Shown here: piece after piece, positions 1 through 64,000 of the stretch
How the letters are laid out: each line of letters begins with the position of its first letter
How positions within the stretch are numbered: position 1 is the stretch's first letter
NCBI GenBank assembly: GCA_010093485.1
Contig: MU001501.1
Coordinates: 1,567,052 to 1,631,051, forward strand
From: Karstenula rhodostoma CBS 690.94
Lineage: Eukaryota > Ascomycota > Dothideomycetes > Pleosporales > Didymosphaeriaceae
Direction: 5' to 3'
DNA: 64,000 nt
The notes under the pieces: generated by a model
What the model was told of the DNA's origin: nothing
The model's input: the letters and a program-made list of their open reading frames with translations, nothing else
Databases searched by the model: none
Made by a program: the position numbers and the translations under genes

Positions 1-1391
1 CGAATGCCGCAGGTTGTGAACCCGGCCTACGAGAATGCCTAGCACACCACCCAATCTCTTTTCTCCTATTGCACTTGCGCCGGTCCATGAAGCATCGTAG
101 TCCACCTGTTGGATGCCATCGCCTTCCCACGCGGTGACCCAGTCTCGCTGTTGCGCTTGCGGGGCGATGCCGACCCTAAGTTCGCGGAGCTTGTCTTGGG
201 ACCGAGCAATGAGAATACTCATCTCATCCAGATACGGCAGTTCGTCAATGTCGAGGACACTCAGACTTTTCAGCGGAGGAATGACGGAGAATGTGGGATG
301 CTCCACCCGTTCTATCGCTGGGGTGACGTGGGCGTGGAAATGTGGCGGGACCACGAGAGACGGCGGGACAGCGGCCGGTCCGCTCGGATGACCTGTGGGC
401 GGCGGCGGAGGTACGTTGACGTTGTTGAGGATCATGGGCGGCGCAGGTGGGGGCACCGGGGCGTCGATGCTGTTGTCGTGCCATCGTATCCACAGGCGTT
501 CGAGACGGCAGTCTTCGCCGTCGGTCCGATCAGCCAGGCTGGAGAGTGCAAGCCACACATCTCGGAGCACCCCCGTCGGCATGTCCCAGACAAAGGTCTC
601 CAGGTTGACCATGCGGGCTATGGCGAGGGCCACGAGTGTGCCGAGCATCTTGCCGCCCTCTTTGGTGATCATGTACTCTTGGACCCATGCTGCGGGGCCG
701 TTGCCCAAGGAGAACTTCTTGGTGAACTGGGCATAGTAGTTGCCAAAGCGGCGGCGCGTGATGGGGTAGGGAGTCGCACGTGTGCTGGCCCTGCCCGGCA
801 CGCTGCACTGGTGGCGCAGTCGGTTCTGGTGGGGGAAGCAGTCGTCGCCCATGACGAGGGTCGCGAGGCCGTAGGTGAGGGCATCGACGCCCGAGCGCGG
901 CTCTGTGTGGGTGCTCTCATCGGGCCACACAATGTCGAAGCGCGAGTAGATGCATGGCACGGTGAGGCGGTGGAGGGCCGAGTGGCAGAGCGAGAGCGAG
1001 GTGAGGTCGTTGGTGTGCGGGAGCTGCGCGGTCAGTGGATGGGGGGAGGATGGGGCAGCGGATGGGCAGCGGATGGAGCAGTGGATGGGCGGTGGCTCAC
1101 CTGGTGTATGATGTCCTTGAGGATGTCCACGGGCAGGTCGAGCAGCCGCAGCGGGCCTCGGGCCTTGTCTTTGTCCTTCGCGTCGGGCGTGGTGGTGGTG
1201 GTGGTAGTGGTGGTGCTGCTGCTGGCGCCTTTGCCTGCCGGCGCCAGCGTCCCCGGGCGGCTCATGCGCCCACTTTCGGGTTGCTCGCGCAGCGGTGCGG
1301 CGTGCAGCTCGTCGTCGTCGGAAAGCGAGGGTGAGGGTGAGGGTGAGTGTGTCCGGGGGCTCTGGGGCCGCGAGCTGGGGGGCGAGTCCAT
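1..1391 (-). CDS. F-box protein (partial, runs off left edge)
   Basis: Start codon at 1391-1389. Exon 1 is 1391-1101, the intron is 1100-1024 (GTGAG donor, GCAG acceptor, 77 bp), and exon 2 runs from 1023 open to base 1, so the C-terminus lies outside the window. The F-box sits across the intron: RLLDLPVDILKDIIHQ in exon 1 is followed directly by LPHTNDLTSLSLCHSALHRL in exon 2, a canonical F-box core. F-box proteins recruit substrates to SCF ubiquitin ligases through Skp1. The N-terminus is low-complexity, with Ser/Pro and a run of nine Thr encoded by a (GTG)n tract on the + strand. The rest has no motif I can name, apart from a Pro-rich insert around residue 280. The substrate is unknown. 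The F-box call is firm; completeness cannot be judged. Confidence 0.85.
1189..1215. repeat. (GTG)n trinucleotide repeat
   Basis: A run of GTG/GTA units inside exon 1 of the F-box gene. Read on the minus strand it encodes the poly-Thr tract, so length changes would keep the frame. Confidence 0.8.
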
Positions 1392-2030
1392 GGTCGAGTC
1401 TTCAGACGGGGCCGCGCCTCACGAGGGTCGCAACGCTACGAGCCCTCATGGAGAGACGGGGACGTGGACAGCGCAGCAGTGCTTGTCGCTTGTCGCTTGT
1501 CGCTTGTCGCCGTGTTTTGTGGAGAGAGGTGAGAGGGCGCTGCTCAGCCAACCAGCGCGGCGCGCCTGTCTCTTTCACTAACCATGCCGGCCGCCGATCG
1601 ACGAAGCAGTTCGCGCTCCACTCCGAGGCTGAACACCACCACCCTAGCCGACGTGACACCCGTCTGACTTGATCTGAGACGGCGACGCAAGGGCGCCTCT
1701 CAAACCCCTCTGCCCTCTGTCAGGCCACGCGGCCGCCCCAAGCCGACTACCTCGGACCCTCTGAGACGGTGCAACCCGGCGCTTCGTTACGCTGCTCACA
1801 CGCCAAGTGCGGATGCATTGATACACGATATCAAATCTAGAGATATATCTCGACTACCTACTGTGTACATGTGTGCCAAGCCGACGACCACAAGGTATAT
1901 CCTCCACATGCCCCAACGCCAGAGCTTATGTCCGGAAAATCCTAACGCCATCGAAGCCAATGTAGCTACACCCCACCACGTGCCGACCTTTTCGCCTCGC
2001 TGCCCGAACGCCCTGTCCCACCGGAATTCC
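1392..2030. other. Intergenic, upstream of the F-box gene
   Basis: Lies between the F-box start and the SMC6 stop, both on the minus strand. It holds a four-copy 7-bp repeat at 1481-1510. I see no gene; open frames here lack recognisable content. Confidence 0.6.
1481..1510. repeat. Heptanucleotide tandem repeat (GCTTGTC)4
   Basis: Four perfect copies of a 7-bp unit followed by GC, about 90 bp upstream of the F-box start codon. A period of seven does not preserve a reading frame, in keeping with non-coding DNA. Confidence 0.9.
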
Positions 2031-5000
2031 CTATCGTGAAAAGTTGAGCGCTGTCTGGCCCCGCTCAGGATCCGTCATCTTGATCACCGTCACGTCCTGC
2101 ATGCTCTTCACGTCTTTGTTGTTCATCGCTTGCGGTGTGATCAAAATGTACTGTCGACCCAATGACCTCCTCGCAGCCTGGATGATCATCTTCATGCTGA
2201 CGTCCCGGTTGACGCTGTCCATGAAGACGTCGAATTCGTCAAGACACCGGAGCGGCGACCCCATCGCGTCCCAGAGCGCGAGCAAGAGACAGATTGTTGA
2301 GAACGACTTCTCGCCGCCAGACAGAGTCTTGGTCTGCCTTCCGACGTTGTCATTGACGTCCCCACTCGGCTGAACAGTCATATCGAGCGCCTTTCTATTG
2401 TGGTCAAGCAAGAGCAATCCACTGAAACTTCGCTCGGAAAGGAGGTAGGCAAACGTCGCCCTTGCGCGGACCGAAATCCTACTGCGGAATCCACACCAGC
2501 GCGCTTTTCGTTCGCGGAGCGCGTTCGTGAGACTGTTCCTCAGTTTCTCGCCGTTTTTGACAAATACCTCTGCCTCCTTCCATGCTTTTTGGGCTGCAAT
2601 GGCCTGTTCTTGAAGCACTTGCTGTGAGCCTCCGAGCTCTTTCTCCAGACCAGCGCGTCTCTTTTCAGCTTCTTCCAGCTTCCGTAGTAAACTGTCGGTT
2701 GTTGCTCCGCGAGGCACATCAACCCGCTCGCACACCTCCCTCGCCTCTTCGAGATGAAGCTCAAGGCGGACTTGCACTTCATCGAGGCTTTTTTGCCAAT
2801 GGGCCCTTGTCTCTTCAGCTTCCTGTACATTCTCTATTGCCCGGTTCTTCTGACGCAATGCCTGTTCGCGGTTTTGCGTCCGTTCGTGGGCCTCCTGCCT
2901 GCATTGCTCGAGCCTGGCCTCGAGAGCCTTAACGGCCCGGGTTGCGTCGTCGGCTTTTCGCTTGTGTTCCTTGGAACTCTTGCTTGCACTGTCCTTCTCG
3001 CCGAGCAAGTCCTCATACTGGTCTTTGTCCAACTTCAACTGCTCCTTGAAATCATCAAGCTCCTTTTCAAGCTGTTCGAGTTGTGCCGTATCTGGTACAG
3101 ACGCGGCCACTTCCTCGTCCAGCCTGTCTACGTCCTCTTCGGCACGTTGCATCTGTTGCTCCAGGGTCTTTTTGGCGGTGTTGTAGTTGCGATGTTTTGC
3201 TTGAGAGGCGGTGTACTGCTTCTGCGCAGCTTGAACTCCTGCTTCAAGACCCCTAACCTCTTGTTGGATCTTGGCAAGATTTTCCTTCTCCTCCTGGATC
3301 TGATGCCTCTTGTCTGCCTGCATTCGGACCGTTCCTTTGAACTCTGAGATTGCACTCATACTAGTAGTGCCTGTCTGGTTGTTCATACTAAACTGATGCC
3401 CTAATCTGTGACTTTGGTCGGACCAGCAGTAGATCGCTTTCACCTTCGGTCGATCAGCAGGACTACGATGAGCCAGCTCCGAAGCTTCTTGGCGCTTCTG
3501 TATAAGGACGACCTGCTCAATAGCTTGGTTGGTAATCAGCGAGTTGCGTACTAGATCATGGCTGATCTGGAGACCGGTTAGCTATGGCTTCACTGCTGGT
3601 ACTTGCGGCGCGAGCCTACATTCAACACTCCATCCATTGTCAATAGCCCAGCATCTGGTGTGTGACCAGTTGTATCTAGTCGTGCGGTCTTCGAGATGAT
3701 GTATGCAGTTGCGGAACTATAACAGTCAGTAGGAGTGCACACGGACTTTTTGACTCCACTTACTAGTTGAATCTTTGCATCATGTCGGACAGAATGCCTT
3801 GATCGGCCTTGTTTGTCACAACGAACGCGTTGAGGACATTGCCCAATGTTCTTTCAAGTACAGACGACCACCTTGGGTGCTTCAGTTCCACATAGCGACC
3901 TATAGGCCCTACGGGCTTTTCGCGAAACCGCCGATCGGCCTCGATTGCGTTCAACAACTTCGCCAGATTGTCACCATTTGGATAAGCATCAGTCCAGTTA
4001 CCTTGACCTCGCTCGAGCGTGCGGATTTTGGTCTTGGACTGCGACTCGTCGCGTTTCTTGTCTTCTAAATGAGCTGTTGATTGCTTCAGTTTCTCCTTCG
4101 CCTCCTGCGTCTCTTTGTTCAATGCGGGCAGACCAACATCGTGATTCTCCCAAGCCGATTTACGCTCCTCGTACACGGCCTTGGCGTCCTCCAACTCGCG
4201 AACTTTCTGCGCGTGTAGGCCTCCATCCGCTAGTTCTCGTCGTTGTTTGTGTTCGTCAATTTGTGATTGGGTAAGCTCCATAGATTTTTCCGTCCTCTCC
4301 ATTCCCCCAACCACAGTCCGTTCGCTAGTCTTGAACTCCAAAAGTTTATTCTTTGCCTCCAAAAAGTTGGCAATGGCCTCCTTTTCCTCGTTCCGCGCTG
4401 GTTCTAGTTCGGCGTGGCATTCTTCTACAGCTGCTGTTGCATCGTCCACAGCTTTGTCGAGGCGCGCAAAGTTTTCTGACGCTGTATCGACTTCCTCTTG
4501 CCGTTGCTGAACCGTATTGGATAGCTCCGATATTTTTTTTTCGCAGTCGGCTGCTTCGATTTCGGCATTGGCAACGTGCGCCCAAGTTGCTTGGTGCCTG
4601 AGTAGAGTTTCCTCAGCACGCAACTTTATCAGACCACGCGCGAGTTGTGACTTCTTTTCGAGACGGCTGTATATCTTTTCCAGTTCCTTGACATCCTTAT
4701 CCAAAGTCTGGTGTTTGGCATTCTGCTCCTCGAGTTCCTGCTCGATCTGCGAGTAATCCCGATCCAAGGCCTCGAGTTGCGTTCCTTTCAGGAAGAACTT
4801 GTACTTGTCTTTGGCGTTGGAGTCGTTCAGAAATTGGCGTGCCATGTCCTGCGTTAGAACGTTCAGGGGATTGTCGATTTGCAGACCAAAGTGATCGATG
4901 ATGTCTTCCAGTTCAAATTTCTTAACAGAGACAATCTTGCCGTTTCGATCCTTGAGTTTGAAGCCAGACGTACCGTTTTGGGTGAAATGCCGCTCAACGA

Positions 5001-5740
5001 TGATAGAGTCGCCGTACTGATCGGCTTTGTATGCTCCGGGGCCTTGGTTTTTGATCTTGACCGAGAGGGTAGACCAGTCTTTGCCCGCCTTTATAAAGCT
5101 CTTCAGATTTTGGCCACGATTGGTGGCGGTTGCTTTGCCGCCAAGACACAACGTAAGAGCAGTCAGCACCGCACTCTTGCCGCTGCCATTATGGCCGATG
5201 ATGAAGTTAATCAGCGGACCCAGCTTGACCGTCAGCTGCTCATGGCACATGAAATTAGTGCAGCCAATTTCTTCAATGACCCCGGAATCTGCCGGTGTAT
5301 TGTCACTTTGCTTCTTAAAGCTCCTCCGCACGATCTGGGAGGCACGCGCGAAGCTGGCCTCATCGTCCTCTTGTCTGTTTGCCTCCTCTAGGACCGGGGA
5401 CGGTTCGTCTTCAGGGACGTCCGAGTCGACATCATCCTCACTCGACTCTACAGAGGGCGCGCGAGACAGTCGAGTCCGTTTGCGCTGCGTTCAAGTCAGA
5501 TGAGATCAACGTGAACGACAATCAGTAACCACTTACTCGGGGCGCAACGCTGTCCACAGACGCTTGGGAGCGATGCGACAGCCCATGAGGGCGCTTCGCT
5601 GGCAGCACCTGCGCCATAGATGCGGGCGCAGTGTGTACAGTGAACTGGTGGCGGAGAAGCGGGTTTGCAGTGGAGATGTCTGGAAGTTGCGGGGGTGAGG
5701 TTGAGCCGGCACGCGTTACTAGCGCGCCGAACTTGGGCAA
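2031..5740 (-). CDS. SMC6: SMC6, structural maintenance of chromosomes ATPase
   Basis: Core ATPase of the SMC5/6 complex, which acts in the nucleus in homologous recombination and DNA repair. Four exons: 5740-5537, 5484-3764, 3716-3620 and 3566-2031; the introns (52, 47 and 53 bp) join in frame to give 1185 aa. Walker A is GHNGSGKS near residue 165, after the SMC6-type FMCHEQLTVKLGPLINFI. Long coiled coils flank a hinge near residues 560-640. The C-terminus has the ABC signature LSGGEKSFST and Walker B CLDEFDVFMD. A basic stretch (RRKRTRLSR) at the first exon junction may be a nuclear signal. The third intron uses an unusual GTAGGC donor, chosen because it gives VLN-ISHDLVRNSL, matching the family. 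An internal Met at 5617 (MAQVLPAKRPHG) could be the true start. Confidence 0.93.
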
Positions 5741-6535
5741 GTACCACTCAGAGCAGGCGTCGCCAACAGTATGTTTTTTTTTTTTTAATTTTAGCTGTAA
5801 TAGGTCATTGAGAGGCCCGTTAATATAGAGAGTTAGTTGGGATGTTTTTAACTACGGGATTTCACCTTTGCTATGCAGCTCTGGAGCAAACGTATTTGTT
5901 CTTAGCATGTGGTCGTCACGTGCTCACGCGTTTGCTCGCGGGTTTGCTAATCAAGATGCTCTATTGCACCAGACAAGCCAAACCCTCACAGAAATCAACT
6001 GTGATCACAGCGTATATGATGTCTGCACCAGGAATCCACTCGATTTTCTATCGGACTACTGCATGTCGCGCCTCTCCCACACATATCGCTTTGCCCATCA
6101 ATCGATGGGCTACAACGTCTTATGCCCTATGCCGCACCGTCCTCACAGCAGCCGCAGCCCGCTCAAGTTCGGCAGGGTGAGAGAATGAAGCGCACGACAA
6201 TCCACAGCTATCCAGACGCCCGAACCTTTCCGACCTTTCGGTGTACTGAGCTGAGTCGCCGGCGACTGGGTGTTGTCTGCTTAATCTATCGCAAGGCTAT
6301 ACTGAGCAGCAGGAATGAATCTGTTCTCTGAGCTCCACCTGAGGCCGCGAATGAGATAAACTTGTCGGGAAGGGAGATGGGCGGGAAAGACAAAAGGCAA
6401 GGGACAGGCAGAAATGCCAAAATTGTAGGGCGTGATCACGGGCATTTCCAGATCTTACATGTTCATCTAAAATCCGTGCCTGCTATGTCGCTATTAATTG
6501 TCTCTTCGGTTCGTGTAGGGGTATTTCAGAATCGC
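5741..6535. other. Intergenic, SMC6 promoter side and NUP37-like 3' side
   Basis: Contains a T-run at about 5773-5786 close to the SMC6 start. I see no gene on either strand; the short open frames lack known motifs. Confidence 0.6.
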
Positions 6536-8553
6536 TCAAAGACCTTCAAACAAGACCTTACGTGGATTGCCCAACGTCAGGGTGTTGTGCGGCCCGCTTC
6601 CGCTCATGTTGTCCAGTAGTCGTGACATCCCCTCAAGACCAAGCTCACCGCGAGCCAACAGAGCTTGGTCAGTCCGCCGGGTATCTTCTTCTTCCACCTG
6701 TTCTTTTGAGGAGGTCGTGCTGGCATCTCGATCGACCACTTTATTAGTTGCTGTTGAGACGATCAACCGGTATCCGGCAGAAAGGAGTAGGTTCCTCGGA
6801 ACGGCCATTTGAGCCTCTTTCCTAGTAGTGTCAAACTGGCTGACAGACACAATGGACTCCCCTAGCAAAGGTATATCGTGCACCTGGGACAGTCCAGGTC
6901 CGGGCAGTGAGCTACCCGCGTTACTAGCAACAGCTCGTGCTCTGTATTTGGCAAGGTCGGTAAGCCGGTAAACTTCTTTGCCGTACCATATGACGACTGA
7001 TTCCAGCGCTGCATCGTCATTGGTAGACGCGAGAGAAGCGACCGATACGCCTCCTCGCGTCGGTATCGCGCTAGATGGGTTCCCTTGGAACAGCACTTCC
7101 TGCGTCCTACGACGCGTGTTGGGCGTCATTGGAACAAGTGAACTGCGACCACTGCGTGATTTGGGGCTGGAGGCGCCGCTGCTGGATTTGTCGGAATCCA
7201 AGGTGCCAACGAAATTCCGAACAGAGAAGGCAGACGGTTCTGCAGATGGCTTTGAACCGTCCTGTCGCACGTCCCATATGCCCCACTCACCGTCCGCAAG
7301 CAGTGCAATGATGCTATGGCCGCCAGAAACCCAAGCGGCATCGAGGATTGGTTTCCTTGAGGCAAGAGTGGGCGGATACGGTACGCTGGATTTTATGTTT
7401 TCGAATCGCGTCCTGAACAGTGCCACAAACGCACCGGAGGCGCCGCTTCGTTTGCGGGGTGCGAGTGGATCGTATATACGTGCAACACCAGCCGAGTCCG
7501 CAACGAGAAGCTGCGAATGTCGTTTCTTCGGGTAGTGTGCTGTGTTGAAAGCAATCTTCGCAGCCGGTTTGGCAAGGGTAACGGTCTGGTATGGGGAAAT
7601 GGGGTTGGTAGCCTTGACTGATGTGTCGGTGAGGTTGAAACGCCAGATCTTTAAGAGGCCACCTAGTTCTGGGGAGTGGGATGCAACAAGAAGATCGAAC
7701 CCTTTCGTATCTCTTCCGACCGTGGGTTGCGACTGGGCTTGTTTCTTCCGGGGACTTCGTCGGCCTGGGGTTGTAGCGCTGTCTTGGTCAACTTCCATCT
7801 CATCCTCTACTGCCTCTCCATGGCCTGGTTCAGTCGTCGACGTCCACGTTATGCTCGCGCCACTTGGAACGGTTTGGTGGCCGGCATATGTAGGTATCTT
7901 GACAACCTCTTCACCGTACTGGGATTTGCCAGTGGACGATCGCTCCTTCGCTGCATTTGGTGGCGGGCTCAATGGCAAAGTAATGACGCGCACAGTGAAG
8001 TCAGTGCATGCTACCGCGAAGACAATTTTCTCCTTGAAAATGGGAGGGATGGCTTGGCCAGGCTGCAGCTCCGAGGGCGCTGGTACTTGAGGGACAGCGA
8101 TGTGTAGTACCTCGGTGTTGAGAGGCAATCGCAGTTGCTGGACAATCGAGGGGTAGGGGCGATCGGGGTCCAGTTCCTCGTCATCGTCCTCAAATTCAGC
8201 CTTTGGAAGCGGTTGCGAGGCAGCCTTTGCGAGTTCGTCGTCGTCGGAGTCTATGATCATGATGGCATCCTTGGTGCCATTGACCTTTGGCGGTGCTTTC
8301 GCGGGCGCTTTTGGGGCAGGCGCCGACTGCTTCAGTGGGCGTCCACCTCTCCACAATATGCTGACCCCGTTCTCGCTGCCGGCTATGATGATGGTCGAGC
8401 CATTTGGCGCCTTGACGGGGTACACGACGCTGGCGTGCGCGCGCTGGGGCAGCTCATACCTACTTCGGTCAGTATCGTGCCCAAGCAAGCTCGAGTGACG
8501 GCCACCGACCGCAGATGGGTCGCTTTGCCCTTGGTCGCAATGATGGGCTGCAT
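6536..8553 (-). CDS. NUP37-like nucleoporin (WD40-type beta-propeller)
   Basis: Probable nuclear pore protein of the Nup107-160/Y-complex. Exon 1 is 8553-8510 (44 nt), the intron 8509-8460 (50 bp) and exon 2 8459-6536, giving 655 aa. The N-terminus then reads ATHLRYELPQRAHASVVYP, followed by the propeller start with IIIAGSENGVSILWRGGRP; my memory of fungal Nup37 proteins is the basis for the name. An acidic linker with DSDDDE and DDDEELDPD lies near residue 85. Later blades contain DLLVASHSPELGGLLKIWRF and ALLADGEWGIWDVR. The donor is non-consensus (GTCGGT), but a branch-point-like CTGAC lies next to the acceptor and the phase fits. It is divergent from APC1 across 359 bp. Alternative: another WD40 scaffold protein. 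Confidence 0.7.
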
Positions 8554-8912
8554 GGTGCGCCGGGCGCCCTGCAGAGCGCTACGCGGCAAGGGTGCGACAG
8601 CCAGATGCGTGGAAATTTCAGGGGCTTGACGGGCTCAATTGACGGTGCGCGCTACGGGTGTTTTGGGTGCGGGCGTGGTGGCGGCGATGGTGGTGGTGGT
8701 GAACGGAGGTGCTGCGGAGCTGTGAACAGAAGTTCTAGGTAGGCGCACGCACGGGAAGTCGCGTTTCCAAACAACCGCGTCACCTTCACCTGTGACCACC
8801 TGCACTTGGGCGCGCAGCCCCGCCAAATAGCGGCGAAGAGCACGAGAACACCCCACGCTCCCCCCAGACAACCGCACACGCGCTTCCCCCATGCCGCGAA
8901 GCAAGCCTCCGC
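8554..8912. promoter_or_regulatory. Shared divergent promoter, NUP37-like / APC1
   Basis: 359 bp separate the two start codons, so both promoters must lie here or overlap the genes. A (GGTGGT)n-like purine run occurs at about 8680-8702. I recognise no specific operator. Confidence 0.55.
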
Positions 8913-11900
8913 ATGGCTGCTCTACACTCAATCGGCGTGCGCAAGCCCGCCGCGCTGCCGTACCTCATCGCTGAGGCCATCCTCCCCGCCGACCCCACCG
9001 AGCGCGACTATGTCTGGGAGACATACCACGAGAGCCCCGAGGCACCCGAGGACGAGGTCGTGACCACCGAATACCATGCCGTGTGGGCCCGTGGAGGCGT
9101 TGTGCGCAAAGTGTTCAACTTCACCATCGAGAAAGAGCGAGTTGTCCAGGCGCTGCTTACATGGTTTCCGACCGAAGAGGCTGTCTCTGCTGCTTCGACC
9201 AACACGCCAGATGCTGCGTCGAGCTGGAATCATCTTACCCAAGGGACGCAGCCGGCAACGGACCCGAATTCCCCTGCCGACCAAACACCGCGCACAGTCG
9301 AGGGTAGATCGCGGGCGCTGGTGGTGATACTCAAATCCCAAGCCCACCTGTTCTTTCTCTCAGGCGCCACACATGTGGTCAATCTTCCCTTTGAGGTCGA
9401 AAAGGCGTTTCCTGCCGCCCGCGGCCTTCTGCTGCAGAGGAAGATAGCCCCTCCCCAGCCTGTGCCAGCAAGCCCGCAGATGCCCTCTGTCCCGCCCAAT
9501 TCATTTCTCTCCAACCCTCAATCGTTTTTGTCGCAAAACCTTTCGCAGAGTCTCGGCCAGCCCTTCCGCCGTCAGGGCTCCTCTTTGGGGCCGTCGCGAC
9601 TGAGCTTGGGCGCAAAGCAAGTCCAGACGCCCTGGTATCTGGAAGAACTGGCAAGGGGATCCACCGCATCCCATACCGAAGGCTTGCCGAGACTTTATTC
9701 CTTCACAGATCCCCTCGCTGAGCTGGGTCTCGTGGTTCATGTTGTTCCGGGCAATGATAGGGGCAGCCTTCTGACCGTCAATGGCTCCGGCCATCGGAAG
9801 TTGGAAGCCGTTGACAAAGCAGAAGAAATCGTCTACGTCTCGCCTCAGAATGAGGTGCTCTTCGATCGAAGCGGCAATGACAAACCTTTGCTCTTGGTCG
9901 TCACGGCAAACTATGAGACGAATGTATTTACCATCTGGTCTGCTGCCTATCTTGAGCCTAAATCAATCTCCCATTCGCGGAAACATCATGCTTCTCAGTC
10001 TAATTCGAAGTCGCGTCGCCGTAGTTCGTACGGTCCCACGGCCCCAGGCACCGGTGCGACGACTCCAGCTATTCGAGGACACGATAGAGTGAGAGAGAGC
10101 CTCGGCGACGCACGAAGTAAAACGCAGACTTCATCCTTCCAGAAGAACACACAGACAAGAGAACGTCTTTCTGACCAGGCTATGGAAGACGCTCTTGCCT
10201 CACGGCTCAACCCTGATTTCGATCCCACGCGCCAACAGAAGGAGTCCAGGCGGGTCAGCTCTCTGCTGTCCCGCACTGAACTCTCCACGAGTTTCGACAA
10301 AACAGCGTTCCAAGATATGGCAACGCAGCGCCACAGCTTGGGTGGAAGTTTCTCAGCCTCGTTTGGAGCCAGTCAACGAAGCCGGCTTTCCTTGGGCAAC
10401 GATCGCACGAGCTTTGGGGGTTTTTCACAACATCGCCATCGGGCGTCCACTCCTGGGAGCATAACCTCGCGAATAAGTTTGAGTAATGTCTCAATGGACG
10501 ATACGTTTGACGAAACCATGGACGATACGTTTGATACTATCGAGGACTACGACGAGCTTGATGATCTCTTTGCACCGCTTGAGGCCAATATCGATCATGG
10601 ATCCATTGGTGGACTCCGAAAAGAATTGGTCATGACGGAAGTTACCAGGATTCCGGTGCAGCAACATCTTCAAGCTGGTCGGTTTGCCTTACGAGACCTG
10701 GCACCCTCCTCTAACGTAAGTGCACGCTTCGACGACTTTCTCGGTTATCGTCTTCTAACAAACACGTTCAGGCCATAGTCAAAGCAGTTTTATCAACAGC
10801 ACCTTTCAATTCTGCCACGCTACATGAGCGAAAGACGTATCTGTACCTCATACATTCGTCCCTACGACATCCATTAGAGTGCGAGCTCGCAATTACACGG
10901 AAGCGCTTATCGCCTTCTGCTGCTGCTTCTCAATCTGGTGGTTCCAACAGTGCGCCTCCACGGTATGCCTGCGTTCCAAGGTTCGTCCAGGTGAAAGAGT
11001 TGGATGACTGTCAGGATCTTATCAAACTGGGAGATGGACATGTAGAACGCCTTGTGTGTCTTGCCTCAGACAATGCGGGCGCACCCTGTCTCTCCGTTTC
11101 GGCGGGCTGGGGCACCCACCTACCATCTAAATTTAACATGGACACTGCAAGACTGTTCAGCCCTTACGCAATCCTTCAAGATGAGCAGTCGAGAGCGACA
11201 GCAGGACTCAAGAGAACCATTGCACTTTCAAAACCACCGCAGCGGCTCTTGTCAGCGGGACCAAATGCGTCATTTGACGTTGTGGATGGAGAGGGTCAAA
11301 GACATCAGACCCAGATCCGTCTTCAACCAGCGGATACACTAGTCGCAGATCTCTTCCGTGTCTTACGAACCATTCTACCTAACTACGCTGGTGATCTTCT
11401 GCTTGATATATGGTGGGATATACGCAAAGGCCTCTCAAAGCAGCAAGCCTCTTTGGCCAACGCAGACTGGCTAGCCTTTGTCGCAACGCTCTTCACCTTG
11501 GCAACACCTTTTATCGACGAGAGGACAAGAAAGCACATTCAGGGTGGGCGGTCCGGTCTAAGACGCAAAACCGGCCGACCCAAAAATCATGGTGAGGACG
11601 CCGAATCAACGGCTTGGAGGTTAATGTGCAACCGACAATCTACAACACCACACGCAAAGACTTGGGAATCTGCTCCCTGGCAGTGGGTGCAGCATTCGAA
11701 ACTTGCCTCTGTGAGTACCAGCATGAGCCCGCCGTCCAAGCGCAACTCCCTTGATCAGCTACCACCGATCTCGAAGCAAATTGCATGCAAGGAAGATCTG
11801 CTTATCACCAGTGCTGAACTCGCACGCCAATTCAACCAGTCAGCAATGGGAAAGGTGGCAAGTGGTCATTGGCAACGTTTGTCTCCCTCTGAGAAGCAGG

Positions 11901-14900
11901 ATCTACGCATCTCGACACTCTCTGAGGCCGTCGTTATCCTGCACCTTTTCCGCGAGGAGCTCAAGTTGAGCGTTCTGACCTCCGATGTTTCGACCTCGAA
12001 GGTTGGTAATCTAGCGCCTGTGCTTGCCCAACTCGGACACTGGCTACGTTGGGACTTGTGGGGTCGTCGGCACGGAGGCTACTACGACCTGGACGGAGCA
12101 TCAGCAGAGGACTGGACGTACGAAGAGTCCAGTATCCTACACAGTGTAAAATTGCATGCTCAGCCGTGGGAAGCACCGCCTTCAATCTTAGAATGGATCA
12201 GCACAGTTGCAGGTGCTCAGGCCTATGTGCCCTTCCCTACACTGGCAACCCTCGTCCGCAAATCCAAAGCTTCTCCACACTCGTCAGTCAACATAGACGA
12301 GGTAATCTCTGGTGTGACTCCTCGAACAGTTGCTCTACAGAAGTTCTTTCGAGACCTGGACGCAAACGCGGGTCCCAGGAAAGCCGTAGAGCTCATCGAA
12401 CAGTGCGGCCTCAGCACACAAATGCTTTCCACGTTGCCTGAATCTGCGCAAGCGCCTCTTATGGAAGCAATCACTAGATGCCAAGCGAATCCTCCTGCGA
12501 CGTGGTCCGGCTCGCTGCTCCGTCTGATAGGAAGGGAGGACCTTGACCTCACATTAGCGCCGATACATGATTCCACGCAAGAGTCACACCTATACAGCGG
12601 TTCCGCGGACACATCCTTGCAGCCAGCACCAGCCGCACGAGACATTCATACCATTTGCGAAAATGCCGAGCGCTCAGATGGTCTGATATCAATGGCAGAG
12701 TCTGATCGTCACGCCGTCACGAGGTTGATCTTCCGAGAAGATCGCCGTTACATGGAAGCACATGCACTCGTAGAGCCGATGAAACCGTCAATCGCCTTTT
12801 ATGGATATGACCAAAGGGTTGATGATGCAGCGATATTAGAAGGACAAAAGATACTAGTGCAGTGGGTTATGGTCCGCACACTAGCGCTTCCCGTCGGTAG
12901 CTCGATGTTAAAGTTCAGCAGCAAGAAGCCTCTCTTGACCGAGAAGTTCTTGTTAGCCGGCTTTTCAACGTCCTGCATCATGAAGCCCATGGGCAATGTG
13001 GTCACAGCCGATCGCACGACTTACTCGGAAGAGAAATTCTTCTGGGCGTTCTTCAACCAAGGTGTTTCGGCTGGGTTGAGCATCTCAAGAGATGCGCAGG
13101 GCATTGATACTTCTTGGATCATGTATAATAAACCTGCCGAGGTCTCGAACAGGCATGCCGGACTGCTGCTCGGTCTAGGCCTGAATGGCCACTTGAAGAC
13201 CATCGCCAAATGGCTCTCCTTCAAGTACCTCACACCCAAGCATACGATGACATCGGTGGGTTTGCTGCTTGGTCTCTCGGCATCATACATGGGCACAATG
13301 GATACACTAGTCACACGATTACTGTCTGTCCACGTAACGCGTATGTTGCCACCTGGAGCAGCAGAGCTCAATCTGTCACCTTATACTCAGACCACTGGTT
13401 TGATGGGCATCGGCTTGCTGTACTACAATACGCAACATCGCCGAATGAGCGAGGTAATGTTGTCTGAAATCGAGCATGTGGACGAGCCAGATCCCTCTGA
13501 GCCTCCCGACGGTCTCCGTGATGAAGCCTACCGACTGGCTGCAGGATTCGCCTTGGGATTCATCAACATTGGCAAAGGCAGAGATTTGCTTGGTCTACAC
13601 GACATGCGGATCGTAGAGCGTCTTTTGTCGGTCGCGGTCGCCCCCAAACCGGTCAACGTTGTGCACATCCTCGATCAAGCAACAGCCGGAGCCGTGATAG
13701 CCATCACACTCATATTTATGAAGACACATGACGAAGCGGTCGCCCGGAAGATCGACGTACCAGACACTCTTCCGCAGTTCGACTACGTCCGTCCTGATAT
13801 CTTCCTGCTTCGGACGCTGGCGAAGCACCTCATCATGTGGAACAATATCCACGTTGACAATGCGTGGATCATCAAGAACCTCCCGCGGGAATACCACGAG
13901 CACCACAACCTCCGAAACATCAACAGACTGCGCAGCGAGCAGATGCCCTTTTTCAATATCCTGGCTGGGCTTCTTTGGAGCATCTCACTAAAGCACGCTG
14001 GCACAGGCGACGTTCAAGTCCGTGACTTCCTCATCCGATACCTAGACCAATTCATGCGCATCAGCAGACTCCCAGCTCTCCACTACGACTCTCGCCTGGC
14101 CCAAAACACGGTCCGCAACTGCCAGGACCTCCTCGCCCTCGCCGTCGCCACCGTCATGGCCGGCACAGGCGACTTGGAGCTCTTCCGGCGTCTGCGCTCC
14201 CTCCACGCCCAGGTCGGCCCCGACATCGCCTACGGCTCGCATCTCGCGTCGCATATGGCTGTCGGCGTGCTCTTCCTCGGCGGCGGCACCTACACTTTCA
14301 GCACCTCCAACAAGGCGCTCGCCGCCCTCCTCTGCGCCTTCTACCCCATCTTCCCGACGGACGTGCAGGACTCGCGCGCCCACCTCCAAGCCTTCCGCCA
14401 CTTCTGGGTCCTCGCCGCCGAACCCCGCTGCCTCGTCGTCCGCGACGTCGACACAGGCAAAGCCTTCGCGGCACCCATCCTCGTGCACACGCGCTCCACA
14501 ACCCCGGACGCGCCCCTCGCCATGACGACCCCTTGCCTCCTCCCCGACCTCACCACCATCGAGCGCATCGAAACAGCCGACCCCGCATACTGGCCCGCCA
14601 CCCTGGCTTTCACCCTCAACCCCGCGCACCTCGCGCACTTCCGCGCCTCCCAGACGCTCAACGTCCGCCGCCGCGCCCCAAACGACGTCGCAGACACCAC
14701 CTTCAACGGCACCCTCGTCGCCCTCAACGACGCCGCCGCCCACCGCGCCGCCGCCTCCCTCTGGCACTGGCTCTTCTCCCTGCCGTCTCTGGCTGCCTTC
14801 TCAAAGGCCGACGTCGGCCTCATACTCCCCGCCGACCCGCACAGCAGCGCCTTCCTGGATGGCGCTCCGACCGTCGTGGATCATCGGCTCGTGCTGAGGC

Positions 14901-15070
14901 GGCTGGCGGGGAGCCAGCGCGCGAGGGAGCTGTGGGAGCTGAGGGGTGTGTTTGAGTGGGCTGAAGGGGTGGCGCGCGGGGGCGATGGGCGGCTGAGGTG
15001 GCTTGGGAGGGAGGTGGTGGAGAGGTTGAAGGCTGGGGTTTTGGAGCGGGGGAGGGCGATGGGTGGATGA
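8913..15070 (+). CDS. APC1: APC1, anaphase-promoting complex subunit 1
   Basis: Largest scaffold subunit of the APC/C ubiquitin ligase, which drives exit from mitosis; the Aspergillus homologue is BimE. Exon 1 is 8913-10715, the intron 10716-10771 (56 bp, GTAAGT..TTCAG) and exon 2 10772-15070, giving 2033 aa. The N-terminus MAALHSIGVRKPAALPYLIAE fits the start of fungal APC1 proteins. The C-terminal half carries helical proteasome/cyclosome (PC) repeats, e.g. GLLLGLGLNGHL, GLLLGLSASYMGT and HMAVGVLFLGGGTYTFS. The conserved block around LPREYHEHHNLRNINRL is also present. The middle is low-complexity, Ser-rich and has SP/TP sites, as expected for a phospho-regulated loop. The last 190 nt are strongly G-rich on the coding strand after a C-rich stretch. 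Confidence 0.93.
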
Positions 15071-15480
15071 GAGGAGGTGATGCATGTATCAGTCAGTGTT
15101 TACAGAAGCTTTTTTCCACGGCTGTGTAACCCAAGGGTATCGAACACGCAGCACAACTACGTTCCTCCCTCGTACTCTAATGACCCACAGCAGACGCGTC
15201 AAAACCAGGTAGAAGCATACCTACATGTTCATCAAAGAATCAAACCGTGTTCCTTGTACATCCCATCACTTCACTCACTACCCCTCGACCCAGCTTGTGA
15301 AGATCCTATCATTGAAAAGTGCTATCTATGCTACTACATACGCCATGTTCACGTTCAATTCATAACGCAAAAATGCCTATCCACCCCCTGTGCGATATGC
15401 CTGCCATGAAATGAACCCAAAAAAGATGCGCGGACCCATCGCCCGCTCAAAGATGCAATAACACGCCGTACCTTCAGACG
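15071..15480. other. Intergenic between convergent APC1 and the GH17 gene
   Basis: Short convergent gap holding both 3' ends. I see no further gene. Confidence 0.6.
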
Positions 15481-17005
15481 TTACAAGATACCCCAGTACT
15501 TCTCCGCATTGAACGTGGACGCGTCGTCAGACTTCCAGAGCGTGTCGAAGGCATTGAAGAGGAAGAGGTCCGAGCTGAACTCGGCGCGGATCGACGCGAT
15601 TGCCGCCTTCTGGGCATCGGGCGAGGCCACGGCCTGGTCGTGGCTGGAGCCCTGGTGCGGCCAGCCAGACTCGGTGACCACGACGCGCTTGTTGCCGCAC
15701 GCCTTCTTGACGCGGCCGACCTCGCTCTTGACAAACTTCCCTGCGTCCGCGGCCTTGGTGTTCGGGTCGAACCAGGCGTGGACGTTGACAAGCACCACAT
15801 CAGATGCGGAACATACTCCCGGGTTGTCAATAACAGCGGGGACAGTTTCCACTGCCCCGACCGGTCCGTTGAATCCAGCACTTCGGAGCGCTGAGCGTGC
15901 CTGGTCGATGGTGGACTGGGCGTCGCTAGCTGTCATGGCCTTTGCATTGACTCTCTCATTTTCGACACTAACAAGACTGATGATGTCCCAGCTGCCGCCG
16001 TTTTCCTTCTTGACTGCGTCCGACAAAGCACGAACGACGCTATCGACGTCCTGAAGAGGCGCGTAGATACCGCCCATCAACTTCTGCCCGTTTTTCTTGG
16101 CTGCTCGGACAGCGACTGGGATCTGACCGCAGTCGTTGCCGTAAATCCTGACGATTTTGTAGTCCTTCATGGTGTTGAAGTCCGCGGTGATCTCGTCTGC
16201 GGTCTTGCAATCCACCTTATCAATCGTGCCTTTGTACGGATCGTACGTGATGCCGAGAGGAAATGAGTCAGAGGAGCTGGTGCTTGGTTTCGGTGCGGGA
16301 GCCTCCTGAGCTTGAACAGATGGCTCAGGCGCCGGGGCCTCCTGGGCCTTAACAGTTGGCTCAGGAGCTGGTGCTGGTGCTTCCGAAGTTGGCGCTGGCG
16401 GTGGCGCTGGCGCCGGAGCCGCAGAAGTCGCAGAAGTCGCAGAAGTTGGTGCTGGTGGCGGCGGTGCGGGCACAGCACTGGACGTGGGTTCTACGTTCTG
16501 GACAACAACAGACGAAGGCTCAGCGGAAGACGATGGGCTTGGCGGCGGAGCTGGAGCTGGCTGCGGAGCTGGAGTTGGCTGCGGAGACTCGGCCGGGGCT
16601 GAGGTCGGAATCGCAGTGGAAGACACAATGGAAGTAGGCTCGACTGAAGTAGACGGGATGCTAGTGGTGCGCTCCACAGTTGAGGTCAGGTACGGCGAGC
16701 CATTTTCGTCGACGTACACGACTGCGTCGGCAACCGTCTCGGTGACGAAGACCACCTCGGTAGTCACAGCGCGCTTGAAATCTGCGTCATGTTAGCAGGT
16801 CCAGAGCGACACTGTTACCTGGCGGCCCAGAGTTCGAGTATAGACGCCCCGTGACTGCACATCTTGAAGTGAATCCAAGACTCAGCTCTTCTATGCCGAT
16901 GCGACCACAACTCCAGGCCACCAGATAGTCGAAGTACTTACTGAGCGGATGTGCGACCGTGCCAACGACCAGCCCAGCCAAAGCGATAGCAGCGCCCAGC
17001 TTCAT
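15481..17005 (-). CDS. Secreted GH17 glucan beta-1,3-glucosidase-like protein
   Basis: Cell-wall glucanase/transglycosylase of glycoside hydrolase family 17, close in layout to fungal btgE/SCW-type proteins. Exon 1 is 17005-16942, the intron 16941-16782 (160 bp, GTAAGT donor, CTAAC branch point, GCAG acceptor) and exon 2 16781-15481, giving 454 aa. A signal peptide (MKLGAAIALAGLVVGTVAHP) is followed by a KR dibasic site near residue 25, a likely Kex2 cut. Residues about 55-195 are a Pro/Ala/Ser-rich linker, probably O-glycosylated. The catalytic domain starts at FPLGITYDPY. The acid/base Glu is probably in SVENERV (about residue 297) and the nucleophile Glu in VVVTESGWPHQG (about residue 392). 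No GPI tail is visible. The intron is three times the local norm. Confidence 0.88.
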
Positions 17006-18531
17006 GACGAACGTCTCCTCGATCCTAAACGAACAGGAAAATATGTACGGCTGAATGAAAGACTATCGATGCCGACCAGCGGCGTCAGTAAAACAGTCGT
17101 AGATAGCCAGCGCGCGTTCAAAACAATTCCTCGCGCTCGATGTGCTTCTTCGCAAGAGGGCTCAAACTTACGAGAACTTGCTCTCAAATGCACTTCCTCC
17201 ACGTTCAACGTGAGAGCGCCGGCGGGAGCGAGTGTTATCGGAATGCGGGTCGGAAAATGCAAGGTGGTTTCCAGGTGGGTATGCGGAGAGTGGAGATTTG
17301 TGCTGCCAACGAGGGTGGTGAAGGAATGCTAGCTATACCAGCTGGCCTAGCCAAACTGTCGCACTGGATAAAGGAGTGACTATCGGACACAGCCGATGGA
17401 AGGAAAGGAGCGTGTGGGAACTTGGAGAGGAAGAAGGTAGCGAGAGGTGTTTTGACGACGACGCAAGGGCAGACGGGCGCAGATGTTGTGTCACGGAAGG
17501 AGCGAACGGTACCTGGCGCTAGGCCACTTAGGGAATGGCGGGTGTGAAGTCCGGTTCACAGACGACCGCAAACGCAACGCCCAGGCGTGCGAGTACGTGA
17601 AGGTGAAAGGCGAGCGTGCGCGCGCATCTGGCGGCGATGGTCGTGGCTTTTAAACTGCGAAACAATGTGTAGAACATGCGGGGAGATTAAGATGAAGGCT
17701 CCACTTTGAAACTGACATGCGTCGCACCTTGATCCTCGTCCAACGGAATGTGAATGGAATCACAGCAGTACCAGCCGGCGGACTCACAAATACGGTTACT
17801 GAGTCGAAGAAACAGACTCGAGGAAGAAACTAGGAGTGATGGACCAAGGCATCTGACACAGAGACAAAGAGCATCGTGGGACAAGAGGACGAGTGACAGC
17901 CAGGGACAGCGAGCGCGTGACGCAGAGTGGAACGGAGGGTGTATTGGCGCAATGAGGAAAAGATTTGCGAGCGTGAAGAGAAGGAAACGTATTGTTTTCG
18001 CGGATTAGAGACAACGGAGAGATACTCATCTGTCATTCTGGTGTGAAGAGGTTAGAGTCGAGTCACCAGATGCTCGGAAATCGCACCGCATGCAAGTGAC
18101 CGATACGTGTCGAAAAGCTTGATCGAGACACCTTTAATATCTTTTCCGTGGCTATATCTGCGCAGACGTGATGATATCGTGTACGCGAGCGAGTAACGGT
18201 GATGAAGGAGCAACGTCCGAAGTGCGACGCGGAAATGAACTAGGGCGCCAGTGGCGCAACGACTCGCTTACTAACAACCCCTTCACTATAGGCATGTGCA
18301 TACAGATGCATTTACAAATATGCGCTCCGGATTATCGGGGATACCAGATAGACGCAGCCTCATCTCATGCTCCGATACCGTTGTCACCTTTATTCTATTA
18401 TGTCGTGTAAATTATCCTGTTAAAACCTCTTGTGATAGCTATAAACACTCAGTGTTTAGATTGATTATACTCTACCCCTTCAAGTCTTTGTGTTCCTGAA
18501 ATATATACCACAGCCATCATCATCTCATCAC
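17006..18531. other. Long intergenic region upstream of the GH17 gene
   Basis: About 1.5 kb, including the GH17 promoter. Composition drifts towards A+T after 18100. No open frame has recognisable content; I see no RNA gene. Confidence 0.55.
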
Positions 18532-20445
18532 CTACCCAGTCCTCCCCGCCTCTAAAAGCCCCAGCACCTTCACCCTCCCCGGCACCAAGAACCCACCCAC
18601 AGCCTCATACCTCCCTAGATACCTCAAGCTCGTTTTGATTTGCCGTCCCCTATCCCCATTCCTATCTCCACCTACCGCACCATCCCCATCCCCACAAACA
18701 AACCTCCTCCCTTCCTTATATCTATCCTCGACAAATCGCTCCACCTTCCGAAACATATCCCCCTCCTTCTCCACCACCCCATCCCCATCCCCATCCTTAT
18801 CTAAGGCGAACCTCACTGCCTCCCTACTTAACACTCTAACCCCCTCCTCCCTTACACCCATCCTTTCCACCAACCTCACAAACCCCTCTATGCCCGTCTC
18901 CCCCGCGCGCTTTCCACCCGTCTTCGCAGCGCGAACATAGTCGTATACATCGTCTGTGTCGTTTTCGGTCGCAAAGTGCAGGAGGGAAGATAAGAGGGAT
19001 GTGTATGCTAGGAAGGGGACGGGGGAAAGCGAGCGCAGGGCGACGGGGAATATGATTGTAGTGATTTTGGGGAGGGAATTAGGTGGTGGGGGTGAAGGGG
19101 GGAGGGAGAGCTGTGTGAGGGTACGGGTGTGGTGGGGAGCTGGTCTGTCGTCAGGTATAGGTTCGGGATCCGGGTCGGGCGAGGAGGACTGTTTTTGGTT
19201 GTGATTGTGGGTGCTGGGGATGTGCGAGACGTCCTGCGTCTGGATGCCCAAGCCGAGCGCGAGACGACGGCCCTTTGTCTTCGCCGTGCGCAGAGTAATG
19301 TCAGATACAAGGTCGTCTACCGAACCTTCTTCCATCGCCTGATGGAGGTACTCCCACCAAGGTGTTCCCTCTTCGCCGAGCAGTGCTTCCCGTCGCAGAA
19401 TATTTTCGTCTTCCCTCTCCATCTCACCCCTCCACTCACGCACCTTCCGGTTCAATAGTCTCTGCTTGCGAATGCGTCTCCCGCCTTCCAACCCACCCTC
19501 GTCCTCACCGTCCCCCATAGCCTTGTTCAATCCCTTCCACAGCGCACGCCGCGCGCGCCGCATCCTCTTTACCTCCCTCGCGACGAAACAGTCTGTGAGG
19601 GGGCGGTATGCAAGTAGAAATTCCGGCGTCGCAAGGGTAGCCATTTCCCGCTCGAAAGCCGTCATGAGGAGCAGGACATTCTGCACCGTATAGTCATCCC
19701 AAGGCGTCGAAGCACCCCCCAAAGACGACGCCTGCCGAAACGTGACATGCGGGTGGCACCGCTCCGCCGCGACGATGGTTATGCGACGTTCGATATCCGG
19801 GTGCTCTGGGTGCTCCGGGTTCTCCCAAATATCCGCCCTGCTCATATCAGACAACGCGTCCATGACCTCGCGCACTTCTCTTTCCCAGTCTTCTCTCCGA
19901 GAGGAGAGTAAGTCAAAGCGCTGCAGAGTGAAGGGAAGTGTCCAGATGTTATTGCTGAAAGCGAGCTGAGCCTCTCGCTCCGTGAGTAGGCCATCGCCCC
20001 TCCTCCAGTGGGGTGACATGCCGACCGGTTCTGTAGCAGATGGATCGCGTCCCGAAGAGTCTGGCGAGGGCTTCGGATGGCCCGGCGTCGCGCGAATAAT
20101 CCAACCACCATTGTGAGAAACTTCATCCCAGCGGTTCTGCTCAGCGCGCTGCCATTCCGCCTTCTTCCCTTCAAATGCATCATCCTCTTCTTCCAAGGCA
20201 CCATCAGCTAGCCACTCATCAAATAAAGTGTGCTGCCATAGTGCAATCCTGATACCACTTGCAGTGAGCAGATCGCCGTGTAAAAGTTTGAGTCTGTTCT
20301 CGTGCCGCTCCGGGCCCTTTGCGAGCTCGGGAGCCATCATCCTAGGTCCGAGCAGGACGAGTGGGATGTGAATGTCGAGGTGTAGTGGGGAGGTGGCAGA
20401 GGCCGAGTATGCGTAGGGCGTGTTGGGCGTCGTTGGTGTCCTCAT
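18532..20445 (-). CDS. Unrecognised 637-aa fungal protein
   Basis: A single long open frame of 637 codons with no intron needed. I do not recognise it. Residues 20-35 (LDIHIPLVLLGP) form a hydrophobic strand. Residues about 75-115 are rich in charged residues and Trp. Around residues 225-275 the order is a Cys-His-x-His segment (ERCHPHVTF) and then a helix VQNVLLLMTAFEREMATLATP. That order loosely recalls the fungal putative amidoligase family, where a C-x-x-H-V-H strand precedes a helix ending in LMP, but the similarity is weak and the key motifs are not clear. The C-terminal third has Pro-rich and Asp/Gly-rich low-complexity parts. No signal peptide or membrane segment is convincing. The coding strand changes from C-rich to G-rich in its last ~450 nt. 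Confidence 0.6.
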   Translation of the reverse strand: MRTPTTPNTPYAYSASATSPLHLDIHIPLVLLGPRMMAPELAKGPERHENRLKLLHGDLLTASGIRIALWQHTLFDEWLADGALEEEDDAFEGKKAEWQRAEQNRWDEVSHNGGWIIRATPGHPKPSPDSSGRDPSATEPVGMSPHWRRGDGLLTEREAQLAFSNNIWTLPFTLQRFDLLSSRREDWEREVREVMDALSDMSRADIWENPEHPEHPDIERRITIVAAERCHPHVTFRQASSLGGASTPWDDYTVQNVLLLMTAFEREMATLATPEFLLAYRPLTDCFVAREVKRMRRARRALWKGLNKAMGDGEDEGGLEGGRRIRKQRLLNRKVREWRGEMEREDENILRREALLGEEGTPWWEYLHQAMEEGSVDDLVSDITLRTAKTKGRRLALGLGIQTQDVSHIPSTHNHNQKQSSSPDPDPEPIPDDRPAPHHTRTLTQLSLPPSPPPPNSLPKITTIIFPVALRSLSPVPFLAYTSLLSSLLHFATENDTDDVYDYVRAAKTGGKRAGETGIEGFVRLVERMGVREEGVRVLSREAVRFALDKDGDGDGVVEKEGDMFRKVERFVEDRYKEGRRFVCGDGDGAVGGDRNGDRGRQIKTSLRYLGRYEAVGGFLVPGRVKVLGLLEAGRTG

Positions 20446-20982
20446 TGTTCTGGCTCCTTACCCAGTACCAGCTTGTTTTAGGGTTTCCTTCTCATGAGCT
20501 TTCACTGGATTACGTATAATACCGCCTGGAAATCGAACGTGCCTATGATTGTGTTGATGTGTAAGGCAGAAGAGGCTCAGACCAAGTCGGGCATGGGCGA
20601 ACAAAAGAATTGTATAGAAGCACACAGTAAACCGGGGAGAACTTTATCGGGAGCTTTTGGGTTGAACGTTGAGGGGAAAAGACGAGGAAGTCGGCCAGGT
20701 GGAGAGAAAGAGCATTGGGAGCACGTGCACGGACGAACAAAGAAAGTGCGATACCAGGACGAGACAAAGATCACAGCAAGACAGCTGAAGACTAGAGGAC
20801 TAGGTTTCCGATTATGTATGCTTTACCTAGTGTAAGCAATCCTCCACACGACCGTGTATACAGCAATCGATTCTGAAGCGTGCAAAAAGACGCATATGAG
20901 ACAGACAACACCTCACCTCGCCTCGACACCTCGCCTCTATCCTGATCCAACACAATGCATCGCATACCCGCCAACTCCCACC
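20446..20982. other. Intergenic between the 637-aa gene and SEC14
   Basis: Holds the upstream side of the 637-aa gene and the SEC14 3' end. No gene seen. Confidence 0.6.
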
Positions 20983-22226
20983 TTATGCCGAGTTCGCAGT
21001 GTTGGGGTTCTGAGCCGGCGCCGCAGCGGGCTCCACGCCGTCGGGACCAGCGCCCGTCAGCGGCTGCTGGGCCGCGCCCTCGGTAGGCGCAGGGATGCCC
21101 GTGTTATCAATGGCGTTCTTGTCCTCTGACTTCGTCGCCCACTTGGGCGTCTTCACCCACTGCGCGTCCTGCCACGGCCCCGCATCGCTCAGCGCGCATC
21201 CGCCGGGGCAGTCGCAGCTCCCGCCAAACAGCTTGGGTAGGTTCTCAGCGGGGACCTGGGCAAGCAGCTCCTTCTGGTAGCCGCTGCCGAGGATGTGGAT
21301 CTTGTTGACGGTGACGGGGTCGAGGAAGCGCTTGACGACGCTCCAGACGCCCGAGAAACCCCAGGGTGCGTTGATGACGTACATCTTGCCGAGGCGCTCG
21401 GGGTAGTAGTTCTGCGAGATGGCGGAGACGGCCTGGAGGTAGCCGTAGACGGAGGTGGCCTTGCTGATGCCGACGCCTTTGAGGTCCATGATGGAGCACG
21501 ACGTCTCGAGGAGGTAGCCCGACTTGCGCGAGCAGGCAGGCAGGCGCGGGTCGGCCATCTTCTCGTATTCGCAGACGAGGTTCTGGATCATGCGCTCCTG
21601 CGAGGTAATCTTGGCCATGGCGGTGAGGTCGACGTTGCCGAGCTGCTCGATGTAGACGGGGCGGCCATCCTGGGCGGTGTGAGCGCTGACGCATGCAGTG
21701 CCCCTTTTCAACGAGGCATATGTCACAGAAATATACGCACCTTGTCGGTTTTGTGGTAGTACTGCGGGTAGTACTTGAAGATCTCGGGCCTCTCCTTGTA
21801 GTCAAAGGTGCGCACCAACTCCTCGACGCCCACGTCCGCGTACGATGCCCGCCACTTCTCGCAGTCGACGAACCTGCCGCGTGTCAATCGTTTGGGCCTA
21901 TTTTTCCAGTTGCCTGCGCACTTACATCTGCTTAGAGAGCTCGACGTTGAATTTCCGTGCACGCAAAAACCGTAGCTGTAAACAGATTAGCCCTGGCCCC
22001 TTTGCTGTGGCTCTCTCGCACGCACCAGCGTCAACGTGTCCAGGTTCTTGGTGTAGCCGGCCTGCTCCAGCAGGGCCCTGAACTGGTGAACCTGCGCATC
22101 CTGCTCTGGCGTCGTGTGGCCGGGGTGGCCGTTCTGGGGCGTGGGAGCAGTGGTGGGGTAGTCGTAGTCGTCGTACTTGGGGTCGATGGTGAGCTCTTTT
22201 GCGCCGGCGGCAGCCATAGTGGGCAA
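20983..22226 (-). CDS. SEC14: SEC14-type phosphatidylinositol/phosphatidylcholine transfer protein
   Basis: Cytosolic lipid-exchange protein needed for vesicle formation at the Golgi. Four exons: 22226-22026, 21975-21926, 21873-21741 and 21669-20983, with introns of 50, 52 and 71 bp; all phases fit and give 356 aa. The CRAL-TRIO N-terminal helix region holds [17 protein letters not shown], split across introns 1 and 2. The lipid-binding domain includes [39 protein letters not shown] and a C-terminal [10 protein letters not shown], all typical of Sec14. The C-terminal 60 residues are Ala/Pro-rich and likely disordered. A second Met at 22217 could serve as the start. Two donors are GTGCGT, one GTAAGT. 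Confidence 0.93.
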
Positions 22227-23039
22227 TGTGTTGATTGTTCAAGCTGTAGTAGAGGGGTGGAGAGTGCAGAGCGAAATATAGGCGCGTCGAGGTAGAAGAG
22301 ATGTTGGGAAGGAAATGACGACGAAGTTGGGCTAGGCGCACGTTGACCGCCGCTCAAGCGAGCACATGGACGAGGGGCCTGCAGTGGACCCTGCCTACCC
22401 CAGAAGGGGCTTACGGACAAGCCATCGCACAGCACCACCTTCGAGTCCCACAATCCATCCAGACGAGACATGAACAGTGAAGCGCTAGTCGATCCAACCC
22501 AGCAGGAAGGAGACACGGCCCATTTTGTAGCTAACTAACTCATACATCCGGCAGAAGTAAAGACAAACATAATCCAGACCATCCATCCATCTCCAGCCAG
22601 ATACAGCCCACGCCCACGCCCACACACACCTCCGCCCGCGAACAGAGCAAACTCCACCAAAAGAGCTAAACGAGCGTTGTCTAGGCCCACTACCCAAGAG
22701 CCAGAAGCAACGCACAAAACACGGTCAACAAATCCGACTGGGAAGACATTGCCTTGCTCGCACACGCACTGGCCCGCCAGACGGGACTCTACCGTCGCCG
22801 CACCGCCGAGTCATGTATACCATGAGAGACCAACCGACAAGATGAGAGTGGAAAAGAGACACAAATAGCAGCCCCGAACACCGCCTGATGACGCCCAAAC
22901 ATGACAGACGAGGAAAACCACGAGCGCGCCTATGGACAGTCCAAGCAAAGGTCGAGAAGAAGTCAACAAAACTCGAGGTGAGGCCTCCCCGCAGTGAAAC
23001 GGAATCAGAGAGAACAGCCTCCGCGCAATCACAATCGCC
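22227..23039. other. Intergenic between SEC14 and CCR4
   Basis: SEC14 promoter plus CCR4 3' region. No gene recognised. Confidence 0.6.
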
Positions 23040-25421
23040 TTACCGTTGTCGGTCTCGTCCTTGCCCAAAGTCTGGCTCCACAACCGCCCGCTTCTCTTTC
23101 TTGCCTTTGACCACGTATCGAGCGAAAAGGGCAACGTGGTCCGATGGGAAGTGGTAGTTCGGGAATCCAGGTACGCGCTTGAGGTACTCTGAGTCGATGT
23201 CGCCAAGGAGCTCCACGACCTGCAACGTGTTTGTCGAATACCAAATGTAGTCGAGTACACCAGTGAAGTTTGGCGTGTAGTTGGTGAAGTTCAACTCGCC
23301 AATCGGTGAGTAACTCGACTTGAGGCTGAAGGGATGCGACACTCCATTCCTCGTCAGGTTACCGTAGTTGCGACTTCCTAAGTCTTCGTGCTGGTTCGAC
23401 ATGTTACCCGAAGTGATGAACTCGTAGATGCCGGAGTTAGGCGTTGAGTTGAAGTCACCGCAGAGTATAAGTGGGATTTGAGCGGCGTCCGAATATTCCA
23501 GTGATGGTCCTGGTGTCTGCGTGTTGTCCGGTATGGGGTTTCCTTCCTCGTCGTCGCCGTTCGCGAAGCGATAGAGCACCTTGTCAGTGCAGGGAGGCAA
23601 CTTTGCCCACTTGTTCGCTAACTTGGTGATGGACTCCAGCAGGATCGCCACTTGCACCATCTTGACATCCGTGAAGGCGGGGTTCCAGAACACGTGAACG
23701 TTACCGACAATCAACCTAGAACCGGTGACCCGATTCTCCAGGAACGCAATGACTGCGATGTCGTCTCGCGGCATGACGCGGTTGAAGATGTCATGCTCTC
23801 CCTTCATGTCAGGACGATTGATGGCAATGTTTGTGAAATCAATGAGCTGCTTTTCCAACAACACGTATCTAGCGCTGTTAGATCACACTCACTAAAGAAT
23901 GACATGATTCAACTCACTTGCTGTGCTTGTAGAAGATGGCACACCCGTCGACAAGCTTGGCATCCTTCTCAACCATGGTCCTCGCTCGAGTCTTCGTCCA
24001 GAACATGCCCTTGTAATCGTTGTGCGCCAGGGCCGGCCGGAAAAAGTCATTGTAGGACTCCTGGTCGATTTCTTGGAGGCAAAGTATGTCAGCATTGCGC
24101 TCCCGGAGTTCGGCCAGGATGGTCTCTCTCCGATGTTCCCAGTCCAAGGCTCCACTTGCAGTGTACCCGTATTGAGACGGGGTACAGTACTTGTCGCAGA
24201 GTATGTTGTAGCTGAGCGCAGATACTGTTTCTTGTTCGGCGGCTACTTCGTCAAGCTGGATAATGTCTCTTTCCATAGGAGCCTCGGGGCCTGTCCAAGT
24301 CAGCATAGTTTCGACCTAGCACCGCCGTCGATCTTACCTGGCGCAGTTTCACGGAAGTGTTCGATGAGCTTGGAAGTTCCGCTCTCTTCCATGATTATTT
24401 CTTTGTGTTCGCTGGGGATTGGGTTGCCATCTACACCGAGGACCTCCAACTGGAATAGAGAACCAAGTTCTGGGGGCAAGTAGTTGATATTGTTGTCAAA
24501 AAGGAGCAACTGCTTCAGATTGACCAGCATTCCTATCTCAGGAGGCAAAGTTCGCAGCTCGTTCAATGACGCATCCAAGTGAGTGAGGTTCCTAAGCCTT
24601 CCGACGCCTGCAGGGAGAATAGAGAGCTTGTTGCAGTTGAGGTACAGCTTGGTAAGAAACGTGTATTGGAACAAGGTCGGGGTCAACGTCTTTAGGTTTT
24701 GACCGCCGAAGTCGAGGATTGTCCAGACATGGTTCTCTCTGCCATCCTGAATCATCTGCCCCGCGGGCCTGTTGCGCTCCTCCTTGTCTGCATCTTTCTG
24801 GGTGCCGCTGTTCGTTCCAGCAATCACATTTTTGTTCACACTTGGGTGGTTCCTCGCATGGGAGTGAGACTGCGTCATCTCACGGGCCATTTGTGCTAGT
24901 TTCAGTTGTTCTGCCCAGTGTTCGCTGACCGGTTTGTTGAGCCCATTATGCACACTTCCTGGCGTTCCGTTCTGCATGTGGTTTTGACCAAAGTGAGGCT
25001 GTACGTTCGAGATACCTCCGCTGGAAACATTATGCTGGTGATTGAACTGATTTGCATGCGCGCCAGTCCCATGGTCCTGGTGCTGGTGGTGTGTTTGGCT
25101 GTGATGCTGGTGGCTGGGATTGTGCTGGAAGGGCTTGCCCAGGTTCATCTGCATCGCGTATCTGTTCCCTCCGTTCATCATCACGTTGTGGCCCTGATTG
25201 CCATGGCCATGGCCTTGGTTGAACATGGCGAGCTGCTGCGGCGACTGCGCACCCGAGGAGCGCGACGGCGAGGGGGTGTCTGGGTTGTTGAAGGGTATGC
25301 GGGCGCTAGTGGTCGGCGAGCGCACCCGGGGTGGGAGGTTTCGAGATTGTAGATGGTTTTGTGCGTGTTGCGGGTAGAAAGCGTGGCCTGGTCCCCTTTG
25401 GTAGGCCGAGTAATCGGCCAT
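23040..25421 (-). CDS. CCR4: CCR4 deadenylase, catalytic subunit of CCR4-NOT
   Basis: Poly(A)-specific 3' exonuclease that shortens mRNA tails. Exons 25421-24338, 24290-23918 and 23868-23040 (introns 47 and 49 bp) give 761 aa. Order of parts: a His/Gln/Asn-rich disordered N-terminus (1-200); leucine-rich repeats at about 230-340 (LTKLYLNCNKLSILPAGVGR, LPPEIGMLVNLKQLLLFDNN) that bind the CAF1 subunit; then an endonuclease/exonuclease/phosphatase domain. That domain has SALSYNILCDKYCTPSQYGY, the metal-binding Glu in LCLQEIDQESY, the catalytic strand LILCGDFNSTPNSGIYE and the terminal FPSDHVALFARY. All catalytic signatures are present. The gene is divergent from the methyltransferase gene. Confidence 0.95.
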
Positions 25422-26740
25422 CTACAGGTATAGCGAGGTCAGGCGATGAGGGGCCCCGGGGCTGCAGCGGCGAGGGTGAGTTGGCGCCCGGGGGAGATTC
25501 GAGATAGGCGTGGGTCAGGTCGGTGGAGGGGAGCGGAGACGCGCTTTTCTTCGGTTTAACATGGGCGACTCTACAACACGCCTTCATGTGCTGCGCTGGG
25601 GACGCGGGCCACCGTGGGGCATGTGTTGAGCAGGTGTGTCGCCGGGCAAGCTGCGGTCGCGTAGGTGCGGGGAGCGAGCGTGTGCGCGGAGCAGGACGGG
25701 GAGCTCGTGGGAGCGGGAGATTAAGGACAGATTGGTTGGTCGGGGGTGTGAATGTTTGAATGGTGCTGGCACCTGTCTTCACCGTCGTTAGTCACTAGGG
25801 TGGGGACGAGGTTGGTTGATGCCGAAATAGACGACGACAGAACCGGGGAGAAGGACGCGCCAACGCACCGGCTGGGGCAGCGAGAAGCAGTGCAGCTATT
25901 CAAGCAGTCTCAATTGCGCGGGTTTGGCCGTGACGGGCGCCGGGTGCAGCGTAGGCAAAGAATAGAGAGTGTAGCAATGCTATCGCATGTCGCAAAGCTC
26001 CGGCTGGTGCGTCTAGGCCGGCGTTCAACCGCGAGTCACGTGGCACCATGGGCGTCGCTACTGTGCGCTTGCGTTGGTAGCTCTCACGCCTGCCTCAGGC
26101 CATTGTGCGCGGATGGGCGCGGCAAAGACGAAATCGCATCGCATCACATACATTACCGCGAGGGCGCTTGCATCATCTTGCGTGACGGTTCTTCGAGGCG
26201 GCCCCGCAACCATGCTCCCCATCCCACGCCCGCTGCACCCATGGACCGTCTCGTACATATGCCTGACCACTGACCACCCCCGCGTTTGCACCCGCCACAG
26301 CTCCATGTCTCGTGCTAGACGTGAGACGTGCGGGCTTGGGGCGGCCGTGTGTGTAGGCACTCCCGTCCTGATTGGAGCCGTTTGTTGCACGTCTGTCCGA
26401 AGCAAGCTGTCTGAAGCAAGCTGTCTGCTGTCCGCTGTCCGCTGTCCGCTGTCCGCTGTCCGCTGTCCGCTGTCCGCTGTCCGCTGTCCGCCGCCCAGCT
26501 GAGGGGCACCGCGGTCCTTTATCTGCAGAGCCGTCCGAGGTGCGGACGCAGCCTGTGCAGATCCAATCTCTCGTCCTCCCGCTTGCCCGCCACACCCACC
26601 CTCGTCACGTCCCGCTGCCGCCCCGTCTTCATATCTGGTGGCTCCCCGATGTTCCGACTTCACACGTGCTCATCGGACGACTTGGGAAAGGTCCAATATC
26701 GCGAGCTGCCCGCTAAAAACAGTGGGGCAAGCGTGTGAAA
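25422..26740. promoter_or_regulatory. Divergent intergenic region, CCR4 / methyltransferase
   Basis: 1.3 kb between two divergent start codons. It carries a nine-copy 7-bp tandem repeat at 26427-26489. Open frames across the repeat are not believable genes. Confidence 0.55.
26427..26489. repeat. Heptanucleotide tandem repeat (GCTGTCC)9
   Basis: Nine perfect copies of a 7-bp unit. Just before it is a duplicated 14-bp unit, GAAGCAAGCTGTCT, at about 26399-26426. The array lies about 250 bp upstream of the methyltransferase start. No spacers are present, so it is not a CRISPR. Confidence 0.95.
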
Positions 26741-28143
26741 ATGGCCGAGTGGATGATGGTGTGCTCTCCTGCAGCATTCCGTCTCATGTCGATGCCGCTG
26801 ACCTGATCTCTCCACAGTATCGCTACAACACTGGCGGCAACGCCAACGGCCCATCTGCCCGCCCAAAGACTGCAGGGGCGAAGCAATGGGACTTGACCTC
26901 GACTGACGCCCTCGGACGAACCATATCGGCGAGCGCTACCTTTGCCGCGCCCGCGCCCGCGCCCGGAGCACCCATGGACGCGACGCGGGGCTCTGTTTCG
27001 AGCGCATCGACTGCCCAGAGTACCAAACTTGATGATTCTGCTATCCTCGCCAACCCATTTGCCCTGCGCCATGGCCGCCGCTACCTTCGAGACCTGCCGT
27101 ATCCCCTCCCCTGCGACCTGCCCGAGCTCCAGCGCCAGAACCTACACACCCTCCTTGCCACGTCTGTCTTTGGCCGTGCGCTTGGCTCCAGCCCGAACCC
27201 CGAACGCCCACCTCGAAAAGTGCTCGAGATCGCGTGCGGTAGCGGGTACTGGTCGTCGCTATGCTACGAGTACCTGTACGGCCTGGGCTACGAGGATGTC
27301 CAATACACCGGCATCGATATCGTGCCCGTTGCCGCCGACTTGCGCAAACAGAACATAGACTGGAAGTTCGTCCAACACGATCTGCGAAAGGTGCCGCTAC
27401 CGTTCGACGACGGCGAATTTGACATTGTGGTTATGAAGGATATGAGCATGGTAGTGCCGCTGGGCTCCGCATCCCAGAGGATCCTGGACGAAGCGATCCG
27501 GATACTCAAGTCGGGAGGCACGTTGGAGATATGGGAAACCGACCACATTATCCGATCTATCCTACCGCACCCTCCACCGCCGCCGGGCAAGAACCCCCAG
27601 GAATACGCCTGTGCCGTTGCAACGGGGACCTTCATGATCTCCCCCATCACCCCATTTACCGGAGTCCACAACAAGTTCCTCGCGTCCTCCAACCGATGGA
27701 TCATGGAGGCCTTGGATAAGCGGAAGCTATCACCCACGCCGTGCGTGCGTATCTCGCAGATGCTGTTGCAGGAGACCGAGACCCTCCAAGGCGTGGAGAA
27801 CCGGAGGGTAGCCATCCCCCTGGGCGAGCTGCGCTGGGAGCGAGAGGCCGCAGCCGAGAAACAGGCGGCGAACCGTCGAGGCAGCGAGGCCGCGCGCACC
27901 ACCAAGAGCGCGCTCGACGGCGCGACCCTCACAGACGAACAAGCCGCTCTTCGGTACACAGCGTTGCTCGTCGTCATCCAAATGATCGAGAGTCTCGAGC
28001 CGCTGCTCAAGGAAGTCAGTGGCAAGTCCCAGGAGGAATGGCAGACGTGGTGGGGCTCGATGATGACGAACCTGCTGCAGGAGAAGGGCGCCTCGAGCGG
28101 CGAGTGTCTGGAGATTGGCGTCTGGTGGTGCCACAAGGTCTGA
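26741..28143 (+). CDS. Class I SAM-dependent methyltransferase
   Basis: The conserved frame has no ATG before about 26973, so I place an 18-nt first coding exon at 26741-26758 (Met-Ala-Glu-Trp-Met-Met), an intron at 26759-26817 (59 bp, GCTGAC branch point, CCACAG acceptor) and exon 2 at 26818-28143, giving 447 aa. If this is wrong, translation may begin at MDATRGSV. The Rossmann core is clear: motif I KVLEIACGSGYWS, an acidic end of strand 2 in YTGIDIVPVA, QHDLRKVPLPFDDGEFDIVVMKDM, then RILKSGGTLEIWE. The substrate is unknown; a C-terminal helical extension with a charged Ala/Arg-rich stretch is fungal in character. Protein, lipid or small-molecule targets are all possible. Confidence 0.8.
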
Positions 28144-28301
28144 TGCGAATGCGCGCGTGCGCATACCTACCTTTTGCTTTGAGATATCCCATCGTTGGCC
28201 TGGCTTGGTTTCAGGCTCTCCGCGTTTCGCTGGCGAAACTGTTTATACCTTATCATAGCGTTGACGTAAAGCGCGGTACCGCTTCAGGTAGTACAATGCT
28301 T

Positions 28302-28613
28302 CTATCTCTGAACCAATGTCAATCGATACCTCAGCTGCACTTGGGCCCACTTCCACGTACCCTTCTTCACGAACTCGGCCCGCTCGATGCCCTTCCTGAT
28401 CTGCTCTTCGTCGGTCACATGCTGCTGGCTAGCGAATGCTTTGTGCAGTCGGGTTCGGTAGTACTCATATCCCAGGGGATACTCGCGACCAAGGAACAGC
28501 AGCTCTGTCGATGTGATGTCAGTCGGAAGTGTGCGTGGGCCCGCGGGTGATCCAACGGTACCTTTGTAGATGTTTATAACGCGGTGCCGGAGTGTCTGAT
28601 TGACAGCCGCCAT
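28302..28613 (-). CDS. ETFRF1/LYRM5-like LYR-family mitochondrial protein
   Basis: Exon 1 28613-28562, intron 28561-28505 (57 bp, GTACCG..GACAG), exon 2 28504-28302; 84 aa. Spliced, the centre reads [20 protein letters not shown], matching the LYRM5/ETFRF1 signature (human: LYKNLLYLGRDYP). Members of this family bind the electron-transfer flavoprotein in the mitochondrial matrix and control its FAD. The C-terminus has the expected helix [18 protein letters not shown]. An unspliced reading would insert about 19 residues in the motif, so the intron is well supported. It is divergent, across 245 bp, from a gene with a probable mitochondrial presequence. Symbol withheld because fungal naming is not settled. 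Confidence 0.85.
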
Positions 28614-28858
28614 GTCGCTAACCTTTAGACGGGTGCACACTCAACCAAGCTACAGACCAACCCAAGGTGTTACTATGCAAAGTGCGTGGATGGATAATCA
28701 TGATCAAAGTGCTTGAAGTCGGCGCCGTTGAATCATGCGGGGCGGCCCAAGCTCCACCGACGACACCTCGGCCCGTAATCAACTCAACCCCATCAATGCT
28801 ACCACAGACTACCTAAGTTTTTTCCCGCGCGTCGATACTTGCAGCCGCCCTGCATAAC
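28614..28858. promoter_or_regulatory. Shared divergent promoter of two mitochondrial-type genes
   Basis: 245 bp between the start codons of the LYRM5-like gene and the thioesterase-like gene. No specific element recognised. Confidence 0.5.
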
Positions 28859-30043
28859 ATGCGCCTCCTCGCACGCAGTGTGCTGCCCACGCGCTCGCCA
28901 CCCACGCACCGCGCACCGCACGCCCCACGCCAGCACTCGACGAGCGCTCCCAGCAAAGATGCGGCGACGGCTGCCCTGAGCCCGCGGTGGCTCTCCGACC
29001 TCAAGACGCGCGTCGGCCAATGCATCGCTTTTGGCATAAGCAGGGAACAGGTCAAGGAAGCCGGCGATATCCTGCATAATGTCAATTTCAACTGGAAAGA
29101 CCTGGTTGCTGGCAGCGAAGGCTTCCTGACTGGGAAGCACCGCTGGGGCCTTCATCGGCAGCAGGTCGCCTGGGGAGAAATGGTGAGGTTGCTTGTCGGC
29201 TCAATGTGGGTGTGGTGGCTAATGCGCTGAGGGGGGGACACAGGATAGCATGGTAAGAACAGCAGCGAATGCGTTTTCTCACAGGCAAGACTGCGTGCTA
29301 ATGTTTGCAAGGGTACGGTGCTCGATTGAACCTCAATTGGGGAGGGTGTTGACTGTGTGACAGGCCACGTCAATAACGTAACATACAATCGGTGGGCTGA
29401 GAGCGCTCGAGTCAATTGGGGCATGAACTTCGCCCGCATGGATACCGACCATAGAGATGAGTGGGAGGCTCTGGTGACGCCCAAAGGCATTGGCATGATC
29501 TTACGGAGCATCCGTACCGACTACAAGTTTGTGAGTTGCCTGCCTGTCCAGCGATAGTCTTACAGCAGAGGACCCTGTGAGCGCATGACTACGGGGTTCA
29601 AGCCAGGGTCTTTTCCCTGTTGCGCGCGTTGTACAGGAGGTCGCAGCTGCAAGGCTCATATACAAATCGTTGCTAACTGTGGTGCTACTCCAAAGCCGAT
29701 CAAGTACCCGGACCGTGTCACGGTATTGCATAGGCTTCGTTCGATGCCGAAGGCGGACACCGACCACTTTATCCTAGACGTGGTCATACTCTCCGAGCTG
29801 CATCGGAGGGTTGCAGCGCGCTGTGTCGAAGACATCGTCATGTATAACTACAAAGCAGGGAAGAAGTCCGCAATGGAGCCATTCATGATCGATATGCTGC
29901 AGGAAACATTCAACCTCCAAGAGCAGGCGAAGCTGAAGTACGGGAATAAGGCATTGGAGCTCATTCGACGGGTACAAGCACTCGAGAAGGCCTCCTGGGA
30001 TAGACCAGATGCCAAGGAGGACTTTGGCAGCGCGAATCCATAA
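28859..30043 (+). CDS. Mitochondrial hotdog-fold thioesterase-like protein with very small exons
   Basis: The N-terminus MRLLARSVLPTRSPP is Arg-rich and lacks acidic residues, as in a mitochondrial presequence. Exons: 28859-29182, 29244-29252 (9 nt), 29312 (1 nt), 29364-29530 and 29696-30043. Introns are 61, 59, 51 and 165 bp; the total is 282 aa. The conserved hotdog segment WGEMDSMGHVNNVTYNRW is spelled across four exons: Met ends exon 1, Asp-Ser-Met is exon 2, and Gly combines the single G with GC of exon 4. Downstream are YPDRVTVLHRL and SELHRRVAARCVEDIVMYNY, typical of the 4HBT-like fungal family, and a coiled C-terminus. The substrate is unknown. Removing the whole 29253-29363 block as one intron would shift the frame and hit a stop at once. 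Confidence 0.82.
29244..29312 (+). other. 9-nt exon and 1-nt exon separated by a 59-bp intron
   Basis: The GATAGCATG exon (29244-29252) follows a CACAG acceptor and precedes GTAAGA. The intron to 29311 has a GCTAAT branch-like site and ends GCAAG. A single G at 29312 then precedes donor GTACGG, whose intron has TTGAC and ends GACAG at 29363. Both introns are of normal local length. See the matching finding. Confidence 0.65.
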
Positions 30044-31328
30044 AGCTTTTCTCAACGTGCCACCCTGCATCGACTGTCACTGCAGCTATCCAGCCCCAGC
30101 ACACCATCGGGTGATCTGCATGGCCGTTACGCGTGACTTGCCCGTGTTTCCTAATTGGTACGTAACGGTGCAGGGCATTGGCTGCCATACCAAGCTTTCA
30201 ACGGCGCCAATGAGGGAGGGGCGGGACAGGCTCCTGGGCAAACAACTCTGACGAGGAGAAAAGCTCCGACGACAGAAACAGCCGGGCGACCCCCTGGTGG
30301 GAGCATTGGGCGATATTGCAGCATTCACGCAGCTGTTGCTTACCCGAACAAGCTGGATAATGTCGTCTGCACCGCCGATGTCCCCGAAGTGGGCGGCGGG
30401 GCTGCAGTGCGGTATGCTCGCTGCAGCAAATCAGAACAAGAAGGGAGGTGCTGTTTGGTGCCGGTTCTGACCGTGCAGGCAGAACGAGGCAGCTCACCAG
30501 GGGGCCCCGGTTTCCGCAAATAAACAAGATGGGCTAAGCTGGTTACCCGCTGCACAGTCATTGGCGTCCGATGCAGCGTTTGGTGCGAAGAGACGAGGCC
30601 AGCGCAGTTGTGAGGCCACGGCCAGGGTGCGAGTGAGCAGCAGTGAAGGCGCTCTGCCTGCTTCAGCGCAAGCGTTGCAAAGATGCGGCTAGGGCGGTAG
30701 GAGGACAGTCCCCATGCGGGCGCGGGCACGCTGATCCCTGAGGCGGGCCCATCGTCGGCGTGGTGATCGACGGTACATGTGAGATGTACCTTTGTACAGT
30801 AGGCGACAGGATGCTGAAAAGGGCGAGCTGCAGCGGGCGAGTAAGAGGCACGGTGGGCGGTGCCTGGGGGCCCTCGGCATAGGGTCTCGCATCGTGCTGT
30901 GTCTGTCGTGTGCGCGGTGGAGGACGGCGGAAGGAGGCACACGAAACAGGCAGCGCTGCGATCTCCCAGCAGGCCCGGTGCGCCATAGCCGGAGTTGTGG
31001 TGGAGGTGGACGGTGGACGGTGGACGGTGGACAGCCTCTGCACGGCGAACCACGGGTGCTGGTAGCGGGGGCGCCTGACAGCTTGAAGGCATTTTGGGAC
31101 GATTCTTTGGGGCCTTGGCGCCGAGTGGTGCGTGCAGCAGAGCCAGAGCGTTACTGGGACTGGCAATTTCGTGAGGCAGCCGGCCCTCCCCCAAACACAC
31201 TCACTCTCTCGACTCACACGACACCCTCCCCCGCAGCCAGCGCCGCCGTCACCCAGTCTGGCTCGTCCTGTGATCCAGCCGAGCCGACCTGCGGTGTCTG
31301 CGCTCTCCGCCCGCTGCCTGCCGCGTAC
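30044..31328. other. Long region upstream of the acrB-like gene
   Basis: 1.3 kb, G+C-rich. It contains a 7-bp tandem repeat (31005-31032) and, just before the acrB-like start, a pyrimidine-rich stretch typical of a fungal 5' leader (about 31187-31230). Large overlapping open frames on both strands look accidental. Confidence 0.55.
31005..31032. repeat. Heptanucleotide tandem repeat (GGTGGAC)4
   Basis: Four perfect copies of a 7-bp unit about 300 bp upstream of the acrB-like start codon. Confidence 0.9.
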
Positions 31329-31572
31329 ATGGTAGCGAAGGGGAAGAGGAGCCAGGCGAACCGCACGACCAGAGACAACGAGAATGGCCTCGCCGCGCCC
31401 GTCGGAAAGCGCATTTCCAGGCAGCGCAGCAACCCGCACCTCAACGGCCACGCCAATGGGAAGCCCCAGCCCTCGCCGCCGCCGCCCGCGAGCAACGTAG
31501 ACGACGCCATGACGCAGCCCGCCGCCGCAGCTCCATCCGCTGAAGATGCCGCTGCCTTTGCCAGCACCGTGG

Positions 31573-31619
<47 letters not shown>

Positions 31620-34345
31620 TCGGCCAGCACCGCCGGCGACCGCCTGCGCGCCGCGTCCAACGTGTCGCTCGACGGCCTCGAGGCCTGCCGCCAGTACGAC
31701 ACCGACCCCTTCGACGCCGCCCCCAGCGCCCTCGCGCGTGCTGCTGCCAATGGCACAAAGACCCCGCCCGTCTACATGCCCAACATGCTCACCGTGGCCA
31801 CCACCATTCTCTCGTCCTGTCCTCTGCGGGACGTCCTCGCCATCCTCATCATCCTTCTCCAGCTGCCCCCCACCGTCCTGACCGTGGTGCAGTTCCTCTT
31901 TGCAACCCTCACCTTCGTCCCTCCCCAAGCCGGAACCCCCCTCTCTGCCCTCTCCGCCTTCCCCTCCTTCACCGACATCTTCCAGGGCTCCGGCGGGACC
32001 CCCTCCCTCTTTACAATCGTCTTCGCTGATGCCCTCATACTGGTGCTCTGGCTGGTCCTGTGGGTCCCCGTACAGAATTTCTTCTTGGACCTGGCGCAGG
32101 CCGTCATTGCAATAGCCCTAGGGGGCGCAGCAGCTGGCAAGAATGGTACGACCAACAGCATCTTCATCTGTTGTGTCATTATTCTGTCAAACCATCTCTT
32201 CAGATTCAGGCCTCTTCGGCAACACATCCTCCACTTTGTCTACACGGGGCTCGCCCGGGGAGGCCTGGAATTTTTGTCGAGCCCTCCGAGTATGCCGACC
32301 TTTCAGGAAAGCTTCTCAACCCCCCACGGATGGCCCCGCAGCCTCCTGGGAATTCACATTTTAGCTCAAGGTGTCGTTCGCATCATTCGACGATCTCTCT
32401 CTCGACGGGAAGCAGCCCAATCGCTGCCCACCGGCAAGAAAACCGACCCCGAAGCCGGCGTCCACCTCCAGCGCACTTCAACCGCCGCCACCGATTCAAA
32501 CGCCGAAGTTCCTAATTCTTCGAGTACCGATGGCCGTCCGCCTGGGCCGTCGCCCGCAACACATGCACCCAAGGACAAGGCGAGTAGTAGCCGGAGGAAG
32601 AGGAAGCAGGCTACGCATGTTCGCAGTCAGCAGCCATTTTGGGCTGCACTTGCGAGTACAAAAGTCACAGTTCTTAAAGAGATGGAAAGTAGCCGAGCGG
32701 CCAACGACGCCGGGGAGGCTAACGCGAAAGACGCTAATCACATTGGAAACGCTGTTTGGAGATTGGAAGACGACCGTGTTTGGATTTCAGAAGTCGGGCA
32801 TTCCGACATTTCTTTTCGAGTCAGTTTGTGTGGGAGTGGAGATTTTGACCGTGTGCAAGAGCAGCTTGGGAGTGGTGGTTCGGGTATTGACAAGTCGAAG
32901 CCTTTCTACATCCGTGTCAACGGTGCGGATTGGAGTTCGACCCGCATTCGGTCGACCCTGCCGGAGGGTTACCTGGGCGAGGAGAGGAACGGCATATGGG
33001 TGGGGGAAATTTTTGGTCTGACGGGCCTATCAAACTACCATTGCGAGTTTGTGCGGACCAGGGACCACGAAGTCTTCTATTCCACCAGCCTGATAACTTC
33101 TCCGAGCCCGGTCACAGAGCAAGGTGAGCTTACATGAGAGAGCGTTGGGCCCCTGAAAACTCACAATCAACAGCAATTGCCTCTGTTACATCACCTCCAC
33201 CTCACCAGACATTGAGGCCCTCTTCGCCCGCAACGACCCTGAAGAACTCAATCGCCTCCGCCGACCAGCAGTTACAAGAGCAACGGAACCGACTCAAGCG
33301 GAACAAGAAAGACCACAAAGCTGCACTCACTGCCATCAAGAAAGAGGTCGATACCCTGGGTACGCGACTGGCAAATGCTGGAGGTAGTGACGAGCGCCAG
33401 CGCCAGCGAGTCATGCAGTTCACGCAGAACATCCGTCAAGCTGAGGATGCCGCCGCTGATATCGCTGTCAAGATAAATTCCATGGGCGAGATTCCAGCCG
33501 AAGAGGCGGACGAGGCTGCTGTCAAAAAGCGGGAGTGGAAGAAAGAGCGAGACAACAAGGAAGCTGTGTCGACAGAATTCGACAATGCCAAGGCAGAAAT
33601 CGAACGCCAGGTCCGCAGCGTCGAGTCGGACATTAGCTCGGCCGTCCAGAAGCGCGAACGCCTTCAACAGCGTCAAGCGAAGCTCAATGACCAGAACGAC
33701 CGCCTCATCACAGCCAACAAGGAAGGTTATACTGCCAAGCAACGCAAGGAGCAGGAACGTCTGGCGCTCCACCAAGAAAGGCTACAGGTTGAAGCACAAT
33801 ATCGCAACAACATCAACAGCTTTGAGCGCCGCGCGAATGACTACTACATGGCTACTGGGCAGATCGAACAGACAATTCAGCATTTTGAGACCATTCTCTC
33901 GCAGTCTCAAAACATGTCTGTTCCTGCCACGCCTGATGGTCATCTGCCAGGCACTAACAACATGTCTCCTTACACGCATCCCTTCCAGAGCTTCACGTTC
34001 CCTCTCTACAATGACGGTCGAGTCGACAGCAACCCTGGTTCTATCCGTGGCGGTCGCGGACGCTCTTCATCTATGCTCTCCAACATTTCCGGCTTTACAG
34101 ATGGCTTCGACGACCACATGCACTCACCCTCTGGCAATGTTCTCGGCAACCCTTGGAACGCCCCTGGGCTGCTCAATGGAGGAAACGGAAGCCATGGCAG
34201 TGGCAGTCTCACCTCTGGAACGTCGAGTCAAAGCTCCAGTCAGCGCGATCCGATGAGCCCCGTGCCGAACGTCAAAGCCATGATGGCACGGAGTCCGCCG
34301 GGTGGTAGTGGTGCGTATATGAGTCCAGTTGGCACGGGTCGTTAG
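31329..34345 (+). CDS. acrB: acrB-like ubiquitination-network signalling protein
   Basis: Exon 1 31329-33123, intron 33124-33173 (50 bp, GTGAGC..CAACAG), exon 2 33174-34345; 988 aa. It matches the layout of Aspergillus acrB, a membrane protein tied to drug sensitivity and ubiquitin-dependent regulation. The N-terminus is basic and disordered (NENGLAAPVGKRISRQRSN), then has an Ala-Ser repeat. Three hydrophobic segments follow at about residues 170-300 (LAILIILLQLPPTVLTVVQF, DALILVLWLVLWVPVQNFFL, SIFICCVIILSNHLF). After a soluble middle part (PFYIRVNGADW), exon 2 opens with TLRPSSPATTLKNSI and a long charged coiled coil (about 620-830). The C-terminus is Ser/Gly-rich. The start is the first ATG after the pyrimidine-rich leader; an upstream extension of the frame is not believable. 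Confidence 0.85.
31575..31616. repeat. Hexanucleotide repeat (GCGTCT)7 in acrB-like coding sequence
   Basis: Seven perfect copies encoding alternating Ala-Ser. Length changes keep the frame. Confidence 0.92.
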
Positions 34346-35105
34346 CTCCAGATCTCTAGGTAGTCGTCTTCCAATGTGATTTTTGTCTTTGGTGTGGATT
34401 AAATCAGGTCTTGTGCAGATGCGATTCAGTGATGTGTGTGCTGTTGATGGTTGGTTGACAGTGCTGATAGAGTAGCTTTATCCACGACGGGGATGCGTGG
34501 ACGAAGACTGGTCTGTTCGAAAGTATAGTTCAGGTTGGCGCATCTGCCGTCTGAGCGCACTTTCGTACCGTAAGATGGAGGCGGGATGTGAGTAGATGGA
34601 GTAGATGATTTTGCGGCAGGCGCGGCGACAGGTTTGTAAGAGGGTAAGTACACTGGGGTCTGTGCTGGTGGACTCTTGTGTTCCTTGACGGCCAGGTAGT
34701 GCGCCTGGGTCTGGCTGGTGAGCTAGTGGAGGGTAGGTATAGACGTCCTATTGGAAAGGGGAGGTGGCGAACGATACTATAGGGATATCGGGTGTTTACA
34801 AGTTCAGGTTCTTCACGGGGGTTGCAGCGTGGGCGTGTCGTGTTGTATAAACCGCTGATGTTGCGATGTCGGGTCTGGATCAACGGGGCCGCGTAGACGT
34901 ATACGATGGGTCCAAGATGCAGTAGCTCCTTGCTAAATCTAACCGAACACAACACATGTACCTTTAACGCGCGAGATATTCACTTCCCGCTTCACATAAT
35001 CACGTCTTCACGCAAACGCTCCCCCGCGCGTATTCCCACCCTTCATTCACAGCATCCAACCGACCGTCTCCCTCCAACCCAACACACCCTACCTCTACGC
35101 ATACA
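34346..35105. other. Intergenic between the acrB-like gene and a small unknown gene
   Basis: acrB-like 3' region and the C-rich leader of the next gene. No further gene recognised. Confidence 0.55.
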
Positions 35106-35650
35106 ATGTCTTCTCTACCACCCCCCATCACACCCAACACCTCCACATCCACTCTGTCCCTCGCTGCACACCTTTCAATCGCCACCCAACCTACCATGTC
35201 CACCACCACCCCCTCTCCCACCCTCTTCACCCACCTCAAATCCCAAATCACCAGCATCGCCCTCGCCCTCTACGGCGCCCCCTCCCCCTCCGCCTTCGAC
35301 ATCGTCACATACACGACCCCCCTCCCCCCCAGCACCTACATCCTCCTCGACGGGCGGCCGCGAGATACACCGCTGCCACGGCTTCTATCCGGGGTCGCGC
35401 TGGTGACGTACACGAGTCCTGGGGCGTGCACGAAGTGGATTTGTTTAGCGAGGTGCGAGGGGGTGGGTGAGAGGGAGGCGATGGAGGGGCTGCTGGGTGA
35501 TTTGAGGGCGGGGATGGGGGGTATGATTGGTGAGTTTTCTGTGGGCGGTGCGGGGGTGGGTAGGGTATGCTGAATGCTGACGGTGTAGGGGCGTTGGATG
35601 GGGAGGGGGAGGTGGTGCATCGGAGGGTGCCTGATGTTGTGGATGGTTAG
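35106..35650 (+). CDS. Small unknown protein (161 aa)
   Basis: Exon 1 35106-35529, intron 35530-35588 (59 bp, GTGAGT..GTGTAG), exon 2 35589-35650. I do not recognise the product. The first 60 residues are Ser/Thr/Pro-rich. The middle holds hydrophobic strands (ITSIALALYGAP, TYILLDGRP, LLSGVALVTYTSPG) and ends with an acidic/Gly tail, EGEVVHRRVPDVVDG. The start follows a C-rich leader with a purine-poor Kozak-like context. The intron is supported because it replaces a Gly/Val run with a short tail and a stop and has consensus ends. The coding strand flips from C-rich to G-rich near 35345, so the transcript could pair with itself. Confidence 0.55.
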
Positions 35651-36278
35651 GTGGGGGGAGGGGAGTGCAGGAGGGTATGGTATGTGTATGGCGGGGATTA
35701 GCGAGCTTGGTGCTGAGGATTATTCGGGGAATGAGGATGTGTTTAGGTTTTTTTCTTTTTCTTTTCTTGTCGGTTTCTAGGGGTTGAGGCGATGGGGTTT
35801 GTAGGTGAATATATATAAGCGCTTGATTCTGCTGTGGAGCTGATTACTCTGGTGATGTATTATACGACTTTCTTTCCCCTTTCAAATATGATACTTCGCG
35901 AGCTTCTGGACGCCGCGGCAAAACGCAATATATGAACTCTGTAGGATGCCAAAACACGAATATTTCAAACAGCTCAGAGGTCATAGGTCGTCCTCCTCTA
36001 GCGGGGTTTTGCCCGCGCAAAGGCTGGGTTCCTTACCCCTTCAAAGCTAACATTCCTCTTCTACCATACCACTCCATCCTCACGCTCATTCACCCCCTCC
36101 CTTTCACCCTGCGTACCCCATCTATGCCCCCTTCTCCCTCCCTCGCCGTATAATACCGCTCTTCACACACTCCACCCCCTCCCATAAAAAAAAACCCTCG
36201 CCTGGTCGCAGCCTCAGCACATTACTACAACACACCTATACAACGAAACAAACCACAACCCCTCCCAAATTCACGACG
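35651..36278. other. Intergenic, upstream of the small Cys/His-rich ORF
   Basis: Ends in a likely promoter and leader: a TATAAT-like string at about 36147 and a CA-rich stretch just before the ATG at 36279. No gene otherwise. Confidence 0.5.
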
Positions 36279-36449
36279 ATGTGCTGGCACGGCGACGTCA
36301 GCCACGCATGCGGCCACGTTGTCGCAACAATCATTGCGTGCCGTAGCGTGCAGTCCGGCGAGCGCTGCACGATGGGCTCAAGGGAAATAGACGAGCGGAC
36401 ATCTACGAGACAGTGTCCTCGGTGTGAGAAGTGGGGGTTGAGAATATAG
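36279..36449 (+). CDS. Small Cys/His-rich protein, probable zinc-binding (56 aa)
   Basis: Short open frame, ATG at 36279 to TAG at 36447-36449. Cys and His are placed as in short fungal metal-binding proteins: C2, H4, H9, C11, H13, C21, C30, then a C-x2-C pair at 46 and 49 (CPRC). The opening MCWHGDVSHACGH and closing CPRCEKW resemble small fungal proteins of unknown role. It is preceded by a TATA-like string and a CA-rich leader with no competing ATG nearby. The opposite strand has a 104-codon open frame without such a pattern. A longer spliced form is possible. Function unknown; binding of one or two zinc ions is inference. Confidence 0.5.
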   Translation: MCWHGDVSHACGHVVATIIACRSVQSGERCTMGSREIDERTSTRQCPRCEKWGLRI

Positions 36450-36926
36450 GGTAGGGGTCCTGGGGTGTGAAGGGATGTGATAAGGTTGCGTCGTGGGTGG
36501 ATATCAGCGCTTGGCCTTAGCGATCTTGGTTTTATTTTATTTACTGGCACTTCGGTGAATAAGTTTCTGTAGGAATCGTGTGTATCTGGGGTATGTCACG
36601 CCGCACTGGTTTAGATACTTGACTGCTACATGTTGGTTGGATGTTATTGGTGATGTCCAGATGTTGTATCACAGTGTTTTTCGAGAGGCTAGGTGAGTAA
36701 GTCAAGGGTGTTGAACAACTGTTTTTTCTTTTCTTGATAAAATGAACCGTGACAAGTAAGTAGGGTTGTTTGCAGGGCTAACCACTGACTTAGTATTTGT
36801 GTTTTGGCACACCACCGAGTTCCTTTATCGGGTTTTGCCGCGGCTTGCCCAAGCTCGCGAAGTATCACATTTGAGCCACTGACTTAGTTGTATGTCCGAT
36901 TGCTGAAGGCTGTGTCACTATAATCC
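36450..36926. other. Intergenic, A+T-rich
   Basis: No gene seen. Confidence 0.55.
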
Positions 36927-37213
36927 AACGACTTTGCAACCGCTCACGGCACTCGCGTCCTGGTTACTGGCGCAAAAAGCTTCATCGCAAACCATGGTAT
37001 CATCCAGCTCCTCGCAGCAGTCTATGCCTGCATCTGCTGTCAGTAATCTTTACTTATACTAACTTTATAAAGGTCCGGGGAAGCGTGCGAAATATCAAGA
37101 AGTCCTCCTAGCTTTAAAACCACTTCAGCTTCCGCTATGGCTCCAACGCCATGGAGCTCGCCCAAGTTTCAGATATGGCGGCTGGAAGTGCTTTCGACTA
37201 CGAAGTCATTGAG
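36927..37213 (+). pseudogene. Relic of an NAD(P)-dependent epimerase/dehydratase
   Basis: Reading forward from 36927, GTRVLVTGAKSFIANHGIIQ corresponds to the N-terminal Rossmann motif of extended short-chain dehydrogenases, whose usual form is VLVTGANGFIGSHV. Two of the motif's glycines are lost. After an intron-like gap (about 37039-37072, ending in CTAAC and AAAG) comes VRGSVRNIKKS, the usual cofactor-phosphate strand, then in-frame TAG and TAA codons. It continues as FRYGSNAMELAQVSDMAAGS, matching the family's LELVQVPDMA segment. The catalytic Tyr-x3-Lys region and the C-terminal two thirds are absent. This is a truncated, stop-containing remnant. Confidence 0.65.
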
Positions 37214-37778
37214 CTTAGAAGAGAGTGTCAGACCCCTTACAAATATTCCGGCGACGGAGTAGTGACCGAAAAAATTCATCAGCTGTTAGGCAAGAGTATC
37301 AACCAGAAGTGGGAGTGCAGCACATGATATCTTACAACGTTGATAACTGAACCTGAATCTACTCCCCCCAAGTGACCAGATACCCGCTGATAGTGCTGGG
37401 CCTGGAGGTTATCAACCTGATGTTGTCGTTGGATTCGTAATGGAAGCGGTGCGTGCCCAAACATCGACGCTAACATGAAGCTGTGGAGAGTGAAGCTCAT
37501 ATCTGGCGGTTAAAGTGACAATGTTCATGACGGATATGAAGGAGTCTATAGGAGTTAACGCTGTAAAGGAGGAATACTGTACGCTTCGGACTGCTCGAAG
37601 TTGCGTTGCGGGGAGCTACCCTAGAATGTTCCAGAGTCGATTGAATGTGTAGCCATGGCGGAATAGCAATCTTCGGTCGTTAATTAGCAGAATCTATCCT
37701 GTAGCGAAATCTAATACAGCCACTTCTACCCTCACATATTCGACCCATAATCACGCATCAAGCATACCTCAAGACAGC
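37214..37778. other. Intergenic after the epimerase relic
   Basis: A 73-codon minus-strand open frame at 37279-37500 has no recognisable content. Nothing else seen. Confidence 0.5.
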
Positions 37779-38522
37779 CTACCGAGTGTGTACTCGGTCG
37801 TCCATCCTCCATCTCCAGACACTCCACTCGCAGAGCCGTTCGTCGTCCCAGGAAGTATTCCCGACTTCGGCGGCTTCCTCCTTGCCTTCTTGTATGGCTT
37901 CCAATCCCACATCATCAAGACGTTCCCATAGCTCGCGGATCTGATCCAGGTAGGCTATGCGCAGGGGATATACTATAATCATCCTGGCGTCACGTCGCGG
38001 AGCAAGCCACCGGAGAATCGTTTGCGTGAGCATCTCCGGATGCTGCTCGTCGTATATCGTGTCCGCCGCTATTATGATGTTCGCTTTGGTCTCACTGGTC
38101 GAAACGGTGGTGTCATCGTGCAGTGTGAGGGTATCCGGCTCACTCCAGTCTAGTGATCCCGCGCGGGCCGATCCATTGTAGTGTTGTAATAACTTCGAGT
38201 TGAGGTTGATGTTACTTGTCAGTCCAGGAACAACGGGTGGGAGATCTGTTAGAAAGACGGGCTGGTGCCATATCATCGAGCCGACTAAACCGACGAGTCC
38301 TATTCCAGCTCCGAGTTCTAAGATGGGGATGTTCGAGCCGTCTTCGCGAGGTGGAATGATACCGAGATTGTGCAACTGACATGCGAGTACGTATGTTGAT
38401 GCCCATGGTAAGACGTTGAGGCCTTGTGCCCTAACAGTAGGCACGTGGATTTTGACGTCAACGAACTCCTTGCTCGAGATGGGGACCCTGAAAGTAGTGT
38501 CACGCGCGCCTCTGAGGTCCAT
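37779..38522 (-). CDS. Family-16-type protein methyltransferase-like
   Basis: Single open frame; Met at 38522 (MDLRGARDTTF) is the most likely start, with a further in-frame start at 38579. The SAM fold is of the METTL21/EEF2KMT (methyltransferase family 16) type: LPWASTYVLACQLHNLG, then motif I ILELGAGIGLVGLVGSM, FLTDLPPVVPGLTSNINLN, LDWSEPD and ANIIIAADTIYDEQHPEM, where the usual motif is ADVxYD/E. It ends with EWSVWRWRMDD. Family members methylate lysine on elongation factors or other proteins; the target here is unknown. The N-terminus is shorter than in longer relatives, so an upstream exon may be missed. It lies in gene-poor DNA between relics but its frame is intact. Confidence 0.72.
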   Translation of the reverse strand: MDLRGARDTTFRVPISSKEFVDVKIHVPTVRAQGLNVLPWASTYVLACQLHNLGIIPPREDGSNIPILELGAGIGLVGLVGSMIWHQPVFLTDLPPVVPGLTSNINLNSKLLQHYNGSARAGSLDWSEPDTLTLHDDTTVSTSETKANIIIAADTIYDEQHPEMLTQTILRWLAPRRDARMIIVYPLRIAYLDQIRELWERLDDVGLEAIQEGKEEAAEVGNTSWDDERLCEWSVWRWRMDDRVHTR

Positions 38523-38579
38523 GGCTAGAGCTATTGAGTTATTGAAGGTAAGAAAGTTGTAGCGGTAAATGTTGTTCAA

Positions 38580-39171
38580 GTCTGTGGAACACTGCCCGAT
38601 CGAGCTTTTTAAAAAGATTACGGAGCGAACATTTAGCGCACCCGATTCGTACTAGCGCATTCACAACTCCGATATGGGAGCCACTGGCCATGACTAGCCC
38701 TCTGTAATTCCTGTGGATTGAAGTTGCACTTACCTTCATATACCGATTATGGATCACGCACTTGATCATGGTAAAGAGTCGATCGGCTATTATGTGTTTG
38801 AACTCCTGATACCTTCCTTCATCGTCAACATACCCAATCGTTAAGAAACATTGAGACCATGCCTATCATGCCTGGAGAGCGATGCCCGCAAATAAGGTGG
38901 GAACTTATAATGGGCAGATCATAAATAAATTACGGCCGAAGTGAGTTTGTTCCTCGAAGAACATGTGCTTCTTGAACTGGAGCAAATTGAGTGGGCGCTG
39001 AAAGTCACTGCGGTCGAGGTTGCGAACTAGGTATATGCCCTTCAAAATAAATATTAACAAGCAGATCATTCAGGGCCGGTGAATTGTTAGACAAATTGTG
39101 CTGCAAGATCAAAAGTATTCTTCACGGTTTGAGCGCGCGGCCTCGTGTTTCCTTACGCGATTATGACCAAA
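38580..39171. other. Intergenic, A+T-rich
   Basis: Upstream side of the methyltransferase and 3' end of the membrane-protein gene. No gene seen. Confidence 0.55.
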
Positions 39172-40165
39172 TTAGGTTATCCAAGTGAGTCGGTCCACTT
39201 TCGGCTTGAATGTCCCCTTCGAATCGTATCTCAAGGCATAATGGAGGACTGTAACAATCAAAGTCCCACTGAATAACGACCAGGCCGCGATCGACCAGCG
39301 CTTTGTCTCGTTGGCAACATCCTCTCCCGCATAACTAGCAACACTTTGTACCTGATCAAGATGTCGAGTGCGAGTACTTCTCCAAATACCCAGATGAGAC
39401 CTAGACATGCGATATATGCCAAGCCTATGATAGCAGTGCCAGTCAAGAACTCCAAAACTACTTCTTTCTCGACGAAAGCGAACAGGACGAACACACCGAT
39501 TGGCCAGGCGGTGACGCTGGCGATTCCCGCAAGCAGAGATATGCAAAATGTAATCCGGGTCGGTCGATGCTGTCGGTCATGTAGCCCGAGACAAAGCCAC
39601 GTCAGGACCAGATATGACAGGACTGCCAGATAGACTACAGGGATCCACGCGACGACCGATATTGCGTAGCTGTCCTTGCCCGGATCGTCAAGCATTCCCG
39701 AATAATCGATTACAGGGCGCAGGAGCGCATAGAACACCCAGCCAACGAACAGGAGTTGGACCGCAATCGCAGTAAGCCCACAGATACTTTCGAATGCTGC
39801 CAGATTTGCTTCCAGATGCTCCAGACCGGTCTGTGTCCATCTAGGCCTTGCATACGCAATAGGGTCGTCTTCATCATCCTCTGGGATATGGTCATTTCGA
39901 GCATATTCTCAACCGCGACCGTGATCATTTGGCAAGGCTGATGCGATCCTGCCACGATGAAGAATTCCATGATTGCGAAGCTGGCCAAGTACAAACCACC
40001 CCAAGCTTTTGTCCATCGTAGCCCGCCTAGGGCCCTCAACTTTATAGCCTGTGGGAGAGTGTGAAAGGCAAAAAGTAACCATTTGACAGTGGCCAGGTTT
40101 TCCAGAGCTTGGAATCCCTCTTTGGCGCCACTGCTTCCGAGTAGCTGTGATCGAACATGCATCAC
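39172..40165 (-). CDS. Multi-pass membrane protein, fungal-specific; gene model incomplete
   Basis: Three segments on the minus strand belong together. Segment 1 (about 40150-39900) has NLATVKWLLFAFHTLPQAIK and GLYLASFAIMEFFIVAG, resembling a fungal family of small integral membrane proteins. Segment 2 (39905-39330) reads, in another frame, EYARNDHIPEDDEDDPIAYA, then hydrophobic helices including ICGLTAIAVQLLFVGWVFYA, VVYLAVLSYLVLTWLCLG and TGTAIIGLAYIACLGLIWVF. Segment 3 (39303-39172) follows a probable 44-bp intron (GTGTTG..ACAAAG) and has RWSIAAWSLFSGTLIVTVLH, ending in a basic tail. I found no clean intron joining segments 1 and 2 in phase; a stop lies just before segment 2 in its own frame. 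The gene may be disrupted, or an exon may be missed. The true start is also unclear. Confidence 0.5.
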
Positions 40166-40689
40166 GTTCAGTAGATGTTATTGTACACCACACTGCTTAG
40201 ACCACTGACTGCTGCGAGCGGGGGTCTCTCCTACTGTTCTGAAATCCATGGAACCGAGTGAAAAGGCATGCTGAAAATTTATGTGATGCCTAGATCGCGA
40301 GTTTTAGAGTATGTTGTTTAGGTTCCGTCATGCGATCTACAGTCAGCCATGCTGCCGTTTTATGTAGTGGACGTGGGACGTAGCACGGATACGCGTAGGT
40401 AGGGCCTGAGGCTTGCAAGAAACCCTTGGAGGTGATGGTACACAGTGTTTGAATGACGGAGTTCCTTTGTGCTTAGAGATAAAATGAAATGGAAGCTGTA
40501 ACGAATAGTGTGCGGAGGGAAGGTAAGGTGCGACGGCTGTGGCTATGTGTAACCACGTGATATGTGGCTCATGCTGTGGCTTATGCGTGGCTTATGCGCG
40601 GCTTACGTAAATATGACTTTTGCGCACTCAAACTTCGCGAGCGTTTCTCCACCAACAAGTGTCGCACATCCAAGCCAGGCAACTTCACC
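40166..40689. other. Divergent intergenic region, membrane protein / eIF3k
   Basis: Probable eIF3k promoter; a string of TGGCTTATGCG-like direct repeats occurs at about 40560-40605 close to the eIF3k start. Confidence 0.5.
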
Positions 40690-41676
40690 ATGGGCGCCCC
40701 CTTCGATTTTGCGCCGGAACGGCCGGAGCACATCGAGCAGATTCTCAACGGACTCGATCGGTACAACCCGGAGACCACAACCGTCTTCCAGGACTATGTC
40801 ATGCAGCAATGCGAGAACCAGACGTACGACTGCTACGCCAACCTCGCGCTGTTGAAGCTGTACGTCATCTTCCCTTATCCCATTCACGCATGTTTGTAGG
40901 ATGAACAAGTAACCACAACGTTTCCTATTACCCGAGGGACTGGAGACTGAATCCCTCCGCCCACTGAAGTTCTTTTATTAGCTCTATCTGAAAGCAAACA
41001 ACCCCGCCAACGAGTCATCAATACACGAGTTGCGACCTTTTGCTGACAGCAACTCAAGCTACCAGTTCAACCCGCACCTCGCCCGTGACGAGACCATCAC
41101 CAACATCCTCGTCAAGGCCCTCACCGTCTTCCCCTCTCCTGACTTCTCGCTCTGCCTCGCCCTCCTCCCCAGCCACACCCTCGCACCTCTTTCCACATCA
41201 TCACACACCCCAGCAGCTGGCGACGCACCGCTATCTGAGGCCGTGCAGAAGTTGAACCACCTCAAGAACCTGCTTGAAGGTGCGAACTATGCCGATTTCT
41301 GGTCAACACTAGACTCGGACGACCTGTACGCCGATCTGGTAGCTGATGTCTCCGGCTTCGAGGAGCTGATGCGTGTGCGCATTGCAGCGACAGTGAGCCA
41401 GTCAGTACGCGAAGTTGAAAAGAGCATCTTGGAGGGCTGGCTGGACCTGTCCGGCAAGGAGTTTGACCACTTCGTCGGAACCGTGTGCGGATGGAACGTT
41501 GATGGCGATAAGATCAAGGTGCCGATCAACAAGGACAACGAGGCCAAGGGTACCGTTGTGAGGGAGAATGTCAAATTTGACCGTAAGTCCGAGCACTAAC
41601 TTTTCGGAAGACCACGCTAATGTCATTCGCAGAGTTCTCAAGAGTTGTCAGGAGGGCATTCGAGCAACCTGCTTAA
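40690..41676 (+). CDS. eIF3k, translation initiation factor 3 subunit K
   Basis: Non-core subunit of eIF3, acting in cytosolic translation initiation. Exon 1 40690-40859 ends with ANLALLKL (donor GTACGT). Exon 2 starts at 41059 (acceptor TCAAG, giving LLKLYQFNPHL) or at 41050 (acceptor GACAG, adding Asn-Ser-Ser) and ends at 41582. A 50-bp intron (GTAAGT..CGCAG) leads to exon 3, 41633-41676, ending [13 protein letters not shown]. The total is 245 or 248 aa. Key family matches are [36 protein letters not shown] and [20 protein letters not shown] from the PCI/HAM-like domain. The first intron (about 190-200 bp) is four times the local norm. Confidence 0.9.
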
Positions 41677-42632
41677 GTGATACCACGTGAATGAGATACG
41701 AGGGCCGCATGACCGGAACAGGGCGGGAACAAGGCGTTTGAGAGGACCAGGAACCTGCATAGGAGGCATGCTTGAAATGACGTGCCAAAACTTCACGACT
41801 AGATGACACGAATCATCAGACTTTCCAAAGTTCACCAACATTTCCTCTACCGAGACCAAAAGTGTTTCTGACATGTCGTGCGCACTCCTAGACGCTTCGC
41901 ACAACCTCCCAGGCTTCGTTATTGACGATGAAGCTTACCGAAGGAGAGTCGCGCGTTACTCCGGCTTTGGGACTAAGCTTAGCAGACTGCAATTCATCTT
42001 AATATACCTGCTCAAACCCTCACCTCATTTGGACCACGGACAACCATCTGACTAACATCGTGTCGAACATTGGTAGTAGCCACTCGGGCTAGTAGAAGTT
42101 GGACCACCAGCCTTGCGACACTTGGGAGTTCTGACCAAATGGTTGTCACCGTATGCTGCATGCTGGCAATATGGGCGATAGAACGTTTATTCGCCGACAC
42201 GGACTGAATAAACACCTCTGCTTGAAAGTCTTGTGGCGCTCGGTCTCGAATAGATTACTTGAAGGTGCTTCCGTTACACTTGTCACTTCGATTCTATAAA
42301 CCAATTGAATCAGAATTGGTATGCAAGGACTCCGATAGCAACAAATGTGATACCATCAATTCAGGTTTACACCTCTGCCATTTCATTTTAGGTCTAGCTA
42401 GTGATCGTCCTGCCATTCTGTGTTGTGACGCGCGGAATGCTCTTACACAGTACGCGCTTAGGGTCCCCAAACCCTCACTTAGCCGCGCTACCCATACTCC
42501 AATCTCTCTTTCTCAATATTTCAGCAACATTGTCTTTATCTTGTGAGCCTGGTCGGGACTATCGATTTCTGTTCCACAAACGAGTAAGTATCCAAAAACA
42601 GGGGGCAGGAAAGATCAACGACACTGTAAGTA
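41677..42632. other. Intergenic, partly A+T-rich
   Basis: No gene recognised. The last part may hold the promoter and signal-peptide exon of the former WSC gene. Confidence 0.5.
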
Positions 42633-43943
42633 GTGATTCTACACGCACTTGCAGTTGCTCTGCTTTTGCGGTTCCCTACAGGGGAGACGAAAACCCTCGA
42701 TGGCTATGTCAACGACGCTGGTACTGTGAGCCTCGCGCCCGCCGATTCCTCAGAATATACATTTCAGGGTTGCGTCTCGGGTCTTCCGCAGGATTACATT
42801 CTGCACCCTTGGGTCAGATAATGGACTCGCAGGTTTGCATGGCCATTTGCAACGGAGGTGGTGGTGTTGAGGGAAACAAGTATGCCGTCATATACGATAC
42901 GGATTTCTGCGTTTACCCTGCTACGCTTACTACTGGACTCCTGCCCAATGACTGTTTTATGCCTTGTGTAGGACTTCTGTTAGGCTCGCCCGGCCAGTCA
43001 TGCGGCGCGGCTGGGAAGTCGGTGTATTATGCGCGAGCGGAAGCGCAACCAGGGAGTCGTACTCCTGGAATATATAGGTAGAGTTGGCCTATAAAGGCAC
43101 CTACTCCGAGGACGACAGAGCTACCTTCTGGATGGAGCTATACTGGATGCTTCCAAGCTGCCAGTGCAACCGTGCCCGCCTTTCCCGACTACTCCGACCA
43201 TAACGTCGTGGTCGTCCCAGCCAAGTCCACAACCTTTAGCGATAACGACGTGCTGAAATGTATTGATTACTGTACCGATGATGGGTACTTGGTAGCAGGT
43301 GCATTGAAACTCCGAACCGGACGACAGATCACAGCGTCCTGTAACTGCGCAACCGACGAACTATAGGTATCTCAAACACAAATACTTGCACCTGCGCGAA
43401 GGAGACCCAAGTCACAGCCTCCACAAAATGCAACTTACGCTGTCCCAAGAACGACCTCGAGTCCTGCGGCGGTAGCAGCAGCTACAACGTTCATAGCAGC
43501 GACGCTGGGTTCGATGAGCCCGGGCCGGCTTCTCTGCCACCAGACGACTGGAAGTATTTTAGCTAATAATTCTTGTACATATACATTCGGTACCACTACT
43601 ACGGAATTAGATACCAGCACCGAGCTTTCTACTACCACGGAACATCTAGGTGCCATAACTACAGAGCCTACTACTACTTATATTACTACAACAGAAGATA
43701 CAACTACATTGGCCCACTACGGCAGAGCTAACCACAACAGAAGCTGCCACTACAACAGAGCCTACCACTACGATGGAGCCTACCACTACGATGGAGCCAA
43801 CTACTATGACAGAGCCAACCACTGCGACAGAGCTAACTACTACGATGGAGCCAACTACGATAACAAAAGCTGCCACTACATTGGCACCTACAACTACGAC
43901 AGAGCAAACCACTACAGCAGCCCTGACCACAACTGCTACATAA
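42633..43943 (+). pseudogene. WSC-domain surface protein gene with several frameshifts
   Basis: Two WSC-like cysteine-rich modules and a Thr-rich stalk are recognisable but not in one frame. Module 1 begins EYTFQGCVSGL and changes frame before APLGQIMDSQVCMAIC, then runs to SPGQSCGAAGKSVYYARA. Module 2 begins LPSGWSYTGCFQAA, reaches CNCATDEL and a stop at about 43364, and continues in another frame as NTNTCTCAKETQ and CPKNDLESCGGSSSYNV. A stop follows DDWKYF. The Thr-rich stalk is in one frame up to TTTEDTTTLA (about 43710). It then shifts by one base and continues as TTTEPTTTMEPTTTMEPTT to TAA at 43941-43943. WSC proteins are carbohydrate-binding wall sensors or enzymes. Several shifts cannot be explained by short introns, so I call it decayed. 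Confidence 0.6.
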
Positions 43944-44272
43944 AACATAAGTGCACCTCTCTATCTTAGTGCTCTGCTGCTCTATGCTCTGAAGATAGGT
44001 CGCTATGCTCTTGCGTTGAATATACCATGTACATCTTTAATCTCGATCGGTCGTATATTAATTTGTCACTACTGTTTGCCATTCATGTACACGTGAAATC
44101 GACGCAGAGATGTGGAGAGTCGGTTCAACGTGCCTACCAGCTTTAACAATCCAAATGCGCCTTCCAAGGGATCACTCAGTCCCAGAAAGGACATCAACCA
44201 CACTCAAAAGCAACCCTGTGTAGGTCACCGTTCCCCCAGTCGTAGTTCTACCACATCAGCAACCCACAACAC
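43944..44272. other. Intergenic, 3' side of the oxygenase gene
   Basis: No gene seen. Confidence 0.55.
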
Positions 44273-45355
44273 CTACTCCTCATATGTCGCCGCCATCCTC
44301 ATCTGCACATATCCCCACGCGGTAACAGGCTCATACTTCTTCGGCCTATCGGCGCCCCACGTACCGGGCAGCGCCTCGATCACGGTATCCATATCCGCCG
44401 TCGCAAAGAACGGGATGCTATACCTATCCGGAACCACCACGCCCTCCGCATCCTCCAGCTCCACCACCTTCCCGCCATTCCGCCGGCCCTCCGTATCCAC
44501 ACCCGGGCCAGGGATGCTCATAGTCCTGGGCGGCGGAAGACCAACCCTGTGGACCGTAGAGCGCCACCTGTCGTTCGACCAGCGCATCATCAGGTCTCCG
44601 ATATTAACCAGCACTGCGTCTTCAACGGGACCCGCACGGCTGAAGTGGCCCGGGTGCTTCGGATCCTCGACTTCGAGGCCGCCGACGTCGTCCTGGAATA
44701 GCAGTGTCAGGGTGCCGAAATCTGAATGCGCGTTTATCCTGCTGCGGTTGTTGTTCTTGAGCTCCGCTGCGTCGATGGCGGGGTAGTGCAGCAAGCGCAG
44801 CTGGAAGAGGGACTGGGAATGCGTGGGCGAGAGGCCGCCCGCTGGAACCGCGAGTGCAATACTGAGCGCGTCGAGGATCCTGTGGATCAGCGCCGCGCAC
44901 TCTGTGAAGTACGACTCCATGAAGGTCCTGAAGCCTGGGAGCTTCTCCTCGGGGAGCCAGATATTGGGTTGCGCTTCGTCGTTGACATTGCCGGACTCGT
45001 ACGACTCCTTGTAGTCCGGGACTTCGCGCGATTTTGCGATTTCGTCTTTTTCGTACTGGTGCTGCGTGACTTTTTCCAGACCGGGCGCTGAGTAGCCCCG
45101 GTGGTGCGCGCCGGATGGGGGGTGTGGTGCAAGCATCTTGGTTTCTAGGGGGAGGGCGAAGAATTTATTGGACCAAGAGAAACACTCCTCTACTTTGTCT
45201 TTCGGGATGCCGTGGTTTTTGAGATACACGAAGCCTACTTCTCGAAATGCATCGTCCATTTGTCGTGCGACACGCTCTTTCTCTTCCTGCCGTCCATCTA
45301 AAAAGGCGCCAAAGTCGACGATGGGTATGGTGGACGTGTTGTTGGAGTGTGCCAT
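44273..45355 (-). CDS. 2-oxoglutarate/Fe(II)-dependent dioxygenase (IPNS-like)
   Basis: Single-exon gene, 360 aa. The N-terminal DIOX_N part is IPIVDFGAFLDG ... AFREVGFVYLKNHGIP. The catalytic double-stranded beta-helix has the iron facial triad His210 and Asp212 (NAHSDFGTLTLLFQDDVGGLEV) and His269 (WRSTVHRVGLPPP), with 2-oxoglutarate-binding Arg311 and Ser313 (RYSIPFF). All key residues are present. An insertion of about 35 residues between His269 and Arg311 has no introns. The family hydroxylates or desaturates small molecules; fungal members include isopenicillin N synthase-type and thymine hydroxylase-type enzymes. The substrate cannot be assigned. Its neighbours are a carrier and an aldolase-like gene. 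Confidence 0.88.
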   Translation of the reverse strand: MAHSNNTSTIPIVDFGAFLDGRQEEKERVARQMDDAFREVGFVYLKNHGIPKDKVEECFSWSNKFFALPLETKMLAPHPPSGAHHRGYSAPGLEKVTQHQYEKDEIAKSREVPDYKESYESGNVNDEAQPNIWLPEEKLPGFRTFMESYFTECAALIHRILDALSIALAVPAGGLSPTHSQSLFQLRLLHYPAIDAAELKNNNRSRINAHSDFGTLTLLFQDDVGGLEVEDPKHPGHFSRAGPVEDAVLVNIGDLMMRWSNDRWRSTVHRVGLPPPRTMSIPGPGVDTEGRRNGGKVVELEDAEGVVVPDRYSIPFFATADMDTVIEALPGTWGADRPKKYEPVTAWGYVQMRMAATYEE

Positions 45356-45782
45356 GTTTGCTATCTAACGCTGTCCAAGATCAACGCTGTTGGAGTAGTG
45401 TTTGCGATGTAGAAGTCGGGAGCCTCTCTTGTTGGTAGGTACCAGTTAAAATGAGTCTCGTTCAATTAAGCAGTGAAGCCGACGTAACCGGTGGTGCTGG
45501 TTCATATTGTGTAGTTACACCGATGAGGGGGCGCGTAGCTTGATGATATGGCAGGTGGGGCTATTCACCTATCGCTAAGCTGACGTCAGCGACCGGGTAT
45601 GTCGATCTATGCATTTGTCAAGCGACGTGCGGATTCTAGGCGGCAGGAGGGAATCACGAACACACAAAGAACCGCATATAAACGGTCCTATATCTTTGCA
45701 GGCACAGCACGTGCTGCGTTTAACGTTTGTTATCATTTCCTGTCATGACTACGTGCATACGAGCACTAGATGGCACACGCCC
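45356..45782. other. Intergenic, oxygenase promoter
   Basis: 427 bp upstream of the oxygenase and downstream of the carrier gene. No gene recognised. Confidence 0.55.
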
Positions 45783-47538
45783 TCAGTAGGCATAATACAC
45801 ACCCTTGCCCTCCCGCTTCAACCTCCTGTTCTGCACCTGCAGCCAGACTCTCATCGCCCACGCCGCAACCACCGTAGCAAACGCAAACGAAGCATTGCTG
45901 CTCATCGCAATCACGTACTTGGGCCCGTCGCTCTTGGGGTACAAGTACGGCGTGTAGATGAAACTGGCCATGGACACCATGTTGACCATGGAGAGCGAGA
46001 CTGCTTTTTTCTCGGGGGTTTGACCGAGCGTGCCGGAGACCCAGCCTAGGATGACGGAGTTGACAGAATACACACCTGCAGGGCTTGTTAGTGGGAACGT
46101 ATGGTGTGAGGAAGGGGGGATTGACGAACCAGAAGCGAAGAGGAAGCAGGAGACGTAGCGTGCCGCAACGTTGAGTGTGATGGCACTGATCATGAAGCCC
46201 ACCGTCGCAAGCCCCATCATCGCGGAAATGTGCCACGTGCGCTCGTTGAACTTTCCGGACGAGATGCCTACTGCAATGCCCACTACGCCCGCAACCAGGG
46301 ATGGAGGAGCGGTGAGCACAAGCGTGATTGTCGTGCTGAAGCCAAGCGATGATACGACTGTGGGGAAGAACTACACAACAACGTTAGATCTGCAAATTGG
46401 TGACATTCAGAGCCAACTTACCTGGTTGAAGGAGGTTGCGCTCAAATGCATGTTTTGCATGAAGACGAAGAGATATATTCTCGGGTCGCGGAGGGCCTGC
46501 ATGAAGCCGGCGCGCGCCCCCTTGCCCTGTTCCGCGCCGACGGTGTCTCTGTGCATGCGGTCATGCGCAAGCTGCTGCTCGGCAGGTGTGAGCCAGCGCG
46601 TAGTGAGGGGCTCATCCGGGAGCAGGAAGACGCAGATGCTGGCTACACCAATCGTGACAACGCCTTCGATGATGAAGAGCCTAAAGAAGAAGTCAATAGG
46701 TTGATCTCGATCACTTCATCAAGGACTTTCATACCATTGCCAACCGTGCATTCCATGCTTGTCATCCAGGGTAGCAAAGACAGCAGCCGCGATAAGTCCT
46801 GCGAAAGACACCGCGAAGATATTTCCAGCATACAGAATCGACACACGCGTTGCGATCTCTTTGCGTGTGTAGAACAAGGACAGGATGTACAATGCGCCGG
46901 GGTAGAAGGGCGCCTCTACGAACCCCAAGAAGAACCGGACGAGGACGAGTCCTGTGTAGTTTTTCACCACTGCAGTCAAGCACGCAACGGCTCCCCAGAC
47001 TGCCGCGCAGATGGCCATGTAAAGCGAAGGGCGGACTTTCTTGGAGGACATCAACATGTTGGACGGAATCTGCGCGAACAGGTATCCAACGTATAGAATG
47101 GAACTATTAGGGGGAAAGGTTAGCTACGTTATTACATGCCCGAGAAAACAATTACTTACATGCAAGTGTTGTACTGCGTTTTCTCCAGCCCTAAATCCTT
47201 CTCCAATCCATTCAATCTGGCATTCGCGATGGCGTTCTGATCCAGCTTGTTTCTAAGCAGTGTTAGAGAAACAACATTTAATGCGCAAAGTCCGCCAATT
47301 ACAACAAAACGGATGCTGTGACTACTTACAGGAAATACAAGCAGAACAGAGCCGGCATAATGCGGAAGTCCAGTTTGCGCACCAGAGCAATCTCCGCAGG
47401 GTCGGTCTTGGTGACTGCACCACTATAGTCGCCGCCCTCAGCAGGCGCAGATGCCTTGGGGTCTTTCTCGTCAAGCACATCGTCCATGTGCACAGTCGAG
47501 TTCTTCTCAAGGTCGGATGGATGCGTGGTAACGGCCAT
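45783..47538 (-). CDS. MFS transporter, anion:cation symporter (Dal5/allantoate permease-like)
   Basis: Six exons: 47538-47330, 47252-47160, 47103-46735, 46680-46422, 46370-46130 and 46075-45783; all phases fit and give 487 aa. Introns are 77, 56, 54, 51 and 54 bp; the last uses donor GTTCGT and has no stop. Family marks: LVRKLDFRIMPALFCLYFLN followed by KLDQNAIANARLNGLEKDLGL, YVGYLFAQIPSNMLM, RFFLGFVEAPFYPGALYILS, and the loop after helix 6 with LTTRWLTPAEQQLAHDRM. The family imports organic anions such as allantoate, nicotinate or other carboxylates across the plasma membrane. It is head-to-head with the DapA-family gene across 703 bp, suggesting co-regulation. Confidence 0.9.
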
Positions 47539-48241
47539 GACGAGGTGTAGGGCTGATATGACAAGTCGTAGCAAGCGACAATCCAATCTTTGTGGACAGG
47601 CATGAAGCCCACTATATATCAAAGCTGGACAATGTTTCGCAGAAACACATGGCCTGGGGGTTCCCCGGACTTTCTCCAGCTTTCATGTGGCCAAGCCAGA
47701 CAACATGCGGGCGGGCGAGTGCGGAGTCAAAGGGGTGCGGGATCATGCCTGAGTCGTTTCAATTGGTAAGAGGCGTAACAATGACTCGATAGACGAGGAC
47801 GAGAGTGTCACCGGACTGGCGGGTTCGGTCGAGCTTGGTTGCGACCCAGTGTCTTTCAGCGCTAAGGCGGACAAACACGAGTCCGGTGGAGGCGGGCGTT
47901 GGGAAGTGGTGATAGTGCGAGGTGTTGAGTTTCTCCAGCCAATGACACAGCGCACGAATGCTCACATAGGTGGGACTGGGCTCGGACTTGACTTTGTCCG
48001 CCAGGGTGCTTCCCCTCAGAAACACGCATTCGGGACATCAAAGCGGAGTTTAGCGTGTGGGGTTTTGACACTTCTAGTGTTCGGCATGTAGATGGTAGAG
48101 AGCGCATGAAGGGTATATCTTGAAGCTAAAGTCTATCTTTTTCAACATCATCAGCATCAACATCAGCTTCATCATCATACACATACATTGTCCACTGAAT
48201 CCATCCCCTCTCCCATCCACATAAGATCAAACAACTTTAAA
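47539..48241. promoter_or_regulatory. Divergent promoter, MFS carrier / DapA-family gene
   Basis: 703 bp between start codons. The DapA-side leader from about 48140 is CAT/CATCAA-rich and lacks G, typical of a highly expressed fungal 5' leader. No operator assigned. Confidence 0.5.
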
Positions 48242-49213
48242 ATGGGTTCCGTACCAGAAGTCCAGAAAGCTCCCAAGATCGACCTTGCCGGTCTGGTCCC
48301 AGCTCCCGTCACGCCTTTCAACCGAGACGGATCAATCGACTATGCCGCTATCCAACGTCTAGGCTCATGGCTCGGCAGCATTCCCGGTGTCAAGGGCTTG
48401 GTAGTCCTCGGACACGCTGGTGAGGGCACTTTCCTCACTCAGGAAGAGCAAGTCGATGTCATCAAGGCTTTCGTCAAGTCTGTCGACAACAAGATTCCCA
48501 TCATCGCCGGTATCACTACCGAAGGCACCGAAGTCGCTGCACTTGAGGCACAACGCGCAAAAGCTGCTGGCGCTCAGGCGGGTCTTCTGTACCCCAGCCA
48601 CGGCTGGCTTCGATTCGGATACCAACCAGGTGCACCCCAGGACAGGTACAAGGTCGTGTACGAGAAGTCCGGCCTCCCACTCATTCTGTTCCAATACCCC
48701 GACGTCACCAAGGCCACATACTCCCTACAGACCTTGCTGGACATTGCCGCACAACCCGGTGTTATCGCAATGAAGAACGGTGTGAGGAACATGAGGCGCT
48801 GGGATACTGAGATTCCTGTGATTAAAGCCAAGAACCCTGACCTTACGATCCTGACCTGCCACGACGAATATCTTCTGCACACAGCTTTCGATGTCGATGG
48901 CATGCTTGTCGGGTACGGAAACATTGCGCCCGAGCCGCTTCTGGAGATGATCGAGGCTGGAAAGGCACGGGACTATCCTCGTGCAAGGGCCATTCACGAC
49001 AGGCTTCTTCCGGTCACAAAGAGCGTCTACCACCGCGGCTCGCACATGGAGGGTACTGTGGCATTGAAGCATGCTCTGGTAGCCAGGGGTATCTTAGAGC
49101 ATGCGACAGTGAGGAGCGCACTGTTGCCGTTGCCGGATGGTGCCGAGGAGGAGATCCACAGCGCGATCAAGTCCGCATCGTTGAGCAAGGCTGTTATTCC
49201 CAGTGCTAAGTAG
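48242..49213 (+). CDS. DapA (dihydrodipicolinate synthase)-family aldolase/lyase
   Basis: Single exon, 323 aa, class I aldolase TIM barrel. The Schiff-base lysine is Lys178 in GVIAMKNG and the catalytic Tyr is Tyr152 in ILFQYP. The substrate-carboxylate loop reads GHAGEG (57-62) where true DapA has G-T-T-G-E-S, so lysine synthesis is unlikely, and most fungi lack the DapA route. Relatives cleave or form 2-keto acids such as sugar-acid or hydroxy-oxoglutarate compounds. I chose the ATG at 48242 because LAGLVPAPVTPFNRDG follows at the usual spacing; the frame extends upstream to 48188. No targeting signal is clear. Pairing with the divergent carrier suggests catabolism of an imported acid (inference). 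Confidence 0.85.
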   Translation: MGSVPEVQKAPKIDLAGLVPAPVTPFNRDGSIDYAAIQRLGSWLGSIPGVKGLVVLGHAGEGTFLTQEEQVDVIKAFVKSVDNKIPIIAGITTEGTEVAALEAQRAKAAGAQAGLLYPSHGWLRFGYQPGAPQDRYKVVYEKSGLPLILFQYPDVTKATYSLQTLLDIAAQPGVIAMKNGVRNMRRWDTEIPVIKAKNPDLTILTCHDEYLLHTAFDVDGMLVGYGNIAPEPLLEMIEAGKARDYPRARAIHDRLLPVTKSVYHRGSHMEGTVALKHALVARGILEHATVRSALLPLPDGAEEEIHSAIKSASLSKAVIPSAK

Positions 49214-49310
49214 AGATTCGCGAGTTAGTTAAAGTTGTTTCTCTTTCGCCTTAAGCATTTCTTACCGAGCTCTCTATGTTTATATCATAGATCAATTGAA
49301 GCCTTCAATG

Positions 49311-51484
49311 TTATCCCAATGAGCCAAAGCCAAAATTACCCCCAGTCCATGAAGCTATGTCTTCACCACTGAACAGTTGCATGATATCATCGCCTGGTCT
49401 TGGGATGTCGGACGACTGCTGTGCCAAGCCTAGAAAATTGCCTGCACCGCCCAAATGGGCACTCGCAAGGGTTGCGTGGTTCTGAAAGTCAAGCCCATGT
49501 GTGGAAGTGTCAAAATTTCTGTTGTTCATGGGCACCAAATCGGTGAAATGCATGGTCGACGTATTGGAATCCTGAAATGGCGCAGATGCGAAGGGCTGAA
49601 TGGGAGGCCCAGGGGCTCGATATTGTGACGCAGATTGGCTGGATGGTTGATGATAGGGGTGACCTCTAAGACTGGAATCTTCTCGGAAAGCATGCGGCGG
49701 ACGTTGAGGGCCTGTATTGGGTAAAGTTGCGGTCGATGAATTCCGAGGCCCAATACTCGAGCTTCGTGTGGAGACGCCGTTCAAACGCGCGGAGAGGTTC
49801 TCGATAGCCACAATACAGGCTTCGGGCCAGCTCGTCCCTCGCAGGGCAAGGTGTCGAAGCACCTCAATGCTCTTATCGGCTAGTCTCAAGGCTACAGCGC
49901 GAGGAACCTGTTCTTCCGTTGCAGCGGATATAATAATGAAAGTGCTCATCCACACGGCCCATGTGAAAGAGGGCCAGAGGAGAGCCGTGCTTTCGTATCC
50001 GTTCACACCAGGCGAACCATCGAAGGCGCCGAAACCTTTCAAGGCCTTGTGTAATGTGTTGATAATCGATCGGGACGCTGTGATGCACCTCTGTAAGGCT
50101 GAATTGTATACTGCGTCCTTCCTAGATGCTGCTAGTAACGATCGGTGAAGTGCTAGGATAGATTCGAACCGCAGCACTATAAGCGTTACTTGGTGGATTT
50201 TGGCAATGGTCTGTCTTTGCTCATCATTGGAGAGATATTCATCGACTGTGTTCCACCACTTCGCGTGCTCGGCTTCTGTTTGCATGGCTTGGTCAACATC
50301 ATCGCGATTGCCTTTGATTGTAGATCTGCTGCGGTTCTCCATTATGGAACCTCTAATCGAGGCATGTTGCGCAAGAAATTCGAGCAAATCTAGTCTGTCA
50401 TCGCGACCTAACGATGATTAGTTGAAGATTTATTGTGAATCTCAACTATAGAAAACCTACCTGTGTCCTCATCCTCGTGATCGGGATTGGTATCACCATG
50501 GCGTTCGGTATGCGGGTAACAAACATCCGCATCATCGGAACGCATCCCTAATGGATTACCTAGGCGAATGCATATATACCGGTCAATGCAAAAGATGGAC
50601 CAGAACAACCGTTTGCAAAGTTCGGTTTCTTTGTCGGCCTTGGGATGAGTATGCAATGGACATCTATGCAGATCCAGCTGGAACGCTATGCGTACTGCCA
50701 AGCCTTCCAAGCGAGATGCTGCGTTGTATCTGTGCATGGTGAGCAGAAACAACTGGACGCTAACAAGAGCCTGCAACGACAGAATGGAGCTCTCTTCAGT
50801 CAGGACCGCCATGGTGCTATTGATGGCGTCGTTGAAGGAATGAAATACAAGAGTCGATGGAAGCATCCTAGCAGGGATTTTCATTTGCCGTCGATCTGCG
50901 ATAGATATTGACATGACTGATCGCAGTATGACGTTCTGGAATGCATCCGAGGGCGACAGCGTAGATAAAACTGGACCTCGAGATGCTGTCTGACGGAAGT
51001 GATTGAGCAGCGATGGCGCATGTACAAATGGGAACGCGGGATGCCAATGATCAAAATAGCTCTGACTCCAGTCCAAAAGGTCCTCGAAGGTGAAGGACGG
51101 TTCGGCCCTCCCGCTGTTTACGGGTTGCACTTCATTCGCATCCCAAAGCCATTTTGCTGCGCTCTTTGCAGCTCCTGCTGGTAGCTGGTCATCTTCACCA
51201 GGGGCGGCATCAACTTCAGCAGGTGTATCGACGTGCGGGACAGGTGCTGTGGTCGAAGGGGCCCCGCGCGTCGTCGGTCGATCCGAAGGACTAGTACCGA
51301 AGGCAAATCTGGCGTGGTCTTGAGGACTCGTGCCTGACGCGCCAAATTCACGGAGCTGTTGGCCCATAGTCTGGAGGAAAGCGCGACGCTTCCTGGCCTC
51401 GGCAGCGCTTCCCTCTTGGCCACCTGGATGCTCAGACCCGCTTCGCCGCGCGCGACGCTTGCTGTTGGCTGTTGACTCTGACAT
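49311..51484 (-). CDS. Fungal-specific transcription factor domain protein lacking a zinc cluster
   Basis: Exon 1 51484-50461, intron 50460-50408 (53 bp, GTAGGT..CGTTAG), exon 2 50407-49311; 706 aa. The middle homology region is clear: FEDLLDWSQSYFDHWHPAFP, AFQNVILRSVMSIS, LQALVSVQLFLLTMHRYNAA and LAVRIAFQLDLHRCP, then ELCKRLFWSIFCIDRYICIR. The N-terminal 130 residues have a basic part (SKRRARRSGS, EARKRRAF) but no Cys pairs, so there is no Zn2Cys6 or C2H2 finger. The C-terminus is Ser/Gln/Asn-rich, like an activation region. The upstream 200 bp contain no finger-coding exon. The next gene upstream encodes a Zn2Cys6 domain without this region. Tail-to-tail with the DapA-family gene (97 bp apart). 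Confidence 0.85.
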
Positions 51485-51687
51485 TTTAATGGAGCATTTA
51501 TCCTGAGATGGAATCTGGTGACAGGAGAGATGTTGCGGGGAGGTAGAGTCTCAGCCGTTGCGCGACGTCCACCGTGCTTTCTCTAGTTTTGCCGAAGCGG
51601 GCTAAGCCCCCGCTCTCATGGCAGCACGTGAACACGATAACATAAATGCATGAAGGGACTTTTGGCTTTCTGCTAATTGATAACTAT

Positions 51688-52687
51688 CTAAAAGTACTTC
51701 CTCCATCGATCAGATGTCGAGTGTCGAGCCTCCGGGGACGCATTATCCACAGAGTTAATGATAGCAGAATACTGTGCTTCCTCATCCGCCATCGGCGGAC
51801 CAGACATGCTGGAACCTCGAAACGAAGATTCAGCATCAGAGCCAGACTGACTATCTATCCTCGAGGTCCATGGATGTTGTAAGACTGTTGTTGTTTCCGA
51901 TACCGTCGGAGCAAGCGGCAATGGTGTACCCAGTGTCTCTTCAAAGCCAGTGGACATTGGCGATGCATCGGGCAGGACTCCAACCATGGGTACTACTGCC
52001 GGACTGCCACTTTGTGCTGCATCGCTTCCTTCATGTCTGCCAATCGATTCCTGCTTCTTCAGCCACCATGCCCGTCGTTGCTCGTCTGTAAGTAGCGGGA
52101 AGTTGGTCCATTCGTCCACCTTCTTAGACTTTGATTGCGTCCTTGAAAATTCTTCCAGACTGCGCCGCTCATAATAGGATAGTTGATGCTGCCGGATTGA
52201 GGGGTTGTAATTGTACAGGGTAGAAAGGAGCTCGAAAATGACGATTTCAGACTCTAGGAGCCGTTGTTCGACCAGCGCGATGTATCCCGATGGGATCCCT
52301 CTGTTGTTTGATCAGAAGCATTCTGTATTCATGTTGCAGGGCTAGAACGATAATCATGTCTTGTACTGGGATTGCTCACCTTTTGTTGGTAGGAGGATAC
52401 CGACATGTCACACCAGACGAAGCGCACTGCGAGCAAACCGGCCTGTTCTTGTTTAGATGGTACAGATTCGGAGCTCACGATGGAACACACAAATCACGAT
52501 CGCACTATTACAATTTAGCTAGGACCAGATCTTGCAGCGGCAGTTTCATACCTTTGATTTCTTATTTCGACAGGCTTCGCACGCTATGGGATGGTAGTTG
52601 TTACTCTCATCCTAAGGCATTCCCATCAGTATATCCTAGCCGCCAAGAGAGATGATCTGGGGTAACTGCGCGGGGATTACTTACCAT
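51688..52687 (-). CDS. Zn2Cys6 transcription factor, short, in five exons
   Basis: Proposed exons: 52687-52685 (ATG only), 52611-52552 (60 nt), 52504-52491 (14 nt), 52442-52380 and 52300-51688; introns of 73, 47, 48 and 79 bp with consensus ends; 250 aa. Spliced, Cys12, 15, 22, 29, 32 and 39 fit C-x2-C-x6-C-x6-C-x2-C-x6-C exactly (CEACRNKKSK joined to CDRDLPVCSQC and ASSGVTCRYPP). Cys22 is supplied by the 14-nt exon. After the zinc cluster come GYIALVEQRLLESEIVIFEL and the segment VDEWTNFPLLTDEQRRAWW, as in short fungal Zn2Cys6 proteins. No regulatory homology region is present. The first exon is the least certain part. Only 203 bp separate it from the next gene downstream. Confidence 0.72.
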
Positions 52688-53973
52688 TCTGGCATCGCTG
52701 TGCGCCCCGGATCTTGGAGAGCAGAGGGCGGATTCTTCTTCGTGCGCGTCGGACTTGACTTTGTCCTAGCGAGGATCCCCCCGCATTCGCTCCGCACTTG
52801 ACTTGTTTAGCACCATCACCGGTTGCCGTCCGGAAGCAAGCTGCGTCTACGTCATCCTCGGGGCTGTAATGGCTTCAACGTGACAAAGAATGTATTCTGC
52901 TGAGCAGCGGGAATGTCATAAAGATTTCCTTGACTGCAGTCTGTTGGTCCTGTCACGTCTTAGGCAATACTTGGCTGCCGATGGATGCTTGCATGCGTCT
53001 CCCTCCTCACGGTGCAAAGATCTGCCGATAGCCAGCACAGTACTCGTTCGATTTATCCAGACTGCATGAGCTGGAGCGCGCCGTACACCTGGTCATTCAG
53101 TCAGAGGTCCAGACCGTTCGGTATTATCAGGCCACACTGCCAACACAGCGTATCTATGCACCAGCGGTGAAACCCAGGCAAAACCCAACATTGCAGCTCA
53201 GCCCCGCGACGCTCGAAATGGCATGTTGCATAGATAGTATGACCCGAGCCTAACCTCCCCAAGCTGGCATGCAGCGGTATTATCAGACCACTATACACTC
53301 TTCGCCCAGTATCTTGGGTGCGGGTCCTTCATGCCACCTTCCTAAACGCGGCAGATCCTCATATAGGTATATCCCGAATTGATTATACTCCGGTCGGGTG
53401 GTACCGGGTTTCATTGCCGGAAAAACGCCGTGACACCCCTGGCCTTTTTCCAAGTACCAAGATCTCGGCGAGCATGTTTCGCCCGCACGACATGCCCATA
53501 TCTGCGGTACTATAACCCGATTATCTGATCTGAAGTGTGCCTCGTCGGTGAGGATTATTGCCCGAGCTCGATGGAAGCGAATCGAACACTGACGATGCTG
53601 AAAAGGGACAATGTTTGCAATTTCATAGATGGACGCTCTACTCTGCAATAGAGGAGCGCCATGCGTCTACCAAGCTATTTGTTCGCTGAAATCGTACAGA
53701 AATTGAAGAAAGACGCATGAAAATCATAGATTCTTGAAGGCCCTACAGACATGGCTGTAGGGCGATGTGAAAGCAAGCTTATAACCTTAACGCCCCTTGT
53801 TTTCCACTTGATAAGGTCCGGTCGTGAATGAAAAGCCTTCTGGGCATGGGAAGCAGGGAGCCCGGGTATCTCGGAAAGGCTTCATGCTCGCTCACACTGT
53901 AGGCCGTGCAATTGCTTCCAGACCAGGGCATATTAAATAAGAAGAAAACAACCCGAGAAAGGAATCTACACAT
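52688..53973. other. Intergenic, upstream of the Zn2Cys6 gene
   Basis: 1.3 kb. A 121-codon minus-strand open frame (53283-53648) has no clear motif. I see no convincing gene. Confidence 0.5.
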
Positions 53974-55779
53974 TCAAACATTCCTCTCCGGGGCTAAAAG
54001 CGCTGGTTCGGGCGAAGTTTTGATCTTCTCCTCAGACATCTGTCGCGATGCAACATTGCTGTTTACCCTGGTCGTTGATCGCGAAAGGCTCTGATTCAGA
54101 GCGTTCGTCGAGTCCACCGTCGCGCGACTAGGCCGCCTCTTCTCTGCTTCGTCCGCCTTGTCGTCCTTGCCGAAGAAACGATAGAGATGTGTGCTGATAT
54201 GCGTACCATCGACAGTAGGCAGGTACCATCTTGCGACGATCATGCACAGCGCAGAGAGAGTGAGGCTGACAGCAGACCACAGCTGAACAGTAATGTAGGT
54301 CGAGTATTCGGTGACCAGGTGGCCTGCAATGAGGGGTCCGATCAACGCTGGGATGGCGGCCACACTGTACATCATGCCAGTCCACTGGCCAAGCTTGGAA
54401 TGTGCGAGGTGCTCATCAGAAGGCTTCGTATATGTGCAGTTCAGGATGTTGGCGATCGAAGCGGGCGGAAGGCCAATGACGGACCCAGAGAACATGCCGA
54501 AGAAGACGCAGAAAGCTATCGCGGCGGCCGTGGAGCTTGCTAGCGTCCAAAGGATGTAGATGAGGAGCGAGGATACAATCTGCGTGACGATGTGCATGTT
54601 AAGAGCGCCGGTGTAGTCGCCGAAGAAGGCGAAGGCGAGTCGACCAAAGGTGGAAGCGCCGTTCATGATCATGAGCATGAAGTATGTCTGTAGGGGTGCG
54701 GTTGTTGGTGTCGGCGCTACAACAGGTGCGCGACTTCCGCCGCGAGTGCCCAAGCCGGATATTGCAGCCCACTATTCATCGTCAGTCATGTTCAATCACA
54801 ACGACGGAAGAGTTACATACCTCTTCAAGATTGAAGAAAACTGGATAGAAGCCTAAGAAGAGGAAGGCGACAGCAGCGGTGAACCAGCAAAAGGCTTTAT
54901 TGGTCAAGGCTTCCTTGTCAAACCACGTACTGAACTTGCAGTAGCTCTGAGGCTGGGGATGCACGTGGGCGGGGTTGGGAGTCGCGAAGATGAGTGAATA
55001 CACGCAGGTGACACCAGCAAGCCCAGCAACTCCGCGAACGGCATTGTTGAAGCCCAGCTCTTCGATGAGGAACCTGATCATCGCCGGGTAGACGACGCCG
55101 GCTATGCTGGCACCGCAGGCAACAACGCCCACTGCGAGAGACTTGCTTTTTCGAAACCAAGTGGCAGCGACTATGCATGTTAGTAACGCACTGTACGAGG
55201 TGATTGATGCATGGACTTACTTTGAGAGCTAGACACGAAGAAGCAAGCCATGCCCAAGCCTACAACCAGACCTTGAGTGGCCCAAATTGAGCCGAAGCTG
55301 GCCTGAGCATCATCCTTTGGGTGCGCAACGGAGAGCATAAATAGTCCAAAAGGCACTAGGAATGTGCCGGTTGCCACGACGTAGCGGAAGTGACCGGCGT
55401 CCAGGAGCTTTCCAACCGGTGCTGAGAAGAGCAAAACCAGGAACGATTGTGTGGAGCCGATGAAGTTCAGCTCAAGCTGGTCCACCCCTCGCAACGAGTT
55501 GCCCACGTAGTAGGAGGAGAAGGTGCCGTAGGCGTTGACTAAGCCCCATGAGTTGAACATGAGGAAGAAGCATCCGAGCCAGCAGGCATACGCCCGCCAG
55601 GACTGAGGCCACTTTGGTTCAAAGGCGTCCTCCATGGACGAGGTTATGGAGATGTTTTCAACTGACGCGGTTTCTTGTGAGGTGGAACTTGACAAAGACC
55701 GAGTCGAGGGTCTGTCCTTTTGACTCTCTTCGTCGCCCACTCGACGAGCCATGGTGGTATCTGGTGACCCTTGCCGCAT
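53974..55779 (-). CDS. MFS transporter, monocarboxylate-transporter (MCT/MCH) type
   Basis: Exons 55779-55221, 55170-54821 and 54771-53974, introns 50 and 49 bp; 568 aa (559 if the second Met at 55752 is used). The long N-terminus is Ser/Thr-rich. Helix 1 reads RAYACWLGCFFLMFNSWGLVN, then AYGTFSSYYV. ATWFRKSKSLAVGVVACGAS after helix 4 is the family's signature (WFxxRRxLAxGIAxSG). The second half includes GASTFGRLAFAFFGDYTG. The C-terminus is a phosphorylatable Ser/Thr tail. Fungal relatives carry monocarboxylates, riboflavin or secondary metabolites; the substrate is unknown. It closes the group of metabolic and regulatory genes that starts at 44.3 kb. Confidence 0.88.
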
Positions 55780-58700
55780 TGAGTGTCTGTCGCAAACGGG
55801 AGGTGACGACCGGTAATAGACACCTATAGGAGGAAGGTGCTCGACACGCTAGAGACTCGTGATGGTCGATTGGAGGTAATAGTGGCAGCACAAACAAATC
55901 GATTACGCACGCGGTACTCTGATATCGTTGTGAAAGAGGAGGAGGAGCAAACGAATCAGTGTATCAAAGATGGATGATTTGTACGAATCTGCACACAGGA
56001 AAGACGGGGCTTAATCGCCGAGAGTGTAGGGGCCTCTCGAAGCCTAAATACTGCAGTCAATCTTCCCCATTACAGGACCGACCCGGAAGCCTTTGGGCTT
56101 GATGGCTGTCCAGTGTGGGTCCCACCCACACGCACGCGTAAAGCCGCCCCTGTGAAACAACATGTGCACGGTCAGCAATCTTTGCACTGACGTGCTACCT
56201 AGAGCCCATTGTAAAGCGCCTATTAGATAGGCTGGCAGCACAAGCAACGCAAGGAAACACCCCCAAGAAGTGGCCAAGCCTGGCAAGCTCCACAACTGAC
56301 GCGGAATTTTAGACTCCGCCAGCCTCAAAGGGCCTTTTCGATGCGTTCGGACGTCCGCTACGATTTGCCAAGAGCTTGGGTCTTCATGGGTAGGCGGTAT
56401 GCTGCAGTCGTTCGAAGCGGAAGCATTGGTGAATTGGGCTGCCGTCCCACCGATTTCCCGCCTGGCGTCATATCCTGTCCTTTGAGCGACTGTACTCCGA
56501 GGCAGTGCTGCGGTTGACTATCGTTTCCCGAGAAGCAAATGTGTCTTTATCACGCTCAATGAGTACGCACGGTGGCACTAAGGTCTTGATACCCACACGA
56601 ACAACCAAAGGTCGAATGCGTGTCAGCATCAACGACAAACCGATCCCATTTGAGGGTGGGGACCCCACACAATCTGTATCTGCGATCGGATCTGTCAGGA
56701 AACGATGCCCCGAGTCATATTCGGCGACGAAAGTTATCGATGCTTCGTCAAAACTGAAGACCTAATGCGTCTAGGAGGAAGCGGAGCGGGAAGCAAGCCC
56801 GCGGGCGCTTGGCGGCGCCAGCGGACCCTGTGGTACACCAGTTCTGGTCAAGGCCAGAATGCACCGACTGCGGCCCGTACAACCGTTGAGAGCCCTGGTG
56901 ACATCGAACGCCACCATCTGCCCCCAGGCTTAGATGAAAGCAAATGAGCGTATCAAATTGCTGCGACGAGCAAGTTCCAAGGCATCGAAAATTACACACG
57001 TCGGCAGTGTGTACATGCACCCGAGACGGGCGGAACCTCAGCGGATGAGATACGTTAGAGCGTGCAGATCATCTACGGGGGCTGAGTGAAACAACACAGA
57101 CCGACTTGGCAATCGTAACGCTCGATCGTCATGTATTCTGATTCGCAGGGATATGCCAGCAGTCGGTCTTGGGCAAACGTTTGCGCTCCGCCCAACGCCC
57201 ACCGCCGCAGCCGGATGTCGCTAAGATACGCGCCACTGTCGTGCAAGGCCGTCGTTTTCAAGCTTCTCGTGTTTGTTTGATCGTCTCATCGGAAGAAGCA
57301 GAAACATGTAGTCTGGGCGTGGGATACAAGCAGATTGTGCCAAGCGGCCGCGACCTCTTGGAACTGGATCTCCCTATCTTCGTAGTGGAGCCGCTGCATC
57401 AGCGGGTGAGGCTGTGTCAAGATAACGAAGCAACGTGCCCAGATTAACATCATTGCCATGGCGTCCGTCAGCGTAGATGCATACTCATTGCAACCGTCCA
57501 AGCCGGGCCGTAACGCACATGTACGCACCGATCTGAGTCGTTCCGACGGGTGACTTGTACGTGTGACGATGACGCAGAGTGATAACGACATCTGGTCTTC
57601 GGAGGAATGCGCGGCAGTGGAGGTGGATACGCTGGACGCTGGGAGGGATGATCGCCGGTGAGGTCTTTGGTGTTGAGACTCGCCAAGGCGCTTGGGTGGG
57701 ATCTGCACCAGGGGCAAAAAGATCGATCGAGGGATACGAGCTTCATGATCCTCCGCCGACTCTACGACCATCGTTTCGAGGTCCAGATTGGCGACAGATA
57801 GGGCCCGAATTACCCCACGATCCACTGTCGCCCTCCGCTGGCTACTTGTAGCCGATTTCTGGGGAGCAAAGCTCTGCCTCAAAACACAACAGACACAGTG
57901 ATACCTAGCTACATCAACGACATTAGCTCGGTCTAAGGTTCTATGATCAGCCGCACAATACAACAAACTTTACAAAAGCACAGCCTCTGCCCATCTAATC
58001 TCCCACGCGCCCATTTTCGGCAATCTACGTATCCGGCCATCCTGAACCCAAACATGCAGATCTCTCTCAGCACGCAGCGCTAAGAGCTCGGCTTCCTTCT
58101 GCACGCGCTCTCGCCTTCTTCCCTGCTTCCTGGAATTCGTTCCATGCGGCAACAGCGACATCCGAATGCAAAGAATTAGTGGTACATTCGTAATGGACCC
58201 GACAGCTGTATGTTCCTTCACCAGAAATACTGGGGTACCTACCCCCAACGAACTCATCGCGGGACCTTCCCCCCCTAGGTCCCGGCCTTCTTCCCGGTTC
58301 GGTCCCCTTTCGGCGCCCAAGCAGCCCACGACACTTCCCAATAGAGCTACTTCTTAGGACCCTGACTGTCGGAAAAACAAGGCTTGGGCTGCAGTTTTAT
58401 GTCAGACCCACGGCTCAACTTTCCACACGGGACTTCCAAATCGCCATGGTCTGCCTCCCTACGCAAAGTAGCGCCTTGGTACGGGGCTCCGCAGAAAGAA
58501 GGAAGGAAAGAACTCCACTCATCGGCGTCACGGTCTCCGGACAGCGAGACGTACTGACGTCAATACAGGTCAACGCGTTGTACCCACAACACCAAGACGC
58601 TACCACTGTAGCTTGGGAAAACAGTCATACGCATCCGGGCGCAGCCACCCGAACCTGCATCACATGTGAAGTACAGCCAAGTCATGTCCAACTGCGTCTC

Positions 58701-59601
58701 TACTTCGTCCTTCCTCATCTGTTTCCTTTCCCTTGCGCCAGAGCCCCTACCCAAATCGGAAAAGAAAGTAGCCGGCCGTCGATCAAATTGATCTTCCAAA
58801 TATACTCTTCACGCCGGAGCACGACTCAAAAGATTAGACCAAGCAGCTGAATCACGAACAATCATCGACGAATAAACACTCCTTAATCTCTTCAAGCTCA
58901 ACCACGTTCGAAATCAGCTTCTCCTTCGACCCCGCAGATTCGTTTCTCCCCTCTCCCACATCCGATCATCCATACCCCCCGTCTGCCTACCCCACAGCAT
59001 TCACCTAGAGCGCCTAGCTAGCGCCTAACCACGAATAACCATCGCCCAAAACCCCACCCCTAAATTCACAACCCACCCCTTGCGTTCCGTACCCGCATCC
59101 TCCCCCTCTATCCTCCGTCCTCTACAACCAGATCCTTCTTTTCATTCCTTCCAGAGTTCACTACTATAGCCAGATCCAACATCCCCATCTAACCCACTAT
59201 TCCCCTCCCTGAACCCCGCCTATCCATCCCGTCGCGTCCAAACCGAACCCACTACCGTCTTGGTACCCAGGTCTACAGCAGCTGATCCTACTTTATGCCG
59301 CAGGCATCAGCGCGGTTGGGGTCTCACGCAGAGAATTGGGAGGATGTGATGGGATGTAGGCGGTAGACTGGTGGGCTAGACGCGGGAGGTGCGCGTCGAG
59401 CAGACGGTTGCACGCGACAAGATGGTTTCCTTAGAACTGACTAAATATGTCTTAATTCTAGTCTGCCTTTCCAAGCAAGCTAGCCTAGGCATCGCAGCTT
59501 GAGAAGGAAAAAAAAAAAAAAAGCAAAAGAGAAACACCTAGAAATGCCATCCCACAAACTCCAAACCCCACCAATCAATACATTCATCATTACACTTGCC
59601 G
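55780..59601. other. 3.8 kb without a recognisable gene
   Basis: Many short open frames on both strands, none with a known motif or a credible splice series. 58680-59260 is pyrimidine-rich on the + strand. An A-run lies at 59508-59522. It could be non-coding RNA, lost genes or promoter DNA; I cannot tell. Confidence 0.5.
59508..59522. repeat. A-run of about 15
   Basis: Homopolymer about 80 bp beyond the stop codon of the TPR/DnaJ gene (poly-T on its coding strand). Confidence 0.85.
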
Positions 59602-61242
59602 CTAGAAGCCAAACGGCCCGCCCTGGAACTTGAATCCGCCGCCGCCCCCCCCACCAGGGAACCCGCCGCCCTGCTGGAAGAAGAACTGCTGGCCCCCGCC
59701 GCCAAACGGACTCCCCTGGAAGGGGTGCCCGCCCTGCTGCTGCTCGGGGTTATTCGGGTCGTCGCCGTTGTCGAAGCGCTGCTTGAGCTCCGGGTCCGAG
59801 AGGACCTCATAGGCTTCGTTGATGGCGGCCATTTTCTTCTGCGCGTCCTCGGGCGTTATGCCTTGCGCCGAGGCCTTGTCTGGGTGGTAGACTTTGGAAA
59901 GCTTGCGGTAGGCTTTCTTGATGTCGCGTTCGTCGGCGTCGCGCGTCACGCCGAGGACTTTATAGTAGTCTTTTTGCTTGGAGCGCTTGAGGAGGGTGTG
60001 CGCTTTGCGGAGGAGGTCTTGGATCTTTTGCGCTTGGTGCGATTCTTTGGCTGTTTCGAGGGTGCGGACGGCGTCTTCGAAGTCGTCGGCGTCGATTTGC
60101 TTTTGGGCTTGGTGGAGGAGGCCGTGGAGGGAGTTGGGGTCTAGTTTGAGGGCTTCATCGCAGTATTGTGCGCCTTTCTTGAAGTTGTTCATCTGTTGCG
60201 GGTTAGGCTGCGGTGCGTGGAGTGGGTGTATCGGGGAATTTACCTCTGTGTACGCCTCACACGTCATCTCGACAAGCTCGTTGTATAGACCTTGCGGGGA
60301 GTTCTTGAAGATGTAGCCATCCTTGACGTAGCCCTCGAAGTCTTCTCTGACCTCCTTGAGGAGCCCAGGGTCCTCCTCGCCACGGTCAACAAGATACTTC
60401 ACTCCCGTTGCCCACTGCTGCTTTTGGAATGCTGACCGGACCTTCTTGAGCTCTTTCTCGAGATTCTTCTCTCTTCTCCTCAGCTTCATGCACGCCTTCG
60501 AATCTGGGTCGGACTGCAGACATTGCGCAATGTGCTTGAGACCCTTTTCTGTCTCGCCGAGCGAGTAGAATGCCATGGCGGAGCTCTGGAGGTGCGGCTC
60601 GATGTCGCCCGTGTTGATTTGCAGGAGGTGCTGCAGGTCGCTGATGCCCTCAACGACTTCGCCTTTCTCAAAGCGACAGTGGGCCCGCGTTTTCCGGATA
60701 TCGTATGCTGCACCCGCGACCAAGATGGCGGTACCTGACTGGCTGACACACGTCTCCCAGTCTCCCTTGTCTGCCGCCTCTTTTGCCAGTATGGCAGCAC
60801 CTTGTGCCTCGTCCAGTTGCAAGATCTCCTCCGCCTTCCCTGCAGCCTCGTAGTCCTTCCGAGCGGCAGCCCAATCGGCCTTGCGCGCTCGTATCTTTGC
60901 GCGCTGCACCAATGCGCCCTCGAATGCAGGCTTCAGCTCAAGGACCTTGTCGAAGTCATTCTGCGCCTGGGCCGTCTTCCCGAGCGAGAGATATGCGGCG
61001 CCGCGGCGGAAGAATGTGAGGTAGTTCTTGGGGTCGCGCTGGATGGCGACGTCGAAGTAGGTGAGGGCTTCCTGCGCATTCCCGGTTGCGAGCTTCACGC
61101 CAGCATCTTTAATCAATTGCGACACGGGCGTATCGGCGGGTATGTCGGCGGCGGAGAGCGCATGCGAGAGCGGGGCAGTCGCGACCAGGCCCAGGGCCAG
61201 CGTGGCCAATCTTAGGATCATGGTCGTCGTATGTGGCGCCAA
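59602..61242 (-). CDS. ER-type TPR and DnaJ co-chaperone (DNAJC3/p58IPK-like)
   Basis: Exon 1 61242-60244, in-frame intron 60243-60193 (51 bp, GTAAAT..CAACAG), exon 2 60192-59602; 529 aa. Reading through the intron would insert 17 Pro/His-rich residues in a TPR, so I remove it (EAYTE joins MNNFKKGAQYCDEALKLDP). A hydrophobic signal peptide (MILRLATLALGLVATAPL) begins at the second Met, 61221, which may be the true start. Tetratricopeptide repeats span about 35-400, e.g. NYLTFFRRGAAYLSLGKTAQ. The J domain is at about 406-475 with the HPD motif (YRKLSKVYHPDKAS) that activates Hsp70. The C-terminus is Gly/Phe-rich with no HDEL-like signal. By family, it helps BiP fold proteins in the ER lumen. 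Confidence 0.92.
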   Translation of the reverse strand: MAPHTTTMILRLATLALGLVATAPLSHALSAADIPADTPVSQLIKDAGVKLATGNAQEALTYFDVAIQRDPKNYLTFFRRGAAYLSLGKTAQAQNDFDKVLELKPAFEGALVQRAKIRARKADWAAARKDYEAAGKAEEILQLDEAQGAAILAKEAADKGDWETCVSQSGTAILVAGAAYDIRKTRAHCRFEKGEVVEGISDLQHLLQINTGDIEPHLQSSAMAFYSLGETEKGLKHIAQCLQSDPDSKACMKLRRREKNLEKELKKVRSAFQKQQWATGVKYLVDRGEEDPGLLKEVREDFEGYVKDGYIFKNSPQGLYNELVEMTCEAYTEVNSPIHPLHAPQPNPQQMNNFKKGAQYCDEALKLDPNSLHGLLHQAQKQIDADDFEDAVRTLETAKESHQAQKIQDLLRKAHTLLKRSKQKDYYKVLGVTRDADERDIKKAYRKLSKVYHPDKASAQGITPEDAQKKMAAINEAYEVLSDPELKQRFDNGDDPNNPEQQQGGHPFQGSPFGGGGQQFFFQQGGGFPGGGGGGGFKFQGGPFGF

Positions 61243-61643
61243 GTCGGAGGACTCGACGAGTTATGTTGAATGAGTGACGCCGATGGGTGGGGTAGTCGAG
61301 GATCCCGAAGGCAAGAGCGACTTAGGGCATGGAAGGCGCGAGTGGCGGGTTTATATGAAGAGCAAAGGAGCGACGTGGAGAGGAGGCGGTGGTTTGTTCA
61401 ATGTTGAAAGTTGTCCTCTTTGGACGCCCCGGCCCGCGGTTATCATACGTCCGTGCGGCCCCTGCCCCCATGTCATTGCGGCAGAATCACGCCGCCCACG
61501 CTACAAGCATCCCACCGCCTTGTGATGGCCTGCATATAGCATATAACTCCCAGCTTCCCTGTTCTTTCGCTGTTTTCCTCTGTTTGCTCTGCACACTGTC
61601 ATCCATGCTACAGTCATAAATAGAGGAATCACCACACACAAGC
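61243..61643. promoter_or_regulatory. Divergent promoter, TPR/DnaJ gene / GH5 gene
   Basis: 401 bp between start codons. A TATA-like CATAAATAGAGG lies at about 61614-61625, only 20-30 bp before the GH5 ATG. Confidence 0.5.
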
Positions 61644-64000
61644 ATGGCCCCGCTCCGTTTGCGTATCGACGGGCGGACGTTCCGAGACAGCGCCAACCGC
61701 GAGGTGACGCTCCATGGCATCAACTGCGCTGCCGACGCAAAGTTCCCCGCCACGCCCGACCAGCCGTCACACGTCGCCGACAAGTTCTTCGACGGCGATA
61801 ATGTCTCCTTCGTTAACAGACCGTTCTCTGTCGAAGACGCTGGGACCCACTTTGCACGATTGCGTAGCTGGGGCTACAACACCATCAGATACATCTTTAC
61901 CTGGGAGGCAATAGAACATGCTGGGCCCGGAAAATATGACGAAGACTGGATACAGCATACAATCACTATCTTGCGCAAGGCAAAGGACTATGGCTTCTAT
62001 ATCTTCATGGACCCCCATCAGGATGTCGTACGTACGGCCGAGTCGTCCTGACGCGCTTGCTGACAACCCTCCAGTGGTCCAGGTTCTCTGGAGGCTCAGG
62101 CGCGCCCCTGTGGACTCTCTATGCATGCGGGCTGGACCCGACCTTCTTCGACGTCACCCAAGCTGCTCTCGTTCAAAATGTGTACCCAGAACCCGAGAAC
62201 TACCCCAAGATGATATGGGCAACCAACTATACGAGGCTTGCTTGCCAGGTCGTCTTCACCCTGTTCTTCGCCGGAAATGAGTTCGCCCCCAAAGCCATCA
62301 TCGACGGCAAGAACATCCAGGATTACCTTCAGGATCACTACATCGGCGCGGTCGAGCATCTTGCCAAGCGCATCAACGAGGCCGGCGATCTCTGGCACGA
62401 CCCAATCGTGGGCTTTGAGAGTATGAATGAGCCCAACCGCGGAATGATCGGCTACCAGGACATCTCCGTTATCCCAAGTGAACAGAAGCTGCAGAAGGGG
62501 ACCTCGCCCACGGCGTGGCAAGCCATACTTACCGGATCGGGTAATGCTTGCGAGATAGACACTTGGGACTTTGGTGGGTTGGGCCCCTACAAGTCCGGCA
62601 GCTTGTTAGTCGACCCAGAGGGAAAGTCCGCATGGCTTTCGTCAAGTTACGATGATACGAAATACGGCTGGAAACGCGACCCCGGGTGGCGTTTGGGCGA
62701 ATGCTTGTGGGCGCAGCACGGCGTCTGGGATCCGGCCACCAACACCCTTCTCAAAAAAGACTATTTTGCGAAGGACCCTCGCGATGGCGCCACGATAGAT
62801 TACGAGTACTTTAGCAACCACTGGTTTTTGGACCACTGGCGGCGGTACAGCAAGATGGTCAAGGCGATATTTCCGGATTCCTTGATGTTCCTACAAGCGC
62901 CTGTCTTAGAGATCCCACCTACAATCAAAGGCACCAGTGACGACGATCCCAACATAGTCTTCTGTCCGCATTTCTACGACGGCATTACGCTATTGACTAA
63001 AAAATGGTAAGTGTAAGCCTGGCGGTTGCGTTCTCGTGCTGACGCTCTACAGGAACCGTGTTTGGAATGTTGATGTCTTTGGAGTACTACGAGGAAAATA
63101 CCTCAGTCCAGCATTTGCAATAAAGATTGGAGAAAATGCAATCCGAAACTGCTTTGCACATCAGCTGACTGCGATACGAGAAGAGGGATACGACAAGATG
63201 GGAGTCCATCCTTGTTTGTTTTCCGAGATCGGCATACCTTACGACATGGACGACAAATACGCGTATAAGACAGGAAACTATAGCAGCCAGATCGCAGCCC
63301 TGGATGCCAACCATTTTGCACTAGAACAAAGTCACGCCAATGGCTTTGCGCTGTGGACTTATACCGTCACTGTAGGTCTGCCACCATCATGATCCACTGC
63401 GCTTGCTCATCCACGTAGAATAACCACTTCTGGGGCGACCAGTGGAATGGCGAAGACTTGTCCATCTACTCGGTGGACGACAAACCTGTGCCAAACGCAG
63501 GCTCATTCCCCGAAGCGCAGTCTCGCGCATCTCTCGATGTTAACTCACCCTCGTACTCAAGAGCGCAATCAGCGGAGAGGCTGAACGTGGATCCTGGTAA
63601 CCTCAGTAAGTCGCTATCGGTAGAGCGTATGAGCTCGCAGTCCAGCAATGGCGACGTGCGGGGTCTTCGGGCGGCGGAGGCTTTCATACGTCCGACACCA
63701 ATCGCCACGCACGGCGATGTGACTAGCTATGGCTTCGACCTGAAGAACGCAACTTTCAAGTTGTCGCTCTCGGCACCAAGCTCCACGCCAGACGATGCAC
63801 CGACCGTTGTTTACCTCGCAGAATTCCACTTCCCCAGCCAGACGGTCGAGATCAGCGGGGGCAAGTGGAGCATCGCCTCTGAAGAACACAATGGTGCGGT
63901 GCAGCAGATATTGAAGTGGTGGCACGCAGAGGGCGAGCAGTCGATGACGGTCAAAGGTGTGGTGCGCAAACAGGGAGGCCCACTATCAACCGACGAAGAC
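61644..64000 (+). CDS. GH5 glycosidase, endoglycoceramidase-related type (partial, right edge)
   Basis: Exons 61644-62027, 62075-63006, 63053-63371 and 63419 onward, open to the window end; introns 47, 46 and 47 bp. Family marks: the N-terminal RIDGRTFRDSANREVTLHGI, the acid/base Glu in FESMNEPNRG (about residue 247) and the nucleophile Glu in LFSEIGIPYDMDD (about residue 497), followed by ALWTYTVTNNHFWGDQWNGE. This arrangement fits fungal EGCrP enzymes, which hydrolyse glucosylceramide or steryl glucoside in the cytosol or vacuole. There is no signal peptide, in line with an intracellular enzyme. A Ser-rich insert (about 555-620) follows the catalytic core, then a beta-rich C-terminal domain that is cut off. 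The choice between glucocerebrosidase and sterylglucosidase is open. Confidence 0.9.

Follow-up and report, generated by a model that had tools for sequence, protein, structure and literature searches.

The WGEMDSMGHVNN loop of a 4HBT_2 thioesterase gene in Karstenula rhodostoma CBS 690.94 (Pleosporales, Didymosphaeriaceae) is, in all likelihood, split by three tiny introns that separate a 9-nt exon and a one-nucleotide exon, both of which are needed; the introns would be removed sequentially, and the arrangement would be derived from a 10-nt exon. Judged from the sequence, the one-nucleotide exon itself is very probably real and used. The gene lies within a window of 64,000 nucleotides, the whole stretch of DNA that was analysed, and joining its exons across 28859–30043 of the forward strand gives a predicted open frame of 282 a.a. 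without interruption. The loop would be distributed over three U2-type introns as ...GEM / GAT AGC ATG / G / GC CAC..., and at its centre the string AAG-G-GTACGG leaves a single base between two canonical GT-AG introns of viable length, 59 and 51 nt. The boundaries at which a sequence-only reading had divided 29183–29363 proved exact. A genome-wide search for introner-like repeats of the tract 29183–29363 matched the tract alone.

Table 1 Features of the thioesterase gene, with positions in the 64,000-nucleotide window.
Feature	Position	Strand	Basis or remark
Exon 1 of the 4HBT_2 thioesterase gene (ATG to ...WGEM)	28859..29182	+	translation; deposited protein P0001; own-genome match, residues 1-109
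Intron 1, 61 nt, phase 0, GTGAGG..ACAG	29183..29243	+	splice score at the 43rd percentile of 53 local introns
9-nt exon GATAGCATG (Asp-Ser-Met)	29244..29252	+	used by the single path of 131 that gives GEMDSMGHVNN; exact DSMGH in 66 of the 120 homologs listed
Intron 2, 59 nt, phase 0, GTAAGA..GCTAATG..CAAG	29253..29311	+	3' part aligns with Paraphaeosphaeria sporulosa P0002
Branch-site-like GCTAAT in intron 2; likely branch A at 29301, 10 nt 5' of the acceptor	29297..29302	+	trained branch profile; P0002 and P0130 peptides compatible
Candidate one-nucleotide exon G, base 1 of the Gly codon in DSM-G-HVNN	29312..29312	+	path test; relatives' peptides; deposited-protein identity
Intron 3, 51 nt, phase 1, GTACGG..TTGAC..ACAG	29313..29363	+	tail in frame reads GVDCVTG
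Branch-site-like TTGAC in intron 3 (A at 29352)	29349..29353	+	weak, 9th percentile
Exon 4 (GC-CAC..., HVNNVTYN...TDYKF), starts GCCACGTCAATAAC	29364..29530	+	own-genome match, residues 110-170
Intron 4, 165 nt	29531..29695	+	translation of the joined model
Last exon with stop codon	29696..30043	+	own-genome match, residues 168-282

The fourth intron exceeds all 53 local training introns, the longest of which has 160 nt; inspection by eye revealed neither a nested intron nor a [D1,2], [D2,3] or [A2,3] arrangement within it.

The joined model is identical to the deposited protein P0001 ("Thioesterase/thiol ester dehydrase-isomerase [Karstenula rhodostoma CBS 690.94]"; 100% over 282 residues in the protein database search), an entry that may originate from a predictor rather than from transcripts. 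It belongs to the Pfam family 4HBT_2 (PF13279), which it matches with 80.7 bits (E=1.5e-22) at a curated cut-off of 25.5. The WGEMDSMGHVNN block is also present in solved thioesterase-type chains, namely 2fuj (MDSMGHVNN), 5byu and 3qy3, and we take its Asp to be the counterpart of the residue that is catalytic in 4-hydroxybenzoyl-CoA thioesterases. One copy of the gene was found, the own-genome search returning just its three exon matches. The product is a 4HBT_2 hot-dog thioesterase, perhaps a mitochondrial one, with N-terminal targeting as a guess.

Combining every GT-AG intron of 40 nt or more within 29150–29400 produced 549 paths of one to three introns, 131 of them open in frame. These were scored with a family profile for which 76 of the 120 homologs listed were used and P0001 was left aside. 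The path with the 9-nt and one-nucleotide exons ranked first of the 131 (438.8 bits) and was the only one that encodes GEMDSMGHVNN. Both paths that followed (433.6 and 429.5 bits) also use the one-nucleotide exon, and the top path without it (429.3 bits) reads GEMQRMRHVNN. G29312 serves as an exon in 11 of the 131 open paths overall and in all five of those containing DSMGHVNN. Removal of 29253–29363 as a single 111-nt intron leads to DSMATSIT and a stop after 116 a.a., and skipping of both microexons leads to a stop after 113 a.a.; when the 9-nt exon alone is skipped and the G is kept, the frame stays open over 279 a.a. and reads GEMGHVNN. G29312 is needed for both the frame and the conserved motif, as is characteristic of nuclear one-nucleotide exons. 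In the model with the 9-nt and one-nucleotide exons the spliced join would read ATGGGCCAC, as opposed to ATGGCCAC for the contrary join. An intact WGEMDSMGHVNN can be encoded at 29183–29363 only if the 9-nt exon and G29312 are both included. These results, together with the identity to the deposited protein and the fit of the G and its adjoining splice signals to peptides from two relatives, bear out the sequence-only reading in its statements that the conserved segment requires Met, Asp-Ser-Met, G29312 and GC-CAC to be joined, and that a single 111-nt intron would shift the frame into an early stop.

The splice scores were obtained with a home-made gene finder that carries a strong intron penalty, and the percentiles refer to 53 self-trained introns of the same genome, which are few and self-selected. 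On this scale, introns 2 and 3 stand at the 26th and 38th percentiles in overall splice score and at the 51st and 32nd percentiles in length. The earlier description of both introns as having good ends holds with a reservation: the AAG acceptor of intron 2 is weak (2nd percentile), and the same applies to the intron 3 branch site. Treated as a single intron, the 111-nt tract has a summed splice score likewise at the 38th percentile, so that its ends do not by themselves decide between the one-intron and the two-intron reading; the length of such an intron is at the 91st percentile. An AGGGT that leaves at least 45 nt on both sides is expected 0.018 times per 111-nt intron (21 usable positions). 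With the further demand that the acceptor, branch and donor scores be at least as high as those here, the expectation is 0.0002 per 111-nt intron, a value that rests on six such sites, the G29312 site included, in 528,000 strand-bases of the same genome.

The state of the motif was compared across the 120 homologs listed of 407 matches, with Didymosphaeriaceae assigned by taxonomy and P. minitans by its genus. Among the listed homologs, the motif is intact in one of the seven named Didymosphaeriaceae, P0001 itself, and in none of the six others; it is intact in 77 of the 113 remaining rows and not intact in 36 (P = 0.0015, which is indicative only, since the rows are related). In total, 42 of the 120 listed public models have no intact GEM-DSMG-HVNN junction (P0002, P0003, P0004, P0041, P0062, P0071 and 36 more), and exons of 9–10 nt and of one nucleotide have perhaps been missed in these models. 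A one-nucleotide exon may underlie the failing gene models in Didymosphaeriaceae, where all six other named rows among the 120 listed are affected.

Mis-annotated proteins of relatives served as fossils in which intron sequence is preserved. From 26 fragments and from those 42 of the 120 listed rows that have no intact motif, eight read-through segments were picked by eye, back-translated and aligned to the tract; three (P0002, P0130 and P0041) aligned uniquely, and two of these, P0002 and P0130, cover the 3' end of intron 2 and extend as far as the G or past it. P0002, from Paraphaeosphaeria sporulosa, reads GEM-QMHLLTCRLHANVCK-G-HVNN. Its part before the G maps to 29266–29311 as the best of 646 tiles and ends in AAG directly 5' of G29312, the last 15 bases (GCTAATGTTTGCAAG, from branch site to acceptor) aligning without conflict, and it continues with Gly and HVNN, the expected product of splicing after the G into GC-CAC. 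P0130, which starts MLMIQGYDAQNC..DIDCVTGHVNN, aligned best to 29296–29361, over TGCTAATG, CAAG, G and GTACG. The P0130 peptide fixes some of the bases only and leaves the third base of the Gly codon free; were that base G, its intron 3 would have 50 nt. The best alignment of P0041, from P. minitans, covers 29312–29361, and the aligned peptide (..GGDADCVT) would permit GCTGAC at the position of the intron 3 branch-site-like element. No significant alignment was obtained for the other five of the eight segments (Bimuria P0003, Kalmusia P0004, Pseudopithomyces P0071, P0133 and P0134).

The Bimuria string DSM/VRRTADA.. was considered as read-through of an ATG/GTAAGA donor; the match was not significant (241 of 646 tiles; 11 of 115 ATG/GT sites) and was not counted as support. 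In searches for the relatives' DNA, the 8 pattern matches in viral contigs and the 32 in prokaryote genomes encoded no relative. Read-throughs of the form ..CVTG/HVNN, like the tail of intron 3, are found in P0041, P0020, P0027, P0057, P0130, P0134 and P0147, suggesting that the 3' end of intron 3 may be common to several genera.

One alternative is that the assembly lacks a G after ATG or after ACAG; the true structure would then be a 10-nt exon, such as the outgroups seem to have, and one undivided intron of 111 nt. A G-run is a frequent site of a lost base, the outgroup proteins P0036/P0039 and P0026 resemble 10-nt exons ending in ATGG, and the splice score of the single intron is ordinary; nevertheless, we regard a base-calling or assembly error as very unlikely. 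The single intron would be unusually long for this genome, whereas lengths of 59 and 51 nt are ordinary, and an equally good AGGGT would hardly be expected inside it, as calculated above. Moreover, the branch site, AAG, G and donor fit the peptides of P. sporulosa and P0130, which come from independent genomes, and the deposited protein has the Gly, although the window DNA lacks a G at the junction. It is highly improbable that the tract is instead spliced in frame in another way, through a 4-nt exon CATG, an acceptor at 29344 or omission of the 9-nt exon. The CATG exon (29249–29252), combined with a first intron of 66 nt and the undivided 111-nt intron, yields GEM-HGHVNN, and the acceptor 29344 path reads DSMGVDCVTGHVNN. 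All three are canonical GT-AG solutions that keep the frame, with splice scores of 5.3+8.0 for CATG, 8.8+4.0 for acceptor 29344 and 6.4+8.3 for the skip, but they do so at the price of a lost or distorted conserved block (421.0, 427.6 and 421.4 bits, respectively, versus 438.8). None of them equals the deposited protein, the CATG and skip paths lack the Asp that we take to be catalytic, and the skip path still uses the one-nucleotide exon. GEM-HGHVNN and GEMGHVNN (29183–29311 removed, G29312 kept) could possibly be made as inactive isoforms that lack the Asp.

The nested-looking 111-nt tract, the likely sequential removal and the existence of a fungal precedent bring to mind a stwintron in the published sense, in which one intron lies inside another and interrupts its donor, branch site or acceptor. 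This interpretation is extremely improbable: introns 2 and 3 each possess a complete GT..branch..AG before any splicing, G29312 would be retained in the mRNA, and no frame-keeping [D1,2], [D2,3] or [A2,3] arrangement was found by eye. The sequence-only reading had likened the tract to stwintrons while holding it unequal to the published types; the inequality stands, and the tract is better placed outside the stwintron types than as a new one, no core splice signal being interrupted. At a recursive splice site (ratchet point, 0-nt exon), AG is joined straight to GT and zero exonic bases are kept. We rejected this class for AAG-G-GTACGG, where the G is needed in the product.

From the frame requirement and the compatible signals in relatives, we infer that the tract is spliced as three separate introns, with the spliceosome pairing sites over each short intron (intron definition). 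With a single base between them, the intron 2 acceptor and the intron 3 donor would not be occupied at once, so that the two introns would be removed successively. Stepwise removal is likely on these steric grounds, and the argument made for APC11 is analogous. The earlier suggestion of stepwise splicing is retained with an adjustment: no new donor results from the excision of intron 2, as GG precedes GTACGG both before and after it. Likewise, GG follows the intron 2 acceptor even if intron 3 is removed first. On the exon side both sites thus keep GG in either order, G29252 replacing G29311 or G29364 replacing G29313, without any site having to be created, and both orders would give the same mRNA, since the bases flanking the remaining sites are unchanged.

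As to the origin of the arrangement, the outgroups Parastagonospora P0036/P0039 (DSMGNYYYY) and Plenodomus P0026 (DSMGMLLSP), both Pleosporineae, read as if they contained ATGG/GTAAY and ATGG/GTATG, which would correspond to an exon of 10 nt and, behind it, one phase-1 intron. Relative to these outgroups, the one-nucleotide exon looks derived, and given their 10-nt exons and the common 3' end of intron 3, either intron 2 or the loss of an exonic G would be the newer event. The present structure would probably stem from a 10-nt exon (GATAGCATGG) with one phase-1 intron, in or before Didymosphaeriaceae, and the simplest route would be that an additional intron was acquired between ATG and G. The tract may, tentatively, be a frozen intermediate of intron sliding, in which a phase-0 intron arose one base 5' of the old phase-1 intron and both positions coexist in Didymosphaeriaceae. 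If so, later loss of the old intron would result in a one-base intron shift with the protein unchanged. A single-nucleotide intron shift, an intron moved by one base, was reportedly described by Fekete in 2017, and is said by a citing paper to proceed via a stwintron; compared with that case, two adjacent intron positions would coexist here. The read-throughs of Aureobasidium P0060, P0070, P0095 and P0103 and of P0069 end in ..TNS/HVNN or ..DSMTS/HVNN, which suggests an intron at yet another phase of the same Gly codon and hints at shifting intron positions.

A different origin for the same two-intron structure is conceivable but doubtful: a G was lost from the 10-nt exon, and the frame was rescued when an AG-G-GT that lay cryptic within a long intron was recruited. 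Such a rescue would account for exon 2 ending in ATG while the G sits in the tract, it fits the 3' end that intron 3 has in common with the outgroups (..CVTG read-throughs), and a route of this kind is suggested by Nelson and Syed for Fusarium CYP621A in the accessible text of their paper (PMC12940212). It needs a long ancestral intron, however, whereas the retained intron of Bathelium P0053 would have 57 nt, and intron 3 alone has 51 nt here and would have 50 nt in P0130. The contrast between 10 nt in the outgroups and 9+1 nt in K. rhodostoma offers a testable case for intron gain and a one-base intron shift.

One-nucleotide exons had been called extremely rare, which is right, with the qualification that cases have been published, one of them fungal: within the portions available of the open-access literature searched, nuclear examples come from three genes, APC11, VPS55 and CYP621A. 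The same search of the open-access literature returned no report of a one-nucleotide exon for this thioesterase gene. One-nucleotide exons have also been published for mitochondrial genes, according to the accessible parts of PMC12308204 and PMC5436844. The 2026 paper on Fusarium (PMC12940212) counts its own case as the second example, and its accessible parts omit VPS55, published in 2022 (PMC8831610).

What is new here is a one-nucleotide exon in another gene and another fungal class, beside a 9-nt exon; the kind is already known. A further case brings into sharper focus how the spliceosome deals with an acceptor and a donor that are separated by a single base. The closest parallel is Fusarium CYP621A which, in the accessible text of PMC12940212, is likewise a fungal nuclear gene with a frame-required AG-G-GT microexon in a conserved motif, the G belonging to a Gly codon. 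The same text reports transcript reads across the exon and errors at this exon in nearly all automatic models. The two cases differ in gene and class, in the position of the G, which is the central codon base in CYP621A, and in the tract, which is 139 nt long in F. graminearum (PMC12940212); the available parts of that paper also report no neighbouring 9-nt exon, unlike the thioesterase gene. Arabidopsis APC11 (PMC4674806, 2015) shares a frame-required one-nucleotide exon, which is constitutive there, and its authors, as far as the accessible text goes, favour intron definition with successive removal; unlike the present case, APC11 is a plant gene with A as the single base, a 422-nt tract and reporter constructs (PMC4674806). 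Plant VPS55, in the accessible parts of PMC8831610 (2022), has a conserved one-nucleotide exon that is absent from annotations, and it differs in being a plant gene and in having transcripts with and without the exon in Selaginella, hornwort and liverwort. Stwintrons, as portrayed in the available text of PMC5639578 (2017), resemble the K. rhodostoma tract in comprising two U2 introns in one fungal tract with sequential removal, sometimes in two orders leading to one product. They are unlike it in that the internal intron of a stwintron splits a core signal (PMC5639578), whereas here the base between the introns would be exonic and the signals are intact.
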